Assembly (NCBI RefSeq): GCF_002119765.1
Contig: NZ_CP021112.1
Span: forward strand, 4,830,501 to 4,894,500
Length of the DNA stretch: 64,000 nt
DNA from: Pseudorhodoplanes sinuspersici
GTDB taxonomy: Bacteria; Pseudomonadota; Alphaproteobacteria; Rhizobiales; Xanthobacteraceae
Reading direction: 5' to 3'
Shown here: positions 1 through 64,000 of the stretch, one piece after another
Layout of the letters: each line of letters starts with the position of its first letter
Position numbering within the stretch: position 1 is the first letter of the stretch
Position numbers and translations under genes: made by a program
The notes under the pieces: model-generated
Told to the model about the DNA's origin: nothing
What the model saw: the letters and a program-made list of their open reading frames with translations, nothing else
The model's database searches: none

Positions 1-290
1 GCGTAACCACCCAGAGCGGTGACATAAGCCACCCGATCGCCGACCTTGATATCGGTGACGCCAGGACCGACCGCAACGACTTCGCCCGCGCCCTCATTGC
101 CCGACACGAACGGCAGGCCGACCGGTGACGGATACATGCCGATGCGGAAATAGGTGTCGATGAAGTTCACCCCGCAGGCATATTGCTTGATCCGGATCTG
201 TCCCTGCCCGGGCGCCGCGACTTCGATATCCTCGAATGTCAGCACCTCGGGACCGCCATGTTTATGTACCCGGACCGCTGCAACCATCAT
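1..290 (-). CDS. Quinone oxidoreductase-like MDR protein, N-terminal part (cut by window edge)
   Basis: The first 96 codons of a medium-chain dehydrogenase/reductase of the zeta-crystallin/NADPH:quinone reductase type. The start is the ATG at 290, with GGGAGAA a few bases upstream. The N-terminus reads MMVAAVRVHKHGGPEVL and continues with a GroES-like fold containing GVNFIDTYFRIG and GNEGAGEVVAVG, all typical of QOR proteins that lack catalytic zinc. Family members reduce quinones or other alpha,beta-unsaturated carbonyls with NADPH in the cytoplasm. The nucleotide-binding half lies outside the window. A related MDR protein is found at 62081-63070. Confidence 0.85.
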   Translation of the reverse strand, partial: MMVAAVRVHKHGGPEVLTFEDIEVAAPGQGQIRIKQYACGVNFIDTYFRIGMYPSPVGLPFVSGNEGAGEVVAVGPGVTDIKVGDRVAYVTALGGY

Positions 291-392
291 CGTTCTCCCA
301 TCAGCGCGTGCGCTCCCGGCACGCTCAAATCGGGGCGGATCATAGGGGCCGAAAAGGCCGACGCAAGCGGAGACGCGACATATCCATCAAGC

Positions 393-478
393 GTCATTCC
401 GGAAGCCGCGGAGCGGCTATCCGGAATCCAGTCCGTGGCTGGATTCCGGGCCCACAGGCTTACGCCTGCCGGAATGAC
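393..478. repeat. Palindromic intergenic repeat (REP/BIME-like)
   Basis: An inverted repeat with outer arms GTCATTCCGG (393-402) and CCGGAATGAC (469-478). It encloses a second perfect inverted repeat, CCGGAATCCAG (421-431) and CTGGATTCCGG (439-449). It lies in the spacer between the divergent oxidoreductase at 290 and the SDR that ends at 491. This nested structure and the wording of the arms resemble dispersed palindromic elements of alphaproteobacteria. Copy number cannot be judged from one window. Confidence 0.7.
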
Positions 479-490
479 AACAAAATCGTT

Positions 491-1228
491 CTACCGCGCG
501 CCCGATACGGTCAGGATCGTACCGCTGGTGTAGCTGGCCTTGTCCGAGATCAGGAACAATATCGCCTCCGCCACCTCCTGTGGCGTGCCGAACCGTCCGG
601 TCGGAAGCATCGGGGAGACACGCTCCTTCCGGCCAGGTTCATGGATCTCCGTATCGATCGGACCGGGTGAGACCGCATTGACACGGATGCCCTCGCCCGC
701 CAGTTCGCGCGACAGCCCAATGGTCAGCGAATCCACTGCCCCCTTGGTCGCCGCATACCAGGCATACTCTCCGGCCGCACCGAGCCGCGATTGCACCGAT
801 GACAAAAACACGATCGAACCGCCGCGGCCACCATGCTTTGTGGAGATCCGCGGGATCGCCGCACGGGCCGTAAAGAATGCACCCATGACATTGACATCGA
901 CATTCTCGCGCAGCGTCTGCGTCGACACCGCTTCGAAACGCGAATTCTTGCCGGTGACACCGCTGTTATAAACGAGATGGCGCAGCGGCCCGAACGCATC
1001 GACCTCCTTGAACAGGCGCTCGACATCGGCCTCCTGCGCCATGTCGCCCTGGACCGCGATCGCGCGGCCACCGCTGCCTTCGACATCCTTGACGACGTTT
1101 GCCGCCGCATCCGCATTGCTCTTGTAGTTGATGGCGACATCGTAGCCGCATTGCGCGGCAAGCCGTGCGGTTGCGGCGCCGATGCCCCGGCCACCGCCGG
1201 TGATGAGAACAATCTGTCTGTCGGTCAT
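491..1228 (-). CDS. SDR family NAD(P)-dependent oxidoreductase
   Basis: A 245-residue classical short-chain dehydrogenase. The Rossmann glycine motif TGGGRGIG is at residues 10-17, the catalytic serine at about 143-144 (FLSSVQS) and the Tyr/Lys pair at Y158 and K162 (YAATK). The structural NNAG motif is changed to YNSG at residues 87-90. The family reduces ketones or oxidises alcohols with NAD(P)H; the substrate cannot be told from sequence. The nearest annotated relatives would be glucose 1-dehydrogenase or 3-oxoacyl-ACP reductase-like SDRs. The start at 1228 follows GGAAG. It lies three bases downstream of the terC stop, so the two are probably cotranscribed. Confidence 0.9.
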   Translation of the reverse strand: MTDRQIVLITGGGRGIGAATARLAAQCGYDVAINYKSNADAAANVVKDVEGSGGRAIAVQGDMAQEADVERLFKEVDAFGPLRHLVYNSGVTGKNSRFEAVSTQTLRENVDVNVMGAFFTARAAIPRISTKHGGRGGSIVFLSSVQSRLGAAGEYAWYAATKGAVDSLTIGLSRELAGEGIRVNAVSPGPIDTEIHEPGRKERVSPMLPTGRFGTPQEVAEAILFLISDKASYTSGTILTVSGAR

Positions 1229-1231
1229 TTG

Positions 1232-1972
1232 TTACTTCCGGGTCAGTGTTTTTGGTCGTTTACGCCGGTTGCGAAGCGCGAGCACGTTAAACACCTCGAC
1301 CGCACCCGCAAAGGCCATTGCGAAGTAAATATAGCCGCGCGGAATGTGGAAACCGAGACCGTCGGCCACCAGCGCGACGCCGATCAGCAAGAGGAACGAC
1401 AGCGCCAGCATCTTGGTGGTCGGATATTTCTGGATGAAGGCCGAGACCGGCACGGCGGCGAAATACATCACCAGCATCGCGATCATCACCGCTGCGATCA
1501 TGATTTCGACATCCTGCGCAAGGCCGATCGCGGTGATGATGGAGTCGAGCGAGAAGACGAGGTCGATCGCAACCAGTTGCGCTATGACCCAGCCAAAACC
1601 ATTGCTACCACCGCTGGATTGCTCCTCTTCGTATTCGGCCTCGACCTCTGCGTGGATTTCGCTTGTGCCCTTGGCGAGCAGGAACAAGCCGCCGGCGATC
1701 AGGATCAGGTCGCGCCAGGAAAACTCGTTGCCGAGGATCGCAAAGACCGGCGCGGTGAGCCGCATGATCCAGGTCAATGTCAGCAGCAGCGCGACGCGAA
1801 AGATGAAGGCAAGGCCGAGCCCGATCTGTCGCGCGAGCTTGGCCTGCCGCTTCGGCAACCGCGAAATCAAAACGGAGATAAAGACGATGTTGTCGATGCC
1901 GAGCACGATCTCGAGCACCGAGAGGGTCACCAGCGCAAGCCAGGCATGTGGATCGGTCAACAAGTGAAGCAT
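1232..1972 (-). CDS. TerC family integral membrane protein
   Basis: A 246-residue polytopic membrane protein of the TerC/YjbE-Alx superfamily. Two acidic transmembrane motifs are visible: SVLEIVLGIDNIVFIS near the N-terminus and AIDLVFSLDSIITAIG in the second half. These are the paired ExxLxxDN-like signatures thought to bind divalent metal, chiefly manganese. About seven hydrophobic segments are present, with a charged, glutamate-rich cytoplasmic loop between the two halves. Relatives export Mn2+ or help metallate secreted proteins, and some are linked to tellurite resistance; the exact role here is not shown. It is followed closely by the SDR gene on the same strand. Confidence 0.9.
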   Translation of the reverse strand: MLHLLTDPHAWLALVTLSVLEIVLGIDNIVFISVLISRLPKRQAKLARQIGLGLAFIFRVALLLTLTWIMRLTAPVFAILGNEFSWRDLILIAGGLFLLAKGTSEIHAEVEAEYEEEQSSGGSNGFGWVIAQLVAIDLVFSLDSIITAIGLAQDVEIMIAAVMIAMLVMYFAAVPVSAFIQKYPTTKMLALSFLLLIGVALVADGLGFHIPRGYIYFAMAFAGAVEVFNVLALRNRRKRPKTLTRK

Positions 1973-1990
1973 CTTTGTCCAGTATTCCGT

Positions 1991-2710
1991 TCAGTCATCC
2001 GCCGTCGCCAACCCGATCGTCAGGAAATACACCGCCAGCGCGGCCAAAGACCATGCGATAATCGTTCCGGGATCGAGCGCGGCCACAAGAGCATAGGCGC
2101 CAAGTACACACCACAAGGCCATCACCGCGAGATTGACCACGCGAAGCTGAGTAACGCGAAAAGGATGAAGAACCCGCAGCGGCATGAAGGTGAGACAGAC
2201 GAGAGTTGCCACAATGGCGGCTGCCACCCAATCCGGCAGCTTCAAGATAAACAGATGAAAGGCGGCAGCGTTCCACAGGGCGGGAAAGCCGCGGAAGTAA
2301 TTGTCGGCCGTCTTCATCTGCTGATCGGCGAAATAAAGCGCGCTGGTCACGACGATGGCGATGGCCAGCGGAACGGCGACAGGCGATGGCAGCAATCCGC
2401 CGGTCGCGAACGCAAAGGCCGGCACGAACACATAAGTGGTGAAATCGACCACGAGGTCGAGCGCATTGCCGGACCAGCGCGGCAGCCTTTCCGCAACCCG
2501 AAAGTGCCGTGCCAAGGTCCCATCGACGCCATCGATCAACAGCGCGATCGCCAGCCACACGAACATCGTCACCCAGTCGGCGCGCGCCGCGGCCAGCAGC
2601 GCCAGCAGGGCGCAGCCGGCGCCACAGGCGGTAAAGATGTGAACGAGAAAAGGACGCATCGGCGCTACCCGATCGATCGGCCGGTTCGCGCTGTCGTTGG
2701 CATCATGCAT
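1991..2710 (-). CDS. pcs: Phosphatidylcholine synthase (CDP-alcohol phosphatidyltransferase)
   Basis: A membrane enzyme of about 239 residues that condenses CDP-diacylglycerol with choline to give phosphatidylcholine, the Pcs route typical of rhizobia and related bacteria. The CDP-alcohol phosphotransferase motif is seen as DGTLAR, then G-x3-D-x3-D in SGNALDLVVD, with the longer spacer characteristic of Pcs. Further Pcs-like stretches are ADQQMKTADNYFRGFPALWN and LHPFRV. Roughly eight hydrophobic helices are present. The start is placed at ATG 2710 because family proteins are near 240 residues. The frame stays open upstream but that part has no family resemblance. It is divergent from the hydroxylase gene that begins at 2826. 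Confidence 0.88.
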   Translation of the reverse strand: MHDANDSANRPIDRVAPMRPFLVHIFTACGAGCALLALLAAARADWVTMFVWLAIALLIDGVDGTLARHFRVAERLPRWSGNALDLVVDFTTYVFVPAFAFATGGLLPSPVAVPLAIAIVVTSALYFADQQMKTADNYFRGFPALWNAAAFHLFILKLPDWVAAAIVATLVCLTFMPLRVLHPFRVTQLRVVNLAVMALWCVLGAYALVAALDPGTIIAWSLAALAVYFLTIGLATADD

Positions 2711-2825
2711 GGAATGGAGGGTCCCGGATCGGCCCAGCATAAACGAGCCGGACTGATCATGAAATTCCACCTCTCGCCAGAGAGGTATCACGGCGCTAAG
2801 TAGTCGCTGGAAAGGCGCATGAAGG

Positions 2826-4028
2826 ATGAATGCAGGATCATTAACGGCAGATGTCGCGGTCGTCGGCGGCGGGCCGTCGGGGCTCACGGCGGCCTTGGCT
2901 CTCGCGTCGGCGGGCCTCGATACGGTGCTGGTGGCCCCTCCTGCACCATCCGACAATCGCACCACGGCCCTGCTCGCCAGTTCCATCGCAGCGCTTGAAA
3001 CACTCGTCGTCTGGGAGGCCTGCCGCGACAAGGCCGCGCCGCTTCGCACCCTGCGCATCGTCGACGATACCGGGCGGCTGTGGCGTGCGCCGGAGGCGCG
3101 GTTTGAGGCGGACGAAATCGGTCTTGAGGCCTTCGCCTATAACATCGAGAACCGGCATCTGATCGCGGCGCTCGAAACCGCCGCCGCGCATCGGCTGAAT
3201 TTGCGCGTGATCGAAGATGAAGCCGCCATGGTCAGCGCCAGCGATGATCTTGCGCATATCCGCACCGCTCGCGGAACCGAAATCGACGCCCGGCTGGTCG
3301 TTGGCGCCGATGGCCGCCATTCGATCTGCCGGGCCACAGCCGGCATCGAGATGCATGCTCAGCGCTATCCGCAAATTGCGCTAACCTTCAACATTGCGCA
3401 TAGCCGTCCGCACCACGACATCTCGACCGAATTCCACACCGAAGCCGGGCCCTTCACCACCGTGCCGTTGCCGGGCAACCGCTCCAGCATTGTCTGCGTG
3501 GTGACGGAGAAAGATGCGCACCACCTGCAGACATTGTCTGGCGAGACGCTCGATTGCGAGCTTGAACGCCGCTCGCATTCGATCCTCGGCAAGGTGAAGA
3601 CGGAGCCCGGCTACGGCATTTTCCCGCTCGCCATTGAGTCCGCCAGCCTCGCTGCCGCGCACCGGATCGCGTTGATCGGCGAAGCTGCGCACCGCATTCC
3701 CCCGATCGGCGCGCAGGGGCTCAATCTCGGCCTGCGCGATGCCGCGGCCATTGCCGAAGTCGCCGCCGACCATCGCGACGATCCCGGCGCGCCGGACGCG
3801 CTCAGCCGCTATGAGAACATGCGCCGCGCCGACGTGATGAGCCGGACGCTGGCGGTCGATCTTCTCAACCGTTCGCTGCTCTCCGGTTTCCTGCCGATCC
3901 AGGGGCTGCGCGGGCTCGGCATGCACGTGTTGAACACCGTTGGCCCGTTGCGCCGTGCCGTGATGCGCGAGGGCGTGATGCCGCGCGGTTCGCAGCCCCG
4001 GCTGATGCGCGGTGAAGCGTTGCGCTGA
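2826..4028 (+). CDS. UbiH/UbiF/VisC/Coq6-family FAD-dependent hydroxylase
   Basis: A 400-residue flavoprotein monooxygenase of the ubiquinone-hydroxylase family. The N-terminal dinucleotide-binding motif is VVGGGPSG at about residues 13-20. The DG motif is VGADGRHS near residue 159. The second FAD motif is IGEAAHRIPPIGAQGLNLG around residues 287-305, with GEAAH replacing the usual GDAAH. Such enzymes hydroxylate the aromatic ring of ubiquinone precursors using O2 and NAD(P)H. In alphaproteobacteria one enzyme can serve several ring positions (UbiL/UbiM types), so no specific symbol is given. An AAGG-like ribosome site precedes the start. Confidence 0.87.
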   Translation: MNAGSLTADVAVVGGGPSGLTAALALASAGLDTVLVAPPAPSDNRTTALLASSIAALETLVVWEACRDKAAPLRTLRIVDDTGRLWRAPEARFEADEIGLEAFAYNIENRHLIAALETAAAHRLNLRVIEDEAAMVSASDDLAHIRTARGTEIDARLVVGADGRHSICRATAGIEMHAQRYPQIALTFNIAHSRPHHDISTEFHTEAGPFTTVPLPGNRSSIVCVVTEKDAHHLQTLSGETLDCELERRSHSILGKVKTEPGYGIFPLAIESASLAAAHRIALIGEAAHRIPPIGAQGLNLGLRDAAAIAEVAADHRDDPGAPDALSRYENMRRADVMSRTLAVDLLNRSLLSGFLPIQGLRGLGMHVLNTVGPLRRAVMREGVMPRGSQPRLMRGEALR

Positions 4029-4040
4029 TCAGAACAGTTT

Positions 4041-4547
4041 TTATCGACGGAAATCGAGACGCCCCCCAGCAAAGCGCCCGTCTATTCTCTTTTCGCTGAC
4101 GATCAATCCGATCCAGGGCCGTGTTATTTTCGGGTCGGTCAGATTGATATATTTGCCGATCAGCTTTTCTTCACCTTCGCGCCGAGCTTCAATGAGGCCT
4201 CTGCGACGGCCGTGATCCCAATCGAACAAAACAAACAAACGCTCGCCCGCGACCCTGACCTCGGCTTGCCCCTGTTTCCACTTGTTTGCGGCGTCGCCCG
4301 GAATGGTCGGGTCCGCGCCGCCATTCCATCGGCTGGACCAGTGTCCTTCAATCCCGTCCGGATCGCGCTCGGCATCGGCGCACCAGACCTTGGCATTGTC
4401 ATCGTCATCCGATCCCGACAGTTTCGCGCCGCGCGCAAACTCCATGACCTCTTGATCGTTCGGGCCTGGAACATCCAGGACGCCAAATGGATTTCGAATT
4501 TCGCTGCGCAGGTCGAACGCGCGATGTGTCTGGTTTTCCGTCTTCAT
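4041..4547 (-). CDS. Conserved hypothetical protein, 168 aa
   Basis: A soluble, charged protein with no signal peptide or membrane segment, not matched to a family I know. The start is ATG 4547, supported by GGAGG seven bases upstream; a longer reading of the frame lacks this. Visible features are an acidic stretch near residue 50 (GSDDDDNAK), several tryptophans (HWSSRW, NKWKQG, FDWDHGRRRG) and a C-terminal IGKYINLTDPKITRPWIG. It runs head to head with the end of the hydroxylase gene (13 bp between stops), and the CoA-transferase gene ends just upstream of it on the same strand. Confidence 0.7.
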   Translation of the reverse strand: MKTENQTHRAFDLRSEIRNPFGVLDVPGPNDQEVMEFARGAKLSGSDDDDNAKVWCADAERDPDGIEGHWSSRWNGGADPTIPGDAANKWKQGQAEVRVAGERLFVLFDWDHGRRRGLIEARREGEEKLIGKYINLTDPKITRPWIGLIVSEKRIDGRFAGGRLDFRR

Positions 4548-4600
4548 CTTGCTGCCTCCACTTAGCCTCCGTATCCGGTTCTTGCCGGCTGGAGTCCGCA

Positions 4601-5710
4601 TCACCACCCGGTTTCTGCCTGGGAAAGCGGCGGCACCGGCTTTTCATCGTCCGCCGGACCGCGGAATTGCGGAGCGATGGGCAGCGGAAGGGCCGGCATC
4701 GTACCGCCGTCGAGGCCACGGAGACGCCGGCTGAACAATCCTCGTTGGATGAAGTGCGGATCGCTCAACGCATCGTCGAGCGAGCGCACGATGGTCAGGC
4801 AGCAATCGGCCTTGGCGAAAACAGGCTCCCACTCGGCGGCGCTCCGCGTGGCGATCAATGCGGCCACCGCCGCCATTGTTGCAGCGGGATCGCGGCGGTC
4901 ATCGGTGAGTGTTGGATCGAGACCGATGACGGAAGCAAAACGCCTCCAGAAATGATCCTCCAGGGCGGCGCAGGCAATGAGGCCACCGTCCTTTGCCGGA
5001 TAAAGCTGATAGCGCGGCGAGCCGCCGCACAATTCGCTTTCACCCGGCGCCGGACACCGCTCCGTAGCAAAGCGGCGCGCCAACGCATGCCAGGCGAAGG
5101 TGAACATCGCATCCGTCATCGCGATATCGAGATGGCACCCCTGCCCCGTCAGGTCGCGCTGTCGGAGCGCCAGCAGGATGTTGATCACCGCCGGAAAGGT
5201 GCCGCCACCGATATCGGCGATCAGTGCCGGCGGCACCACTGGGCGGTCCGTGGGGCCAGGTTGCAGCGCCAGCAGCCCGGTATGGCCGATATAATTGAGA
5301 TCGTGCCCGGCCTCCTGCGCACGGTGGCCGGATTGGCCGTATCCGGTAATCGAGCAATAAATCAGGTGCGGATTCACTTCGCGCACGGCGGCATATCCGA
5401 AGCCGAGCTTGTCCATAATGCCTGGGCGGAATTGCTCAACCAATACGTCAACATCCTGAAGCAGCAAGCGAAGACGATCCGCACCCTTCTCCGACTTCAG
5501 ATCGAGGATGAATGACTTCTTGCCCCGGTTAAGAAGGCCAAAGGCCGCTCCGGTGCCATTCCATTCCGGCTGATAGCCGCGCATGTCGTCGCCACCGGGC
5601 CGTTCGATCTTCAACACCTCCGCTCCAGCTTCCGCGAGCATGAGGGTCGCGAGCGGTCCCGGCAGCAGGTTCGTGAGGTCGAGCACCTTGATGCCGGACA
5701 AGGGTTGCAT
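4601..5710 (-). CDS. CaiB/BaiF family III CoA-transferase, AMACR-like
   Basis: A protein of 369 residues of the family III CoA-transferase/racemase group. It begins MQPLSGIKVLDLTNLLPGPL, the usual family N-terminus, so ATG 5710 is preferred over longer readings. It has ITGYGQSG, then AGHDLNYIGHTG, and LIADIGGGTFPA about 30 residues later. In alpha-methylacyl-CoA racemases the GHDxNY and GD/ADxGGG segments carry the catalytic His and Asp, so epimerisation of a 2-methylacyl-CoA is at least as likely as CoA transfer. It is followed on the complementary map by an AEC carrier, and a divergent malyl-CoA-lyase-like gene suggests a branched organic-acid route. Confidence 0.87.
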   Translation of the reverse strand: MQPLSGIKVLDLTNLLPGPLATLMLAEAGAEVLKIERPGGDDMRGYQPEWNGTGAAFGLLNRGKKSFILDLKSEKGADRLRLLLQDVDVLVEQFRPGIMDKLGFGYAAVREVNPHLIYCSITGYGQSGHRAQEAGHDLNYIGHTGLLALQPGPTDRPVVPPALIADIGGGTFPAVINILLALRQRDLTGQGCHLDIAMTDAMFTFAWHALARRFATERCPAPGESELCGGSPRYQLYPAKDGGLIACAALEDHFWRRFASVIGLDPTLTDDRRDPAATMAAVAALIATRSAAEWEPVFAKADCCLTIVRSLDDALSDPHFIQRGLFSRRLRGLDGGTMPALPLPIAPQFRGPADDEKPVPPLSQAETGW

Positions 5711-5751
5711 AATGGCGCCTTTTCGTCCCGACAGGCCGAACGTGAGCGAGG

Positions 5752-6708
5752 TTAGAACGGGGTCGCCGGAAGCACACCGGCCTTGATCATCCACATCATG
5801 CCGGTGAGCGTCACCACCGATACCAGCGTGCCGATCAGCACCGAACCCGACGCCTCCTCGACCCAAACATCATACTGCCGCGCCAGAATGAAGACGTTGA
5901 GCGCCGGCGGCAATGCCGCCATCAGCACAGCGGCATAGGTCCACGACGCGCTGAAAGGTCCGAACCAGCCGAGCACAAAAAACACGATCAACGGATGCAG
6001 GATCAGTTTGATCGGGACGATGGCCGGAACATCCCAGTGCAGCTTCGGGAACGGCCGCAGCGCCACGGTGACACCGAGCACAAACAAAGCACAGGGCGCG
6101 GACGCATTTTGCAGAAACTGCATCAACCGGTCGAGCGCCACCGGCGGCTCGAAATGCACGGCAGCCGAGGCCACGCCGAGCACCGTCGCGATGATGAAGG
6201 GATGCAGCACGATGCTGCGGATGATATGCAGGGCCGATCGCCAGAAGCCACGCCGGTCGCTGCCGCCGATCGCCATCAAGAGCGGCACCAGCGAAAATAA
6301 CAGGATGCTGTCGAAGCAGAAGATCAGCGCCACAGGCGCGGCCGATTCAGTGCCGAGCGTCGATAGCGCCAGCCCCGGACCCATGTAACCGATATTGCCA
6401 TAGCCGCCGGCAAGGCCCGCGATGGTCGCCTGCGGCATGGTCCGCCGGCCGATCAAGGCGATGGCAAGGGCCAGCGTGAAGGCGATGAGCGTGGACAAGG
6501 TCGTGCCTAGCACGAACGAGACATTGGCCAATTGTTCCAGCGGAGTCTTGGCCACGATCCGGTAAAACAGGCAGGGCAGCGCGACATAGACGATGAAGAA
6601 ATTCATCCAGGCTAGCCCGGTATCCGGGATCTGCTTGATCCGCCCGCAGGCATAGCCAAGCAGGATCAAGCCGAAATACGGCAGCGCCAGGTTGAGGACT
6701 TCGATCAT
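5752..6708 (-). CDS. AEC family transporter
   Basis: A 318-residue polytopic membrane protein of the auxin efflux carrier family, with about ten hydrophobic helices in two halves. Typical elements include [15 protein letters not shown] at the N-terminus, [16 protein letters not shown] in the middle, and [26 protein letters not shown] near the C-terminus. Bacterial members (for example MdcF-like carriers) move malonate, malate or other organic acids. The neighbouring CoA-transferase and CoA-ester lyase fit an organic-acid substrate, but that is inference. It lies 41 bp upstream of the CoA-transferase gene on the same strand, so cotranscription is likely. Confidence 0.88.
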
Positions 6709-6857
6709 CGAAGAATAGGTTTGAGACGGGAAAGGCTGCTCGAAAGAGCGGCTTGGCGGGTCGCGGTGTTCTAGATCATATTGGGGCCACCTGTTCTACG
6801 GCGAACCGCGCATACCATCCGCGACGTTCCGGAGCCCAAATCGGAGCCTGTCTGTCC

Positions 6858-7901
6858 ATGAAGCTGCCTCGCAATTTCTTCAAGCCACTCGCAGCCGGCG
6901 CCCCTGCTCCCACGCGCGAATTGCCGGTGCGGCTTGAGCGCATGATCCATTTCGTGCCACCGCATATCGAGAAAGTCACCGCCAAGGTGCCGCAGCTCGC
7001 CCGCGAGGTCGATGTCGTGCTCGGCAATCTCGAGGACGCGATTCCGGCCGACGCCAAGAAGGCGGCGCGCGACGGCTTCATCGCCATGGCCAAGGCAACA
7101 GATTTCGGCACGACCGGATTGTGGACGCGCATCAATGCGCTCAATTCGCCCTGGGTGCTGGACGACATCACCGAACTCGTCGCCGCCATCGGCAACAAGC
7201 TCGATGTGATCATGCTGCCCAAGGTCGATGGCGTCTGGGACATCCACTATCTCGATCAGCTCCTGGCACAGCTCGAAGCGAAGCATCAGGTGAAGAAGCC
7301 GATCCTCATTCACGCGATCCTTGAAACGGCGGAAGGGGTGATGAATGTCGAGCAGATTGCCGCATCGTCACCGCGCATGCAGGGCATCAGCCTCGGACCG
7401 GCCGACCTCGCCGCATCGCGTGCGATGAAGACGACCCGTGTCGGCGGCGGACATCCGGAATACAAGGTGCTGGCCGATGCGAAAGCCGATGGCGGCGCGC
7501 GCGCGGCCTACCAGCAGGATCTGTGGCATTACACGCTCGGCAAAATGGTCGACGCCTGTGCGGCTGCCGGCATCAAGCCGTTCTATGGCCCGTTCGGGGA
7601 TTTCTCCGATCCCGAAGGTTGCGAGGTGCAATTCCGCAATGCGTTCCTGATGGGATGCGCCGGCGCCTGGTCGCTGCATCCGACACAGGTTGCCATCGCC
7701 AAGCGGGTTTATTCGCCCGATCCCGACGAGGTCGCATTCGCAAAGAAAATTCTCGATGCCATGCCGGACGGCACCGGCGCTGTGATGATCGACGGCAAGA
7801 TGCAGGACGACGCCACCTGGAAACAGGCCAAGGTCGTGGTCGACCTCGCCCGGCTGGTCGCCGGCAAAGACCCCGACCTCGCCACACGCTATGGTTTCTA
7901 G
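6858..7901 (+). CDS. HpcH/HpaI-CitE family CoA-ester lyase (L-malyl-CoA/beta-methylmalyl-CoA lyase-like)
   Basis: A 347-residue (beta/alpha)8 lyase. The start is ATG 6858 ([16 protein letters not shown]), matching the usual N-terminus of malyl-CoA lyases; an upstream in-frame extension has no family resemblance. Metal-site segments are visible: NLEDAIP at the N-terminal side, [11 protein letters not shown], and [13 protein letters not shown], which hold the Mg-binding Glu and Asp in CitE-like proteins. The family cleaves malyl-CoA to glyoxylate and acetyl-CoA, or methylmalyl-CoA to glyoxylate and propionyl-CoA. Length and the C-terminal extension agree with Mcl rather than with CitE. It is divergent from the AEC/CoA-transferase pair. 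Confidence 0.87.
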
Positions 7902-8056
7902 GGGGAACGGCTGCAGCCGCTATCATTCAGCCATGCTGGCCAGTCCAGGGCCGGGCTCGCTCATCAATTGACAAGGCTTTTCTGTAAGAATAGCGGCGTT
8001 GCGGGCACAATGGTATTTGCGACTGCGTCGGTTCCGTTATCTGAAGGCATTGAGTA

Positions 8057-8416
8057 ATGCGTCGATCATTGTACGATTCCATCGGGGGCTTCGGCACCAT
8101 TTCCAAAATCGTCCTGAGTTTCTATGGGAAGGTGCTCGAATCCGAAGACGCCGCGCCGTATTTCGCCGACGTCGATATGCAGCAACTGATCGATCACCAG
8201 ACCAAGTTCATCTGTTCGCTGCTGGGTGGCCCGGCCAGTTTCACCGACGATCAGATCCGCCTCGCCCATCGCTCCATCAATGTAACGGACGATGCGTTCA
8301 ACCATATCGCCGCGCTATTCGTAGAAGCGCTCAACGATGCCAAACTGCCGGCGGCGGATATCGATGCCATAGCAAAAGCTTTTGAAGCCAAGCGCCCGCT
8401 GATCGTGCCGCGATGA
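8057..8416 (+). CDS. Group 1 truncated haemoglobin
   Basis: A 119-residue 2/2 globin. Landmarks are the B-helix pair F22-Y23 (typical Phe B9-Tyr B10), PYFADVDM at the CD/E turn, H47-Q48 in the E helix, the SLLGGP turn at 54-59, and the proximal histidine H71 in LAHRSINV. These residues would support O2 or NO binding to haem. The stop codon overlaps the ATG of the next gene in the four bases ATGA (8413-8416), so translation of the globin and the adenylate cyclase is probably coupled. This suggests the globin supplies a gas-linked signal or protects the cyclase; neither is proven by sequence. Confidence 0.92.
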   Translation: MRRSLYDSIGGFGTISKIVLSFYGKVLESEDAAPYFADVDMQQLIDHQTKFICSLLGGPASFTDDQIRLAHRSINVTDDAFNHIAALFVEALNDAKLPAADIDAIAKAFEAKRPLIVPR

Positions 8417-9459
8417 CAATTACCCGGTCCTCTTCCGCCTTCGATTGTCTGCGCGATCTGACAATCGGCATCATGATTTGCGAGCCGCAATCAGCCAACA
8501 TCGTGTACGCCAATGAGCAAGCCGAGAAGTGGTTCGGTCGTGGCCTTGTCGGGCAGTCCCTTCCTTCGGCCGTTGCCGCTGTCTCGCTCGACGATCTGAA
8601 AGCGCGCGTTGCGTCCAGCAAACGCTATTCGGTCGCAGGAGAAATCGCGCCCGCGACCGGCCGCCGGATCGCCTACCGGCTGTCAGCCAATGAGCGCAGC
8701 TTCGAGAACGGGACATTCATCGTCAGTGAAATCGAGAATATCTCGACACAGAAGGAGCAGGAATATCTGCTGCAATCCTATTCCGGCCTGATCGAACGCA
8801 AGAACCGCGAGATCGCGAAAGAGCAGGAACGGACCGAACGGCTGCTGATGAATGTCTTTCCGTTCAAGGTGCTTCAGGAATTCAAGGAATTCGGCACGAC
8901 CACTCCGTCATTCTATGACGAAGTGTCGGTCATGTTTCTGGACTTTGTCGGCTTTACACGTATGCCGGTCTCCAAAGACCCCAAACGGCTCATTTCCGAG
9001 TTGAACGAAATCTTCTCGACATTCGACCAGATCATCGAACATCACGCCTGCGAGCGCATCAAGACCATCGGCGATGCCTATCTCGCTGTCGCCAATATGC
9101 CGAGCGCCAATCCCGACCATGCGACCGATATCGCCACCGCGGCGATCAAGATCCTGCGCTATCTGGAGCGCCGCAATGCGCAGCACGATATCCAATGGAC
9201 CTGCCGTGTCGGCATCCATACGGGAAGCGTGGTCGGCTCTGTCGTGGGGGTCAGGAAATACATCTACGATGTATTCGGCGACGGCGTAAACACGGCGAGC
9301 CGGATGCAGAGCCTTTCGGAACCCATGAAAATCACTGTTTCGGAGCCAACCTGCAAACTGATCTGCAGCACGATTCCCTGCATGCCGAGAGGAGAGTTCG
9401 AGATCAAGGGCACCGACAAGATGAACGTCTATTTCATCGACACCGGCCTATCTGACTGA
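8413..9459 (+). CDS. PAS-linked class III adenylate cyclase
   Basis: A 348-residue soluble protein. Residues about 10-110 resemble a PAS domain, 115-150 form a charged helical linker (ERKNREIAKEQERTERLL), and 170-345 are a class III cyclase domain. All catalytic positions look intact: metal Asp D177 (FLDFVGF) and D221 (IGDAY), transition-state N293 and R297 (GVNTASRM). The base-selecting pair is K217 (ERIKTIGD) and D286 (YIYDVFGD), which is the adenylate rather than guanylate cyclase signature. The protein should make cAMP from ATP in the cytoplasm. It starts inside the stop of the truncated haemoglobin gene, implying translational coupling. No haem or FAD ligand can be assigned to the PAS domain by eye. 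Confidence 0.92.
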   Translation: MTITRSSSAFDCLRDLTIGIMICEPQSANIVYANEQAEKWFGRGLVGQSLPSAVAAVSLDDLKARVASSKRYSVAGEIAPATGRRIAYRLSANERSFENGTFIVSEIENISTQKEQEYLLQSYSGLIERKNREIAKEQERTERLLMNVFPFKVLQEFKEFGTTTPSFYDEVSVMFLDFVGFTRMPVSKDPKRLISELNEIFSTFDQIIEHHACERIKTIGDAYLAVANMPSANPDHATDIATAAIKILRYLERRNAQHDIQWTCRVGIHTGSVVGSVVGVRKYIYDVFGDGVNTASRMQSLSEPMKITVSEPTCKLICSTIPCMPRGEFEIKGTDKMNVYFIDTGLSD

Positions 9460-9521
9460 GCACAGTTGCGGGCACGACAACCACTGGCACAAAGCCGATT
9501 TTGCATTATGTTCCCCTTGTT

Positions 9522-9866
9522 ATGATCAAATCAGCATTGGACGCCCGCGTCGCAAAATTTCGTATCGGCCAAGTGGTGAAGCACCGGATTTTCCCATTCC
9601 GGGGTGTGGTTTTCGACATCGACCCGACATTCAGCAACACCGAGGAATGGTGGGAAGCGATCCCGGCCGAGGTCAGGCCCGATAAGGATCAACCCTTCTA
9701 TCACCTGTTCGCCGAGAACGAGGAGACGGAATACGTGGCCTATGTTTCCGAACAGAACCTGCTGGCCGACGATTCGGCGGAACCGATCCGTCATCCGCAG
9801 GTCGCCGAAACTTTCGTGAAGGACAAGAAAGGCGCCTATCGCCCGCGCGATCTTGTCGTCAACTGA
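9522..9866 (+). CDS. hspQ: Heat shock protein HspQ (YccV-like)
   Basis: A protein of about 114 residues of the HspQ/YccV family, with the core KFRIGQVVKHRIFPFRGVVFDIDP followed by a NTEEWWEAIP segment and YVAYVSEQNLL. In gammaproteobacteria HspQ binds hemimethylated DNA and promotes Lon-dependent proteolysis under heat stress. The start is given as ATG 9522; a TTG at 9501 is also possible and neither has a strong ribosome site. The gene ends at a bidirectional terminator shared with the convergent ialB-like gene. Confidence 0.87.
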   Translation: MIKSALDARVAKFRIGQVVKHRIFPFRGVVFDIDPTFSNTEEWWEAIPAEVRPDKDQPFYHLFAENEETEYVAYVSEQNLLADDSAEPIRHPQVAETFVKDKKGAYRPRDLVVN

Positions 9867-9893
9867 CCAGGCATTCTTTCGAACTGGATCAAA

Positions 9894-9926
9894 TAAAAAA
9901 AGCGCGCTGTACAGCGCGCCTTTTTG
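9894..9926. terminator. Bidirectional rho-independent terminator
   Basis: A perfect 18-bp palindrome GCGCGCTGTACAGCGCGC (9902-9919) is flanked by a run of A on the left and TTTTT on the right, so it can end transcripts from either side. It sits between the convergent hspQ and IalB-family genes. Confidence 0.85.
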
Positions 9927-9944
9927 GCATTCATTTGCTGAGAG

Positions 9945-10706
9945 CTATTGCGTCTTGCCCTGCTGCTGCTCAAGCTTCTGGCGCGCTTCCAGCGCCCGCT
10001 TCTGCAATTCGTCCTGCAGCTTCTTGTTCTTTTCTTCCAGTTCCTTCGGATCGGTCGGTGGACCGTCATAGGCCTTGGCGAAATCGCCGAGCGGCAGCGC
10101 CAGCGTCATGACGTTCTGCGCCATGTTGTAGGCCTGCACATAGAGATTCTGCCCCTTCTTCAGCTTGGCAATGATGTCGGCATTGGCTTCGAGCTGGGCG
10201 ATGCAGCCGCCATTGGCGCAGACAAGGAACGATCCCACAACAGCCGAGGGCTCGTCCTGGTCGACGACCACGCGCGTGCCGCGCGGCAACAGGACGCCTG
10301 GCGGCAACGTAACCTGAAGGACCTTCTTGGCTTCGCCATCCATCTCGATGATGACGGCAGCGACCACAGGCTGGCCCGATTCGAGACGGCCGTCCTTGCC
10401 GGTCTGGCACACCTGCTTGGCGCCCGCTTCCGGACCCTTGCCGCAGATCTTGGTCCAGTTGGAGTAAATCAGCGGCGGAATCGCCTGCTCGCCGCCCGCC
10501 TGGGGCGCTGCGGCCGGGGCGGGAGCGCCACCCTTCTGGGCCGGAGCCGATTTCTGGGCCGGAGCCTTCGGGGCGGCCTTCGGTGCTGCAGGCTGCTGCG
10601 CGAAGGCGCCAACAACACCGGCAGCCGATAGCGCGGCGACCGCGACAAACGTTGCGAGCGTCCGGGCCACCGGCCGGGCCGGCGCGGTCGCGAACCGATA
10701 AGTCAT
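9945..10706 (-). CDS. Invasion-associated locus B (IalB) family protein
   Basis: A secreted protein of 253 residues. It has a signal peptide of about 37 residues ending near VVGAFAQQ, a Pro/Ala-rich linker (38-75), an IalB-like beta-rich domain (about 77-215) with WTKICGKG, the cysteine pair VCANGGC, and a charged C-terminal coiled-coil tail (220-253). IalB-like proteins are periplasmic or outer-membrane associated in alphaproteobacteria; in Bartonella one promotes erythrocyte invasion, while in free-living relatives the role is unknown. The start is ATG 10706, which gives the signal peptide directly. It is divergent from the YejA-like gene across 264 bp. Confidence 0.86.
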   Translation of the reverse strand: MTYRFATAPARPVARTLATFVAVAALSAAGVVGAFAQQPAAPKAAPKAPAQKSAPAQKGGAPAPAAAPQAGGEQAIPPLIYSNWTKICGKGPEAGAKQVCQTGKDGRLESGQPVVAAVIIEMDGEAKKVLQVTLPPGVLLPRGTRVVVDQDEPSAVVGSFLVCANGGCIAQLEANADIIAKLKKGQNLYVQAYNMAQNVMTLALPLGDFAKAYDGPPTDPKELEEKNKKLQDELQKRALEARQKLEQQQGKTQ

Positions 10707-10970
10707 ATCTCTACATATCCTCGTTAGCGCCGCTGAACGGCGGTGAGCCCACAGGCCGCCTGCCGCTGTCTCAATGCCAAAAGAGGCGACAGCGTGACGC
10801 CGGGTGCCGCCTGATACCCGAAATCGCCAGCACAATAAAGCACGATGCCCAAAAATGCTGGCATGCGACCGGCCGCCGCCGCGCCGGAACCTTATTTGGA
10901 CCTCATGTGAACGGCTGGCGGCGGGCCGGACTATGTGAGAATTTTTGTAATCTGCGAATCGGACCGCATC

Positions 10971-12821
10971 GTGATCGCGTTGGACGTCCTCCGCCGGAAT
11001 CTTGAACGCAGCCGCCTGCGCCGATGGCGCGCGCTCGCTGTCTGGATGATTGCCTTTGGATCCGCAATCGGATGCCAAGCTGCGAATGCCGAACCGCAGC
11101 ACGCCATCGCCATGCATGGCGCTCCGGCGATGCCGCGCGATTTTTCCGCGATGCCGTATGTGAATCCCGACGCGCCGAAAGGCGGACGTATTGTCCACGG
11201 TGTACTCGGCACTTTCGACAGCCTTAACCCGATGATCGTGAAGGGCCTTTCGATCCCGCAAATCCGCGGCTATGTGATCGAGGGCCTCATGGCGCGTGGC
11301 TACAACGAACCGTTCACGCTTTACGGTCTGGTCGCCGAAACCATCGAGACCGACGACAAGCGCAGTTTCATCACCTTCAACCTCAATCCGAAGGCCCGCT
11401 TCTCCGACGGTCACCCCGTGACGCCAGACGATGTTGTGTTTTCGTGGCAATTGCTGCGCGACAAGGGCCGTCCCAATTACCGCACCTATTATTCGAAAGT
11501 GTCGCGCGTCGATATCACTGGCCCGCATTCGGTTCGTTTCGATCTGTCCGGCAGCGAAGACCGCGAATTGCCGCTCATTCTCGGGCTGATGCCGGTGCTA
11601 CCGAAACATGCGATCGACGTCGACCGGTTTGAAGACACGACATTCACGCCGCCGATCGGCAGCGGTCCCTATATCGTCAAGACTGTCGATCCCGGCCGCA
11701 GCGTCACGCTGGTCCGCAATCCCGATTACTGGGGCGCGAAGCTGCCGATCAATCGCGGCCTGTGGAATGTCGACGAGATCAAGGCCGATTTCTATCGCGA
11801 CGACAATTCATATTTCGAGGCGTTCAAAAAAGGTCTCTACGATATGCGTGCGGAGACCGATCCGACCCGCTGGCAAACCGGATATGACACGCCCGCCTAC
11901 CGCGCCGGCCGTTACGTCAAGGAGGCGTTCCACGATGGCCTTCCGAAGGGCATGAATGCCCTTGTCTTCAACACGCGGCGCCCGGTCTTTGCCGATATTC
12001 GCGTGCGCGAAGCAATCGCGATGCTGTTCGACTTCGAGTGGATTAACAAGAACTTCTTTTTCAACCTTCAGAAACGTACCGGAAGTTATTTCGAAGGCTC
12101 GGAATTGTCGTCCCTGGGCCGCCCGGCCGATGAGCGCGAACGGGACTGGCTGAAGAGCTATCCCGGTGCCGTCCGTGACGATGTCCTTGAGGGCCGCTAC
12201 ATGCCGCCCAAGACCAACGGGTCCGGCCGCGACCGCGAAGTGCTCAAAAATGCACTGACGCTGTTTGAAGAGGCCGGTTACGAACTTGACGGGACTGTTC
12301 TGCGCAAGCGCGATACCGGCCAGGCGCTGACATTCGAAATCCTCGTCACCAGCCGCGATCATGAGCGGTTGGCTCTCGCTTTCGCGCGCGATCTCAAGCG
12401 CGCCGGCATCACCGTGCAGATCCGCACTGTCGATGCCGTGCAGTTCGACCGGCGCCGCCTGACCTACGATTTCGACATGATCCCCTATCGCTGGGATGAA
12501 TCGCTGTCGCCCGGCAATGAACAAAGCTTCTACTGGGGCTCCGCCGCCGCCGATATCGACGGCACACGCAATTACATGGGTGTGAAGAGTCCCGCCATCG
12601 ATGCGATGATCGCGCATCTGCTGCAGGCCCGCGAAAGAGACCATTTCGTTTCCGCGGTCCGGGCCCTCGACCGAATCCTGATTTCGGGCTTCTATGTCGT
12701 CCCCCTGTTCCACCTGCCCGATCAATGGGTGGCCCGATGGACCAGGATCGAACATCCAAAGACAACGCCGCTCTTCGGCTATCTGCCGGAGGCGTGGTGG
12801 CACAACCCGGGAGCTCGATGA
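10971..12821 (+). CDS. Extracellular solute-binding protein family 5 (YejA-like)
   Basis: A periplasmic binding protein of about 616 residues of the oligopeptide/nickel (SBP family 5) class. An N-terminal signal peptide ends near GCQAANAEP. The region MHGAPAMPRDF, PYVNPDAPKGG and GTFDSLNPMIVKG is characteristic of YejA relatives that serve YejBEF-type transporters (microcin C-like or oligopeptide uptake). The core follows family order, for example RFSDGHPVTPDDVVFSW and IGSGPYIV. The start is GTG 10971 (GGA seven bases upstream) or GTG 10935. No permease or ATPase genes follow. Instead its stop overlaps the start of a degenerate acyl-CoA ligase homologue, an unusual pairing. Confidence 0.85.
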   Translation: MIALDVLRRNLERSRLRRWRALAVWMIAFGSAIGCQAANAEPQHAIAMHGAPAMPRDFSAMPYVNPDAPKGGRIVHGVLGTFDSLNPMIVKGLSIPQIRGYVIEGLMARGYNEPFTLYGLVAETIETDDKRSFITFNLNPKARFSDGHPVTPDDVVFSWQLLRDKGRPNYRTYYSKVSRVDITGPHSVRFDLSGSEDRELPLILGLMPVLPKHAIDVDRFEDTTFTPPIGSGPYIVKTVDPGRSVTLVRNPDYWGAKLPINRGLWNVDEIKADFYRDDNSYFEAFKKGLYDMRAETDPTRWQTGYDTPAYRAGRYVKEAFHDGLPKGMNALVFNTRRPVFADIRVREAIAMLFDFEWINKNFFFNLQKRTGSYFEGSELSSLGRPADERERDWLKSYPGAVRDDVLEGRYMPPKTNGSGRDREVLKNALTLFEEAGYELDGTVLRKRDTGQALTFEILVTSRDHERLALAFARDLKRAGITVQIRTVDAVQFDRRRLTYDFDMIPYRWDESLSPGNEQSFYWGSAAADIDGTRNYMGVKSPAIDAMIAHLLQARERDHFVSAVRALDRILISGFYVVPLFHLPDQWVARWTRIEHPKTTPLFGYLPEAWWHNPGAR

Positions 12822-14347
12822 TGCACGCTCCGATTTCGATGGCGGGGCGCAGTGTACGAAGCGCTGCAACAACCATCGATTCCCTCTTCCGTGCCAATGC
12901 GGCCCGCAGGCCTGACGCGGATGCCGTCATCGATTCACCTGACCGGGAACGCGTCATCGGACAACCGCCGCGCCATTTGACTTATGCGCAAGCCGATCGC
13001 GCGGTTGAGGCGATTGCCACAAGGTTGCGCCAGATCGGCTTGCCGGCCGGAACGGTTGTTGGCCTGCAGATGCCGAACATCGTTGAAAGCGTCCTCACGC
13101 TTCTGGCGATCACCCGTGCCGGCATGGTGCCGGCCCCACTGCCGCTGTTGTGGCGGCGGGCAGATTGCGTCGCGGCATTGTCGCGCGCCGGTGCGCGAGC
13201 CATCATCACCTATGGGCATGTCGATGACATGGATCACGCGCAACTCGCGCTGGGTATCGCAGCCGAGCTGTTCCCCATCCGGGTGGTCTGCGGCTTTGGC
13301 TGCGGCCGTGTTGATGGCATCGTGCCATTCGACGATTGCCTGAGCGCCGATATCGAATCCACGCATGAGCTGGATGTGTCGCTCAGCGAGTCTTCGCCCG
13401 CCGCCGCCATCACTTTCGACATGACGGCGGACGGTCCCGTTGCGGTGCTGCGCGATCATGCGCAATTGCTGGCAGGCGGCGTGCTGGTGCAGCATCGCGC
13501 CACGATCCAACCTCGCGCCGCCATCGTCTCGACGATCCCGGCAACATCATTCGCGGGCTTGGCGACATCTTTCGTGCCGTGGCTCCTCTGCACCGGCACA
13601 TTGATCCTGCATCATCCGTTCGATCCCGATGCGCTCGCAAGGCAGATCGCAGAGCATGACGGCAACATCCTGGTGGTTCCCGACGCGCTTCTGTTGCCAC
13701 TGACGCAATCTGAAACGCTCGACACAACGCGCTCGCTCAAAAGCATTATCGCGCTCTGGCGTTCGCCGGATCGTGTTGCCGCGTCATCACAATGGCCGGC
13801 CGATGCGCCAAATCTCGTCGATGTAGCTGCGTTTGGAGAAGCAGGGCTTTTGGCGTCAGTGCGGGCGGCGAATGGACGCGCTGCACCGTGGCCGACTGGC
13901 AATATCGTTGTCGCCGAGAATGGACACGACATAACACTCGGCAGGGTTGCACAAACGGTGACAGGAACGCTCGGCCTCGGTGGCCTCCTCGCGGCATCCC
14001 CGCTTCGCCTTTATGATCCAGAACCAACGGAAGCACCCGACACCGGGGCTGATCTCGTCGATACCGGTTATTCCTGCCGTCTGACGCCAAACGACGAAAC
14101 GCTCGTCATCACAGCCTCACCGGTCGGCCTCGTTAATGTCGGCGGTTACCGCTTTGCGATGCACGACCTCCAGTTGCACGTGCGTGATATCGACGACAAT
14201 GGCGTCATCGCCGCCTTTCCTCATGCACTAACGGGCTATCGGCTCGCAGGACATGCAACAAATTCTGAGGTCGTGCGCGCAAAACTTGAAGAGAGCGGAT
14301 CGAACCCGCTGATCAGCCACGCATTTCACGATCGTTTACCGTCCTGA
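12818..14347 (+). CDS. Degenerate AMP-binding (ANL superfamily) protein, probable pseudoenzyme
   Basis: A protein of 509 residues that follows the acyl-CoA ligase fold: LTYAQADRAVEAIA, VVGLQMPNIVESVLTLLAI and AGMVPAPLPLLWR in the N-terminal half are plain ANL sequences. Key motifs are eroded. The P-loop (usually SGTTGxPK) reads TADGPVAVLR at about residues 204-213, the YGxTE motif is reduced to AFGEAG, and the C-terminal PKTxxGK lysine is absent. Loss of the catalytic lysine and P-loop makes adenylation unlikely. The start ATG 12818 overlaps the stop of the binding-protein gene (ATGA) and has GGGAG upstream. A sensor, scaffold or regulatory role is possible but unproven. Confidence 0.82.
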   Translation: MMHAPISMAGRSVRSAATTIDSLFRANAARRPDADAVIDSPDRERVIGQPPRHLTYAQADRAVEAIATRLRQIGLPAGTVVGLQMPNIVESVLTLLAITRAGMVPAPLPLLWRRADCVAALSRAGARAIITYGHVDDMDHAQLALGIAAELFPIRVVCGFGCGRVDGIVPFDDCLSADIESTHELDVSLSESSPAAAITFDMTADGPVAVLRDHAQLLAGGVLVQHRATIQPRAAIVSTIPATSFAGLATSFVPWLLCTGTLILHHPFDPDALARQIAEHDGNILVVPDALLLPLTQSETLDTTRSLKSIIALWRSPDRVAASSQWPADAPNLVDVAAFGEAGLLASVRAANGRAAPWPTGNIVVAENGHDITLGRVAQTVTGTLGLGGLLAASPLRLYDPEPTEAPDTGADLVDTGYSCRLTPNDETLVITASPVGLVNVGGYRFAMHDLQLHVRDIDDNGVIAAFPHALTGYRLAGHATNSEVVRAKLEESGSNPLISHAFHDRLPS

Positions 14348-14437
14348 CGTTAAGGGAGTTTCCGAAGTCGCGTTGACGGCGTGTTAAATCGCGAAGCGCT
14401 ATCCATTCCGTGTGATTGAAATACGGGATGAGCGTTG

Positions 14438-15694
14438 ATGTCGCTGCAGGGACCAATCGTTGTCGTGGCGGAGAAAAGGTCCTCCAAGCTGCTCGAGGCG
14501 ATATCGATCGCTGGCGCCTTCCCTGTCATTGAAGCGTCCTGTGAAGATGCAGCCGCGGCGATTGCTGCAGCCGATCCAACCGCCATCATTCTCGCCGATA
14601 GCCGCGCCGCCACCGATCCCGCGCTCGCCGAATGCCTGTCGCGCGACATCACCCGCAAGAGCCCGATTGTTCCCGTTGTCGCCTGTGCGGGTCCCGAAGA
14701 TACACTTTCATATCGTGAAGCCCTGATGATCGGACGGGAAGCGACACCCGCGGCTGTGACCGCGCGCGTTGCCTCGGTGCTGCGCGTTCGCACGCTGCAT
14801 GCAAGCGTGTTGCGCCGGGCCGAAGCGGCTCAGGCCGCTGGAAAGACCGTACCGACGACGTCGACCAGCGATCCCATTGAAGATGCCACGGTTATCCTTG
14901 CCGGGCGCGGGCGCACCTATCCGGAGCTTTCGGTCGGCATCGGTGAACATACCGGTCTGATCGGCGTCCTCACCATCGAAGCCGCAGCCCGCTTTCTGAA
15001 GACGCGCGATGCCGACGGCCTCGTGATCGGCGATGGCTTCCGCCCGCAAAGCGTCGAAGCCATTCTGACCATCGTGGCCGAAGACTCGCGCTTTCGCGAT
15101 CTGCCAATCGGCGTCATCGGCCATCAATTGTCGATCGACGAACGTGAATTGCCGCATCTGGTTTTCGCCGACGATCCACGGAGCCTCGTCACCAAGATCT
15201 TGCCGCTCGTCCGTCTGCATGCCTTCGAACGGAGACTGCGCCGGACGCTGCAAAATTTCGATCAGGACGGCGTTGTCGATCCGGCGACAGGCCTCCTTCA
15301 TCAGGCGGCCTTCATCGCCGAACTCGATCGCGTCATACGCGATGCAGACCAGCACTCATCAGGACTGTCGCTTGCCCGCTTCACCTTCGACGCCAGTTTC
15401 GACAATCGCGCGATCAATGATGCCGCGCGCATGATCGGCAAGCTCAAGCGGACCGCCGATTTTGGCTGCCGCGACGATGACGGAACAATTCTCCTGGCCT
15501 TTGCCGAGACCGACATGCGCCGCGCCCAGGCGGTGACGCGCCGGTTCACCAACGTGCTCAAGCACACAATGCTGCTGCCGGAAAACCCGCGCGCACCGGC
15601 GACACCGCGCGTCATCCTCACCCGCCGCAAGCCGGCCGATACGGTGGCGAGCCTACTCTCCCGCGTGACGATCCCGGCAGTTGCGGCGGAATAG
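14438..15694 (+). CDS. REC-REC-degenerate GGDEF protein (PleD/PopA-like architecture)
   Basis: A 418-residue cytoplasmic protein. Residues about 5-115 and 147-262 look like two receiver domains (IILADSRAA and DGLVIGDGF fall where phospho-acceptor strands are expected), and 280-400 resemble a GGDEF domain (DPATGLLHQAAF is the usual entry motif). The active-site loop GG(D/E)EF aligns with RDDDGT, so diguanylate cyclase activity is very unlikely. The layout recalls PleD and the inactive Caulobacter PopA, which works as a c-di-GMP effector in cell-cycle control. That similarity is architectural only. The start is ATG 14438; a TTG immediately before it is also open. It lies 90 bp downstream of the ANL-like gene. 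Confidence 0.82.
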   Translation: MSLQGPIVVVAEKRSSKLLEAISIAGAFPVIEASCEDAAAAIAAADPTAIILADSRAATDPALAECLSRDITRKSPIVPVVACAGPEDTLSYREALMIGREATPAAVTARVASVLRVRTLHASVLRRAEAAQAAGKTVPTTSTSDPIEDATVILAGRGRTYPELSVGIGEHTGLIGVLTIEAAARFLKTRDADGLVIGDGFRPQSVEAILTIVAEDSRFRDLPIGVIGHQLSIDERELPHLVFADDPRSLVTKILPLVRLHAFERRLRRTLQNFDQDGVVDPATGLLHQAAFIAELDRVIRDADQHSSGLSLARFTFDASFDNRAINDAARMIGKLKRTADFGCRDDDGTILLAFAETDMRRAQAVTRRFTNVLKHTMLLPENPRAPATPRVILTRRKPADTVASLLSRVTIPAVAAE

Positions 15695-15730
15695 CGGCAG
15701 GCCTACATGGTGCGGACAGGAGATGTCCGC

Positions 15731-16399
15731 ATGACCAGCACCAAGACCCCCGTTCGTATCGACGTCGTTTCCGATGTCGTCTGCCCATGGTGCTTTATTG
15801 GCAAGCGCCGGCTTGAACAGGCCATCGCCCTCAATCCCGACATTCCGGTCGAGGTGCACTACCACCCCTTCTTCCTGAATGACTGGATTCCGGCGGAAGG
15901 CATTTCCCGCGAGCAATATCTGACGACGAAATTCGGCTCGCCTGAGCGCTACAAGGACATTGCCCAGCGTGTCTCAGCCGCTGCCGCCGAGGACGGCCTC
16001 GTCTACGCCATCGACAAGGTGAGCCGCCAGCCCAACACGACCGATAGCCACCGCCTGATCCACTGGGCTGCACTCGAAGGCAAAGCCCCCGAGATGAAGC
16101 AGCGGCTGATGGAGCTTTATTTCTCCGAAGGCGCCGACCTCTCCGACAAGGCGGTGCTGGTGAAGGCGGCGGCCGATATCGGGCTCGATGCCGATGCCGT
16201 CGCAAAGAAGCTGGACGGTAACGAGGACCTCGATGCCGTGTCGCAGCGTGTCGAGGCGGCCAAGTCCGCGGGCATTCAGGGCGTGCCGTTCTTCATCGTC
16301 GATAACGCCTTTGCCCTGTCGGGCGCACAGGCCCCCGATCAACTCGCCGCCGTGATCCAGCGCGCAGCGAACGAGAGGGCGCAGAAGGCGGCGGGTTAA
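15731..16399 (+). CDS. DsbA family oxidoreductase (FrnE-like)
   Basis: A protein of 222 residues with a thioredoxin fold and helical insertion. The CPWC active site is in SDVVCPWCFIGKRRLEQA near residues 20-35, and the cis-proline segment is GIQGVPFFIVDN near residue 185. The C-terminal LSGAQAPDQL is typical of the FrnE/DsbA-like family. No signal peptide is visible, so it is probably a cytoplasmic thiol-disulfide oxidoreductase, unlike periplasmic DsbA. The start ATG 15731 is preferred because GGAGA lies nine bases upstream; an earlier GTG/ATG in frame would add eight residues. Confidence 0.9.
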   Translation: MTSTKTPVRIDVVSDVVCPWCFIGKRRLEQAIALNPDIPVEVHYHPFFLNDWIPAEGISREQYLTTKFGSPERYKDIAQRVSAAAAEDGLVYAIDKVSRQPNTTDSHRLIHWAALEGKAPEMKQRLMELYFSEGADLSDKAVLVKAAADIGLDADAVAKKLDGNEDLDAVSQRVEAAKSAGIQGVPFFIVDNAFALSGAQAPDQLAAVIQRAANERAQKAAG

Positions 16400-16419
16400 A
16401 TCGCGGCCGCTCCACAAAC

Positions 16420-16492
16420 TCCGTTCATTCCCGCGCAAGCGGGAATCCAGACCTTCAAGCGCTGGGTCCCCGCTTTCGCGGGGACGAACGGA
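16420..16492. repeat. Palindromic intergenic repeat, two-hairpin type
   Basis: Outer arms TCCGTTC (16420-16426) and GAACGGA (16486-16492) enclose two inner hairpins: ATTCCCGC...GCGGGAAT and GTCCCCGC...GCGGGGAC. It occupies the short spacer between the convergent dsbA-like and mfd genes. The form resembles dispersed palindromes common in alphaproteobacteria and may also act as a terminator for one or both genes. Confidence 0.7.
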
Positions 16493-16509
16493 TGAATAAT
16501 CGAGTCGCC

Positions 16510-19500
16510 TCACGCCGCCTTCTGGTTCTCCGCGATCTTCACCAGGTTGCGCAGGATTTTGGTCGTCCCGAGCAGACGCTGCACCGGCTTTGGCCAGTCA
16601 TCCAGGAACACGACCTTCTGGTCCGGCCGCACCTTGGCGATCGGCGCCTGGCTCGCGATGTAACGCATCAAGCCTTCCGGATTGGCGAAGCTGTTGTCGC
16701 GGAATTGCAGAACCGCACCCTTCTGGCCGGTGTCGATGCGCTCGACATTGGCGCGCTTCGACAAGAGCTTGATCACCACGATCTGCATGAGATGCTTGAC
16801 CTCGTCCGGCAGCGGACCGAAGCGATCGACCATCTCGGCCGCGAAGCTTTCGATCTCCTGCTCGTTCTCAACGGTCGCGATACGACGATAGAGACCAAGC
16901 CGCACCGACAGATCGGCGACATAGTCGTCGGGGATGAGCACCGGTGTACCGACGGTGATCTGCGGCGACCACTGATCGGCCACCGGCTCGGTGATGCCGG
17001 CTTTGAGGCTCGTGACCGCCTCCTCCAGCATCTGCTGATACAGCTCGAAACCGACTTCCTTGATGTGACCCGATTGCTCCTCGCCGAGCAGATTGCCGGC
17101 ACCACGGATGTCGAGATCGTGCGAGGCGAGCTGAAAGCCCGCACCCAGCGTGTCGAGCGATTGCAGCACCTTCAGCCGCCGCTCCGCCTGCGCGGTGATG
17201 CGCTTCTCGGCCGGCAGCGTGAACAATGCATAAGCGCGGATCTTCGAGCGTCCGACACGGCCGCGCAACTGATACATCTGCGCAAGACCAAACCGGTCGG
17301 CCCGATGCACGATCAGCGTATTGGCGGTCGGAATGTCGAGACCGGATTCGACAATGGTGGTCGAGATCAGCACGTCGAACTTGCCGTCATAGAAAGCCGA
17401 CATGATGTCTTCCAGCATGGTCGGCGGCATCTGGCCATGCGCGACCGCGACCTTCACCTCAGGCACCGCCTTGTCGAAGAATTCCTTCGCACCGGCCAGA
17501 TCCTCGATGCGTGGGCAGACGTAGAAGGACTGGCCGCCGCGATAGCGTTCGCGCAGGATCGCCTCGCGCACCCCGAGTGGATCGAATGGCGAAACGAAGG
17601 TACGAACCGCAAGACGATCGACCGGAGGCGATGCGATCAGCGACAGATCGCGCACGCCGGTCAGCGCAAGTTGCAAGGTACGTGGGATCGGCGTCGCGGT
17701 CAGCGTCAGCATGTGCACTTCAGCGCGCAGCGTCTTCAGCTTCTCCTTGTGCGCAACGCCGAAATGCTGCTCCTCGTCGACGATGACCAGCGCCAGGTCC
17801 TTGAATTTCACGTTCTTGCCCAGCAGCGCATGGGTGCCGACCACAATGTCGAGCGTGCCATCGGCGAGCGCCTTGCGGGTCTGCGTCATATCCGCGGCGC
17901 TCACCAGGCGGGAGGCCTGACCGATCTTGATCGGGAAGCCGCGGAAGCGTTCAGTGAACGTCTTGAAGTGCTGGCGCGCCAGCAATGTCGTCGGCACGAC
18001 GACCGCAACCTGCTTGCCGTTCATCGCCGCGACAAAGGCCGCGCGCAGCGCCACTTCGGTCTTGCCGAAGCCGACATCGCCGCAAACCAGCCGGTCCATC
18101 GGCCGACCCGAAGCGAGGTCCTCGATCGCCGCATCGATCGCATTCTGCTGATCCTCGGTTTCCTCATAAGGGAAGCCGGCGCAGAATTCGTCATAGGCGC
18201 CTTCGGGTACGGTGAGCCTCGAAGCCTCACGCAGCTTGCGCTCGGCCGCCACTTTCATCAGTTCATGGGCGATCTCGCGGATGCGGTTCTTCATCCGCGC
18301 CTTGCGCGTCTGCCATCCGGTGCCGCCGAGGCGGTCGAGTTCGACTTCCAAGTCTTCCGAGCCGTAGCGCGACAACAGGTCGATATTCTCGACCGGCAGG
18401 TACAGCTTGGTGTCGCCGGCATAATGCAGCTCGAGGCAATCATGCGGCGCACCCGCCGCCTCGATGGTCGAGAGGCCGATGAAGCGGCCGATGCCGTGAT
18501 CGACATGGACGACGAGATCGCCGGCCGACAGGCTGGTCGCCTCGGCGATGAAGTTCTCCGCGCGTTTCGAGACCCGGCGCGGCCGCACCAGACGATCGCC
18601 GAGGATATCCTGCTCGCCAATGATCGCGACCCGGTCAGTCTCGAAACCGGTTTCGAGGCCGAACACGGCCAGCGACACATCCGTCCTCGGCCGCGCCAAA
18701 GCCTCCTGCCAGGTGGCCACATTGGTCAGGTTGGCAATGCCGTGGTCGCGCAGCACGTGCCCCATGCGATCGCGTGCGCCCTCGCTCCACAGCGCGATGA
18801 CCACATTCTTGTTGTCGCGCTGCAGCCCTGCGACATGCCTCGTCACGGCGTCGAACACATTGGCATTCTGCTCGGCGCGCTCGGCCGCGAAGTTATGCCC
18901 CTGCCGCGTACCGATATCGACAACAGAATCCTGTTCGGGCACAGCGAACGGCGTCAGCCTTGCGACCTTCGATCGCTCCAGCCTGTCGCGCCATTCCTCT
19001 TCGGTGAGATAGAGCCGCTGCGGCGGCAGCGGCTTGTATGGCACGCCGCCGGCATCGGCCGGCACATTGTGGCGCGCATCGTAATAGTCGTTGATCAGGC
19101 TGATCCGCTCATGCGCGACATCGTCGGCGAGCGGTTCCAGCGCGATCGGGGTGCCATCGAGATAATCGAGCAGCGTATCGAGGTGGTCGTGGAACAGCGG
19201 CAACCAATGCTCCATGCCGGGATAGCGGCGGCCTTCGCTGACCGATTCATAGAGCAGGTCGTCCCGGGTCGCGGCGCCGAAGGCTTCGACATAGCCCAGC
19301 CGGAAGCGGCGGATGGTTTCAGTCGTGAGCTGGAATTCCGACACCGGCACGAGATCAAGCGCGCGCAGATCGTATTGCGTGCGCTGCGTTTCGGGATCGA
19401 AGGAGCGGATCGTTTCGAGCTGATCGCCGAAGAAGTCGAGCCGCACCGGCATGTCCATGCCCGGCGCAAAGAGATCGAGAATGCCGCCGCGTAGCGCATA

Positions 19501-20028
19501 ATCGCCCGGCTCGCGCACCGTCGAGGCCCGGGTATAGCCGTTCAGTTCAAGCCAGCTCGCCACGCGTTCCATGGGAAGCACATTGCCCGGCGCCGCCGAC
19601 AGCGATTTCCCGGCGACGAAGTCGCGCGCCGGCACACGCTGCAGGATTGCGTTGACCGTGGTCAGCACCACCGATGGCTTGTCGCGGGCCTCGACATTGG
19701 CGAGTCGCGATAGCGTCGTCATGCGCTGCGCCAGCACGGCCGCATACGGCGACACACGGTCATACGGCAGACAGTCCCAGGCGGGGAATTCAAGCCGCTC
19801 GATATCGGGGGCGAAGAATGACAGGCCGCGGGCCAGCGCAGCCAGACGCGTCGCGTCGCGGCACACCACCAGAAGACTGACCGACGGCGCATGCGGCCGC
19901 GCCGCGATGGCGCGCGCGAGATCGGCAACAACCAGCCCTTCGGCGCCGTCAGCGACATTCGACAGCGTGATCGGCTTGCGTGGCCGCAGCAGCTCGGCCG
20001 GGCCCTTGATCATCAGTGTGTCCGCCAT
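16510..20028 (-). CDS. mfd: Transcription-repair coupling factor Mfd
   Basis: A protein of 1172 residues, the full length for Mfd, an ATP-dependent DNA translocase that removes RNA polymerase stalled at lesions and recruits UvrA. The N-terminal third is UvrB-like. It is followed by an RNA-polymerase-interacting domain (residues about 500-570, SLSAGDLVVHVDHGIGRF), a RecG-like helicase core with Walker A GDVGFGKTE at about 648-656, Walker B VDEEQHFGV and LRGRVGRS, and the C-terminal TRCF domain. The ATG at 20028 overlaps the sdhE stop by one base, so the pair is probably an operon. A long open frame on the opposite strand is a shadow of this GC-rich gene. Confidence 0.97.
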   Translation of the reverse strand: MADTLMIKGPAELLRPRKPITLSNVADGAEGLVVADLARAIAARPHAPSVSLLVVCRDATRLAALARGLSFFAPDIERLEFPAWDCLPYDRVSPYAAVLAQRMTTLSRLANVEARDKPSVVLTTVNAILQRVPARDFVAGKSLSAAPGNVLPMERVASWLELNGYTRASTVREPGDYALRGGILDLFAPGMDMPVRLDFFGDQLETIRSFDPETQRTQYDLRALDLVPVSEFQLTTETIRRFRLGYVEAFGAATRDDLLYESVSEGRRYPGMEHWLPLFHDHLDTLLDYLDGTPIALEPLADDVAHERISLINDYYDARHNVPADAGGVPYKPLPPQRLYLTEEEWRDRLERSKVARLTPFAVPEQDSVVDIGTRQGHNFAAERAEQNANVFDAVTRHVAGLQRDNKNVVIALWSEGARDRMGHVLRDHGIANLTNVATWQEALARPRTDVSLAVFGLETGFETDRVAIIGEQDILGDRLVRPRRVSKRAENFIAEATSLSAGDLVVHVDHGIGRFIGLSTIEAAGAPHDCLELHYAGDTKLYLPVENIDLLSRYGSEDLEVELDRLGGTGWQTRKARMKNRIREIAHELMKVAAERKLREASRLTVPEGAYDEFCAGFPYEETEDQQNAIDAAIEDLASGRPMDRLVCGDVGFGKTEVALRAAFVAAMNGKQVAVVVPTTLLARQHFKTFTERFRGFPIKIGQASRLVSAADMTQTRKALADGTLDIVVGTHALLGKNVKFKDLALVIVDEEQHFGVAHKEKLKTLRAEVHMLTLTATPIPRTLQLALTGVRDLSLIASPPVDRLAVRTFVSPFDPLGVREAILRERYRGGQSFYVCPRIEDLAGAKEFFDKAVPEVKVAVAHGQMPPTMLEDIMSAFYDGKFDVLISTTIVESGLDIPTANTLIVHRADRFGLAQMYQLRGRVGRSKIRAYALFTLPAEKRITAQAERRLKVLQSLDTLGAGFQLASHDLDIRGAGNLLGEEQSGHIKEVGFELYQQMLEEAVTSLKAGITEPVADQWSPQITVGTPVLIPDDYVADLSVRLGLYRRIATVENEQEIESFAAEMVDRFGPLPDEVKHLMQIVVIKLLSKRANVERIDTGQKGAVLQFRDNSFANPEGLMRYIASQAPIAKVRPDQKVVFLDDWPKPVQRLLGTTKILRNLVKIAENQKAA

Positions 20029-20321
20029 CAGCGAATCTCTCCGCTCGTGGCGTGGAAGGTCCGGATGCGATCGAGAAGACCGGTGTGATGCGAAGTCGGA
20101 ATGGCAATTTCGCCGGTCACCCAGCCATAAATATCGTGATCCGGCACGTCCAATAGCCTCTCATATTCGTCCAGGTCGCCATCGGTCATGTCGCCGATAT
20201 GCGCATCGGCAAAACGGCCGAGCAAAAGGTCGGTTTCGCGGATGCCGCGATGCCAGGACCGGAACAGCAGCCGCCGCCGCCGCTCACTCAAGTCCGCGCT
20301 CGATCGTGTGGTCCCGGTCAT
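20028..20321 (-). CDS. sdhE: FAD assembly factor SdhE (SDHAF2 family)
   Basis: A protein of 97 residues, the usual length, with the family motif RGIRETDLLLGRFAD (RGxxE) near residues 25-39 and a helical C-terminus containing LLDVPDHDIYGWV. SdhE helps attach FAD covalently to the flavoprotein subunit of succinate dehydrogenase and related enzymes. Its stop codon overlaps the mfd start by one base. Placement between recG (divergent) and mfd is a common arrangement in Rhizobiales, as far as I recall. Confidence 0.92.
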   Translation of the reverse strand: MTGTTRSSADLSERRRRLLFRSWHRGIRETDLLLGRFADAHIGDMTDGDLDEYERLLDVPDHDIYGWVTGEIAIPTSHHTGLLDRIRTFHATSGEIR

Positions 20322-20416
20322 CTTCGCTCCAACGCCAAAAGCCCGGACGGGCCGGGCGCGGCTGATATAGGCCGCGGACGCGCGTCTGTCAGCCCGTTCG
20401 TGTTATGCGTATCTGC

Positions 20417-22516
20417 ATGAGGCCCAATCTGCTCGACCCGTTCTTTGCATCGATCACGTCGCTGGCCGGGATCGGCCCGAAGGTGGAGAAACTGTATCGT
20501 CGGCTGCTTGGCCGCGATGACGTGCCGCGTCTGGTCGATCTCTTGTTCCACATGCCGACCGGCGCCATCGACCGCCGAGCCCGGCCGAAACTGCGCGACG
20601 TCCAGCCGGGCAGCGTGGTGACGGTGAAGGTCACGGTGGATCGTCATCGCCCGGCCCCGCCGGGCCGCGATCGCGTGCCGCATCTGATCTATGCCAGCGA
20701 CGACACCGCGGATCTTGTGCTGACCTACTTTCGCCCCCGCAAGGATTACCTCGAAAAGCTCTTTCCGGTTGGCGAGACGCGTTACGTCTCCGGCACCACG
20801 GCCTTCTATGACGGCATGCTGCAGATGGTGCATCCCGACCGCGTGGTCGACGAGAAGGGTCTCGCCGCCCTGCCCGCCATCGAGCCCGTTTATCCGCTGA
20901 CCGAAGGGCTCTCCGAGAACATGATCACCAAGGCGATGGAGGCCGCCTTGTCGAAGGTACCGCAGCTTCCCGAATGGCAGGACGAGGCCTGGCTCAAACG
21001 TAACGGCTTTCCCGCCTTCAGCAATGCGCTGATCGCGGTGCATCGTCCCTCTGACATCGCCGGCATTGAGCCGGACAGCCCCGCCCGTTCGCGCCTGGCC
21101 TATGACGAATTACTCGCCAGCCAGCTTGCGCTCGGCCTCGTTCGCGCCAGCAACAAGCGCAGCAAGGGCCGCGCTCATGCTGGCGACGGGCATTTGCGCC
21201 GGGCAATCATTGCCGCTCTGCCCTACTCGCTGACGCTATCCCAGCATCGGGCGCTCGATGCCATCGTCGCCGATCTCTCAAAACCCGAGCGCATGGTGCG
21301 TCTGCTGCAAGGCGATGTCGGTTCGGGCAAAACCGTGGTCGCGTTGCTCGCCTCCGCCGCTGTGATCGAGACGAGGCGCCAGGCCGCGCTGATGGCGCCG
21401 ACCGAAATCCTCGCGCGGCAGCATTTCAAGACCATTGCGCCGCTGGCCGAAGCCGCCGGCGTCCGCGCCGAAATCCTGACCGGCCGCGAGCGGGGCAAGG
21501 AACGCGACGAGAGACTGGCGCGGCTCGCCAAGGGCGAGATCGACATTCTCGTCGGCACCCATGCGCTGTTTCAGGACGAGGTTGTCTTTCGCGATCTCGC
21601 CCTCGCCGTCATCGACGAACAGCATCGCTTCGGCGTGCACCAACGCCTTGCCCTCGCCAACAAGGGCGAGGCCGTCGACATGCTGGTGACAACCGCGACG
21701 CCGATCCCGCGCACGCTAGTGCTGACCTATTTCGGCGACATGGACATTTCCGAACTCCGCGAAAAGCCCGCCGGGCGCCAGCCGATCGATACCCGCACCA
21801 TCCCGCTCGACCGCATCAACGACGTCGTCGAGGCGGTCGGCCGCGCGCTGGATGACGGGCAGCGCGTCTACTGGGTCTGCCCTCTCGTGGAAGAGTCGGA
21901 GAATGTCGACCTCGCCGCCGCCGAGGACCGCTTCAAGACGCTGCGCAAGCGCTTTGGCGGCATCACCGATCTCGTCCATGGCAAGATGCGCGGCGCCGAC
22001 AAGGACGAAGCGATGCGCCGGTTCGCTGCCGGCGAAACGCGACTGCTCGTCTCGACAACGGTGATCGAAGTCGGCGTCGATGTGCCGGAAGCGACCGTCA
22101 TGGTGATCGAACATGCCGAGCGCTTCGGCCTTGCCCAGCTTCACCAGTTGCGCGGGCGGATCGGCCGCGGCAGCGGCAAGTCGACCTGCCTCCTGCTCTA
22201 TCGCACGCCGCTTGGCGAGATCGCCAAGGCACGGCTCACGGTGATGCGCGAGACCGAAGACGGATTTCGCATTGCCGAGGAGGACCTGAAGCTGCGCGGC
22301 GAAGGCGACGTGCTCGGCACGCGGCAGAGCGGCATGCCGTCTTTCCGCATCGCGTCACCGGAGGCGCACGGGCATCTGCTGCCCGCCGCCCGCGACGACG
22401 CGCAGCTAATTCTCGCGCGCGATCCCGTGCTCGCAAGCGAGCGCGGGAAGGCTCTTCTGTGTCTGCTCTATCTGTTCGAGCGCGACGACGCCATTCGCCT
22501 GATCAAGGCGGGATGA
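20417..22516 (+). CDS. recG: ATP-dependent DNA helicase RecG
   Basis: A protein of about 699 residues. The N-terminal wedge/OB domain is followed by a superfamily 2 helicase core: Walker A GDVGSGKTVVAL near residues 299-310, the DEQH box in VIDEQHRFGVHQRLA near 398, and LRGRIGRGSGKS in motif VI. RecG remodels stalled replication forks and branch-migrates Holliday junctions. The start is placed at ATG 20417 (MRPNLLDPFF), which agrees with alphaproteobacterial RecG N-termini. An ATG four codons upstream (20405) is equally open and neither has a clear ribosome site. It is divergent from sdhE-mfd. Confidence 0.96.
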   Translation: MRPNLLDPFFASITSLAGIGPKVEKLYRRLLGRDDVPRLVDLLFHMPTGAIDRRARPKLRDVQPGSVVTVKVTVDRHRPAPPGRDRVPHLIYASDDTADLVLTYFRPRKDYLEKLFPVGETRYVSGTTAFYDGMLQMVHPDRVVDEKGLAALPAIEPVYPLTEGLSENMITKAMEAALSKVPQLPEWQDEAWLKRNGFPAFSNALIAVHRPSDIAGIEPDSPARSRLAYDELLASQLALGLVRASNKRSKGRAHAGDGHLRRAIIAALPYSLTLSQHRALDAIVADLSKPERMVRLLQGDVGSGKTVVALLASAAVIETRRQAALMAPTEILARQHFKTIAPLAEAAGVRAEILTGRERGKERDERLARLAKGEIDILVGTHALFQDEVVFRDLALAVIDEQHRFGVHQRLALANKGEAVDMLVTTATPIPRTLVLTYFGDMDISELREKPAGRQPIDTRTIPLDRINDVVEAVGRALDDGQRVYWVCPLVEESENVDLAAAEDRFKTLRKRFGGITDLVHGKMRGADKDEAMRRFAAGETRLLVSTTVIEVGVDVPEATVMVIEHAERFGLAQLHQLRGRIGRGSGKSTCLLLYRTPLGEIAKARLTVMRETEDGFRIAEEDLKLRGEGDVLGTRQSGMPSFRIASPEAHGHLLPAARDDAQLILARDPVLASERGKALLCLLYLFERDDAIRLIKAG

Positions 22517-22517
22517 G

Positions 22518-22883
22518 TTACGCGCCGAGAGGATTGGGGCCGTATGTGTTGGTGCCCGCTTCGCCCTGCTGGATGAACCAGATCAAGAGGATGATGAAGC
22601 CGATGATCGGCAGAAACCACAGGAGCTGCCACCAGCCGGAACGGCCGGTATCGTGCAGGCGGCGCGCGCCGACCGCAAGGTTCGGCAGGATCGTTCCCAA
22701 CGTGAAGATCGAACTCAGCGGGTAGATCGAGTCAGATCCGAAAACGGCCATGTCCAGTATGCTGGCCGCAATTCCTGCGAGCCACACGAACAGAATCCAG
22801 TACCAAAAGGCCGACCGTTGCGCGCGGCCGTTGAAGTTCACGTAGTTATTGAAGCCCGATTGGATCGCCTCGGAAAAGTTCAT
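22518..22883 (-). CDS. DUF805 family small membrane protein
   Basis: A protein of 121 residues with the DUF805 pattern: NYVNFNGRAQRSAFWYW near the N-terminus, then hydrophobic helices, and AVGARRLHDTGRSGWW followed by a long hydrophobic stretch. Three to four membrane segments are evident. The function of the family is not established; it is widespread and often carried next to unrelated genes. The start ATG 22883 has AGGAGA eight bases upstream. The gene ends one base after the recG stop on the opposite strand. Confidence 0.88.
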   Translation of the reverse strand: MNFSEAIQSGFNNYVNFNGRAQRSAFWYWILFVWLAGIAASILDMAVFGSDSIYPLSSIFTLGTILPNLAVGARRLHDTGRSGWWQLLWFLPIIGFIILLIWFIQQGEAGTNTYGPNPLGA

Positions 22884-22963
22884 CGCCCCGTCTCCTGATT
22901 GCAAAATCAAAAAAACGCATAGGTTACAAACAACACTGGACTAAAACACGCGACGTGTGACGG

Positions 22964-23773
22964 CTATTTGATCCGTTCTTTCGTCGTCTCGCTTGCGTTC
23001 GTCGTCTCGCTTGCAGCCTGAGCCGCACGCGCGGCGGCGGCAATCGCGGCAAAACCGCCTTGTCCGTTACCATTGGATGCACCGGGCTGAATCATGCCGG
23101 CCGACATAATCAAAGTGGCCGCGGCTTCGACGGGAATGTCGAGTTCGATAATCTTCTTGCGCGGCAAATAGAAAAAGAAGCCCGTTGTCGGGTTGGGCGT
23201 ACAGGGCAGAAAAACTGAAATCTGGTCGTCGTCGCCCGGCAACCGGCTCGCGACATGGTCGCTCGGCGGCTGCGACAGAAACACCAGCGACCACATCCCC
23301 GGCCCCGGGAATTCAACCAGACCGACTTTGCGGAAGCTCGTTCCCGATTTCGAGAACAGCATCTGGAAGACCTGCTTCACCGTCCTGTAGATCGGACGCA
23401 CGATCGGCATGCGATCGATCAGGTGATCGCCGAGCTGGATCAGCGAGCGGCCGACGAGATTGGCGGTCAGGAAACCAAGCAGCGTCAGTGCGACCAGCGC
23501 GATAATCAGGCCGGAGCCCGGAATGTTCCACGGCAGATAGGTTTCCGGCCGATACGCATCGGGGATCAGCGGCCGCACCCAGTCGTCGACCCAAGTGACA
23601 AAGGCCGTGATCAGCCAGGCGGTAATCGCCAGCGGCCCCGCCACCACAAGGCCGGTCAGGAAATAATTGCGCAGTTTGGCGCCCAGACCTGATGGCGGCA
23701 GGTCTGTTTCGATGAGATCCGGAGGTGGCGACTGTTCGTTCATACGTGTTTTCGGGCGATTCAGATCGTCCAT
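22964..23773 (-). CDS. DUF502 family membrane protein
   Basis: A protein of 269 residues. A charged N-terminus precedes two transmembrane segments (about residues 38-60 and 85-110) and the conserved block VGRSLIQLGDHLIDRMPIVR followed by IYRTVKQVFQ, which identifies DUF502. The C-terminal half is soluble and ends with an Ala/Thr-rich tail containing a short duplicated ASETTNASETTK. The role of the family is unknown. ATG 23773 is used; MNEQ at residue 11 is an alternative start. Confidence 0.87.
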   Translation of the reverse strand: MDDLNRPKTRMNEQSPPPDLIETDLPPSGLGAKLRNYFLTGLVVAGPLAITAWLITAFVTWVDDWVRPLIPDAYRPETYLPWNIPGSGLIIALVALTLLGFLTANLVGRSLIQLGDHLIDRMPIVRPIYRTVKQVFQMLFSKSGTSFRKVGLVEFPGPGMWSLVFLSQPPSDHVASRLPGDDDQISVFLPCTPNPTTGFFFYLPRKKIIELDIPVEAAATLIMSAGMIQPGASNGNGQGGFAAIAAAARAAQAASETTNASETTKERIK

Positions 23774-23823
23774 TATAGACGCATTCCGCTATAAACGCAT
23801 TCCTTGCCGGTTACAGCGGAATG
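23774..23823. repeat. Short direct and inverted repeats upstream of the DUF502 gene
   Basis: Two near-identical 14-mers, TATAGACGCATTCC (23774-23787) and TATAAACGCATTCC (23790-23803), lie immediately before the DUF502 start. CATTCCGCT (23782-23790) is matched by its exact reverse complement AGCGGAATG (23815-23823). The arrangement could be a regulator-binding site or a small repeat remnant. Confidence 0.5.
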
Positions 23824-23872
23824 TCTTGGTTTAAAAGTTCCGCATTAAAAGTATTGGATGAAGAATATGGAC

Positions 23873-25699
23873 TTATTCCACGGTCACTGACTTGGCGAGG
23901 TTCCGCGGCTGGTCGATATCGGTGCCCAGCGCCACTGCCGTGTAATAGGCCAGGAGCTGCACCGGCAAGGCATAGACCAGCGGCGTCACCGAGGATGGCA
24001 TGTCCGGCAAGGTAATGATGGTCACACCCGGCATGGTCGCCTCGGCGGCGCCCTTGGAGTCGGTCAGGAGGATGATCCGGCCGCCCCGGGCCGCCACCTC
24101 CTGCATGTTCGAGACCGTCTTCTCGAACACCGAGTCATAAGGCGCCGTCACGATCACCGGCATGGTCTCATCGATCAGGGCGATCGGACCGTGCTTCAGT
24201 TCGCCGGCGGCATAGCCCTCGGCGTGGATATAGGAGATTTCCTTCAGCTTCAGCGCCCCTTCCAGCGCCAGCGGGTAGCTGGTGCCGCGGCCGAGATAGA
24301 GCACGTCGCTGCTTTTGCCGAGATCGCGCGCCAGCGCCTCGATGTCACCTTCGAGCGTCAGCGTTTCGTTCATGTGGCGCGGCACTTCGATCAAGGCCCT
24401 GACCAGCTTGCGCTCCTCAGCGTCGCTGATCGCTCCGCGCGCGCGGCCGGCGGCGATGGCGAGACAGGCGAGCACCGACAACTGACAGGTAAAGGCTTTG
24501 GTCGAGGCGACGCCGATTTCCGGGCCGGCCAGTGTCGGCATGATGACATCGCTCTCGCGGGCGATGGTCGATGTCTGCACATTCACCACCGACAGCACAT
24601 GCAGGCCCTGCTCTTTCGCGTAACGGAGCGAGGCCAGCGTGTCGGCAGTTTCGCCCGATTGCGAAACGAACAAGGCCAGATCGCCCTTGCGCAAAGGCGC
24701 CTCGCGATAGCGGAATTCAGATGCGACATCGATTTCGACCGGCAGCCGCGCGTAGCGCTCGAACCAGTATTTGGCGACAAGCCCCGCATAATAGGCGGTA
24801 CCGCAGGCCGAGATTGAAACGCGCTCGATCTTGTTCCACTCGAACGGCAGCTCGCCCGGCAGGACCACGCTTTCCTTCGCCATGTCGATGTAATGCGACA
24901 GCGTATGGGCGACCACTTCCGGCTGTTCGTGAATCTCCTTCGCCATGAAGTGACGATGGTTGCCCTTGTCGAGCAGAAAGGCCGAACTGCTGGTCTTGAT
25001 GACGGGACGCTTCACCGCGTTGCCGGCAACGTCGAAGATCTGGACGCCGTCACGGGACATGACCGCCCAATCCCCTTCATCGAGATAGGAAATGGCATCG
25101 GTGAAGGGCGCGAGCGCAATCGCATCGGAACCGAGATACATCTCGCCGCTGCCATGACCGATCGCCAATGGCGATCCCTTGCGCGCGCCGATCATCATAT
25201 CGTCTTCGCCGGCGAAGATGAAGGCGAGCGCGAAAGCACCGCGCAAACGCGGCAGCGCCGCGCGCACCGCATCGACCGGCGAACGGCCCTTCTTCATTTC
25301 CTCGGTCACGAGATGGGCGACGACTTCGGTATCGGTTTCGGTGCCGAAGGTTGCGCCCTCTTTTTCAAGCTCCTCGCGCAACTCGCGGAAATTCTCGATG
25401 ATGCCGTTATGCACGACGGCGAGCCGCTCGGTCGCATGCGGATGCGCGTTGTTCTCGGTCGGCTTGCCGTGTGTCGCCCAGCGGGTATGGCCGATACCGG
25501 CGAGGCCCGACAAAGGCTCGCGATTGAGGCGCTCCTGCAAATTCTTCAGTTTACCTTCGGCCCTTCGGCGTTCGAGGTGACCGTTCTCGACGGTGGCAAT
25601 ACCCGCTGAATCATAGCCGCGGTATTCGAGACGCTTCAGCGCATCGACTAGCTGGCCGGCGACCGGCTCACGTCCCAGAATTCCAACAATCCCGCACAT
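23873..25699 (-). CDS. glmS: Glutamine-fructose-6-phosphate aminotransferase (isomerizing)
   Basis: A protein of 608 residues, full length for GlmS, which converts fructose 6-phosphate and glutamine to glucosamine 6-phosphate, the first committed step to UDP-GlcNAc for peptidoglycan and lipid A. The N-terminus MCGIVGILGRE exposes the catalytic Cys after Met removal. RGYDSAGIA and GHTRWATHG are class II glutaminase motifs. Two SIS sugar-isomerase domains follow (for example SACGTAYYAG and SQSGETADT), ending in AKSVTVE. glmU lies upstream on the same strand, separated by 225 bp that contain palindromic repeats. I see no glmS ribozyme, as expected outside Gram-positives. Confidence 0.97.
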   Translation of the reverse strand: MCGIVGILGREPVAGQLVDALKRLEYRGYDSAGIATVENGHLERRRAEGKLKNLQERLNREPLSGLAGIGHTRWATHGKPTENNAHPHATERLAVVHNGIIENFRELREELEKEGATFGTETDTEVVAHLVTEEMKKGRSPVDAVRAALPRLRGAFALAFIFAGEDDMMIGARKGSPLAIGHGSGEMYLGSDAIALAPFTDAISYLDEGDWAVMSRDGVQIFDVAGNAVKRPVIKTSSSAFLLDKGNHRHFMAKEIHEQPEVVAHTLSHYIDMAKESVVLPGELPFEWNKIERVSISACGTAYYAGLVAKYWFERYARLPVEIDVASEFRYREAPLRKGDLALFVSQSGETADTLASLRYAKEQGLHVLSVVNVQTSTIARESDVIMPTLAGPEIGVASTKAFTCQLSVLACLAIAAGRARGAISDAEERKLVRALIEVPRHMNETLTLEGDIEALARDLGKSSDVLYLGRGTSYPLALEGALKLKEISYIHAEGYAAGELKHGPIALIDETMPVIVTAPYDSVFEKTVSNMQEVAARGGRIILLTDSKGAAEATMPGVTIITLPDMPSSVTPLVYALPVQLLAYYTAVALGTDIDQPRNLAKSVTVE

Positions 25700-25726
25700 T
25701 CGTGCTCATCCCCCGCCGACGACCCT

Positions 25727-25777
25727 AGAGCATGATGCCGAAAAGTGTGAAGCGGTTTTCGGACGACATCATGCTCT
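25727..25777. repeat. Palindromic intergenic repeat upstream of glmS
   Basis: An inverted repeat of about 51 bp beginning AGAGCATGATG and ending CATCATGCTCT, with inner arms CCGAAAA and TTTTCGG around GTGTGAAGCGG. From memory, very similar palindromes are scattered through Bradyrhizobium-related genomes, so it is read as a dispersed element rather than a glmS-specific control site. Confidence 0.7.
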
Positions 25778-25791
25778 AACTTATTAGAATC

Positions 25792-25839
25792 GATCACGTT
25801 TATGACTTTGGATCGATTCGATCCAAAGTCATCGTGATC
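25792..25839. repeat. Perfect long palindrome between glmU and glmS
   Basis: Two 15-bp arms, ATGACTTTGGATCGA (25802-25816) and TCGATCCAAAGTCAT (25818-25832), are separated by one base and flanked by GATCACG (25792-25798) and CGTGATC (25833-25839). It follows the previous palindrome directly and is probably part of the same composite repeat. Confidence 0.7.
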
Positions 25840-25924
25840 TATGGGTCGTTAGACCGGCATCTTATGGTTAGCGGAAATCAAAAAGCGTTTCCGCGTGTGA
25901 CAGATAGGGTGCGCGACGGTACGC

Positions 25925-27280
25925 TCAACTGTGTTCTTTTTTGCTTACCGTCTTCAGGCTGCGCAGGCGGGATACCCAGCCTTCCTTAACGACTTGTCGC
26001 ACGCGGCCCAATGCCAGCGAATCCGGCGGCACGTCCTCGGTGATCACCGAGCCTGAGCCGACATAGGCGCCGTCGCCGATTGTCACCGGTGCGACCAACG
26101 CTGAATTGGAGCCGACGAAAGCTCCCTTGCCGACATCCGTGCGCTGTTTTGACGTTCCGTCATAATTACAGAAAATCGTACCGGCACCGATATTGGCGCC
26201 CTCGCCGACGCGCCCGTCACCGATATAGGCGAGATGATTGGCCTTGGCGCCATCTTCCATTGTGGCTTCCTTCACCTCGACGAAATTGCCGACGCGCGCC
26301 GCCTTGCCGATTTTCGCGCCGGGCCGCAGCCGCGCATAGGGACCGATCGATGCACTCTCGCCGACATGCGCGCCGCTGAGATTCGAGAAGGCATGAATGA
26401 CGGCTTTCGATTCCACCGTCACGCCAGGGCCGAACACGACATAAGGTTCGACCGTCACATCACTTCCGAATGTGGTGTCGGCGGACAGAAACACCGTCTC
26501 CGGCGCGATCATGGTCACGCCGGCATCGAGCGCCGCCTTGCGCAGACGCTGCTGCAAGACCGCTTCCGCTTCGGCAAGTTGCGTCTTGGTGTTGATGCCG
26601 CGCACATCATCCTCGTCGACTTCGACCGCAACCGCGCGCAACCCGGACTTGGTGGCGAGCGCCACGGCATCCGTCAGGTAGAATTCCTTCTTCGCATTGT
26701 TGTCGTCGATACCATCGAGCAATGCGAGTGCGTGCCGGCCATCGAGCGCCATCAAGCCGCCGTTGCAAAGCCGGATCGCACGTTCGGCTTCGCTCGCATC
26801 ATTCTGCTCGCGGATGGCAACGAGTTGACCATCTTTCACAATGAGGCGGCCATAGCCGGTCGGATCGGCCGGCGTGAATCCGGCAACCGCGACCGCGGCG
26901 CCGCCCTTCAATGCATCGCGCAGCTTTTGCAGCGTTTCGGTCCGCACCAACGGCGTATCGGCAAAGACAATCAGAATGTCGTCGAAGCCGCGCTCGAGAA
27001 CCGGACGCGCGGCCAGCACCGCATGCGCTGTCCCAAGCCGCTGCATCTGCCGCGCCATCTCCGCATTGGGGATAATGCGCTTGGCTTCCTTGGCCACGGC
27101 ATCATGATCCGGGCCGACGACAACCGCGCACGCTTTTGCGCCCGCTTGCCCAACGGCGCGCAAAACATGACTGAGAAGCGTCTCGCCGCCGATCGCATGC
27201 AGCACTTTTGGGAGCGAGGAACGCATCCGCGTCCCCTCACCGGCCGCAAGCACAACTGCAAGGCATGTCCGTTCCGCCAT
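25925..27280 (-). CDS. glmU: Bifunctional UDP-N-acetylglucosamine pyrophosphorylase/glucosamine-1-phosphate N-acetyltransferase
   Basis: A protein of 451 residues carrying both GlmU domains. The N-terminal uridylyltransferase has [22 protein letters not shown] (nucleotide-binding signature) near residues 11-32. The C-terminal part is a left-handed beta-helix of hexapeptide repeats (about 255-430), with [14 protein letters not shown] and NLAYIGD-like NHLAYIGDG in the acetyltransferase site. It acetylates glucosamine 1-phosphate and then forms UDP-GlcNAc. Together with glmS downstream it covers the start and end of the pathway. Palindromic repeats lie upstream of its start. Confidence 0.97.
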
Positions 27281-27308
27281 CTCGTCTTTCCCGATTAAAT
27301 CAGCACTC

Positions 27309-27379
27309 GTGTCCTGTCTTCAACGCTTCGTATCCCTTGCCGCGATTTCTTGAACGAAGCGTTGGAGACAAAAGGACAC
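27309..27379. repeat. Imperfect long inverted repeat upstream of glmU
   Basis: Arms CAACGCTTCGT (27321-27331) and ACGAAGCGTTG (27354-27364) are perfect complements. They extend outward imperfectly to GTGTCCT (27309-27315) and AGGACAC (27373-27379). The element starts 28 bp upstream of the glmU start and could form a large cruciform or a transcript hairpin. Confidence 0.65.
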
Positions 27380-27406
27380 TAGCAACTTTTGATTCTCGTG
27401 CGGTTT

Positions 27407-27462
27407 GTTTCTGACGTTCCGATGGAAGAGATGACCGCGAGGGCGATCGGAACGTCAGAAAC
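27407..27462. repeat. Perfect 17-bp inverted repeat with 22-bp loop
   Basis: GTTTCTGACGTTCCGAT (27407-27423) is matched exactly by ATCGGAACGTCAGAAAC (27446-27462). Together with the neighbouring inverted repeat it fills the spacer between glmU and the divergent SPOR-like gene. Confidence 0.7.
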
Positions 27463-27581
27463 ACCGCGCCAGGTCTTAGCCGAGCATCATGGCGCGGAAA
27501 AGCCGCAAGCGCCCGACTTGAAACCAAGTCTTAACGACGGCTTCCTGCTAGCATTTGCGGAACATGATTCGTGGCGGGAAG

Positions 27582-28391
27582 ATGCCGAAGCAAGCTATAA
27601 GACGCGCCAATCCCGTGGTTTCCCATCTGCGCCTCGATTTGCGCGGATTGGCGCGCCCCGCCCTCTGGGGGAGTGCGGCTGTCGCATCCCTGCTTGTGGT
27701 GGCCTTTGCGACACAGACCGCGACCGGCAAAAATCGCCTCGCCACGGCTTACAGCACGATCACGGGGGCGTCCGAGGTCGCCGCCCTGGAGCGGGAACAA
27801 AAGTCGGCTCAACGGGAACACGTCCTGCAGGTCGAGACACGGAATCTGACCGAGACGATGCGCAACCTTTCGGCAGATCGCGATCAATTGCTGGCGCGCA
27901 TGGCTGTGCTCGAACGTAATTATGAAGACGTCGTCACCGGTTCGATCGGCCGGCTGACCCATCCGCCGCAATCATCCACTGAACAGTTGTTTCCGATTGC
28001 GCCGTCGACCGAACTCGCGCCGGTGATCCCGCCGCCACAACCGATCGCAACGATCCCGGTGGACCGCGACGGCGCGGCCGCACCCCAGACGGAATTGGCC
28101 GATACGACATCGGCCCGTACCGATTTCGGCGTCGATCTCGGCGGCGCTCCGACGCTCGCGTCCATCCGCACGGCCTGGAACCAGATTCGCCGCAATCACG
28201 CCTCGCTGCTTGACGGCTTGCGGCCGGTCATTGGTGTCCGCGACGGCAAAGGCGGACAGGTGGATCTGCGCCTCATCGCCGGTCCCATCGCCAATGCCGC
28301 GACCGCTGCCAAACTCTGCGCTTCGCTCGCCGCGTCCAATCAGCCGTGTCAGCCGGCGACGTTCGACGGACAACGGCTCGCTCTGCGCTGA
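27582..28391 (+). CDS. Membrane-anchored SPOR-like domain protein
   Basis: A protein of about 269 residues. A basic N-terminus precedes one transmembrane helix (ARPALWGSAAVASLLVVAFA, about residues 25-44), then a coiled-coil region (AALEREQKSAQREHV), a Pro-rich linker (about 120-170), and a C-terminal domain of about 85 residues (IRTAWNQIRRNHASLLDGL ... VDLRLIAGPIANAATAAKLC) that looks like a divergent SPOR/septal peptidoglycan-binding fold. It is probably an inner-membrane protein reaching into the periplasm. The start is ATG 27582, with GGCGGGAAG just before; ATG 27564 is the alternative. The exact role is unknown. Confidence 0.78.
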   Translation: MPKQAIRRANPVVSHLRLDLRGLARPALWGSAAVASLLVVAFATQTATGKNRLATAYSTITGASEVAALEREQKSAQREHVLQVETRNLTETMRNLSADRDQLLARMAVLERNYEDVVTGSIGRLTHPPQSSTEQLFPIAPSTELAPVIPPPQPIATIPVDRDGAAAPQTELADTTSARTDFGVDLGGAPTLASIRTAWNQIRRNHASLLDGLRPVIGVRDGKGGQVDLRLIAGPIANAATAAKLCASLAASNQPCQPATFDGQRLALR

Positions 28392-28447
28392 GCAACAGCA
28401 TATCTACGAGCATTGCCCAGCCCGTTTCTCCGCGCCATATTGGCGAT

Positions 28448-28840
28448 ATGACAGCGCGCCCCCTCTTCCGCCCGACCGCCCAGCAAACCTCCTGGCTGAT
28501 CACGCTTGGCTTTCTCGCGCTCGGATACGCGCTTTATATGCGGTACATGGCGATCGAGCTGACCAGCGTGGGTCTCGCCTGTCAGGCCGGCGCGCAAACC
28601 TGGCTGTGCTCCACCCGTCAACTCGTGATGGTGCTGTTCAATAATTCGGTGTTCGGCTGGGTGGCGCTGGCAGCGGCCCTACTTAATCTGATCCGGCCAT
28701 CGCTGTTTCTGTTCGGCATCGCATTGGCGGCCGGCGCCGCCGGCGTCGTGCTTTATAACGCCGGCTTGGCCGGCCTCGCCCTCGCCTTGCTGGTTATCAG
28801 CTTTGCGCGCCCGGCACCGATCGGCGCAGAAGAAGACTGA
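28448..28840 (+). CDS. Hypothetical four-helix membrane protein
   Basis: A protein of 130 residues with about four hydrophobic segments: SWLITLGFLALGYALYM, a middle pair around FGWVALAAALLNLI and LFLFGIALAAGAAGVVLY, and GLALALLVISFA. Two cysteines (GLACQAGAQTWLCS) lie in the loop after the first helix. No family is recognised. Its 3' end overlaps the convergent ndvC-like gene by 44 bp, so transcripts of the two genes would share antisense sequence. Confidence 0.7.
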   Translation: MTARPLFRPTAQQTSWLITLGFLALGYALYMRYMAIELTSVGLACQAGAQTWLCSTRQLVMVLFNNSVFGWVALAAALLNLIRPSLFLFGIALAAGAAGVVLYNAGLAGLALALLVISFARPAPIGAEED

Positions 28841-30452
28841 GCGCCAGAGCCGCGAGCAAGGCGCAGAACCAGAGCGATTGCCAATTGGCGAAGCTCTCGT
28901 TGAAGACGATGTAAATCGCCGACAGCACCAGCACAGAAGCCGCGGTGCGTTCAGCCAATCCAGGCTTGCTCCAGCGGCTGAACAGCGCCAGCACCACGAC
29001 TGGCACGATCGCCGCCGTCAGCGGCGCGTAGGTGAAGTCGCGATAGCGCGGATCGAAGACGAGGCCGAGCGCGATTTGGATCGCAAGGACCGTCACCGCG
29101 ACAACCAATAGGCCGGTGACAATATCCGGCCGCGCGGGCATTGCCGCCTCCCCGCGTGCAAGGCTGCCCGCGAATGATGGAACGGTCGCCCGCCGCATGA
29201 CTGTACTGGCCGTGGCGATCGGCACGAAAGCCGCGAGCGCGACCAGCGCACCCGACCGCAGCCATGCGCCGAGACCGAGGCTTTCATAGACGGTCTTTTC
29301 AACCGCCAGGCCGAGCATCGTGCCGCCGGCCAGCGCGATGATGGCGACAGCCAGCCATGACATCACCGAAGAGTCAGCTTTGGCATCGGACCGCCGGGTC
29401 CATCCCGCAGCGGCAAAAATGATCGCGACGAAAGCAATACCGGCGCCCGCCTGCGACAACCAGTGTGGGTGGTTGGAGACGGGCGCACCCCACTGAAATT
29501 TTGGCTGGCGCGTGGCGTCGTCGAACAATCCCCAATAGCCGCCGACCGTGCCTTCCAGCCGCCGCTTCCAGGGCTGGTCGAAAGCCTCGATGACGTTGAC
29601 GCGATAGCCGCGCTGATTGGCCAGCGCCAGGATCTCCTGAAGGATCAGCGCCTCATTGACCAGTGACGGCAAGGCGCCCTCGCGCATCCGCCCCTGGCTC
29701 GGCCAGCCGGTCTCGCCGATCAGGATATCCTTGTTCGGAAAGGCCGCCGCCATCTTCTCACGGATGGCGCCGACATGCGCCGCCGCGTCCTTCGCCGGGA
29801 TCGGATAATCCTCCCAGTACGGCAGGATATGAATGGTAACGAAATCGACGGCGTCATAGACCTCGCGATGGCGCAGCCAGAATTCCCAGACGTCGGCATA
29901 TGTCACCGGCATCGAGACCTGCTTCTTCACCTGGCGGATGAAGTTGGCGACATCGGCTCCCGATAATTCGCCGCGCAGAAGTACTTCGTTGCCAACCACC
30001 ACTGACTGGATCACGTCCGGAAAGCGCTTGGCCAAAGCCACCACGCTCTCGACCTGCTGTCGGTTCTTCTCAGGATGGCTGGACAGCCAGAGCCCCTGGA
30101 TCACCTTCAGACCGACGCGCTGGGCGATGGCCGGCACCTGATCGAGCCCATGCTCGGTGGAATAGGTGCGGATACAGTCGGTCAGTTGCTTGAGACGGGT
30201 GAGATCGTCCTCGATCTGCGCCGCCTGGATAAAAGTCCCGGCGCTCAATGGCGACTGCTCGCCCCGGAACGGGGCGTAGGATACGCATTGCAGCTTGTCG
30301 CCCGCGGCGGCCGCGGCCGGCATCGGCACAGGCTTGCCGAGCCACCACCACGTGAGGGCAACGAGAGCCGAAACGGCAACAAAAAATAAGGCCGGGACCC
30401 CGGCGCGGCTTAACGATTGTTCATGCATGATCTGCGGACGCTGTACCATCAT
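28797..30452 (-). CDS. ndvC: Beta-glucan glycosyltransferase/GH17-type membrane protein (NdvC-like)
   Basis: A protein of 551 residues. One N-terminal membrane anchor is followed by a glycoside hydrolase family 17 domain (about 55-330), with the acid/base glutamate E156 in VVVGNEVLLRGE and the nucleophile E247 in ILIGETGWPSQG. About eight transmembrane helices make up the C-terminal half. This domain order and size fit Bradyrhizobium NdvC, which with NdvB makes cyclic beta-(1,3),(1,6)-glucan; the GH17 part may act as a transglycosylase forming the beta-1,6 links. It lies divergent from the small glucan protein and ndvB. The start MMVQ at 30452 has no strong ribosome site; MHEQ at 30428 is possible. 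Confidence 0.83.
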   Translation of the reverse strand: MMVQRPQIMHEQSLSRAGVPALFFVAVSALVALTWWWLGKPVPMPAAAAAGDKLQCVSYAPFRGEQSPLSAGTFIQAAQIEDDLTRLKQLTDCIRTYSTEHGLDQVPAIAQRVGLKVIQGLWLSSHPEKNRQQVESVVALAKRFPDVIQSVVVGNEVLLRGELSGADVANFIRQVKKQVSMPVTYADVWEFWLRHREVYDAVDFVTIHILPYWEDYPIPAKDAAAHVGAIREKMAAAFPNKDILIGETGWPSQGRMREGALPSLVNEALILQEILALANQRGYRVNVIEAFDQPWKRRLEGTVGGYWGLFDDATRQPKFQWGAPVSNHPHWLSQAGAGIAFVAIIFAAAGWTRRSDAKADSSVMSWLAVAIIALAGGTMLGLAVEKTVYESLGLGAWLRSGALVALAAFVPIATASTVMRRATVPSFAGSLARGEAAMPARPDIVTGLLVVAVTVLAIQIALGLVFDPRYRDFTYAPLTAAIVPVVVLALFSRWSKPGLAERTAASVLVLSAIYIVFNESFANWQSLWFCALLAALALSLLLRRSVPGAQS

Positions 30453-30658
30453 CTACCGCAATGGCACGAACTACCGCTCCGCGACAAATGCGCTCTCTTT
30501 TGTTTCGAAACGGCGGCACTAACTTACCGGATGTGCTGGACAAATCCCGCGAAAGGCGGAAATCTTGGAGCATTGGAAACCGGGCCGCATTGCTGACCGG
30601 ATTCCCATGCAGATAGGTCTTTCAACAGCCGCTCGAAAACTTTGGATTAGCCGCCATC

Positions 30659-31138
30659 ATGTCGTTCCGCCTTGCTCAAGCTCTACCAGCTCTCTGCCTC
30701 GCCCTCTCGTTCGCGGCAGGGCCCGCCTTGGCGCAAAGCGATCCGAATCAGGGCGACAAGGCCAAGCAGCAGCAAGGCGAGCAGAAGAAGGACGCGCCAC
30801 GCGTCAACGAACTGCTCGAAGTCTCGAAGCAATTGACCGGACCTGCCGGCAATCCGGAATGTGTTTGGGTGGGCCGAAATATCGTCGGCCGCCTCTATGC
30901 GAATGATCTCGACACCGCTTTTCGCCATCTCGATCTTTACGACCGTTTCGGTTGCCCGGGCGGCCATGTCCAGGCAGCGTTTCGCTGCGTTTTGAAACAG
31001 ACGCCAGCCGAACCGCAGAAGCAGGATAACGTTAACGCGCGCGTTCATTCATGCTGGGTTAATCCAGCGGCGCCGCCTACCGCTGCGGCGGTGGTAACGA
31101 CACCTGCGACGACGCCGACCGGAACAACAACGCAGTGA
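30659..31138 (+). CDS. Small secreted beta-(1-3),(1-6)-glucan biosynthesis-associated protein
   Basis: A protein of 159 residues with a clear signal peptide (cleavage after ALA near residue 25) and a charged linker. The compact domain (about 48-135) contains QLTGPAGNPECVWVGRNIVG, then DTAFRHLDLYDRFGCPGGH, and ends with NVNARVHSCWVNP. Four cysteines in this domain could form two disulfides. A Thr/Pro-rich tail follows. I associate this pattern with short proteins annotated as glucan biosynthesis proteins next to ndv genes, and its position between ndvC and ndvB supports that. A catalytic role is not visible; it may be a periplasmic accessory. Confidence 0.78.
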   Translation: MSFRLAQALPALCLALSFAAGPALAQSDPNQGDKAKQQQGEQKKDAPRVNELLEVSKQLTGPAGNPECVWVGRNIVGRLYANDLDTAFRHLDLYDRFGCPGGHVQAAFRCVLKQTPAEPQKQDNVNARVHSCWVNPAAPPTAAAVVTTPATTPTGTTTQ

Positions 31139-31257
31139 CGGAAATTATGATTTCGCTAAACGACGTCATCAATTCGCCACGGCTGACTGCAATTAAAAAT
31201 TAGCCTCTTCGGAGGTAGTTGATCGTCGTAGCAGGCGTTGCTCCAGGGGACGGGGCG

Positions 31258-34089
31258 ATGTCCTTCACCTCGCCCCGCTCGGTTACGCGTTTCATGCGCC
31301 TCGTCGCAATTGTCGTCGCGCTCGTTGCCTGTGTGCATACAGGTCTGTGGGCCCTCTCCGAAAAAAAGGTCTCTGCGCCTGACATCATTGGTCCGGTGGC
31401 GAGCATGTCGTATGCACCGTTCCAGGGCGCGACACACGCCGACAAGGCAAGAACCAGCATTGCACAGATCAGGTCCGACCTGCGGACGCTCTCGCCGCAG
31501 ACGCGGGCGGTCCGTACTTACTCGGCGACGGGCGGTGTCGAACTCGTGCCGCAAGTCGCCGCCGAGTTCGGTCTGAAAGTCACAGCCGGCGCCTGGCTCG
31601 ATAACGATCCGGAGCGTAACGAGCGCGAACTTCGCTCGATCATCGACCTCGCCCGCAAGAATTCGAATATCTCCGGCATCGTCGTCGCCAACGAGTCCGT
31701 TTACCGCGGCGAAACCATCCTGGTCGGCAAAGACGACAAGCTGACCAAGGAAGAGCTCGACCTGATCAGTTCGGCCCGCAATGCGGACGAGCAGACCAAG
31801 ATCAAGGAAAAGGTCAACGTTGCGCGTCTGATCAAAACGATCCAGCGGGTGAAGCGCGAAGTTTCGATCCCGGTTACCACCGGCGAAATCTGGAGCGTCT
31901 GGCGCGACCACCCTGAACTCGTCGCTGCCGTCGACTACATCGCCGTCCATATCCTGCCCTACTGGGAAGGCGTACCAAACCAAGCGGCGGTCGACGCAGC
32001 CATGGGCGGCTACCACCAGCTGCGCGAGATGTATCCCGGCAAGCGCATCGTCATCGCGGAATTCGGCTGGCCGAGCGCGGGTTATAACTTCAAGCTGGCC
32101 AAGCCCGGCTTGTTCGAACAGGCGGTCGTGCTGCGCGATTTTATCTCGCGCGCTGAGGCGATGGGCATCGACTACAACATCGTCGAAGCCATCGATCAGC
32201 CATGGAAGATCTTTGAAGGTAGCGTTGGTCCCTACTGGGGCATGTTCAACGACGCCCGCGAGCAGAAATTTGCGTGGAGCGGCCCCGTTACCGATCCCGA
32301 ACATTGGAAGCTGGCCATTCTGTCGGTGCTGCTCGGCCTCCTGCTGTCACTGCCGCTCCTTGGTATGACGGTGACGATGACGCAGGGTATGGTGCTGGCC
32401 ACCGCGGCCAATGTTGTCGGTGCCTGGTTCACCGCGGTCTTTGCGTTCTGGAAGGGCCATTACTTCGTGCCCGGCGCGGCCGCTGCATTGGCTGTCGGCG
32501 TCGTGCTGCTGGTGCCGCTGGTGCTGATCGCGCTCGCCCGCATCGAGGAAATCGCCGCCATCGCCTTTGGCCGCAAACCGCGCCGCCTCTTGCAGGTGGC
32601 GTCGCCGTCGATTGCGCCGGACGCCCTGGCGTCAGGCTATGCACCGAAAGTGTCGATCCATATCCCGGCCTACAAGGAACAGCCGGATATGCTGAAAGCC
32701 ACGCTCGATGCGGTGGCCGGTCTGACCTACCCGAACTTCGAATGCATCGTTATCATCAACAACACGCCCGATCCGGTCTATTGGCAGCCGATTGAAGAGC
32801 ATTGCCACACGCTCGGCGAGCGCTTCAAGTTCCTGCGTGAAGACAAGGTTGAAGGTTTCAAGGCTGGCGCGCTGCGCATCGCGCTTGAGAAGACCGCGCC
32901 CGACGCCGAGATCATCGGCATTCTCGATGCCGACTATATTGTCGCGCCGGGCTGGCTGACCGACCTCGTCCCGACCTTTGCCGATCCGAAGGTCGGCCTC
33001 GTCCAGGCACCGCAGGAGCATCGCGATGGCGACCGCAGCGTGATGCATTATGCGATGGCGGGTGAATATTCCGGCTTCTTCGACATCGGCATGGTGGAGC
33101 GCAACGAGAAGAACGCCATCATCGTCCATGGCACGATGTGCCTGATGCGCCGCACCGCCCTCGCCGCCGCCGGCAACTGGTCGAGCGACACCATCTGCGA
33201 GGATACCGACCTCGGCCTGACCATGATCGAGCTCGGCTGGAAGACGCATTATACCAACCGCCGCTATGGCTTCGGCCTCTTGCCGGATACATTCGGCGCG
33301 TTCAAGAAACAGCGCCATCGCTGGGCCTATGGCGGCGTGCAGATCGTCAAAAAGCACTGGCGCCGTTTCCTGCCCGGTGTCTCAAGCCTGACCCGCGACC
33401 AGAAGCGCCAATTCATGCTCGGCTGGTTGAACTGGCTTGGCGCCGAAGCGCTTGGCGTCGTGGTGGCGATTTTCAACCTGCTCTGGGTGCCGGTCGTGGC
33501 CTTCGTTGGCATCGCCATTCCGGACACGATCCTGACCATTCCGATCCTCGCCGCCTTCGTCGTATCGCTTGCGCATTTCGTCGTGCTGTATCGGTTGCGC
33601 GTTGCGATCCCGAAGAAGCAGACCTTCGGCGCGATGTTCGCGGCCATGTCCCTTCAGCTCACCGTTGCGCGCGCTGTCGCCGACGGCCTGATCAAGGAGC
33701 ACCTGCCTTTCGCCCGCACAGCGAAAGGCAACCGTGCCCGCAAGCCGATGCAATTCGACGGTTTCTGGGAGCTGATCCTGGGCAGCCTGTTGATCATCGG
33801 CGCGATCACACTGGTGGCAACCAACACCCTGCAGATCACGGAGATCTACATCTTCGCGGCCGTGCTGGTGGTCCAGAGCCTGCCGTTCCTCTCGGCTGCC
33901 GGCCTTGCCGCCCTCGAAGGGCGCCAGATCAACGACTTTGCCTTCTGGGCCGAGCTGCAGCCGCGTCTCGTCTCAGCCTGGCGGCGCGCTCCGGCACTCA
34001 CCGCCGCGAAAGCGCCGGGGCTCGCCAATGCCATCGTCGAGGTGCCGGCCGCGACGACTGGCGAAAAGCAGCCCGAGATCGTCCAGTAA
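31258..34089 (+). CDS. ndvB: Cyclic beta-glucan synthase: GH17 plus GT2 membrane protein (NdvB-like)
   Basis: A protein of about 943 residues. After one membrane anchor comes a GH17 domain (about 45-330; GIVVANESVYRGE and IVIAEFGWPSAG hold the two glutamates), then transmembrane helices (about 345-430). A GT2 glycosyltransferase domain follows (about 460-710), with SIHIPAYKE, the DAD motif in ILDADYIVAPGW near 554, CEDTDLGL near 645 and QRHRWAYGG near 684, and then more helices. The size matches the roughly 102 kDa NdvB of Bradyrhizobium, which polymerises UDP-glucose into beta-1,3-glucan needed for osmotic adaptation and nodulation. ATG 31258 is used; a TTG at 31219 sits too close to a GGAGG. 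Confidence 0.88.
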   Translation: MSFTSPRSVTRFMRLVAIVVALVACVHTGLWALSEKKVSAPDIIGPVASMSYAPFQGATHADKARTSIAQIRSDLRTLSPQTRAVRTYSATGGVELVPQVAAEFGLKVTAGAWLDNDPERNERELRSIIDLARKNSNISGIVVANESVYRGETILVGKDDKLTKEELDLISSARNADEQTKIKEKVNVARLIKTIQRVKREVSIPVTTGEIWSVWRDHPELVAAVDYIAVHILPYWEGVPNQAAVDAAMGGYHQLREMYPGKRIVIAEFGWPSAGYNFKLAKPGLFEQAVVLRDFISRAEAMGIDYNIVEAIDQPWKIFEGSVGPYWGMFNDAREQKFAWSGPVTDPEHWKLAILSVLLGLLLSLPLLGMTVTMTQGMVLATAANVVGAWFTAVFAFWKGHYFVPGAAAALAVGVVLLVPLVLIALARIEEIAAIAFGRKPRRLLQVASPSIAPDALASGYAPKVSIHIPAYKEQPDMLKATLDAVAGLTYPNFECIVIINNTPDPVYWQPIEEHCHTLGERFKFLREDKVEGFKAGALRIALEKTAPDAEIIGILDADYIVAPGWLTDLVPTFADPKVGLVQAPQEHRDGDRSVMHYAMAGEYSGFFDIGMVERNEKNAIIVHGTMCLMRRTALAAAGNWSSDTICEDTDLGLTMIELGWKTHYTNRRYGFGLLPDTFGAFKKQRHRWAYGGVQIVKKHWRRFLPGVSSLTRDQKRQFMLGWLNWLGAEALGVVVAIFNLLWVPVVAFVGIAIPDTILTIPILAAFVVSLAHFVVLYRLRVAIPKKQTFGAMFAAMSLQLTVARAVADGLIKEHLPFARTAKGNRARKPMQFDGFWELILGSLLIIGAITLVATNTLQITEIYIFAAVLVVQSLPFLSAAGLAALEGRQINDFAFWAELQPRLVSAWRRAPALTAAKAPGLANAIVEVPAATTGEKQPEIVQ

Positions 34090-34110
34090 ACTGATCCCTA
34101 TTTCGAAAAG

Positions 34111-34140
34111 AAAAAGGACCGCGATCTGCGGTCCTTTTTT
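34111..34140 (+). terminator. Rho-independent terminator after ndvB
   Basis: Stem GGACCGC/GCGGTCC with a short loop, preceded by AAAAA and followed by six or more T (34135-34140), just after the ndvB stop. The A-run on the left means it could also stop the convergent M20 gene. Confidence 0.85.
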
Positions 34141-34165
34141 ATTGGCCATTCGGCCGTGTCCGAGG

Positions 34166-35341
34166 TTATGCCGGCAGCGCCTTCTCGACCAGCTTCACCC
34201 AATAGGACGATCCGATCGGGATGACGTCGTCGTTGAAATCGTAAGCGGGGTGATGCAGGCCGGCGCTGTCGCCATTGCCCACGAAGATGAAGGCACCCGG
34301 CCGCGCATTGAGCATATAGGAGAAATCCTCCGCGCCCATCATCGGCGGCAGTTCGTCATTGACGCGATCCTTACCTGCGACTTCCGAAGCGACGGACGCC
34401 GCGAATGCGGTCTGGTCGGCGTGATTGCGGGTGACCGGATAACCGCGGTGATAGCTCACGCGCGCCGTCGCGCCGTGAAGTCTCGCGACACCCTCGACCA
34501 CTTCGCGCACGCGCTTCTCCAGAAGGTCGCGCACCTCATCGGTCAGGCTGCGGATCGTGCCGGCGAGCTTTGCGGTCTGCGGAATGACATTGTTGGTCGT
34601 GCCGGCCTGAAACACGCAGATCGATACCACACCTGACTCCAGCGGATCGACATTGCGTGAGACGATCGACTGCAACTGGTTGACCATCTGCGCGCCGACC
34701 AGAATGGGATCGATGCCCAGATGCGGCCGCGCCGCATGCGCGCCTTTGCCCTCGATCTCGATCGAGACATAGTCGGCCGCCGCCATCATCGGACCGGCCC
34801 GCATGCCGAACTGCCCGACCGGCATGCCGGGATAATTGTGCATCCCGTACACCTCCTCGATGCCGAACCGGTCCATCATGCCGTCGGCCACCATCTCCTT
34901 GCCGCCGCCACCGCCCTCCTCGGCGGGCTGGAAGATCACAACGGCGGTGCCGCCAAAATTGCGGGTCTCGGCAAGGTATTTGGCAGCACCCAGCAGCATG
35001 GCGGTGTGACCGTCATGGCCGCAGGCGTGCATCTTGCCCTTGATGGTGGATTTGTAGGCCAGCCCGGTCGCCTCCTCGATCGGCAGCGCGTCCATATCGG
35101 CGCGCAGGCCGATGACCGACGCCCGGCCGCCGGAAGCCGGTTTATTGCCTTTGATGACGCCGACAACGCCAGTGCGGCCGATCCCCGGAACCACCTCATC
35201 GCAGCCGAAGGCCTTCAGCTTCTCGGCTACCGACGCCGCCGTGCGGTGAACATCGAACAGGAGTTCCGGATTGGCATGGATATCGCGCCGCCAGGCCGTG
35301 ATTTCCGGGTGAAATTCGGCAATGCGGTTCACGATCGGCAT
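34166..35341 (-). CDS. M20 family amidohydrolase (hippurate/N-acyl amino acid hydrolase-like)
   Basis: A protein of 391 residues of the M20D peptidase/amidohydrolase family. Metal-site motifs are MHACGHDGHTAMLLG near residue 95, PAEEGGGGGKEMV with the catalytic Glu pair near residue 130, GMHNYPGMPVG, and EDFSYML near the C-terminus. A bacterial dimerisation domain lies between. It removes acyl groups from N-acyl amino acids or related amides; the substrate is unknown. The start is ATG 35341 (MPIVNRIAEFHPEIT), which has GGAG eight bases upstream and matches family N-termini better than the longer reading from 35380. Confidence 0.9.
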   Translation of the reverse strand: MPIVNRIAEFHPEITAWRRDIHANPELLFDVHRTAASVAEKLKAFGCDEVVPGIGRTGVVGVIKGNKPASGGRASVIGLRADMDALPIEEATGLAYKSTIKGKMHACGHDGHTAMLLGAAKYLAETRNFGGTAVVIFQPAEEGGGGGKEMVADGMMDRFGIEEVYGMHNYPGMPVGQFGMRAGPMMAAADYVSIEIEGKGAHAARPHLGIDPILVGAQMVNQLQSIVSRNVDPLESGVVSICVFQAGTTNNVIPQTAKLAGTIRSLTDEVRDLLEKRVREVVEGVARLHGATARVSYHRGYPVTRNHADQTAFAASVASEVAGKDRVNDELPPMMGAEDFSYMLNARPGAFIFVGNGDSAGLHHPAYDFNDDVIPIGSSYWVKLVEKALPA

Positions 35342-35590
35342 ATTTCTGGCTCCGGAGGCGGGTGTTTCAGCTTGATTCACATAGTAAATCGCGGCGACGA
35401 CATCAGGGCAACAGCAGGTTCTCGCGACGATTTTGCCCTTGTTAGCCGCATTCGGCTGCTTCGCCCACAGGGATAGGAATTTTTCGTTGTCCTGCCGTCA
35501 ATCTCGGCTTATGTGTCCGCCCTGCCGTTCGCGGCATGGCTGCGCGGCCGATCTCTATCGTCCCTGCCAGCCTATTCCGGATCGCTCCGG

Positions 35591-35666
35591 GAGCCTGTAG
35601 CTCAGTCGGTAGAGCAACTGACTTTTAATCAGTAGGTCATGGGTTCGAATCCCATCGGGCTCACCA
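35591..35666 (+). tRNA. tRNA-Lys (anticodon TTT)
   Basis: A 76-base cloverleaf with acceptor arms GAGCCTG and CGGGCTC, D-loop AGCTCAGTCGGTAGAGC, anticodon loop CTTTTAA giving TTT, T-loop GGTTCGAATCC and an encoded CCA end. A short hairpin terminator follows at 35700. Confidence 0.97.
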
Positions 35667-35699
35667 ATACAAATCGCGGATCTTGGGACGGGAAATGAC

Positions 35700-35719
35700 G
35701 CGCCACCGAGGCGCTTTTT
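35700..35719 (+). terminator. Terminator downstream of tRNA-Lys
   Basis: Stem GCGCC/GGCGC around ACCGA followed by TTTTT, 34 bp after the tRNA 3' end. Confidence 0.65.
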
Positions 35720-35841
35720 CCGTTCCTGGCAACAAGCTGGCAACACGACGCGGCGGGCTTCGCGCAAATTGCAGCGCGCCGTGTCAGCCTCCCCCATGGA
35801 TGCTCACTGACAAGCCGGCAACCTGGCCGCAGCAGGGTGTG

Positions 35842-35883
35842 CCGAAAAGAAAAGGCCCGGCGCGTGATCTCACGGCCGGGCCT
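35842..35883 (-). terminator. Terminator of the outer membrane beta-barrel gene
   Basis: Read on the minus strand, AGGCCCGGC (35883-35875) pairs with GCCGGGCCT (35861-35853) and is followed by TTTCTTTT. It lies about 40 bp after the stop at 35926. Confidence 0.75.
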
Positions 35884-35925
35884 CGAAGTCAGTCTTGGGA
35901 CGAAGTTCGTCTTGGGACTAAGACG

Positions 35926-36648
35926 TCAGTAGAAACGATAGTTGATGCCGAACTTAACGGTCGAGATCTGAGCGTCGACATCTGCGGTGAGCGGAACTCC
36001 GCCGACGTTACCGAACTCCTTGCTCTTCTGACCGAAGTCCATGTAGGTGCCTTCGATCTTCGCTGACCAGTTGCGTGCAAATGCCCATTCCACACCGCCA
36101 CCAACGAGCCAGCCGGTGTCTGTGTCCGAGCCCGTAAACGAAGCAGCGCCGGGGATACCGAGATTCAGAGTGTAGTCGTTGTTCGCCCAGGCAACGCCCG
36201 CCTTGCTGTAAATAAGCACGGTGTCGAAGGCGACGCCCAAACGGGTCGAAAGCGTTCCGGTCCAGTTGTTTGAATATGATGCGATAAACGGAACCAACAG
36301 ATTGTTGCTTTTACTGCCATCGAGGTCGGACCAGTAAAACTCGCCTTCGGTACCGAGCACGAGATTGCCCTGCTGATAATTGTAACCGATGGTGCCACCA
36401 GCAAGCCATCCGTCGGGCTTGGTCTTCACTGAAGGAAATCCTGTAAGAGCGCCGGTGGGGTTGATATTGGCCTCTCCCCAAGCGTAGCCAGCAACGGCAC
36501 CGATGTAAAAACCGGTCCAGCTGAACGCGGGAGCGACCATCGGAGCCTTGTAGACCGGCTGCGCGATGTCAGCCGCACTTGCAGAGCCTGCCGAAAAGCT
36601 GATCGCGGTGGCAGCGACCAATGCAGCGAAGCCAATCTTCAAACCCAT
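35926..36648 (-). CDS. Outer membrane beta-barrel protein (Omp25/Omp31-like)
   Basis: A protein of 240 residues. The signal peptide ends at ASA|ADIAQPVYKAP, followed by SWTGFYIGAVAGYAWG, the characteristic start of the rhizobial Omp25/31-like eight-stranded barrel. Alternating amphipathic strands run to the C-terminal STVKFGINYRFY, which ends in the aromatic residue recognised by the BAM complex. Such proteins are abundant in the outer membrane and tie it to peptidoglycan or add surface loops. The start is ATG 36648 (GGGGAG nine bases upstream). It has its own terminator and no operon partner. Confidence 0.92.
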   Translation of the reverse strand: MGLKIGFAALVAATAISFSAGSASAADIAQPVYKAPMVAPAFSWTGFYIGAVAGYAWGEANINPTGALTGFPSVKTKPDGWLAGGTIGYNYQQGNLVLGTEGEFYWSDLDGSKSNNLLVPFIASYSNNWTGTLSTRLGVAFDTVLIYSKAGVAWANNDYTLNLGIPGAASFTGSDTDTGWLVGGGVEWAFARNWSAKIEGTYMDFGQKSKEFGNVGGVPLTADVDAQISTVKFGINYRFY

Positions 36649-36948
36649 GATCAATACTCCCCAGCAATATCCATCCACGCCTTATGCGTGTATCCATGAG
36701 CCAGTCATAGACCGCATTCGGACTTTGTCCAGCGAGCGGGAATGATGTTTTTGGAACGTGTTAGAAATGCACCAGATCAGGTGTGCACCATTAAGGGAGC
36801 AAATAAGCCATTACTTCGAGCTCGGCTCGGGAGGTGTTATCCAACCGCGAGCTCCGAAATTTGATGTTCGGCGCGCTTTATGGTTGTACGGTTTTCGATC
36901 CCACGGAGCGTCTCTTGTCGGACTTCGACAGGGCGAGTCGCTTCAGCG
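36649..36948. other. Spacer without a recognised gene
   Basis: About 300 bp between the start of the barrel gene and the end of the ptxE-like gene. It should contain the barrel-gene promoter near 36690-36720 and the 3' end of the ptx transcript. Open frames here show no family similarity, and no clear hairpin terminator was seen. Confidence 0.5.
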
Positions 36949-37818
36949 CTACGGGCCCGCCCCCTCCATCGCCCGCGCCACAAATCGTGCCGCTGGAGCC
37001 GCCGACGGCAGATAAAGCGGCGTGATAATCTTCAGCTCCTTGGCAAGATCAATGGCCTTGAGCGGCAAGGCAACGAGCTGACCTGCGGCAACTTCATCCA
37101 CGACCGTTGCCGCCATCACGATCGATAGACCGCGTCCCGCCCGCACCGCCCGCTTCACCGCTTCGGTGCTGCCGAAACCGCCAACGGCTTTGAATTGACC
37201 CGACACCCGTCCGAGTTTCGCTTTCAGCAAGGTCATCGTGCCGGTGCCGGTCTCCCCGCCCAGCAATGACTGCGTCGCGAGTTCGGCCGCCTCGATCTCC
37301 GCGCGCTTCGCGAAAGGGTGCTCCGGCGCAACGATCACCACCAGCTTCTCCTTGCGCCATGTCTGCGCCGAGAATCCCGGGCGCTCGTCCCACCATTCCA
37401 TCAACGCGACATCGGCATTGCCGGTGGCAAGCCGCTCAGCCACGGCCGCGTTGGCGCCGATCCACAGATCGGTCGGACAGGGATCGTTGGCCTGAAACGA
37501 TGCGAGTTGCGGCTGCAGAAGATAAGTGCCGATATTGCTCGATGCGGCGATGCGCAGCGGCGCATTCGCGATCAATGTCCGGCTGCGTGCCGCCGTCTCC
37601 AGCATCGCCCGCGCCAGCGGCACGAAAGCGGCGCCATGCGGGGTGGTCTCGACCGCACCGCGCCGGCGAACGATCAAGATCGCGGCGAGATCCTCTTCCA
37701 GCTGGTTGATATGCTCGATAATCGTCGATGGCGAAACTTTAAGTTCGCGCGCGGCGGCGCGAAAGCCGCCCTCGCCGATCACTGTCAGAAAAGTCTTAGT
37801 ATGCAGCAGGTTGAGCAT
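36949..37818 (-). CDS. ptxE: LysR family regulator of the phosphite operon (PtxE-like)
   Basis: A protein of 289 residues. The winged helix-turn-helix is at residues about 2-60 (LHTKTFLTVIGEGGFRAAAR, then VSPSTIIEHINQLEEDL), followed by a LysR substrate-binding domain (about 85-285). The ATG 37818 lies inside the end of ptxD (22-bp overlap), so it is almost certainly translated from the same mRNA. Its position as fifth gene after ptxABCD matches the Pseudomonas stutzeri ptxABCDE order, where PtxE is the LysR member. The inducer is unknown; transport-linked regulation or phosphite sensing are guesses. Confidence 0.87.
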   Translation of the reverse strand: MLNLLHTKTFLTVIGEGGFRAAARELKVSPSTIIEHINQLEEDLAAILIVRRRGAVETTPHGAAFVPLARAMLETAARSRTLIANAPLRIAASSNIGTYLLQPQLASFQANDPCPTDLWIGANAAVAERLATGNADVALMEWWDERPGFSAQTWRKEKLVVIVAPEHPFAKRAEIEAAELATQSLLGGETGTGTMTLLKAKLGRVSGQFKAVGGFGSTEAVKRAVRAGRGLSIVMAATVVDEVAAGQLVALPLKAIDLAKELKIITPLYLPSAAPAARFVARAMEGAGP

Positions 37819-38851
37819 AGCGAGACGGTTCGGCCGAGGTGCGGCGCTGGCCAAGCGAGGGATTGTTGAGCGCGCCATCGGGAACGCGGCTGGACAACGC
37901 ATCGATGATGCTGCGCGCAGCCGAGAGCTCGATTTCGCGGCGGACCTGCGTAACCCCGGAGCCGATATGCGGCGTGAGAACAGTTGGCGCCGATGGCGAG
38001 ATCAGGCGCGCATCGATATGCGCTGGCCGATCGTCCCGCGCCCAGTCTTCGCATTCGAACACATCGGCCGCATAACCGGCCAGATGCCCGCGCTCGATCG
38101 CATCGGCCACCGCCGCTTCATCAACCAGCGAACCGCGCGCGGGATTTACCAGCCGCGCACCTGGCTTCATGGCGGCGATGGCCCTGACGTCGATGATGTG
38201 CTGTGTCTCGGCGGTCAGTGGCAGCGCCAGCACCACATAATCGGACGTCGCGATCAGATCGTCGAAGCCGGTGGCGGTGACATACGGCACAGGCTCCGGG
38301 AGCTTTTGCGTCGGTGTCTGATCATAGGCCAGCAAACGGCAACCGAAGCCGGTCAGCCGGCCGGCAATGGCACGACCGACCAGTCCGAAGCCAACGATAC
38401 CCACCGTCGCACCAGAAAGACCCTCGCCGTAAAGCTGCGCGCGCCAGCCACGAAATCCCCGCGCCTTGATGCTGCGATCGCCGGCGACGATGTTACGGCC
38501 GAGCGACAGCATCAGCCCGATCGCGAGCTCTGCTGTCGGAATGGTCAGAAGGTCGGGAACGATGGTCAGCCACACGCCGGCGTCGGTCGCCGCACTCACA
38601 TCGATATTGTCGGCGCCCTTCAGTGCCGCACCGATGACGCGCAGCTTCGGGCAATCGGCGATGAAAGCCGCATCGATCCGGTCGGTCATGAAAGCCATGA
38701 CACCGGCCGCATCCGCACAGATGGCGCGGACTTCATCATAGGGCCACGGTTCCAGCGACGTGTTGACGAGCACAGTTGCATGCTGGTCCAGCAGCGCCTT
38801 CGTCTCGGCAAAGATGGGATTGGTGACGACGACCTTGGGCTTTCCGGTCAC
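37796..38851 (-). CDS. ptxD: Phosphite (phosphonate) dehydrogenase PtxD
   Basis: A protein of 351 residues of the D-2-hydroxyacid dehydrogenase family that oxidises phosphite to phosphate with NAD+. It shares with the P. stutzeri enzyme the blocks CPKLRVIGAALKG, GVWLTIVPDLLT, PTAELAIGL, FRGW and DVFECEDWARDDRP. The catalytic positions are K78, R239, E268 and H295; their spacing (161, 29, 27) nearly equals that of K76, R237, E266 and H292 in the characterised enzyme. The Rossmann motif is GFGLVG, and D177 after the second strand (AYDQ) favours NAD over NADP. These phosphite-specific blocks separate it from ordinary hydroxyacid dehydrogenases. It lies fourth in the ptx operon. Confidence 0.95.
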   Translation of the reverse strand: MTGKPKVVVTNPIFAETKALLDQHATVLVNTSLEPWPYDEVRAICADAAGVMAFMTDRIDAAFIADCPKLRVIGAALKGADNIDVSAATDAGVWLTIVPDLLTIPTAELAIGLMLSLGRNIVAGDRSIKARGFRGWRAQLYGEGLSGATVGIVGFGLVGRAIAGRLTGFGCRLLAYDQTPTQKLPEPVPYVTATGFDDLIATSDYVVLALPLTAETQHIIDVRAIAAMKPGARLVNPARGSLVDEAAVADAIERGHLAGYAADVFECEDWARDDRPAHIDARLISPSAPTVLTPHIGSGVTQVRREIELSAARSIIDALSSRVPDGALNNPSLGQRRTSAEPSRYAQPAAY

Positions 38852-38932
38852 TGCGTGATTCTTTCTGTTTGTTGCCCAACCTTTTTATTTTTGGCACTTG
38901 TCACTTTGACGACGCCGCGCATCATCAGCGTG

Positions 38933-39736
38933 TCACTTCAGCGATTTGCGCAGCAGCGCGCCGACACCGTCGACCAGCGTCACGCACAGGAAGATGCAGA
39001 TCAGGATGGCCGAAACCTGCGCGTATTCCAGGACGCGCAAGGCTGCGATCAGCTCGAAACCGATACCGCCGGCGCCGACCGCACCAAGCACCGTTGACGC
39101 GCGGAAATTGTATTCCCAGCGGTAGATCGTGGTATCGGCGAGTTGCGGCATCACCTGCGGTAGCACCGCATGCCAGATCACCTGGAATGGCGAGGCGCCG
39201 GCTGCGCGGGCCGCTTCGATCGGCTTCGGATCGACATGCTCGATGCTCTCGGCGAAGAACTTGCCGACCATGCCGATCGAGTGAATGCCGAGCGCCAGCA
39301 CGCCGGGCAGCGCCCCGAAGCCGACCATGGCGACGAAGATGATGCCCATGATCAGTTCGGGAATCGAGCGCAGGAGGTTGAGGATCAGCCGCGCCAGCCG
39401 ATAGGCAATGCGATTGGGTGTCGTGTTCGGCGCCGCCAGCAATCCAAGCGGCAGTGAGAAAAAGACCGCCAGGGCGGTTCCGGCAATCGACATCGCCAGC
39501 GTATCGGCGAGCGGCTTCAGCCATGCCTGGTAACGGCTGAAGTCGGGCGGAAACATCTCGGCGGAAAGCTGCCGGATCGCCGGCCACGCATCCGCAAGCC
39601 GCACCGGATCGAGCAGGCCTGTCAGCCACATGGCGCCGGCGACAAGGCACAGGATGATCGCGATCTCGGCACCGCGCCTCAGATGCGCGGTGCCGTCCTT
39701 TTCAAGGATCGCGTTATATCGGGCGATCTCGCTCAT
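38933..39736 (-). CDS. ptxC: Phosphite ABC transporter permease PtxC (PhnE family)
   Basis: A protein of 267 residues with about six membrane helices and the permease cytoplasmic loop EAARAAGASPFQVIWHAVLP (EAA motif) near residues 160-180. It resembles PhnE/PtxC of phosphonate and phosphite importers. The start ATG overlaps the ptxB stop in ATGA (39733-39736), implying translational coupling. With ptxA and ptxB it forms a full importer for phosphite across the inner membrane. An 81-bp gap separates it from ptxD. Confidence 0.93.
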   Translation of the reverse strand: MSEIARYNAILEKDGTAHLRRGAEIAIILCLVAGAMWLTGLLDPVRLADAWPAIRQLSAEMFPPDFSRYQAWLKPLADTLAMSIAGTALAVFFSLPLGLLAAPNTTPNRIAYRLARLILNLLRSIPELIMGIIFVAMVGFGALPGVLALGIHSIGMVGKFFAESIEHVDPKPIEAARAAGASPFQVIWHAVLPQVMPQLADTTIYRWEYNFRASTVLGAVGAGGIGFELIAALRVLEYAQVSAILICIFLCVTLVDGVGALLRKSLK

Positions 39737-40599
39737 CCCTTGAACTTCGACAGATCGAGCGCGAGTATCTTCGCCGTGTCCCGCAGGATGTCATAGGCCT
39801 TATCGTCGGTGGCGACGAAGCCTTCGGCGCGGAACGTTTTCAGGATTGCCGGATCCTTCAGGCCGATGAAGGCGGAGGTGATCTGCGTTTTCAGTTCGGG
39901 GGCGAGATTGCCCTGCATCACCATCGGATAATTCGGGATCGGATCGCTCTCGGCAAGGACGACGAGTTTCTTGCCGTCGATCGTCCCCTTGGCGACGAGC
40001 GCATTGAAGATTTCCTGACTGAGGCCACCCGCCTGCACCTGGCCGGATTGCACGGCACGCGCCACGGCGTCATGCGCGCCGAGATTGGCGAACTTGTAGT
40101 CCTTGTCACCGACGAGGCCGTTGCGGGCGAGATAGGCGCGCGGAATCAGATGGCTCGAGGTCGAGGCGAAATCGCCATAGCCCATGATCTTGCCCTTGAT
40201 ATCGGCGATCGACTTCACCGGCCCATCGGCCAACGCGATGATGACGCTCTTATAGGTCGGGGACCCTTTGGACACGCCGACGGCGAAGGGCTCAATTCCC
40301 GGCGCCTTCGACTTGGCCAGCACATAGGAGAGCGGGCCGAAATACGCGACCTCGATGCGGCCGAACCGCATCGCCTCGATCATCGAGGAATAATCGGTCG
40401 TGACAACGAGTTCGATCTCCTTCTTCAGCGTGTCTTCGAGGTATTTCTTCAGCGGCTGGGCATTCTGGATCAGCGTCGAGGCGTTCTCATCGGGCAGCAA
40501 TGCCACCCGCAGCTTGGCTGGATTCTGCGTTTGCGCCTGTGCAAAGCCGATACTGAGACCAGCGGCCGCGCAGCCGAGCAAAAAAGTGCGACGCTTCAT
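39733..40599 (-). CDS. ptxB: Periplasmic phosphite-binding protein PtxB (PhnD family)
   Basis: A protein of 288 residues of the phosphate/phosphite/phosphonate-binding family. The twin-arginine-like signal peptide MKRRTFLLGCAAAGLSIGFA is cleaved near AQA. The ligand-binding pattern includes LPDENAST, TTDYSSMIEAMRFGRIEVAYFG and GYGDFASTSSHLIPRAYL, the last resembling the anion-binding loop of PhnD/PtxB. It would capture phosphite (or a phosphonate) in the periplasm for PtxAC. Linkage to ptxD favours phosphite. Confidence 0.92.
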   Translation of the reverse strand: MKRRTFLLGCAAAGLSIGFAQAQTQNPAKLRVALLPDENASTLIQNAQPLKKYLEDTLKKEIELVVTTDYSSMIEAMRFGRIEVAYFGPLSYVLAKSKAPGIEPFAVGVSKGSPTYKSVIIALADGPVKSIADIKGKIMGYGDFASTSSHLIPRAYLARNGLVGDKDYKFANLGAHDAVARAVQSGQVQAGGLSQEIFNALVAKGTIDGKKLVVLAESDPIPNYPMVMQGNLAPELKTQITSAFIGLKDPAILKTFRAEGFVATDDKAYDILRDTAKILALDLSKFKG

Positions 40600-40629
40600 G
40601 ATGCAGTTCCTTTTCGTGATGCGGGTTTG

Positions 40630-41403
40630 TCAGGCAGCGGCCCTGCGTGGCGAAGCCGCGACATAGATCTCATCGATCATCGAGGCGCCGAGCTGCGCCG
40701 GCGAACCGTCGAAAATGATCCGGCCGCTCGACAGGCCGATGATCCGGTCGGCAAAGCGCCGCGCGAGATCCACCTGATGCAAGCTGACGATGGCTGTGAT
40801 GCCGTCCTCCCGGCAGATGCGGTGCAGATCGGCGAGAACCCTCTCGCCGGCAACCGGATCGAGGCTTGCAACCGGCTCGTCCGCCAGAATGATTTCAGGC
40901 CGTTGCGCCATCGCCCGGGCGATACCGACGCGCTGTTGCTGTCCGCCGGACAATTGATCGGCGCGATGGAGCGCACGATCCAGCAGACCCACACGCTCCA
41001 GCGCTTGCAGCGCGATCAATCTGTCGGTGCGCGGCAATGGCAGCATTGACCGCAAGGCATTGTGCTCGGCGATGCGTCCCATCAGCACATTCTGCAAGGC
41101 CGACAGGCGGCCGATGAGATGATGCTGCTGAAAGATCATGCCCGTGCGGCGACGGTGCTCACGCAGGGTCTTGTGGCTCCTGAAGATCGAGCCCCTGCCC
41201 CCGGCGATCACCTCGCCCTGAACCGGCCTGACGAGACCATTCATGCAGCGGAGCAGCGTCGACTTTCCGGCGCCCGACGGGCCGAGCAGAACCAGAAAGC
41301 GCCCCTTCGGGATGGACAGGCTGGTCGGCGCCAGCGCCGCGACACCATTGGCGTAGGTCACCGCGACATCCTGCAATGTCAGCACTGGTCGCGCGTCCTT
41401 CAC
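40630..41403 (-). CDS. ptxA: Phosphite ABC transporter ATP-binding protein PtxA (PhnC family)
   Basis: An ABC ATPase of about 257 residues: Walker A GPSGAGKST, Q-loop MIFQQHHLIGRLSALQNVLMG, signature LSGGQQQR, Walker B IILADEP and the H-switch in SLHQVDLA. The Q-loop wording is typical of PhnC/PtxA. The start is put at GTG 41403, after GGGGGCGGG. A TTG at 41463 would add 20 residues, but the Pho box at 41484-41501 predicts transcription to begin about there, leaving no leader. It is the first gene of ptxABCDE, so its promoter should control the whole unit. Confidence 0.9.
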   Translation of the reverse strand: MKDARPVLTLQDVAVTYANGVAALAPTSLSIPKGRFLVLLGPSGAGKSTLLRCMNGLVRPVQGEVIAGGRGSIFRSHKTLREHRRRTGMIFQQHHLIGRLSALQNVLMGRIAEHNALRSMLPLPRTDRLIALQALERVGLLDRALHRADQLSGGQQQRVGIARAMAQRPEIILADEPVASLDPVAGERVLADLHRICREDGITAIVSLHQVDLARRFADRIIGLSSGRIIFDGSPAQLGASMIDEIYVAASPRRAAA

Positions 41404-41483
41404 GAAATCGGCCCGCCCCCGGTTGATTGCATTTTCCGAACAAACCGGACGTTCGTTCGACAATCGCTACCTATCGCTTGCCG

Positions 41484-41501
41484 ATGACACCTCCATGACA
41501 A
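41484..41501 (-). promoter_or_regulatory. Pho box (PhoB-binding site) of the ptx operon
   Basis: The minus strand reads TTGTCATGGAGGTGTCAT. These are two heptamers close to the CTGTCAT consensus, with the 11-bp phasing of a PhoB direct repeat (7-4-7). It lies about 80 bp upstream of the chosen ptxA start. A PhoB site usually replaces the -35 element, with a -10 about ten bases on; TAGGTA sits there. Induction by phosphate starvation is therefore predicted. Confidence 0.8.
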
Positions 41502-41701
41502 ACGATCGCCGTTGTGGATTTGAGGTGCTGTGTCAGTTGGGCGCAGGCGACTCGACAAACCCCGGACGCATCATGTGATCCGCACGGCAGCGCCATATCA
41601 TTGCGCCGGCGCGATCAGTTTAGGTGAGGATTGTTGCACGCTGACGATCCATGCCGCCTGGGTCACGCAGGCAATGGCATCGCCGATGCGAGACGCCGCC
41701 G

Positions 41702-42094
41702 CTATTTCAGCCAGTACAGGTTCGCAGCGAGATCGAAACTGTCGGTGTTCACCAGGCCGTCCTTCAGATCCTTCTCCGCCTTGGCGATGGCAAAGACGAG
41801 AACGGACGAAGCAACGCAACCATGCTGCTTCAGCTCCTGGGTTCTTCCGTCGATGGACCGGATTTGCAACACCCAATGCGGACGCCCCGCCGTATCCGGA
41901 CGCTCCAGCTTGTGGATTTCGAACATCACAAGTGGCGCATCGACGACGCTCGGATCGATCTGCGAGATGGTGACGATTCCCTCGTCGTACCGATCGAGAT
42001 TGAAATTGGCTTCGAGCCCCGTCATCCGATAGCGCGTCAGGGCGCGCTCGACACTTTCCAGATCGCTACTGCTCCATGGCAGATGACTCAGCAA
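41702..42094 (-). CDS. Hypothetical protein, 130 aa, TTG start
   Basis: A soluble protein with no recognised family. It begins MLSHLPWSSSDLESVERAL and contains FNLDRYDEGIVTISQIDPS and a Lys/Ala-rich C-terminal part ending ANLYWLK. The TTG at 42094 is preferred because GAGGGGG lies just upstream on that strand; no earlier ATG gives a better reading. Its 5' end overlaps the 5' end of the signal-less porin frame on the other strand. Position near the ptx operon does not prove a link. Confidence 0.6.
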   Translation of the reverse strand: MLSHLPWSSSDLESVERALTRYRMTGLEANFNLDRYDEGIVTISQIDPSVVDAPLVMFEIHKLERPDTAGRPHWVLQIRSIDGRTQELKQHGCVASSVLVFAIAKAEKDLKDGLVNTDSFDLAANLYWLK

Positions 42095-43593
42095 TTCGCC
42101 CCCTCAACACCTCAATCGTCTCGAAATACGAGACGCAGTGCGCTGCACAATCTCCGTCCGGTGCCTCGCTCGCGTGCCCGAGTCTTTCGCTATCGGTAGA
42201 TGACAAGATTCCAATTCAAACTGGAACAATCATTTTCGAGTACGTGAAGATCTGTAGCCTTTATGGCGTCGGCTACTACTACATTCCGGGTACAGACACC
42301 TGCATCAAGATCGGTGGCTATGTCCGTTACGAGGCCTATCATAACGACGTCAGCGGCCATTACGCCGACCGCAATCCGTCAGGCCATTTCACCCGTAATA
42401 GCCAGACCTTCGGTCAGCAGGCTCGTTTCCGCCTGACCGGCGACGTGCGCACGCAGACCGAATACGGCACCCTGCGCTCGTACTTCAGCTTCGGCTTCAA
42501 CTTCCTGAACGGCTCGGCTGATGCCGACAACGGTGGCATTCAGAACGCCATCGCTCTCGAGCGCGCCTTCATCCAGTTCGCCGGCTTCACCTTCGGCCGT
42601 TCGGACACCTTCTTCGGCTTCTATAACGGTGCCGCTTACGGCCTCGTGCCGCTCGGTCTTGACGGTTCGTCCGGTCCGTCCGGCCACAACGTTGCGGCCT
42701 ATACCTGGCAGTTCGGCAACGGCCTATCGGCCACGATCTCGATCGAAGACTCCAATGCCCGCAGCAAGGGCGTAAATGACCTTGTCAACGTCAACTTGGG
42801 CGGTGCGTCGGACCTAAAAGGCCAGAGCGTACCCGACATCGTCGGTAACATCCGCGTCGACCAGGCCTGGGGTTCGGCCCAGATCATGGGTGGCCTGCAC
42901 AAGGTTGGTGCTCGTTACTACGCGGGTGCGACACCGGGCTTCTCCTGCCAGAATGCGAACACCACCGTCTGCGATCATCCTGGCGACGAATGGGGCTGGG
43001 GCGTCGGCGGCGGTCTGACCCTGAAGATGCCGTGGGATGCCAAGGACACACTGTCCGGCGTCATCGCGTACTCGAAGGGTGCAGTCGGCTTCGTGGCCTA
43101 CGGCAACTCGACCACCAACTTCATCCATAAGCAGGGCATTGCCTTCGGTGCGGATCCTGATGCGATCTTCGTGACTGGCTCAGGTCTCGAACTGACCGAA
43201 GCCTGGGGCGGCACGCTGGCCTTTGAGCACTACTGGACCCCGAGCCTGCGGACCTCGATCGTCGGTGCCTACTTGAACGTAAGCTACAGCGATCAGGCCA
43301 AGGCGATGATCGCGGCAACTGGCGGCGGCACCTGCGCGGCCTCCGGCTTCGTGGCTGTCACGAACTGCGACCCGGATTACTCCCTGTGGCGCGTGTCTTC
43401 GCGCACCATGTGGAACCCGGTGCGGAACCTCGATATCGGTGTTGAAGTGGCTTACTCGCAGATCGACACCGCTTTCGCTGGCGCCGCTATCCGCGGTTCC
43501 AACGGCAATGGTCTGTCGGCTGGCGTCTACAACGTCGAAGACCAGGGCTACTGGTCGGCTGCCTTCCGCGTGCAGCGCAACTTCTGGCCGTGA
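42076..43593 (+). CDS. Porin duplicate lacking its signal peptide (possible pseudogene)
   Basis: A frame of 505 residues. From residue 55 (EYVKICSLYGVGYYYIPGTD) to the C-terminal RVQRNFWP it is a Rhizobiales trimeric porin, very similar to the porin at 50442-51917. The first 54 residues are unrelated, polar and contain no signal peptide, so the product could not be exported normally. Homology to the other copy begins abruptly at TCGAG (42236) and runs through the stop to the shared terminator. The other two reading frames over the first 100 bp also encode no signal peptide. The copy probably lost its promoter and leader in a duplication or conversion event, although the barrel frame itself is intact. 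No convincing promoter is seen. Confidence 0.75.
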   Translation: MADDSAIRPLNTSIVSKYETQCAAQSPSGASLACPSLSLSVDDKIPIQTGTIIFEYVKICSLYGVGYYYIPGTDTCIKIGGYVRYEAYHNDVSGHYADRNPSGHFTRNSQTFGQQARFRLTGDVRTQTEYGTLRSYFSFGFNFLNGSADADNGGIQNAIALERAFIQFAGFTFGRSDTFFGFYNGAAYGLVPLGLDGSSGPSGHNVAAYTWQFGNGLSATISIEDSNARSKGVNDLVNVNLGGASDLKGQSVPDIVGNIRVDQAWGSAQIMGGLHKVGARYYAGATPGFSCQNANTTVCDHPGDEWGWGVGGGLTLKMPWDAKDTLSGVIAYSKGAVGFVAYGNSTTNFIHKQGIAFGADPDAIFVTGSGLELTEAWGGTLAFEHYWTPSLRTSIVGAYLNVSYSDQAKAMIAATGGGTCAASGFVAVTNCDPDYSLWRVSSRTMWNPVRNLDIGVEVAYSQIDTAFAGAAIRGSNGNGLSAGVYNVEDQGYWSAAFRVQRNFWP

Positions 43594-43629
43594 TCGTCTG
43601 ATCCCGACCTAACGTTACAAGCCTAAGCG

Positions 43630-43662
43630 AACCCCCGGTCGAAAGACCGGGGGTTTTGCTTT
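43630..43662 (+). terminator. Terminator of the left porin copy
   Basis: Stem ACCCCCGGTC/GACCGGGGGT with GAAA loop, followed by TTTGCTTT. The same hairpin and flanks occur in inverted orientation after the other porin gene (50373-50405). Confidence 0.85.
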
Positions 43663-43670
43663 GAAGAACG

Positions 43671-43735
43671 ATCCAGAGCGTTTCGAGCGAAGTGGGTACC
43701 GGTTCGCGTGAAGAAAACGCGTCAAAACAAAAACT
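43671..43735. repeat. Dispersed Rhizobiales-type intergenic repeat
   Basis: The stretch containing AGAGCGTTTCGAGCGAAG, ACCGGTTCGCGTGAAG and AAAACGCGTCAAAAC matches, as far as I recall, an element found many times in Bradyrhizobium-related genomes. It lies just beyond the duplicated porin segment. Confidence 0.6.
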
Positions 43736-43807
43736 TAGTAACAACTCTTGCAACCTGTGAAGCAACACTCGCAAAACACGGGCTGACGGAGCTTTCTGGC
43801 TGCTGCT

Positions 43808-44728
43808 CTAAGATTTTTCTGTGTCGTCGCACCGTCGGCAAAAATCACCGATTTGAATGAGCAGGCGCGCCTCCGACAACAACGGAGCATGCCCCTGATC
43901 GGGTACCTCGATGATTTCGATATCGGGTTTGTGCTGACGCATGGTCTCGACGGTTTCGGCCGACAACAAATCCGACAACGCGCCGCGGATCACCATCACC
44001 GGTGTCGCCGCCAGCGCGTCGAACTGCGCCCATAAATCTGGAATCGGTTGATCGGGATCGAAATCGCTCAGCGTGTTGCCAAGGCTGGTATCGTAACGCG
44101 CGATCATGCCGTCAGGTGTTTGGACCCAGCTTCGCTTTGACCAACTCAGCCAATCCTCGTCCGACAGCGCCGGAAATTGCGCACCGAACAGGCTTCGCAG
44201 GACATTTGCTCCTTCCGCAAAATCCTTTGGCGCCGGCATCCGGCCGATATAGCTCTTGATCCGTAATAGGCCCTTGGGCTCGAGCACCGGGCCGATATCA
44301 TTGAGGATCGCGCCGCCAATGCATGCTGGCTGTGTCGCCGCCAGCAGCATCGTCAATAAACCGCCGCGTGAGGTGCCGACAAAGACCGCGCGCTGGATTC
44401 TAAGTGCCGACAACACCGTCACCACATCGGCGAGTTCGACCGCGAGATTGTAGTTTCGCCAGTCGGAATCATAACCCGATTGGCCGCGTCCGCGATAATC
44501 GAGAGCGAAGGCACAACGCGGATGGCTGGTGTTCGAGGCGAGGTGAAGGGCCAGAGGTTCGAAATCGGCTTCGGTTCGCGCCAGCCCCGGAAGACAGACA
44601 ACCGGCAAGCCTTTTGCCGCCGCTGGTTGATACGCTCTGACATGCAGACGAAGACCGTCCGATGCGGGTATGAAGACGCTCTCCGCCGTCACATTTGAAG
44701 CGCCGGCGAAGGGTTTGGCATCAGTCAT
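43808..44728 (-). CDS. Alpha/beta hydrolase fold protein
   Basis: A protein of 306 residues. The nucleophile elbow is GTSRGG near residue 118-123, the acid is expected in ALSDLLS near residue 252, and the histidine is in DQGHAPLL near residue 283. LPGLARTEADFEPLA and DYRGRGQSGYDSDW are typical for the strand/loop before the elbow. It is a probable soluble esterase or hydrolase; the substrate is unknown. It precedes no obvious operon partner, since the lytic transglycosylase on the same strand ends 20 bp upstream of its start and may read through. Confidence 0.88.
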   Translation of the reverse strand: MTDAKPFAGASNVTAESVFIPASDGLRLHVRAYQPAAAKGLPVVCLPGLARTEADFEPLALHLASNTSHPRCAFALDYRGRGQSGYDSDWRNYNLAVELADVVTVLSALRIQRAVFVGTSRGGLLTMLLAATQPACIGGAILNDIGPVLEPKGLLRIKSYIGRMPAPKDFAEGANVLRSLFGAQFPALSDEDWLSWSKRSWVQTPDGMIARYDTSLGNTLSDFDPDQPIPDLWAQFDALAATPVMVIRGALSDLLSAETVETMRQHKPDIEIIEVPDQGHAPLLSEARLLIQIGDFCRRCDDTEKS

Positions 44729-44747
44729 CCGGCGGCTGAAACATCGA

Positions 44748-47060
44748 TTAATTGACCGTACCGCGCCGCAGATCAGCCTCGATCAGCAGCCTGCGCGAGG
44801 CACCAAACCGCACGCGGTAGACCTGCATATTCTCCATCACTCGCTGCACGTAATTGCGGGTCTCAGAGAATGGGATCCGCTCGACCCAGTCGATCGGATC
44901 GACCTTGGGATCACGCGGATCGCCAAAGCGCGCAATCCAGTCGCGCACACGACCGCGGCCGGCGTTGTAGGCGACGAAAGCCAGGATGTACGAGCCCCGA
45001 TAGGTCTCGATGACGTCGCCGAGTTCAGCTGCGCCAATCTGCACGTTGTAAACAGGGTCGTTCAACAACCGCGCCGCGTCGAAAGCGACGCCGTTCTTCT
45101 TGGCGACGAGCTTGGCCGTGCCCGGCAGCACCTGCATCAGCCCCTGCGCGTTGGCGCCTGAGCGCGCACGCGGATTGAACCCGCTTTCCTGCCGCGCAAT
45201 GGCATAAGCAACATGGGGCTCGATCTGCGGACCGATCGGCTTGAAGCGCGGAAGGCCGGCAATCGGGTAGGCATAATACTCGAACGGCAGCCCGCGCCCG
45301 ACGGCGGTGCGCCCAAGCAGCGCCAATGCTCGCGCATCTTCCCGCCGCTCGACAAGCGCCGCGACCGCGGCCAAAGCCGCCGCATCCGGCGCGCGATCGG
45401 CAAGATCTGCGACAGCGGATGCGACGAGGTCACGCTCGTCGATCGCATAGAGCATGTCCATCGCCCGCACGATCTCGAGCCGGCTGGCCTGCGGATGTGA
45501 CGGCGGCGGCCCTGGAATGCGAAGCTCCGAACCGCCGAGACGGGCATGTGCGATCTGCCCGTAATAGGTCGTGGTGAAGCGCGCGGCGCGCTCGTAATAA
45601 GCCTTCGCTTCGGCATTCTGTCCGAGCGCTTCGGCTGTTCGCGCATACCAGTAATAGCCACGCGATTGCGACGCCGGATGTTCCGCCACCTGCACGGTAC
45701 GAGCGAATAGCGGTTTTGCCGTCGCCGGATCGTTCAAGAAGCGAAACGCGATCCAGCCGGCGGTAAACAAATGCTCGACGCGAGCCCCTTCTTTCTCCGG
45801 CATCGCCGCATTGCGTGCGATCCGGAAGGCTGTATGCGCATCGCCTTCATCGAGGAGCTTGCGCGCGAGCAGGCGCCGCTCCGCCCACCATTCGTCGGGA
45901 TCTTCGACATTGGCCGGAGCCGCCATCATCGCCTGTGCAGCCTCGGCGGTCTTGTCGTTTCGCCGTAGCCACTGTGCCCGTGTAAACAGATAAATCGCGT
46001 CGCTCCGCGCATCAGCCGGCACGGCATCCAGCAAGGCTTTCGCGCGTGAGGATTTACCGATCACCGCAGCTCGGGCCTTGACCAGCGCGACCTGCGACGC
46101 ACCGAGCCTTTGCGCCGCGCGCAATGCCTGATCGGTGTCGTCAGAATAGAGCCGTTGGTTGAGCCGCGCCTTGTGATCGCCGCTGTTCAGTAATGGACCG
46201 AACGCGTCGAGCACCTGGCGCTCCATGTCAGCCGTCAGCGCATCGTTGCGCCATGCATCGCGGACATATTGCTGTGCCATCGCGCGATCGCCCTGCGCCA
46301 GGAGCGCACGCGCATAAGCGAGCTTGCCTTTGGCTGTCAGCGGCTTGTTGGACGCGAAATAGCGGCGGATGACGGCGTCGTTCACGCCATTCTGCCACAA
46401 CGCGGCCTCCGCCTTGCGCCGGAACTGTGTGATATTCGGCCAGCCCGGATTGGCCGTAGCAAAACCGGCATAGCGCTGGAAATCGAAATCATCGTTCTCT
46501 GCGCGGAGCACCACCCATTCGATCAGCTTGGCCGCGAGCGGGTCGGTCACGCTGTTGCCAACCGCCGCCGCTTCCGAGGTCTTGCCACGGCGGGCCAGCT
46601 CGATCGCTTTCTTCACGCCGGCGAGGCTTTCAGAGGATGGCGGTGTGCCCGGTGCCAACACGGCGGGCGGAACGGGACTGGCAGCATCAGGAACGGCGGT
46701 TGCGGGAGCAGATGCGAGAGGCGCACCGATCGGAGTTGGAAACGCCGGCGAGGTCGTTTCAGGGGCACCATATCCAGGGCGGGACTTCGGCAACGGAAGA
46801 GCGGCGGATTTCGGCTCGCTTGTCTTCGCCGCAGCCTTGGCGGTTGGCTTCTTGCTGCTGGCTTTGGCTTTCTTGTTATCGGCCTTTTTCGGCTCGACCT
46901 TCTTGCCTGCGGCCTTTGTTGCCTTGGTGTCGGATGGTTTGCCTTTGGCATTCGCCGCAGGTTTTTCTTCGGCGCCGGGCTTGGGGGCTGCATGCACGGC
47001 GGCAACGGAAATGGCCGCTGCGGCTGCCAGCGCGGCTAGGAAAAAGCCTTTGCGTGTCAA
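44748..47060 (-). CDS. Soluble lytic murein transglycosylase (Slt70-like)
   Basis: A periplasmic protein of about 770 residues. Signal peptide MTRKGFFLAALAAAAAISVA, then a Lys/Ala/Pro-rich linker (about 30-130), a long helical superhelix (about 150-590) and a C-terminal SLT domain with catalytic E625 in ARQESGFNPRARSG and GLMQVLPGTAKLV. It cleaves the MurNAc-GlcNAc bond with formation of 1,6-anhydroMurNAc. The start is set at TTG 47060, which has GGAGG eight bases upstream and begins the signal peptide directly. A GTG at 47093 is an alternative that would bury the signal. The lysine-rich linker is unusually long. Confidence 0.88.
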   Translation of the reverse strand: MTRKGFFLAALAAAAAISVAAVHAAPKPGAEEKPAANAKGKPSDTKATKAAGKKVEPKKADNKKAKASSKKPTAKAAAKTSEPKSAALPLPKSRPGYGAPETTSPAFPTPIGAPLASAPATAVPDAASPVPPAVLAPGTPPSSESLAGVKKAIELARRGKTSEAAAVGNSVTDPLAAKLIEWVVLRAENDDFDFQRYAGFATANPGWPNITQFRRKAEAALWQNGVNDAVIRRYFASNKPLTAKGKLAYARALLAQGDRAMAQQYVRDAWRNDALTADMERQVLDAFGPLLNSGDHKARLNQRLYSDDTDQALRAAQRLGASQVALVKARAAVIGKSSRAKALLDAVPADARSDAIYLFTRAQWLRRNDKTAEAAQAMMAAPANVEDPDEWWAERRLLARKLLDEGDAHTAFRIARNAAMPEKEGARVEHLFTAGWIAFRFLNDPATAKPLFARTVQVAEHPASQSRGYYWYARTAEALGQNAEAKAYYERAARFTTTYYGQIAHARLGGSELRIPGPPPSHPQASRLEIVRAMDMLYAIDERDLVASAVADLADRAPDAAALAAVAALVERREDARALALLGRTAVGRGLPFEYYAYPIAGLPRFKPIGPQIEPHVAYAIARQESGFNPRARSGANAQGLMQVLPGTAKLVAKKNGVAFDAARLLNDPVYNVQIGAAELGDVIETYRGSYILAFVAYNAGRGRVRDWIARFGDPRDPKVDPIDWVERIPFSETRNYVQRVMENMQVYRVRFGASRRLLIEADLRRGTVN

Positions 47061-47302
47061 AACAACGTCCTCCGCCCCCGAATCGGATTGCACGGACTCG
47101 CCAATGAACTGATAATGCTAAGAAACCCATTAACGGCACGCAAACTATCCGTGCCACTGGAAAACGGCGGGATTGCGGGCATCAAATACCGCAATGGAAC
47201 CGGTCAATAACATTCGCTTTAATCCCCTCCGCCGAACCGCTATTGATCGGCCTTTACCGATGCGCCGATGGTGGCGCCGCAATTGGTCGTAGGATCGGCG
47301 TC

Positions 47303-48193
47303 ATGGCTGCAAATGGAAAGTTCCGGGGGTCTTTCACGGCGCTGGTGACACCGTTCCGTGACGGCAAACTCGACGAACAGGCTTTCCGCGATTTCGTGGA
47401 ATGGCAGATTGCCGAAGGCACCGATGGCCTGGTGCCGGTTGGCACGACCGGCGAAAGCCCGACCCTGTCGCATGACGAGCACAACCAGGTCGTCGAATGG
47501 TCCATCGCGCAGGCGAAGGGCCGCGTACCCGTCATCGCCGGTGCCGGATCGAATTCGACGACCGAAGCGGTGGCTCTGGCGCGGCATGCCGAGAAGGCTG
47601 GCGCCGATGCCGTGCTGGTGGTGACTCCCTATTACAACAAGCCGACCCAGGAGGGCCTGTATCAGCACTTCAAGGCGGTGAATGATGCGATCGGAATTCC
47701 GATCATCATCTACAACATCCCGCCGCGATCGGTTGTCGACATGTCGGTCGATACGATGAAGCGGCTGTTCGAACTGAAGAACATCGCCGGCGTGAAGGAC
47801 GCCACCGGCAATCTCGCGCGGGTCTCGCTGCAGCGCCAGGCGATGGGGCCGGACTTCATCCAGCTTTCGGGTGAAGACATGACCGCCCTCGCATTCAATG
47901 CCGCGGGCGGGCATGGCTGCATCTCGGTCGTCTCGAATGTCGCGCCGGCCTTGTGCAAGCAATTGCAGGACGCAACTCTGTCGGGCGACTATAAGCAAGG
48001 CATGGTCATCCAGGATCGTCTCGTGCCGTTGCACAACGCGATCTTCCTCGAGCCTGGTCTTGCCGGTGCGAAATACGGGCTCAGCCTGCTCGCGCGCGGC
48101 AATGAAGATGTCCGCCTTCCGTTGCTGCCAGTGACCGCGCCGACCAAGGCAGCGATCCGCAGCGCCATGGTGCATGCGGGCCTGATCAACTAG
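47303..48193 (+). CDS. dapA: 4-hydroxy-tetrahydrodipicolinate synthase
   Basis: A protein of 296 residues, a TIM-barrel Schiff-base aldolase. K165 ([10 protein letters not shown]) forms the imine with pyruvate, and Y137 (IIIYNIPPR) and the GTTGES loop (47-52) complete the active site. It condenses pyruvate with aspartate semialdehyde in the lysine/diaminopimelate pathway, feeding peptidoglycan. The start ATG 47303 gives the standard length; the frame is open 20 codons further upstream without family resemblance. smpB follows on the same strand. Confidence 0.95.
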
Positions 48194-48314
48194 TGGCTGC
48201 TGCGGACGATCCGCCATCGCCTGTCCGCTGGTAATCCAGCTTGCCGATCCGATATAGGGAGCCGGCCATGTCGCCGTTGGGCGGAGTGGTCGACAGTCTT
48301 GAGTGATTTGAGAG

Positions 48315-48788
48315 ATGGCAGAGGCGAAAGAGCGTGCGCTGAAGGTTGTCGCCGATAACCGCAAGGCACGCTTCAACTACGAAATCGGCGAGACGTTTGA
48401 AGCGGGCGTCGCCCTGACCGGCAGCGAGGTCAAGTCGCTGCGCGCCGGCAATGCGACGATTGCCGAATCCTATGCCGATGCCCGCAACGGCGAGGTCTGG
48501 CTGATCAACTGCAACATCCCGGAATACCTACAGGCCGGCCGTGACAACCATGCGCCGAAGCGGCCCCGCAAGCTGCTGTTGCACAAGCGCCAGATCAACA
48601 AGCTGATCGGCGCGGTCGAACGCCAAGGCTTCACCGTCGTGCCGCTGAAGTTTTACTTTAACGGCAAGGGACGTGCGAAACTCGAAATCGCGCTGGCGCG
48701 CGGCAAGAAACTTCACGACAAGCGCGAGACGCTCAAACAGCGAAGCTGGGACCGTGAACGCAGCCGTCTGTTGCGTGCGAAAGGCTGA
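48315..48788 (+). CDS. smpB: SsrA-binding protein SmpB
   Basis: A protein of 157 residues, full length for SmpB, with [20 protein letters not shown] at the N-terminus, [16 protein letters not shown], and a basic C-terminal tail ending [13 protein letters not shown]-like residues ([14 protein letters not shown]). It delivers tmRNA to stalled ribosomes for trans-translation. It lies 121 bp after dapA, a neighbourhood common in this order. No tmRNA gene was found in the window. Confidence 0.95.
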
Positions 48789-48949
48789 TACTGCGGCTTG
48801 CCCTTCAAGTTTCTGTTGAAGAGACTGCACTGATTGCCGATCTGAGACGGCATCGTTAAGAGATCACGCGAGGATAACGCACAAGACCTGATCTTCAGAT
48901 GAGACAAGGATTGAACCCCGAATGAGATACGGGTCGGTCTTAATCCTGA

Positions 48950-49380
48950 GTGATCCAATGGACATAGCTCCGCCGCCCCTGTTTTTTGCGGCGCGGGGTA
49001 CGCCGTCGTCCAAACCGCCGCTTCATGCCCTTCGAAGAGAAGGGCGCGCGGAACGCCGGGCTCTCAGCCTGCCCGCGGCCCCATGCGCAAGTGTGAGTAA
49101 AGCGCATGAGATTGGTCGCACCACGAACCGCCGAAAAGCTTCGGCGTTCCGCGCGCGGTGTTTGAGGCTTGCTCTGCGACAACCCCGGAGGACAGACACC
49201 GTGGACCGGACGACACCGGGCGGCTCTTCTTGTTATCCTCCGCTGGTGACCCACGGCCGGTGAGCCGGATCATCGCAGCTTGGGCCTCCGCTGCGGATGC
49301 TACGTCCTGCATCCTCAACGGCCACCGCATCCCGCCCCGCGTCTCACGACGCTCATGAAACGCCCCTTCAGCGGGGCGGG
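48950..49380. other. Gene-free structured GC-rich stretch of unknown nature
   Basis: About 430 bp with no supported gene. It contains a perfect 14-bp inverted repeat CGCGCGGAACGCCG (49045-49058) and CGGCGTTCCGCGCG (49142-49155) enclosing 83 bp, plus smaller hairpins such as CGCCCCTTCAGCGGGGCG near 49360. Open frames on both strands are Arg-rich and look like artefacts. From memory the wording resembles a dispersed element in Bradyrhizobium-like genomes, but I cannot confirm this. A structured RNA is also possible. It lacks a recognisable tmRNA tag sequence. Confidence 0.5.
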
Positions 49381-49429
49381 ATGGAAGGAAATAAATCCTA
49401 TATCTGCAAGAATGTCAAGCGGCGATTTC

Positions 49430-50155
49430 TCAGCCCATCGCTTTCTTGAAGTTGTCGTCCGCCTTGGTCCAGTTCACCGTATTCCACCACGCCTTCAGGT
49501 AGTCAGGACGACGGTTCTGATATTTGAGATAGTAGGCGTGCTCCCAGACATCGACGCCAACAACGGGCCTGGCTCCCAATTCCAGCGGCGTGTCCTGATT
49601 CGCCGTGCTGATGACGTCGAGCTTCTTGTCCTTATTAACGACCAGCCACGCCCAGCCTGAGCCGAAGCGGCCGGCGCCGGCGGCATTGACCTTTTCGATG
49701 AGACCGCTGGTGCCGCCGAAGTCCTTGTCGATCGCTGTTTTCAGACCGCCGGTCGGCTCTTTCGCGCCGCCGGGCTCCATCAGCACCCAGAAGAAGGAGT
49801 GGTTCCAGTGGCCACCAAGATTGTTGCGAACGCCGGCGCGCACAGCTTCAGGCACTTTGCTCAAGTCCGACAACGTGGTCTCGATCGGGGTCGTGCCGAG
49901 TTCGGCCCAGCGCGACACCAGCTGGTTGGCCGCATTCACATAGGCGGCGTGGTGACGATCGTGGTGGATCATCATCGTCTGCGCATCGATATGCGGTTCG
50001 AGCGCATCGAACGCGTAACCCAGCGGCGGCAGTTTGAACGGGCCGGACGGCTGGGCCGGAGCCGTCTGAGCGAGAGCCACCCTGCCGGCGAGGCTTGAGG
50101 TTGCGATCAGACCCGCCGCGCCGGCGAGCAGTTTCAGACCTTGGCGCCTGTTCAT
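49430..50155 (-). CDS. Exported Fe/Mn superoxide dismutase
   Basis: A protein of 241 residues. A twin-arginine-like signal (MNRRQGLKLLAGAAGL, cleavage near LAQ) is followed by the Fe/Mn SOD fold. Metal ligands are H64 (IHHDRHH), the His of NHSFFW, and the Asp and His of DVWEHAYY; RFGSGWAWL is the second-sphere signature. It dismutates superoxide, here probably in the periplasm after export as a folded metalloprotein, which explains a Tat signal. Most SodB proteins are cytoplasmic and about 195-200 residues, so the leader is the notable difference. Fe versus Mn cannot be settled by eye. Confidence 0.92.
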   Translation of the reverse strand: MNRRQGLKLLAGAAGLIATSSLAGRVALAQTAPAQPSGPFKLPPLGYAFDALEPHIDAQTMMIHHDRHHAAYVNAANQLVSRWAELGTTPIETTLSDLSKVPEAVRAGVRNNLGGHWNHSFFWVLMEPGGAKEPTGGLKTAIDKDFGGTSGLIEKVNAAGAGRFGSGWAWLVVNKDKKLDVISTANQDTPLELGARPVVGVDVWEHAYYLKYQNRRPDYLKAWWNTVNWTKADDNFKKAMG

Positions 50156-50372
50156 GTGCTTTCTCCTTCGCCGCTTCGGCGACTGATGATATCGACATCG
50201 TCAAACGGAAAACCGCCAGCCGGCGGAACGCTCTGCAATGACGGCTGACAGCCTACAAAGTTTCAGCGATCAAAATGGCGACGCTCACAGGGATGTGAGG
50301 AGAACGGCATTGGGATCGGGGGCCAGAGCCAAGGCAAATTCCCCCACGAGGCAGCCGTATTGTTCTCTGCAC

Positions 50373-50405
50373 AAAGCAAAACCCCCGGTCTTTCGACCGG
50401 GGGTT
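50373..50405 (-). terminator. Terminator of the right porin copy
   Basis: On the minus strand ACCCCCGGTC/GACCGGGGGT with a GAAA loop is followed by TTTGCTTT, nearly identical to the left porin terminator at 43630-43662. Confidence 0.85.
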
Positions 50406-50441
50406 CGCTTAGGCTCGTAACGTTAGGTCGGGATCAGACGA

Positions 50442-51917
50442 TCACGGCCAGAAGTTACGCTGCACGCGGAAGGCAGCCGACCAGTAGCCCTGGTCTTCGA
50501 CGGCGTAGGTGCCACCGGCCAGGCCGAACGTGGTGCCAACAGCATTGGTTCCAGCGAAAGCGGTGTTGAGCTTGGTATAGGCCACTTCAACACCGACATC
50601 GAGGTTCTGCACCGGATTCCACATGGTGCGCGAAGCCACGCGCCACAGGGAGTAGTCCGGATCGCAGGCAGCGCCGGCAGGCACGATCACGCCACCGCCA
50701 CCGCAGACAGTCGCAGCGATCAGGTTCTTGGCATTGTCACTGTAGCTAACGTTCAAGTAGCCGAACGTCGCAGAGGTGCGCAGGCTCGGGGTCCAGTAAT
50801 GCTCGAACGCCACCGAGCCGCCCCAGGCCTCGGTCAGCTCAAGACTGCTGCCGACACCGCCAATCACACCAAAGACCGCGTCAGAGCTCGCACCGACGGC
50901 AACACCATCCTTATGGATGAAGTTGGTCGGCGAGTTGCCATAGGCCACAAAGCCAACGGCACCCTCGGAGTACGCGATCACCCCGGACAGGGTGTCCTTG
51001 GCGTCCCACGGCATCTTCAGGGTCAGGCCGCCGCCGACGGCCCAGCCCCATTCATCGCCAGGGTGATCGCAGACAGTGGTGCTGGCGTTGCCACCAACGC
51101 AGCTAGCAAAGCCGGCGGTTGCAGCATTGTAATAACGAGCCTGGACCTGATGCAGGGCACCCATGATCTGCGCCGAACCCCAGGCCTGGTCGACGCGAAT
51201 GTTGCCGACGATGTCGGGAACCTTCTGACCGCCAGCATCGCTAGCCGTGCCGATAAAGGCGGCGTTGAGATCGGTGATCGGCTTCACGCGATGGGCTGCG
51301 TCTTCGACCGAGATCGTGGCCGACAAGCCGTTGCCGAACTGCCAGGTATAGGCCGCAACGTTGTGACCGAGCGGACCCGAGGAGCCGTCGAGCGCGGGCG
51401 GCACGAGGCCATAAGCCGCGCTGTTATAGAAACCGAAGAAGGTATCCGACCGGCCGAAGGTGAAGCCGGCGAACTGGATGAAGGCACGCTCGAGAGCGAA
51501 GGCGAAGTTGCCCACGCCAGACGGAGTGGCGGTATCATCGACGCTGTTCAGGAAGTTCAGGCCGAAGCTGAAATACGAGCGCAGGGTGCCGTATTCGGTC
51601 TGCGTGCGTACGTCGCCGGTCAGACGGAAGCGGGCCTGCTGAGCGAAGGTCGTGGAATTACGCGTAAAGCGACCGGTCAGATTGCGGTCGGCGTAATTGC
51701 CCGTCGTTTCGTTGTGGTAGGCTTCATAACGGACATAGCCACCGATCTTGATGCAGGTGTCAGTGCCCGGAATGTAGTAGTAGCCGACGCCATAAAGGCT
51801 ACAAATCTTCACGTACTCGACCGCTTTGGCCTTTACGGGAAGATCGGCCGCCTGCGCCCCGGCAACTGCAATCAAACCAGCAGCGGAACCGAGGAGAAGG
51901 CTTTTCACCATCTTCAT
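50442..51917 (-). CDS. Porin (Rhizobiales trimeric porin family)
   Basis: A protein of 491 residues. Signal peptide MKMVKSLLLGSAAGLIAVAG ends at AQA|ADLPVKAKAVEYVK, and a 16-strand-type porin follows, with KICSLYGVGYYYIPGTDTC, the YGTLRSYFSFG strands and QFAGFTFGRSDTFFGF, ending in the aromatic RVQRNFWP. It forms general diffusion channels in the outer membrane, relatives of Brucella Omp2a/2b. GGAGG lies six bases before ATG 51917. The AT-richer spacer upstream likely holds a strong regulated promoter. Its near copy at 42076-43593 is inverted and lacks the leader. Confidence 0.95.
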   Translation of the reverse strand: MKMVKSLLLGSAAGLIAVAGAQAADLPVKAKAVEYVKICSLYGVGYYYIPGTDTCIKIGGYVRYEAYHNETTGNYADRNLTGRFTRNSTTFAQQARFRLTGDVRTQTEYGTLRSYFSFGLNFLNSVDDTATPSGVGNFAFALERAFIQFAGFTFGRSDTFFGFYNSAAYGLVPPALDGSSGPLGHNVAAYTWQFGNGLSATISVEDAAHRVKPITDLNAAFIGTASDAGGQKVPDIVGNIRVDQAWGSAQIMGALHQVQARYYNAATAGFASCVGGNASTTVCDHPGDEWGWAVGGGLTLKMPWDAKDTLSGVIAYSEGAVGFVAYGNSPTNFIHKDGVAVGASSDAVFGVIGGVGSSLELTEAWGGSVAFEHYWTPSLRTSATFGYLNVSYSDNAKNLIAATVCGGGGVIVPAGAACDPDYSLWRVASRTMWNPVQNLDVGVEVAYTKLNTAFAGTNAVGTTFGLAGGTYAVEDQGYWSAAFRVQRNFWP

Positions 51918-52394
51918 GTTGAACCTCCAAGTTTGCTTTAGGGAGGGTTCAAACTCCGCTGGGTGACATTACCCAAAGAGGTTCCCCTATTCCCCGCGAA
52001 CTACTCAGCTCTCCTTCGAATCCCCCGAGAGACAGCCGAGCAGTGCGACTTGGGGACGCCCCCTCCGTCGCAAGTTGGAGATTACCCAACCCCCCCTGTT
52101 CCGCAATCCAGAAACGCCCCATTCACAGGCAGTTTCGAATGTTTTCAAACCCGTGTTGCACAAAAGGCACTCAGACATGCGGCGCCTTTTAGGCATGTTC
52201 CAAAGTAGCAGAATATAGACATAAATATTTGAATTTAAACAATTTTCTTGAGAGAAAAGTTTGAGCGCGAGCTCCGGTTTCAGGCCCGCCGGCACTTTTG
52301 CCCCAACCAAGACAATTCCAAGGCGACCGGCTCTGCAAGAGCCGGTTCCATCACTTTTGGTCGAATTTCGAAGAATCATCGCGAGCTTCGCGAT
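51918..52394. other. Long AT-richer porin upstream region
   Basis: About 480 bp between the porin start and tRNA-Ser. The part nearest the porin probably carries its promoter and 5' leader. A hairpin ACCGGCTC/GAGCCGGT is found near 52323-52345. Open frames here lack any family resemblance, and no second gene is supported. Confidence 0.5.
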
Positions 52395-52487
52395 TGGCGG
52401 AGACGGAGGGATTCGAACCCTCGATACGCCTTGACGGCGTATAACGGTTTAGCAAACCGCCGCCTTCAGCCACTCGGCCACGTCTCC
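52395..52487 (-). tRNA. tRNA-Ser (anticodon GCT)
   Basis: On the minus strand the acceptor GGAGACG pairs with CGTCTCC. The anticodon stem-loop CGGTTTGCTAAACCG gives anticodon GCT, and a long variable arm (ATACGCC/GGCGTAT) is typical of tRNA-Ser. T-loop GGTTCGAATCC and encoded CCA (52397-52395). Confidence 0.97.
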
Positions 52488-52583
52488 AGCATGCACGGAT
52501 ATGCCCAAGACCCGCGGCCCAAGCAACCTGAAAGGCGACCTCCAGTCACCTATGCGCCGATTATTTTACACGCCAATTTTCAG

Positions 52584-52853
52584 CTAGTGTTTTGTCAGCC
52601 AGTCGCGGGCGGCGCGCTGGGCGGCGGCGATATCGGCGGGCGACATATTCGCGGCAATCTCCTGCCGCAATTGCACCGCTTCCTTGCTGCCTTTCATCGC
52701 CGCGAGGTTGAACCACTTATGCGCGGCGATCAGATCGGTTTCGACCATATTGCCGACCGAATAGCGAATCCCGAGTTCATAATAGGTGTCGGCTGCGGAC
52801 GGCCCCTGCCCCGCATTGCTCATATCGATATGAGTCATTTCAAAACGCGCCAT
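52584..52853 (-). CDS. Small Sel1-like repeat protein
   Basis: A protein of 89 residues. The central part (AADTYYELGIRYSVGNMVETD, LIAAHKWFNLAAMKGSKEA) reads as about one and a half Sel1/TPR-like helical repeats, followed by AAQRAARDWL. Short Sel1 proteins of this type are common in the Bradyrhizobium group and have no known function; they are presumed to bind protein partners. No signal peptide is seen. The start is ATG 52853, after a purine-rich GGGGA. Confidence 0.8.
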   Translation of the reverse strand: MARFEMTHIDMSNAGQGPSAADTYYELGIRYSVGNMVETDLIAAHKWFNLAAMKGSKEAVQLRQEIAANMSPADIAAAQRAARDWLTKH

Positions 52854-53118
52854 TACTATCCCCTGTCATCATCTCCGCTTGATCGGCGGATGTTTGAAGT
52901 CCGACGACCCCCGTCAGACAGGCGGATCATGACCTGCAAAATTTGAATGGCAGTTTAAGCGTCTCAGTGAATCGATTCTGAACAAAATCGAGCACTGCAA
53001 CGCCTGTAATGCTCGAAGAACATCGAAAATACGGGCGTTTTCGAACGTCGAGGAATGATGTTCGGACCAATCTTTACGCTCTGAACACCGTCAATGTTCT
53101 GATGTCGCTAACCTTCAC

Positions 53119-53152
53119 AAAAAGGGCGGCTCACGATCATCGCGAGCCGCCC
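53119..53152 (-). terminator. Terminator of the GST gene
   Basis: On the minus strand GGGCGGCTC (53152-53144) pairs with GAGCCGCCC (53132-53124), followed by TTTTTG, 30 bp after the GST stop. A further 260 bp to the Sel1 gene holds no recognised gene. Confidence 0.8.
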
Positions 53153-53182
53153 TCTCATCAATAACAATGCAGAGGCGATCGA

Positions 53183-54052
53183 TCATCCGGCGCGGGCGCG
53201 CTGCTTGAACAACAGCTCGTAGACTTTCGGATCCTTCATATCGACCTTCGAGGCTTCTTCCACGCGCAGCTTCATGCCGCGCTGGACGGCCGGCCGTGCC
53301 AACAGCGTATCGAGCCAGCGCTTGAAGTGCGGAAACTCGGCGATGTCCTGTCCCTGGCGCTCCCATCGCGAAGCCCACCCGACGCAGGCCATGTCGGCGA
53401 TCGAATAGCGGCCGGCGAGAAACGGCCGATCCTTGAGACGGGTGTTCATCACACCATAGAGACGGTTGACCTCGTTGGTATAGCGATCGATCGCATACGG
53501 CAATTGCTCGGGTGCGTAGTGCCGGAAGTGATGCGCCTGCCCGGCCATGGGACCGAGGCCTCCCATCTGCCACATCAGCCATTGCTCGACTTCGACGCGC
53601 TCGCGCTCGTTGGCGGGATAGAACTTGCCGGTCTTGCGTCCGAGATATTGCAGGATCGCCCCTGACTCGAAGACCGAGATCGGTTTGCCGCCCGGACCGT
53701 CCGGATCGACGATGGCCGGCATGCGGTTATTGGGGGAGATGGCCAGGAATTCAGGCTTGAACTGATCGCCGGTCGAGATGTTGACCGGCTTCATAATGTA
53801 AGGAAGCCCGCACTCCTCGAGCATGATCGAAATCTTCCAGCCATTCGGCGTCGGCCAGTAATGAAGCTCGATCGGGCGCTGTTTGCTGCCTGCTCCGGGC
53901 TTCGCTCTCGCTTTCTTCTTGGTGGCTTTGGATGCGCTGGTCTTGCGCGCACCTCCAGCTGCGGTGCGAGCCGTCTTCTTTGACGAGGATTTCAATTTTC
54001 GTGACGATTTGGATTTGGCCTTCGCCTGCGATCTCACTGCTTTTCGCGCCAT
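53183..54052 (-). CDS. Glutathione S-transferase with histone-like lysine-rich N-terminal tail
   Basis: A protein of 289 residues. Residues 1-56 are almost wholly Lys/Ala/Ser/Arg (SKSSRKLKSSSKKTARTAAG, ATKKKARAKPG), like the tail of histone H1 or the Alg/HrdB-type bacterial H1-like proteins. From residue 60 (IELHYWPTPNGWKISIMLEE) it is a YfcG/Ure2p-type GST, with NRMPAIVDPDG (cis-Pro) and VFESGAILQYLG (glutathione binding), then a helical C-terminal domain. The tail could give DNA or RNA binding, which is unusual for a GST. The start ATG 54052 keeps the tail; a later start would remove it, but none has a ribosome site that I can see. Confidence 0.85.
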   Translation of the reverse strand: MARKAVRSQAKAKSKSSRKLKSSSKKTARTAAGGARKTSASKATKKKARAKPGAGSKQRPIELHYWPTPNGWKISIMLEECGLPYIMKPVNISTGDQFKPEFLAISPNNRMPAIVDPDGPGGKPISVFESGAILQYLGRKTGKFYPANERERVEVEQWLMWQMGGLGPMAGQAHHFRHYAPEQLPYAIDRYTNEVNRLYGVMNTRLKDRPFLAGRYSIADMACVGWASRWERQGQDIAEFPHFKRWLDTLLARPAVQRGMKLRVEEASKVDMKDPKVYELLFKQRARAG

Positions 54053-54202
54053 GACTGTCTCCGGACATTCCCTTCGGTGACGGTCACCTAAAACCGCTCA
54101 TGCGCACGCGCAACCCCATGCTTGCGTATGGACCGCTTCCCGTCCACCGCATACTGTTCCAAAAAAACATCGGTTCTTATTGTGATGATTGGGAGATCGA
54201 AC

Positions 54203-54589
54203 ATGAGCAAGTCTACTTTCATTTTTTCATCGGCTTTGATTTTCGCCGGCGCTGTCCTCGCCTTCACCGCCCTGCCCATGCGTTCGACACTCGCTCAGAC
54301 ACCGCCCGCGGCAACGACGGAGGCACCGAAGGCCGCAGATACCGACGCAGCCAAGGCCGATGCGAAGAGCCAAAGGGAGGAGCGCAAGGCGAAAAGAGCG
54401 CAAGCGCGCAAGGCCAAAGCCGAGAAGAGAGCCGCGGCATCAGCGGGGCGGCGTGCCGCCCATGAACGTCAGAAGCAATGCGGAGCTGAGTGGAGGGAAG
54501 CGCGCGCTGCGGGCAAGGTCGAAAAGACAATGACCTGGCCGAAATACTGGAGCGCCTGCAACACCCGGCTCAAGGCAAAGGCTACGTGA
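54203..54589 (+). CDS. Secreted Lys/Ala-rich coiled-coil protein
   Basis: A protein of 128 residues. A signal peptide (SKSTFIFSSALIFAGAVLAF) is cleaved near LAQ, then an Ala/Pro/Thr linker and a highly charged helical segment (QREERKAKRAQARKAKAEKR). A short conserved-looking end QKQCGAEWREARAAGK and MTWPKYWSACNTRLKAK carries two cysteines. The start ATG 54203 has GGGAG seven bases upstream. No function is known; proteins with this tail occur in related genera, as far as I recall. A 17-bp-arm hairpin follows at 54730-54771. Confidence 0.72.
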   Translation: MSKSTFIFSSALIFAGAVLAFTALPMRSTLAQTPPAATTEAPKAADTDAAKADAKSQREERKAKRAQARKAKAEKRAAASAGRRAAHERQKQCGAEWREARAAGKVEKTMTWPKYWSACNTRLKAKAT

Positions 54590-54729
54590 GACGAAGCCGG
54601 CGGCAAAAGCTTCGGGTCGGTGCAAGCAGGACCCGACACGCGCAACCCGCAAAATTTCAGAGTTAACAAATTCGATCAATCGGTGATGCGGGCTTATTGT
54701 CAAAGCCCCAACCGGATCCCAGAAAGACC

Positions 54730-54771
54730 GAGGGCGTCGGAGAGACTTGATGATGTCTCGCCGACGCCCTC
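54730..54771. terminator. Long hairpin, possible terminator
   Basis: GAGGGCGTCGGAGAGAC (54730-54746) pairs with GTCTCGCCGACGCCCTC (54755-54771), with a single mismatch and an eight-base loop. No T-run follows on the plus strand; on the minus strand it is followed by GGTCTTTCT, so it would best serve the small basic peptide gene at 54861-54944. Confidence 0.5.
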
Positions 54772-54860
54772 CGTCATTACATTGAAGCCGGCGATGTCTC
54801 GCACGAGGGTATCGCGCTGAAAACGTCGCCGGCCCTGTAACGTGGCCGAAAACGGCGCAA

Positions 54861-54944
54861 CTACTTCCGCTTCTTCGCGGCTTTGCGCTTCGTCTTCTTC
54901 GCGGTCTTCTTCGCCGCGGCCTTAGCCTTCTTACGCTTCGCCAT
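54861..54944 (-). CDS. Tiny lysine-rich histone-H1-like peptide, 27 aa
   Basis: A frame of 27 codons, MAKRKKAKAAAKKTAKKTKR and a further AAKKRK end, consisting almost only of Lys, Ala, Thr and Arg. GGAGGG lies five bases upstream of ATG 54944, a strong ribosome site for so short a frame. It resembles a single repeat of H1-like nucleoid proteins. It may be a free nucleic-acid-binding peptide. It is too short for most gene finders. Confidence 0.65.
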   Translation of the reverse strand: MAKRKKAKAAAKKTAKKTKRKAAKKRK

Positions 54945-55895
54945 TGTGCCCTCCAAGTTAGAGATGGCGCTATCGAAAGTGCACTCGCGAATCGACGTGC
55001 ACTGGACTTCGATTACTACAGAATGCACAAAACAGCGACTCCACTTAACGAAACGTGTACTCGAACGGGCGATTTGGAGCATCCAACGTCGCTGCGCACG
55101 TCACGTCGTTGCAAGTGAAGTCAACATCACACGCTCGACACGATGCAATCATCGACAACAATCGCGATGTTGAATTTGTATCGATGGAATCAGCATTATC
55201 TGCGTGTCGCTCGAAATCGTTTTTTGTGTATTTGCGCAAGCATATGCGTCTCAACGACCGCATTTTCGACACTTGCAATGTCAAGTCCGGGCGCCCCGGA
55301 CCGGCCAAAAATTTTTTTTGGATAAGTGCCGATTTTCGTTCGCCGGACACCCGAGACGAACCTGAATCGCACGAATCGTCGTCCGGTCGATTCGCTGCAC
55401 GGCGTTCGCGACCGCATCGACGGACGACTTTGAGAGCGCTCGCAACCTTCATTCGGGATCGCTCGAACAAGAAACAGAGTGCGCCTCACCCGTCATTGCG
55501 ACCAAGACGCACCATCGAAACGCGATCGAACGCGCGCGGCGCAATGTCGGAACGATTATAAGAGATGCTGCTGACCCAAAACGGGACGATGTTGGCGATC
55601 CAGAACTGGATTTTCCGGTTCTGGACACGCGAAACAACACGCGCGTCGCGCAACTGCGTCGCCGATCGCGAACATTTCGCATCGCTGGCGACAAAATTTC
55701 AGCGTCAGCGAGCATGAGGAGACGATCGAAAGCCGGTCGGGTGCCGCAAAATCGTTCGCGCCAACTTCGTCATGCGATTCAACGGGATAAAAGACCGGAT
55801 TTGACCAGACCTTCCGCCGTGGCGAGGGGCGCGTCTCGATTGAAAGCAAGAAACCGTCGTGCGTTGGCACGCGGGAGCCACTCCGCTCGAACACT
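54945..55895. other. Region of about 0.95 kb without a convincing gene
   Basis: The sequence is rich in TCGA/CGAT-type words and has overlapping open frames on both strands (for example near 55045-55560), none with a ribosome site, family resemblance or natural amino-acid composition. A hairpin TCCGGGCGCCCCGGA (about 55287-55301) is followed within 12 bases by a T8 tract near 55313, which may end a transcript. It could be a decayed gene, an untranslated RNA or a long regulatory spacer. Confidence 0.5.
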
Positions 55896-56357
55896 CTAAG
55901 GTTCGAGATAAGGCGCGCCATCCTTGCGCACAAACCGACCGTCGGCGTTTGAACTCATCATGTCGATGTCGGAGCAGATCGTGACGTCAGCGGGCGAACG
56001 CGAGCCGACTTCGAGATAGACCGCCACCGCGTCCGACTTGTTGATCAGGTGATGGCCATTGCCGGTCCCTTTCGGGAAGGCCGCGCAATCGCCGGCACGC
56101 AGCACCGTCTCGCCGGCATCTTCAACCAGCGTCAGTTCGCCCTCGAGCACGTAGACGAATTCGTCTTCGTGCGAATGCCAGTGGCGCTGGCTCGACCAGT
56201 TGCCGGGCGGCAAGCGCATCAGATTGACGCCGAAATCCGTCAGTCCGCCGGCATTGCCCAGCCGCTGCCGTATGCGCTCCGCGCACGGTGCGTCGAATGG
56301 CGGCGGATAGCCCGAGCCTTTGCGTTGCGGCACGGCAGCGATGTCGATCTTGGGCAT
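55896..56357 (-). CDS. Cupin domain protein
   Basis: A protein of 153 residues with a single cupin barrel. Metal-site residues are in HWHSHEDEFVYVLEGELTL (two His and a Glu, motif 1) near residues 67-85 and GNGHHLIN (motif 2, His) near residue 110. The N-terminal APCAERIRQRLGNAGGLTDF and the C-terminal VTICSDIDMM resemble cupins annotated as transcriptional-regulator or sugar-binding type proteins, but no substrate is evident. GGGAGG six bases upstream supports ATG 56357. It stands alone downstream of gatB's end on the same strand. Confidence 0.88.
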   Translation of the reverse strand: MPKIDIAAVPQRKGSGYPPPFDAPCAERIRQRLGNAGGLTDFGVNLMRLPPGNWSSQRHWHSHEDEFVYVLEGELTLVEDAGETVLRAGDCAAFPKGTGNGHHLINKSDAVAVYLEVGSRSPADVTICSDIDMMSSNADGRFVRKDGAPYLEP

Positions 56358-56435
56358 CGGAATCCTCCCTCGCGATGGCGGCCACAAGACAAGACGCTTC
56401 CACGGGAGGCGAACGACGCCAGCCTTTCAACCAGC

Positions 56436-57905
56436 TCAGGCGAGGCCGAGCTTCTTGCTCAACAGCTCGTTCACCGCCTGCGGATTGGCCTTGCCGCCCG
56501 ATGACTTCATCACCTGACCGACGAACCAGCCGATGGCCTTGGGATTGGTCTTGGCATCGGCCACCTTGTCGGGATTGGCGGCTACGATTTCATCGACGAC
56601 CTTCTCGATCGCGCCGAGATCGGTGACCTGCTTCATGCCGCGCTGTTCGACAATGGCGCGCGGGTCGCCGCCTTCGGTCCAGACGATCTCGAACAAATCC
56701 TTGGCGATCTTGCCGGAGATGGTCTTGTCGCCGATCAGATCGAGGATGGTGCCAAGTTGCGCAGACGAGACGGGCGACGCGCCGATATCCTTGCCCTCTT
56801 TATTCAACCGGCCAGCCAGTTCGTTGATCACCCAGTTGGCAGCAAGCTTCGGATCGCGCCCTTTGGCGATGTCCTCGAAGAATTCGGCGGTCTCGCGTTC
56901 GGCAATCAGTACGCCGGCGTCGTAAGCCTGCAGTCCGTAGCCATCGATGAAGCGCGCCTTCTTCTCGTCCGGCAGCTCCGGCAGGTTCGCCTTCAGCGCA
57001 TCGACATAGGCGTCGTCGAATTCCAGCGGCAGCAGGTCGGGATCGGGGAAATAGCGATAGTCGTGCGCCTCTTCCTTGGAGCGCATCGACCGCGTTTCGC
57101 CCTTGCCCGGATCAAACAGCCGCGTCTCCTGGGTGATGCTGCCGCCCTCCTCCAGGATGTCGATCTGACGGCGCGCTTCGAACTCGATCGCCTGACCGAT
57201 GAAGCGGATCGAATTGACGTTCTTGATCTCGCAACGGGTGCCGAGATCGTCGCCCGGCCGGCGCACCGACACGTTGACGTCGGCGCGCAGGCTGCCCTTC
57301 TCCATGTCGCCGTCGCAGGTACCGAGATAGCGCAGGATGGAGCGCAGCTTCGAGACATAGGCCTTGGCCTGTTCGGACGAGCGGATGTCGGGCTTCGACA
57401 CGATCTCCATCAGCGCAACGCCGGAGCGGTTGAGATCGACCAGCGACAGCGTTGGATGCTGGTCGTGAATGCTCTTGCCGGCGTCCTGTTCGAGATGCAC
57501 CCGCTCGATGCCGACATCGATGCTGCTGCCATCCGGCAGATCGACGCTGACCACCCCCTCGCCGACGATCGGCGACTTGTACTGGCTGATCTGATAGCCC
57601 TGCGGCAGATCGGGATAGAAGTAGTTCTTCCGGTCAAACACCGACTTGTTGTTGATCTGCGCTTTCAGGCCGAGGCCGGTGCGGATCGCCTGCTTGACGC
57701 ATTCCTCGTTGATGACCGGCAGCATGCCCGGCATCGCCGCATCGACCAGCGACACATGCGAATTGGGCTCGCCGCCGAAGGCGGTCGAGGCGCCGGAAAA
57801 GAGTTTCGATTCCGAGGTGACCTGGGCATGGACTTCCATGCCGATCACGACTTCCCAGTCGCCATCGCCGCCGCGGATGAGGTTCTTATTTAAGACTTTT
57901 GCCAT
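56436..57905 (-). CDS. gatB: Aspartyl/glutamyl-tRNA amidotransferase subunit B
   Basis: A protein of 489 residues that activates mischarged Glu-tRNA(Gln) or Asp-tRNA(Asn) in GatCAB. The N-terminal kinase domain has [12 protein letters not shown] and [15 protein letters not shown]-like [15 protein letters not shown]. The C-terminal YqeY-like tail ends at residue 489 with [16 protein letters not shown]. The start [12 protein letters not shown] at 57905 is preferred; a GTG at 57932 adds nine residues. In most relatives gatC, gatA and gatB lie together; here a toxin-antitoxin pair separates gatB from gatA. Confidence 0.95.
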
Positions 57906-57932
57906 TGCACTCTGAACGTTGTGGTGGACCAC

Positions 57933-58349
57933 TTAGCACCCGAGAGCCTGAACATGTCCATTCGCTGCATATTGCAGGATTGGATTGTCTCGCGTCACGA
58001 TCCGGTAGCCATATTCCCGTGCCGTCGCGACGATGATGCGATCGGCGGGATCCCGGAGCGTGGATTCCGGAAGATCTGATGAAGCAATCAAAACGTCCGG
58101 CGGCATATCCGCGAGCAGGAAGTTCAGATCGTCTCGAAGCCGTCGAAACCAGACTTGTGGAGCGATCTGCAATCTCAAACGTCCCCGAGCAACAAGCAGA
58201 CCGATTTCCCAAGCCGAAATCGGCGAAATCCAAACCGGCACGGCATCATCGAAGGCCATCTCCAGTGCTTGTCGGGCTGGCTTTGATAACGTCTCGCCTT
58301 CCGCGATAAAAATGGCGGCACAGGTATCGAGCAAAAGGGGCGATGACAT
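57933..58349 (-). CDS. vapC: PIN-domain toxin (VapC family)
   Basis: A protein of 138 residues with the PIN ribonuclease acidic set: D8 (LLLD), E48 (SAWEIG), D103 (ADRIIVATA) and D121 (TRDNPIL). LRDPADRIIVATAREYG is the typical second-half motif. Toxins of this family cut tRNA or rRNA and are held inactive by the partner antitoxin. The ATG 58349 follows directly on the stop of the antitoxin gene at 58350. It sits 27 bp upstream of the gatB start, so gatB may be cotranscribed from the antitoxin promoter. Confidence 0.9.
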   Translation of the reverse strand: MSSPLLLDTCAAIFIAEGETLSKPARQALEMAFDDAVPVWISPISAWEIGLLVARGRLRLQIAPQVWFRRLRDDLNFLLADMPPDVLIASSDLPESTLRDPADRIIVATAREYGYRIVTRDNPILQYAANGHVQALGC

Positions 58350-58754
58350 TTAATCGTACGCTTTGCCCCAATCGGGATCGGCTGGCTCCGTCAGATCGAC
58401 GCCCGGCGCAAGTGTCACCAATCCCTTCATTGACCCGTACAAAGGATGACGCGGAGAGATAGCCGGCCTTTTCATGATATCGGCGTCCTTGAGCATGCGG
58501 TCATGCGCGCGCGTGGCCTTCCGAAAAACCAACTTCCGACTGACCATATCGACGTCTTCCGTGCGATAGCCTGCGTCCAACCACGCCCGCGTGATGACGC
58601 TGTTTGACGGATTGTTGCTCCACCACGCGCGATGCTCGGTCGCGCTGGCTGGCAATTTTCCTCCGATCAGACGTTCGATCTGATCGAAGGTCATCCGTAC
58701 TTCGGCCATGCCCTGCTTTTTCAGGAAGGCGGCTAAAGGCTCGTACTTTCCCAT
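58350..58754 (-). CDS. Antitoxin with N-terminal DUF7662-like domain and C-terminal neutralising tail
   Basis: A protein of 134 residues. Residues 1-75 (KYEPLAAFLKKQGMAEVRMT, IGGKLPASATEHRAWWSN) match a domain of unknown function I believe is DUF7662, while the end GVDLTEPADPDWGKAYD is the short acidic tail that Phd/VapB-type antitoxins use to block PIN toxins. It would bind VapC and probably its own operator at 58778-58801. The stop directly abuts the toxin start. The start ATG 58754 has GGAG eight bases upstream. The fold of the N-terminal part differs from the usual AbrB, Phd or RHH antitoxin DNA-binding domains. Confidence 0.78.
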   Translation of the reverse strand: MGKYEPLAAFLKKQGMAEVRMTFDQIERLIGGKLPASATEHRAWWSNNPSNSVITRAWLDAGYRTEDVDMVSRKLVFRKATRAHDRMLKDADIMKRPAISPRHPLYGSMKGLVTLAPGVDLTEPADPDWGKAYD

Positions 58755-58777
58755 TGCCGGTCTCCGGCCAACTCAAT

Positions 58778-58801
58778 AGTTACAAAGTAACTATTGTTAC
58801 T
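58778..58801. promoter_or_regulatory. Palindromic operator of the toxin-antitoxin pair
   Basis: AGTTAC (58778-58783), GTAACT (58787-58792) and GTTACT (58796-58801) form a three-half-site array: a perfect inverted repeat with a 3-bp gap plus an extra half-site. It lies 24 bp upstream of the antitoxin start. Autorepression by the antitoxin or its complex is predicted. Confidence 0.65.
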
Positions 58802-58823
58802 ATGCTCGTCAAGACAGGTGGGG

Positions 58824-60299
58824 TTACCACCACGCCTCCGCCGAATAGGATCCGGCCGCCTGCTCGATCACTTCGCCAAGCGAGAACAAGGTCTCTTCGT
58901 CGAACGGCCGTCCGATCAATTGCAGACCGAGCGGCAAGCCATCCTCCGACAGACCGGCCGGCACCGCGATGCCCGGCAGCCCCGCCATGTTCACCGTCAC
59001 GGTGAATACGTCGTTCAGATACATCTCGATCGGATCGGCACCGCTTTTCTCGCCGACGCCGAAAGCCGCCGATGGCGTTGCCGGCGTCAGGATCGCATCA
59101 ACGCCCGCTGAGAACACATCCTCGAAGTCCCTCTTGATCAGCGTGCGGACCTTCTGCGCCCGCAGATAATAGGCGTCGTAATAGCCGGCCGAGAGAACGT
59201 AAGTGCCGATCATCACGCGGCGGCGCACTTCGTCACCGAACCCGGCGGCGCGGGTGGCTTCATACATGCCGGTCACGTCGCGGCCATTCTCGCGCAAGCC
59301 GTAGCGCACGCCGTCATAGCGGGCGAGATTGGACGAAGCTTCCGCCGGCGCGACAATATAATAAGCCGGCAGCGCGTATTTCGTATGCGGCAGCGAAATG
59401 TCGACCATTTCGGCGCCGGCCTTCTTCAGCCACTCGGCGCCCTGGTGCCACAGCTTTTCGATTTCCGGCGGCATGCCGTCGATCCGGTACTCCTTCGGAA
59501 TGCCGATCTTCATGCCCTTCACCGATTTGCCGATCGCCTTTTCGTAGTCGGGCACCGGCCGATCGACACTCGTTGTGTCCTTGGGATCGTGACCGGCCAT
59601 CGAGCGGAGAAGGATCGCGTTATCGCGCACCGTGCGCGTGAACGGTCCGGCCTGATCGAGCGAGGATGCGAACGCCACAACGCCCCAGCGCGAGCAGCGG
59701 CCATAAGTCGGCTTGATGCCGACGATGCCAGTGAAGGCGGCCGGCTGGCGGATCGAACCACCGGTATCGGTGCCGGTCGCCCCGAGACACAGCCGCGCCG
59801 CGACCGCAGCCGCCGAACCGCCGGAGGAGCCACCCGGCACCAGCGGCGTGTTCGAACCGTTCCGCCGCCAGGGCGAGACCACCGCGCCGAAGGCCGAGGT
59901 TTCGTTCGACGAGCCCATCGCGAATTCGTCGTTGTTGGTCTTGCCGAGCATCACCGCGCCATCGCGCCAGAGCTGCGACGTCACCGTCGATTCATAAGGC
60001 GGAACGAAATTGCCGAGGATCTTCGAGCAGGCGGTGGTCCGCAGGTCGCGGGTGCAGAACAGATCCTTCACGCCGATCGGAATGCCTTCGAGCGGACCCG
60101 CATCGCCCGATGCGATCTTGGCGTCTGAGGCTTTGGCGCGCTCGCGTGCATGCTCCGGCGTTTCCAGCACATAGGCATTCAACGCGCGCGCCTTCTCGAC
60201 CGCTTCGATATGCGCATTCGTCAGTTCGGTGGCGCTGAAGTCTTTCCTGGCAAGTCCGTCACGGGCCGCAGCGATCGTCAGTTTGGTGAGTTCGGTCAT
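58824..60299 (-). CDS. gatA: Aspartyl/glutamyl-tRNA amidotransferase subunit A
   Basis: A protein of 491 residues of the amidase-signature family, supplying ammonia from glutamine for GatCAB. The Ser-cisSer-Lys triad fits K78 (IPIGVKDLF), S158 (VPGGSSGG) and S182 ([10 protein letters not shown]). The gene follows a small orf that overlaps its ATG by four bases (60296-60299). In most alphaproteobacteria gatB would follow; here the operon continues into a toxin-antitoxin pair before gatB. Confidence 0.96.
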
Positions 60300-60532
60300 T
60301 CGGTTGGACTATCGCAGGCAAAGTCGGCAGTGGATTTTTTGGCAGGCGGCGCTTTCTGGCGGACGACCTTGGTGCCGTCGGGCTCTTCCACCACCTCGAT
60401 CTCGCCGGGGAGCGGCAGGCCGAGCGCGCGCAGATCGTCCTCCGAATGGCCGTCCGGCATTTCGCCCCTGGCGATCTGCTGGATCAGCTGCCACTTGTAG
60501 TACATATCGGCTTCTTCACAGGCGAGGCACAT
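60296..60532 (-). CDS. Hypothetical protein between gatC and gatA, 78 aa
   Basis: A protein of 78 residues. An N-terminal [20 protein letters not shown] (with a CxxC pair) is followed by an acidic segment [19 protein letters not shown] and a basic, Pro-rich end. Its last bases overlap the gatA ATG as ATGA, so it is translationally coupled to gatA. No family is recognised. Related genera seem to carry similar short frames beside gat genes, from memory. A role in amidotransferase assembly is conceivable but not shown. Confidence 0.72.
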
Positions 60533-60544
60533 GATGTTTCGCCC

Positions 60545-60832
60545 TCACTCGACCACTTTGGGCACGACGAAATAGGAGCCTTCCGAGGCCGGCGCATTGC
60601 GCAAGATGTCTGCGACGATGCCGCCGTCGGTCACCTTGTCCTCGCGCTTCTTCATCACCATCGGCGTCACCGACGTCATCGGCTCGACACCCTCCACATC
60701 GACCTCGGAAAGCTGCTCTACGAAGGCGAGGATCGCGTTCAGTTCGCCGCGCAGATGCTCGACCTCGCTGTCGGCGACAGCGATCCGGGACAGATGGGCA
60801 ATTCGGCGGACGGTCGCCGCATCGACGGACAT
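60545..60832 (-). CDS. gatC: Aspartyl/glutamyl-tRNA amidotransferase subunit C
   Basis: A protein of 95 residues, the normal length, with [20 protein letters not shown] at the N-terminus, [20 protein letters not shown], and a C-terminal extended strand [17 protein letters not shown]. GatC wraps around and stabilises GatA in the GatCAB complex. The start ATG 60832 has GGAG six bases upstream. It is the first gene of the gat cluster, so the promoter should lie between 60833 and the LysR gene end at 61077. Confidence 0.94.
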
Positions 60833-61076
60833 GCTGGCTCCAATATATGTGTACGGCGTCGCTATAGCAGAGGCCGGTTTGCGCAAGCAACGGACCGGCT
60901 GCGCAGTTTCAGGTTACCAGGCCCGGACGCTCCGGTCCGGCCCAACGGGAACATGATGGCCACCGCCATCCCAAGAGCCGGACGGGCCGCCCTATACCAT
61001 GCCGGATCGTTTCCGGCCCGAAATCCCGCGGGCGACGAGCAACCCCGCGAGCCGTCTGCCCACGCGATCATGCATT

Positions 61077-61976
61077 TCAGGCCATGAATTTGGGCAATGC
61101 AGCCGCCAGCGCATCGACGGCAAGACGGACCTTCAGCGGCAAGTGTGGTGTCTGCAACCACAGCGCATAGGCATCGTAAGGAAATTCCGGCTGCTCCGGC
61201 ATGAGCTGTACAAGCGTGCCGGCCTGAATGCGCTCACGAACCAGCCAGCTTGGAAGCCACGCAAGCCCCATGCCGATGGTCGCGGCGTCGGCGATGGCAT
61301 CGAGGTCGTCGAGTCGCAACCGGCTGGCTGGCGTGACCTCCACCGGAGGCTGGTCATCGCGCGGAAACAGCCACGGGCGAATACGGCCCGACCGGCGGTA
61401 GATGATCGCGGTGTGATTGCCGATCTCCTTTATCTGTCGTGGCGCCCCGTGCCTCTCGATATAGGACGGCGATGCGCAGACGATCATGCGCTGGCGCGCG
61501 ACGCGCCGCGCGATGATTCCGGCTTTACCCTCAAGCTCGCCGGTCCGGATGGCAAGGTCGTAGTCATCGTCCATCAAGTCGGCAAAGCGATCGTTCAGCG
61601 ACAGATCAAGTTCCAGCTTGGGATATTGCTGCACGAGCGCCAGCAAGACGGGAGCGACACAGCGCCGGCCGAAGTGCACCGGCGCGGTGACGCGCAACCT
61701 TCCGCATGGTTCCGACAATTGATCGGCTGCAAGTGCATCCGCAGCGTCGGCTTCGGCGAGCACCAACCGGCAGCGTTCGTAATAGGCGCGACCGAAATCC
61801 GTCAGGCTCTGGCGTCGCGTGGTGCGGTTGATGAGGCGCATGCCCAGACGCTCCTCCAGAAACCGGACATGCTTGCCGACCATCGGTCCGGACAGATCAA
61901 GCGCGGCTCCAGCAGCGGCGAACGAGCCCAGGTCGATGGCTTTAACGAATACCGCCATGCTCGTCAGACGATCCAT
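61077..61976 (-). CDS. LysR family transcriptional regulator
   Basis: A protein of 299 residues. Winged helix-turn-helix at residues about 5-60 (MAVFVKAIDLGSFAAAGAAL, MVGKHVRFLEERLGMRLIN), then the CrgA-like substrate-binding domain (about 90-290). It is divergently transcribed from the MDR oxidoreductase (start 62081), the classic arrangement for a LysR regulator and its target. The start is ATG 61976; a TTG two codons earlier is open but not needed. The ligand is unknown. Confidence 0.92.
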   Translation of the reverse strand: MDRLTSMAVFVKAIDLGSFAAAGAALDLSGPMVGKHVRFLEERLGMRLINRTTRRQSLTDFGRAYYERCRLVLAEADAADALAADQLSEPCGRLRVTAPVHFGRRCVAPVLLALVQQYPKLELDLSLNDRFADLMDDDYDLAIRTGELEGKAGIIARRVARQRMIVCASPSYIERHGAPRQIKEIGNHTAIIYRRSGRIRPWLFPRDDQPPVEVTPASRLRLDDLDAIADAATIGMGLAWLPSWLVRERIQAGTLVQLMPEQPEFPYDAYALWLQTPHLPLKVRLAVDALAAALPKFMA

Positions 61977-62080
61977 ATTCAAAACATCTGGTTTCTGCTG
62001 TTCTTCCTATGGCGCTATTTATCTACAAAATCCCCGATGCCACAGGTCATTCAATTCAATTATTTTGGAGTTATGGCCAG

Positions 62081-63070
62081 ATGGTGCGGGTAGTTCGCTT
62101 TCATGAGCATGGCGGTCCCGAGGTTCTGCGCATCGAGACTATCGACGTTCCGAGGCCCGGTCGGGGTGATGTTCAGATCCGCGTCAAGGCGTTAGGCCTC
62201 AACAGGGCCGAAGCGTCGCTCCGGTCGGGCACTTATATCGAGACGCCGCCATTGCCCTCCGGTCTTGGCCTCGAGGCAGCGGGTATCGTCGAGACCGTCG
62301 GCGAAGGCGTGGACGGTTTCGTGCCCGGTGACGCCGTCAGCATCGTGCCGCCGCTATCGATGGTGCGCTGGCCCGCCTATGGTGAGCTTGCAACATTTCC
62401 TGCCGCGCTTGTCGTCAAGCATCCGCCATCGCTCAGCTTCGAAACGGCCGCAGCAGTTTGGATGCAATACCTCACCGCCTATGGCGCATTGATCGACATT
62501 GCCAAACTCCGCCGCAAAGACTTCGTCGTTATCACTGCCGTATCAAGCAGCGTCGGACTCGCCGCAATCCAGATTGCCAATATCGTCGGCGCAACCACGA
62601 TTGCCGTGACGCGGACCTCTGCCAAGACGAAAGCGTTGCGTGAGGCCGGCGCCACCCATGTCATCGCTTCAGCGGAAGACAATCTGGAAGCCCGCCTGAA
62701 GAATATTGCTGGTCAGGACGGCATACGCGTTGTGTTCGATCCGATTGGCGGCCCGATCTTCGAACCGCTCACGACCGCAATGTCACGCGGCGGCATTCTC
62801 CTCGAATATGGCGGCTTGAGCCCGGAGCCGACGCCCTTCCCGCTATTCACCGTGCTGAGCAAAAGCCTGACGCTGCGCGGTTATCTCGTCCACGAGATCA
62901 TCGCCGATCCAACACGGCTGGAGATTGCCAAGGCATTCATCCTCGACGGGCTGACGTCGGGTTCGCTTCAGCCGGTCATCTGCAAAATCTTTCCCTTCAA
63001 CGAGATCGTCGAAGCGCATCGCTTTCTGGAATCGAACGAACAATTCGGGAAGATTGTCGTGACGATCTGA
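62081..63070 (+). CDS. Zinc-independent MDR oxidoreductase (quinone reductase-like)
   Basis: A protein of 329 residues. GroES-like N-terminal part (VRFHEHGGPEVLRIETIDVP, LGLNRAEASLRSG), then the NAD(P)-binding motif AVSSSVGLAAIQIA near residue 155-168 and VFDPIGGPIFE. It lacks the Cys/His zinc ligands of alcohol dehydrogenases, like quinone oxidoreductases. The start ATG 62081 has GGAG about ten bases upstream; the frame is open further back without similarity. It is likely controlled by the divergent LysR protein. The substrate is probably a quinone or enone. Confidence 0.88.
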   Translation: MVRVVRFHEHGGPEVLRIETIDVPRPGRGDVQIRVKALGLNRAEASLRSGTYIETPPLPSGLGLEAAGIVETVGEGVDGFVPGDAVSIVPPLSMVRWPAYGELATFPAALVVKHPPSLSFETAAAVWMQYLTAYGALIDIAKLRRKDFVVITAVSSSVGLAAIQIANIVGATTIAVTRTSAKTKALREAGATHVIASAEDNLEARLKNIAGQDGIRVVFDPIGGPIFEPLTTAMSRGGILLEYGGLSPEPTPFPLFTVLSKSLTLRGYLVHEIIADPTRLEIAKAFILDGLTSGSLQPVICKIFPFNEIVEAHRFLESNEQFGKIVVTI

Positions 63071-63110
63071 CGGGACTGCGAGCTCAGCTCCGAAGCGTAC
63101 CGAACACCAC

Positions 63111-63812
63111 CTAAACAATCTGTCTTGCCAGATCGACGAGATCCGCGGCGGCGAAATCGACCGGGACGCTGGGACCAGACTCGCCCTTCCCCGGCCCGTA
63201 TTCATTGGGCCGCGCGATATGGGCGGTTCGCAATCCGAGCGCGGCAGCTGCGGCAAGATCCGAACTATGCGCTGCCACCATCATGCATTGCTCCGGCGGC
63301 AGATCGAAGGCGGCGCAGGCGGCGTTATAAACCTCGGGCTTGGGTTTATAATCGCCAGCGACTTCGGCGCCGAGGATCGCGTCCCATGCGAAGTCGTTGC
63401 GGCGCGCGAGATCGACCATCAGCGAGATATTGCCATTCGAGACCGGCGCAAGCCAAAACCTGGTGCGAAGCCGGCGCAATCCTTCTGCGGAATCCGTCCA
63501 GCCGTCGAGGCGATGCCAGGCGAGATTGAGTCTGCGGCAATTCTCCTCGCTCAAACCCTGCAAGCCAAAGCGCGGGCGAATGCGATCGAGATTGTGCCAG
63601 TGCAGCACGTCAAGCTTGCTGAAAGGGATACGCCCCGCCCGCACCTCCTCCATTCCCGGCTGGTATTCGCTGCGCCAGGCATCGGCAAAGGCAAACCAGT
63701 CGAGGTCGTAACCCAGCGGAGCCAGCAGAGCTTTCGCCTCCCGGGCAATCCCGCCGCGCCAATCGACGACCGTGCCGAAGACATCAAAGAACAGTGACCG
63801 GATCTCCATCAT
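63111..63812 (-). CDS. Haloacid dehalogenase type II (HAD superfamily)
   Basis: A protein of about 233 residues. The HAD nucleophile D10 is in SLFFDVFGTVVDWRG, the PVSNGN segment carries the second motif, K is in DYKPKPEVYNAA, and MMVAAHSSDLAAAAALG is the third acidic motif with the S-S-D arrangement of L-2-haloacid dehalogenases. The family hydrolyses 2-haloacids to 2-hydroxyacids, but many members are simply phosphatase-like; halide activity is not proven. The start ATG 63812 (MMEIRSLFFD) fits family length; ATG 63830 is the alternative. It is convergent with the MDR gene. Confidence 0.86.
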   Translation of the reverse strand: MMEIRSLFFDVFGTVVDWRGGIAREAKALLAPLGYDLDWFAFADAWRSEYQPGMEEVRAGRIPFSKLDVLHWHNLDRIRPRFGLQGLSEENCRRLNLAWHRLDGWTDSAEGLRRLRTRFWLAPVSNGNISLMVDLARRNDFAWDAILGAEVAGDYKPKPEVYNAACAAFDLPPEQCMMVAAHSSDLAAAAALGLRTAHIARPNEYGPGKGESGPSVPVDFAAADLVDLARQIV

Positions 63813-63930
63813 TGGCGCTATCGTCCTCATTTCACATAAAGGTTTTGCATTTTGTCATACTCGATGCTTCAATTTTCGAGCGTTTCTAATCTGCTGTCAT
63901 GAAGCCACAATTTTGTGTTGCATGCAGGTG

Positions 63931-63958
63931 TTGCCAGCAATTTTTGATGTGCTAGAGT
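63931..63958 (+). promoter_or_regulatory. Candidate sigma-70-type promoter
   Basis: TTGCCA (63931-63936) and TAGAGT (63953-63958) are separated by 16 bp and lie 22 bp before a possible start codon at 63980. It would drive a gene that begins at the right edge of the window. Confidence 0.4.
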
Positions 63959-63979
63959 AGCTGGACCGGAAATTTTTCT

Positions 63980-64000
63980 ATGGCAATTCCCCTCACGATG
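63980..64000 (+). CDS. Possible gene start at the window edge (MAIPLTM...)
   Basis: An ATG with CCGGA nine to ten bases upstream opens a frame of seven codons to the end of the window. Only the start and the candidate promoter before it support it; nothing about the product can be said. Confidence 0.3.

Follow-up and report, generated by a model that had tools for sequence, protein, structure and literature searches.

The genome of Pseudorhodoplanes sinuspersici contains a five-gene operon, ptxABCDE, which is almost certainly an assimilatory phosphite operon. As judged from the encoded proteins, the strain very probably imports phosphite and oxidises it to phosphate under phosphate scarcity, and growth on phosphite as the sole phosphorus source is a sound prediction. 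The operon lies in a window of 64,000 nucleotides, which is the whole stretch of DNA that was analysed.

Organisation of the ptx operon

The genes are arranged in the order ptxA-ptxB-ptxC-ptxD-ptxE and span positions 36949-41403 of the window. They encode the predicted ATP-binding subunit of a phosphite importer (ptxA, 40630-41403), a predicted periplasmic phosphite-binding protein (ptxB, 39733-40599), the permease (ptxC, 38933-39736), a predicted NAD-dependent phosphite dehydrogenase (ptxD, 37796-38851, with a GTG start) and a LysR-type regulator (ptxE, 36949-37818). As originally predicted, the five open reading frames are present at these coordinates and all are on the minus strand; their positions and family matches place the importer genes, the enzyme and the LysR regulator in one direction. 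A putative GTG start was preferred for ptxA because the upstream TTG at 41463 is only 20 bases past a PHO-box-like repeat. The genes ptxA and ptxB are separated by 30 bases, ptxB and ptxC overlap by 4 bases at the expected ATGA, a gap of 81 bases lies between ptxC and ptxD, and ptxD and ptxE overlap by 23 bases rather than by the 22 claimed earlier.

The gene content and order are those of ptxABCDE of Pseudomonas stutzeri WM88, as given in PMC5698055 and as had been claimed, and the solved PtxD and PtxB of that strain are matched by the PtxD and PtxB encoded in the window. The five genes also stand together, in unchanged order, at 25 of the 34 named loci, in Hyphomicrobiales and their kin (Rhodoplanes, Parvibaculum, Bradyrhizobium, Hyphomicrobium and others); the scan favours close relatives, and all 25 full-order loci are alphaproteobacterial by record title. 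The gene content is alike among the 25, with ten PtxD residues identical, so the arrangement is that of a standard assimilatory operon. The other nine loci comprise four that are cut (L060, L063, L081 and L086), one weak partial match (L087), one lacking both ptxA and a LysR match above 100 bits (L068), two lacking only a LysR match above 100 bits (L083 and L084) and one in which the importer is in the opposite orientation (L082).

A dissimilatory system, with phosphite as the electron donor, is extremely improbable. PtxD serves both kinds of metabolism, and the dissimilatory ptx-ptd clusters share with the window operon PtxD and a regulator named PtxE; however, the known clusters are of the type ptxDE-ptdFCGHI, and uptake in Desulfotignum is performed by the MFS carrier PtdC (PMC10746228 and PMC4046663), whereas the window operon includes an ABC importer. 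Moreover, no ptd-like neighbour was found among the seven flanking proteins in a Pfam scan, six of which belong to other families and one of which (41702-42094) has no match.

In the assimilatory operon, the product of ptxE contains the Pfam domains LysR_substrate (2.4e-31) and HTH_1 (1.4e-13), and none of the best 25 of 45 NCBIfam models matching it is at its cut-off. A LysR gene follows ptxD in the same 25 of the 34 named loci. PtxE is a LysR regulator with a putative role in the operon.

Phosphite dehydrogenase

Comparison with proteins of solved structure assigned PtxD to phosphite dehydrogenase 6ih6 (1.2e-105) and the P. stutzeri-type chain 4e5n (2.5e-97), while the best chain of another kind was a glyoxylate reductase (2.3e-49). 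A chance match is excluded by the 6ih6 result together with the Pfam match to 2-Hacid_dh_C (4.2e-48). Each of the 24 NCBIfam models among the matches listed stays under its cut-off, and no model named PtxD or PtxE occurs among the matches listed in that search.

It is highly unlikely that PtxD is an ordinary D-2-hydroxyacid dehydrogenase, such as a glyoxylate/hydroxypyruvate reductase, located by chance beside a phosphonate importer. Such enzymes belong to the same superfamily and have the R, E, H triad in common with PtxD, the NCBIfam models of phosphoglycerate dehydrogenase (1.2e-59) and glyoxylate reductase (4.5e-58) match it, and P. stutzeri PtxD reduces hydroxypyruvate at a low level, according to PMC6303947. 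However, these model matches are far under cut-off (202.5 of 454 and 197.2 of 455, respectively), the gap between 6ih6 and glyoxylate reductase is large, and the importer and regulator adjoin PtxD in 25 of the 34 named loci. In addition, the 42 PtxD rows cluster in a single clade that excludes seven paralogues of the window's own genome (support 100/99), in a tree with long paralogue branches that was midpoint-rooted for drawing only.

The residues of the active site also distinguish the two kinds of enzyme. Pairwise alignments of PtxD-like loci and own-genome paralogues yielded a ten-residue signature, M55, K78, L102, W136, Y141, R239, E268, H295, S298 and R304, which is identical in all 52 PtxD-like loci whose alignment covers every one of the ten positions, a set including the own copy (L009) and several mutually identical copies. 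In the partially aligned, cut loci L029 (the own operon again), L081, L086 and L087, the signature residues agree where aligned. The full signature is found in none of the eight paralogues read, out of 11 others below 1e-46 in the genome, and K at position 78 is missing from all seven aligned there. R239 is present in all eight, and E268 and H295 in seven each; these three residues are generic to the superfamily. Since they are common to ordinary 2-hydroxyacid dehydrogenases, K78 alone is diagnostic among the four residues (K78, R239, E268, H295) on which the original prediction relied. Nor is R304 exclusive to PtxD, as R is aligned there in three of the eight paralogues, which tempers the statement in PMC6303947 that Arg301 of P. 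stutzeri PtxD is not conserved in other members.

Compared with P. stutzeri PtxD, the window enzyme is diverged, and the identity value of 49.6% refers to a plasmid-borne PtxD from P. aeruginosa. In the alignment with 4e5n, M55, L77, K78, L102, R239, E268, H295 and R304 pair with P. stutzeri M53, L75, K76, L100, R237, E266, H292 and R301. K76, R237 and E266 are active-site residues of the P. stutzeri enzyme. P. stutzeri E175 is replaced by D177, at a position that presumably steers NAD choice. Residues M53, L75, L100, H292 and R301 are assigned to the P. stutzeri active site in PMC6303947 and PMC3909101, the latter reporting His292 as essential and Arg301 as important. Thus the four residues of the original prediction are all present, but their spacing is only partly that of the characterised enzyme, E268 and H295 being one residue further apart than P. 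stutzeri E266 and H292 in the 4e5n alignment; the alignment with 6ih6 has no gap between E268 and H295. The difference in match strength and the kept active-site residues support the assignment of PtxD as a probable NAD phosphite dehydrogenase.

Phosphite importer

PtxA scores 299.0 bits against the phosphonate ABC transporter ATP-binding protein model TIGR02315 (cut-off 266.1), and PtxC scores 300.4 bits against the PhnE model TIGR01097 (cut-off 216.7). Since both subunits pass models of phosphonate transporters (PhnC and PhnE), a transporter mainly for organic phosphonates, with phosphite as a side substrate, was considered, but this is very unlikely in view of the binding protein. The best solved-chain match of PtxB is PtxB 5o2j (3.2e-85), followed by HtxB (7.5e-26) and PhnD (2.5e-20). 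Hand counting on the solved-chain alignment, with the letters checked, pairs D37, Y70, Y116, S146, T147, S148, H176 and Y224 with Ps_PtxB D16, Y49, Y94, S124, T125, S126, H155 and Y203, so that all eight residues of the Ps_PtxB phosphite site, as named in PMC5700983, are kept. They are likewise present in 33 of 33 loci above 200 bits aligned at all eight positions (own copy included), and agree where aligned in 15 further cut loci above 200 bits. The same paper reports that E. coli PhnD has D205 and T14 in place of the capping residues Y208 and D22 of Te_PtxB, and on our reading of it Ps_PtxB Y203 and D16 would be the same cap pair. With D37 and Y224, the window PtxB is like phosphite-specific PtxB and lacks the T/D pair of PhnD.

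Furthermore, the genome encodes a separate, second strong PhnD-type protein (L030, C1:5762200) about 4.4 kb from phnJ of C-P lyase. Its cap positions are occupied by T and D, like those of E. coli PhnD (PMC5700983), and it is a useful inside control for the residue reading of PtxB, which points to a phosphite importer. Because the genome carries phnJ, growth on phosphite alone would be no proof of PtxD.

Probable regulation by PhoB

Upstream of ptxA, a direct repeat, TTGTCATGGAGGTGTCAT (41484-41501, minus strand), forms a probable PhoB site. It resembles the PHO box. When three mismatches are allowed, the strict PHO consensus occurs twice in the window, where 3.31 matches are expected by chance, so the strict motif alone proves little. 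A degenerate pattern, shaped on TTGTCATGGAGGTGTCAT after the site was seen, is matched exactly at two places in the genome (5.97 Mb), one being the repeat itself and the other lying 54 bases before the first possible start of a pstS-like open reading frame, which is under the cut-off of its PstS model (125.4 of 206.6 bits). With up to one mismatch, this pattern has 12 matches in the genome versus one for the pattern read backwards; at six of the ten one-mismatch sites, which were read, no recognised phosphate gene was seen nearby in the first 60 residues of the open reading frames. PhoB is encoded about 5 kb from the pstS-like frame (346.3 bits, cut-off 296.2).

The region before ptxA was compared in 30 other, mutually related loci. 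In 15 of them a repeat on the same strand, with 11 or more matches out of 14, begins 73-100 bases ahead of ptxA; in two, a score of 11 is attained on the opposite strand, and the remaining 13 score below 11. The random background is 123 of 6600 stretches of 250 bases reaching 11 of 14. PhoB regulation of the ptx operon via the repeat upstream of ptxA is likely.

Distribution and origin

The scattered distribution in alphaproteobacteria that had been claimed is a fair description, since 31 of the family's 391 genomes, counting the window's own, carry a PtxD match at E<=1e-60, as does one of the seven congeners searched. The closest PtxD found (L010) is 75% identical to that of the window. In the PtxD tree, the window protein joins L010 and L011 (100/99), from two genomes of another genus, g25, and the PtxD of the congener (L093) is in another group, beside L024. 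Genus g25 is probably Bradyrhizobium and g10 probably Rhodoplanes, as the aligned stretches of PtxD are identical between L016 and L070, L012 and L067, and L018 and L080. In that congener, ptxABCD (L093:2449-5925) has no ptxE match above 100 bits, encodes a PtxD about 50% identical to that of the window and occupies another genomic place.

A different ptxE-ptxD arrangement occurs in four genomes of three genera (L020, L021, L022 and L023), with 99.95-100% identity over 3945 bases, which suggests that this version was transferred very recently. A further version of ptxE-ptxD is shared by two genomes belonging to a single genus (L026 and L027), with 100% identity across 3945 bases. Plasmid records with a PtxD-like match number 699, each less than 60% identical; the order phnC-phnD-phnE-dehydrogenase-LysR is found in one Cupriavidus plasmid record, and the middle genes stand among insertion sequences in one from Methylobacterium.

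The gene order of the genus breaks within positions 35591-43593 of the window, from tRNA-Lys to a porin-hydrolase-transglycosylase block, an interval containing the operon. All five congeners whose stretch was read retain the tRNA-Lys (35591-35666) together with its left-hand neighbour gene, and the right-hand block is elsewhere in congeners G038 and G071, with about 270 kb between the two flanks in G038. The tRNA-Lys of G128 is followed by a Porin_2 homologue with 42% identity; such porins are multi-copy.

Signs of an inserted element were also sought. Integration at tRNA-Lys was rejected: the last 14 to 20 bases of this gene have no second exact copy in the window, and the Pfam scan of the seven flanking proteins gave no integrase or transposase family, so that no island boundary was seen. 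The operon genes have a GC content of 0.60-0.65 (0.72-0.81 at third positions) and four neighbours 0.60-0.64 (0.71-0.80), so there is no compositional sign of transfer. At the gathering threshold, the only RNA element in 34000-44000 is the tRNA.

In the phylogeny of PtxD, proposed originally as a check for transfer, the grouping with another genus and the distant congener version suggest patchy or lateral inheritance of the operon. The break in gene order fits gain or rearrangement alike. The chances are about even that the operon was laterally gained in this lineage and that the genus took up phosphite use at least twice.

Proposed phosphite metabolism

When phosphate is scarce, PhoB would bind the repeat upstream of ptxA and switch the operon on. 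PtxB, by its close homology and conserved binding residues, would capture phosphite in the periplasm, and PtxC and PtxA, by close homology, would bring it into the cell with ATP. PtxD, whose homologs and active-site residues are noted above, would then convert phosphite and NAD+ to phosphate and NADH, and the resulting phosphate would enter ordinary phosphorus metabolism.

The operon is of a well-known kind that would not surprise a specialist, and it leaves the understanding of the phosphite system unchanged. It predicts a testable trait of the strain, the use of phosphite as the sole phosphorus source, and adds one more well-supported case for patchy phosphite use in this alphaproteobacterial family.
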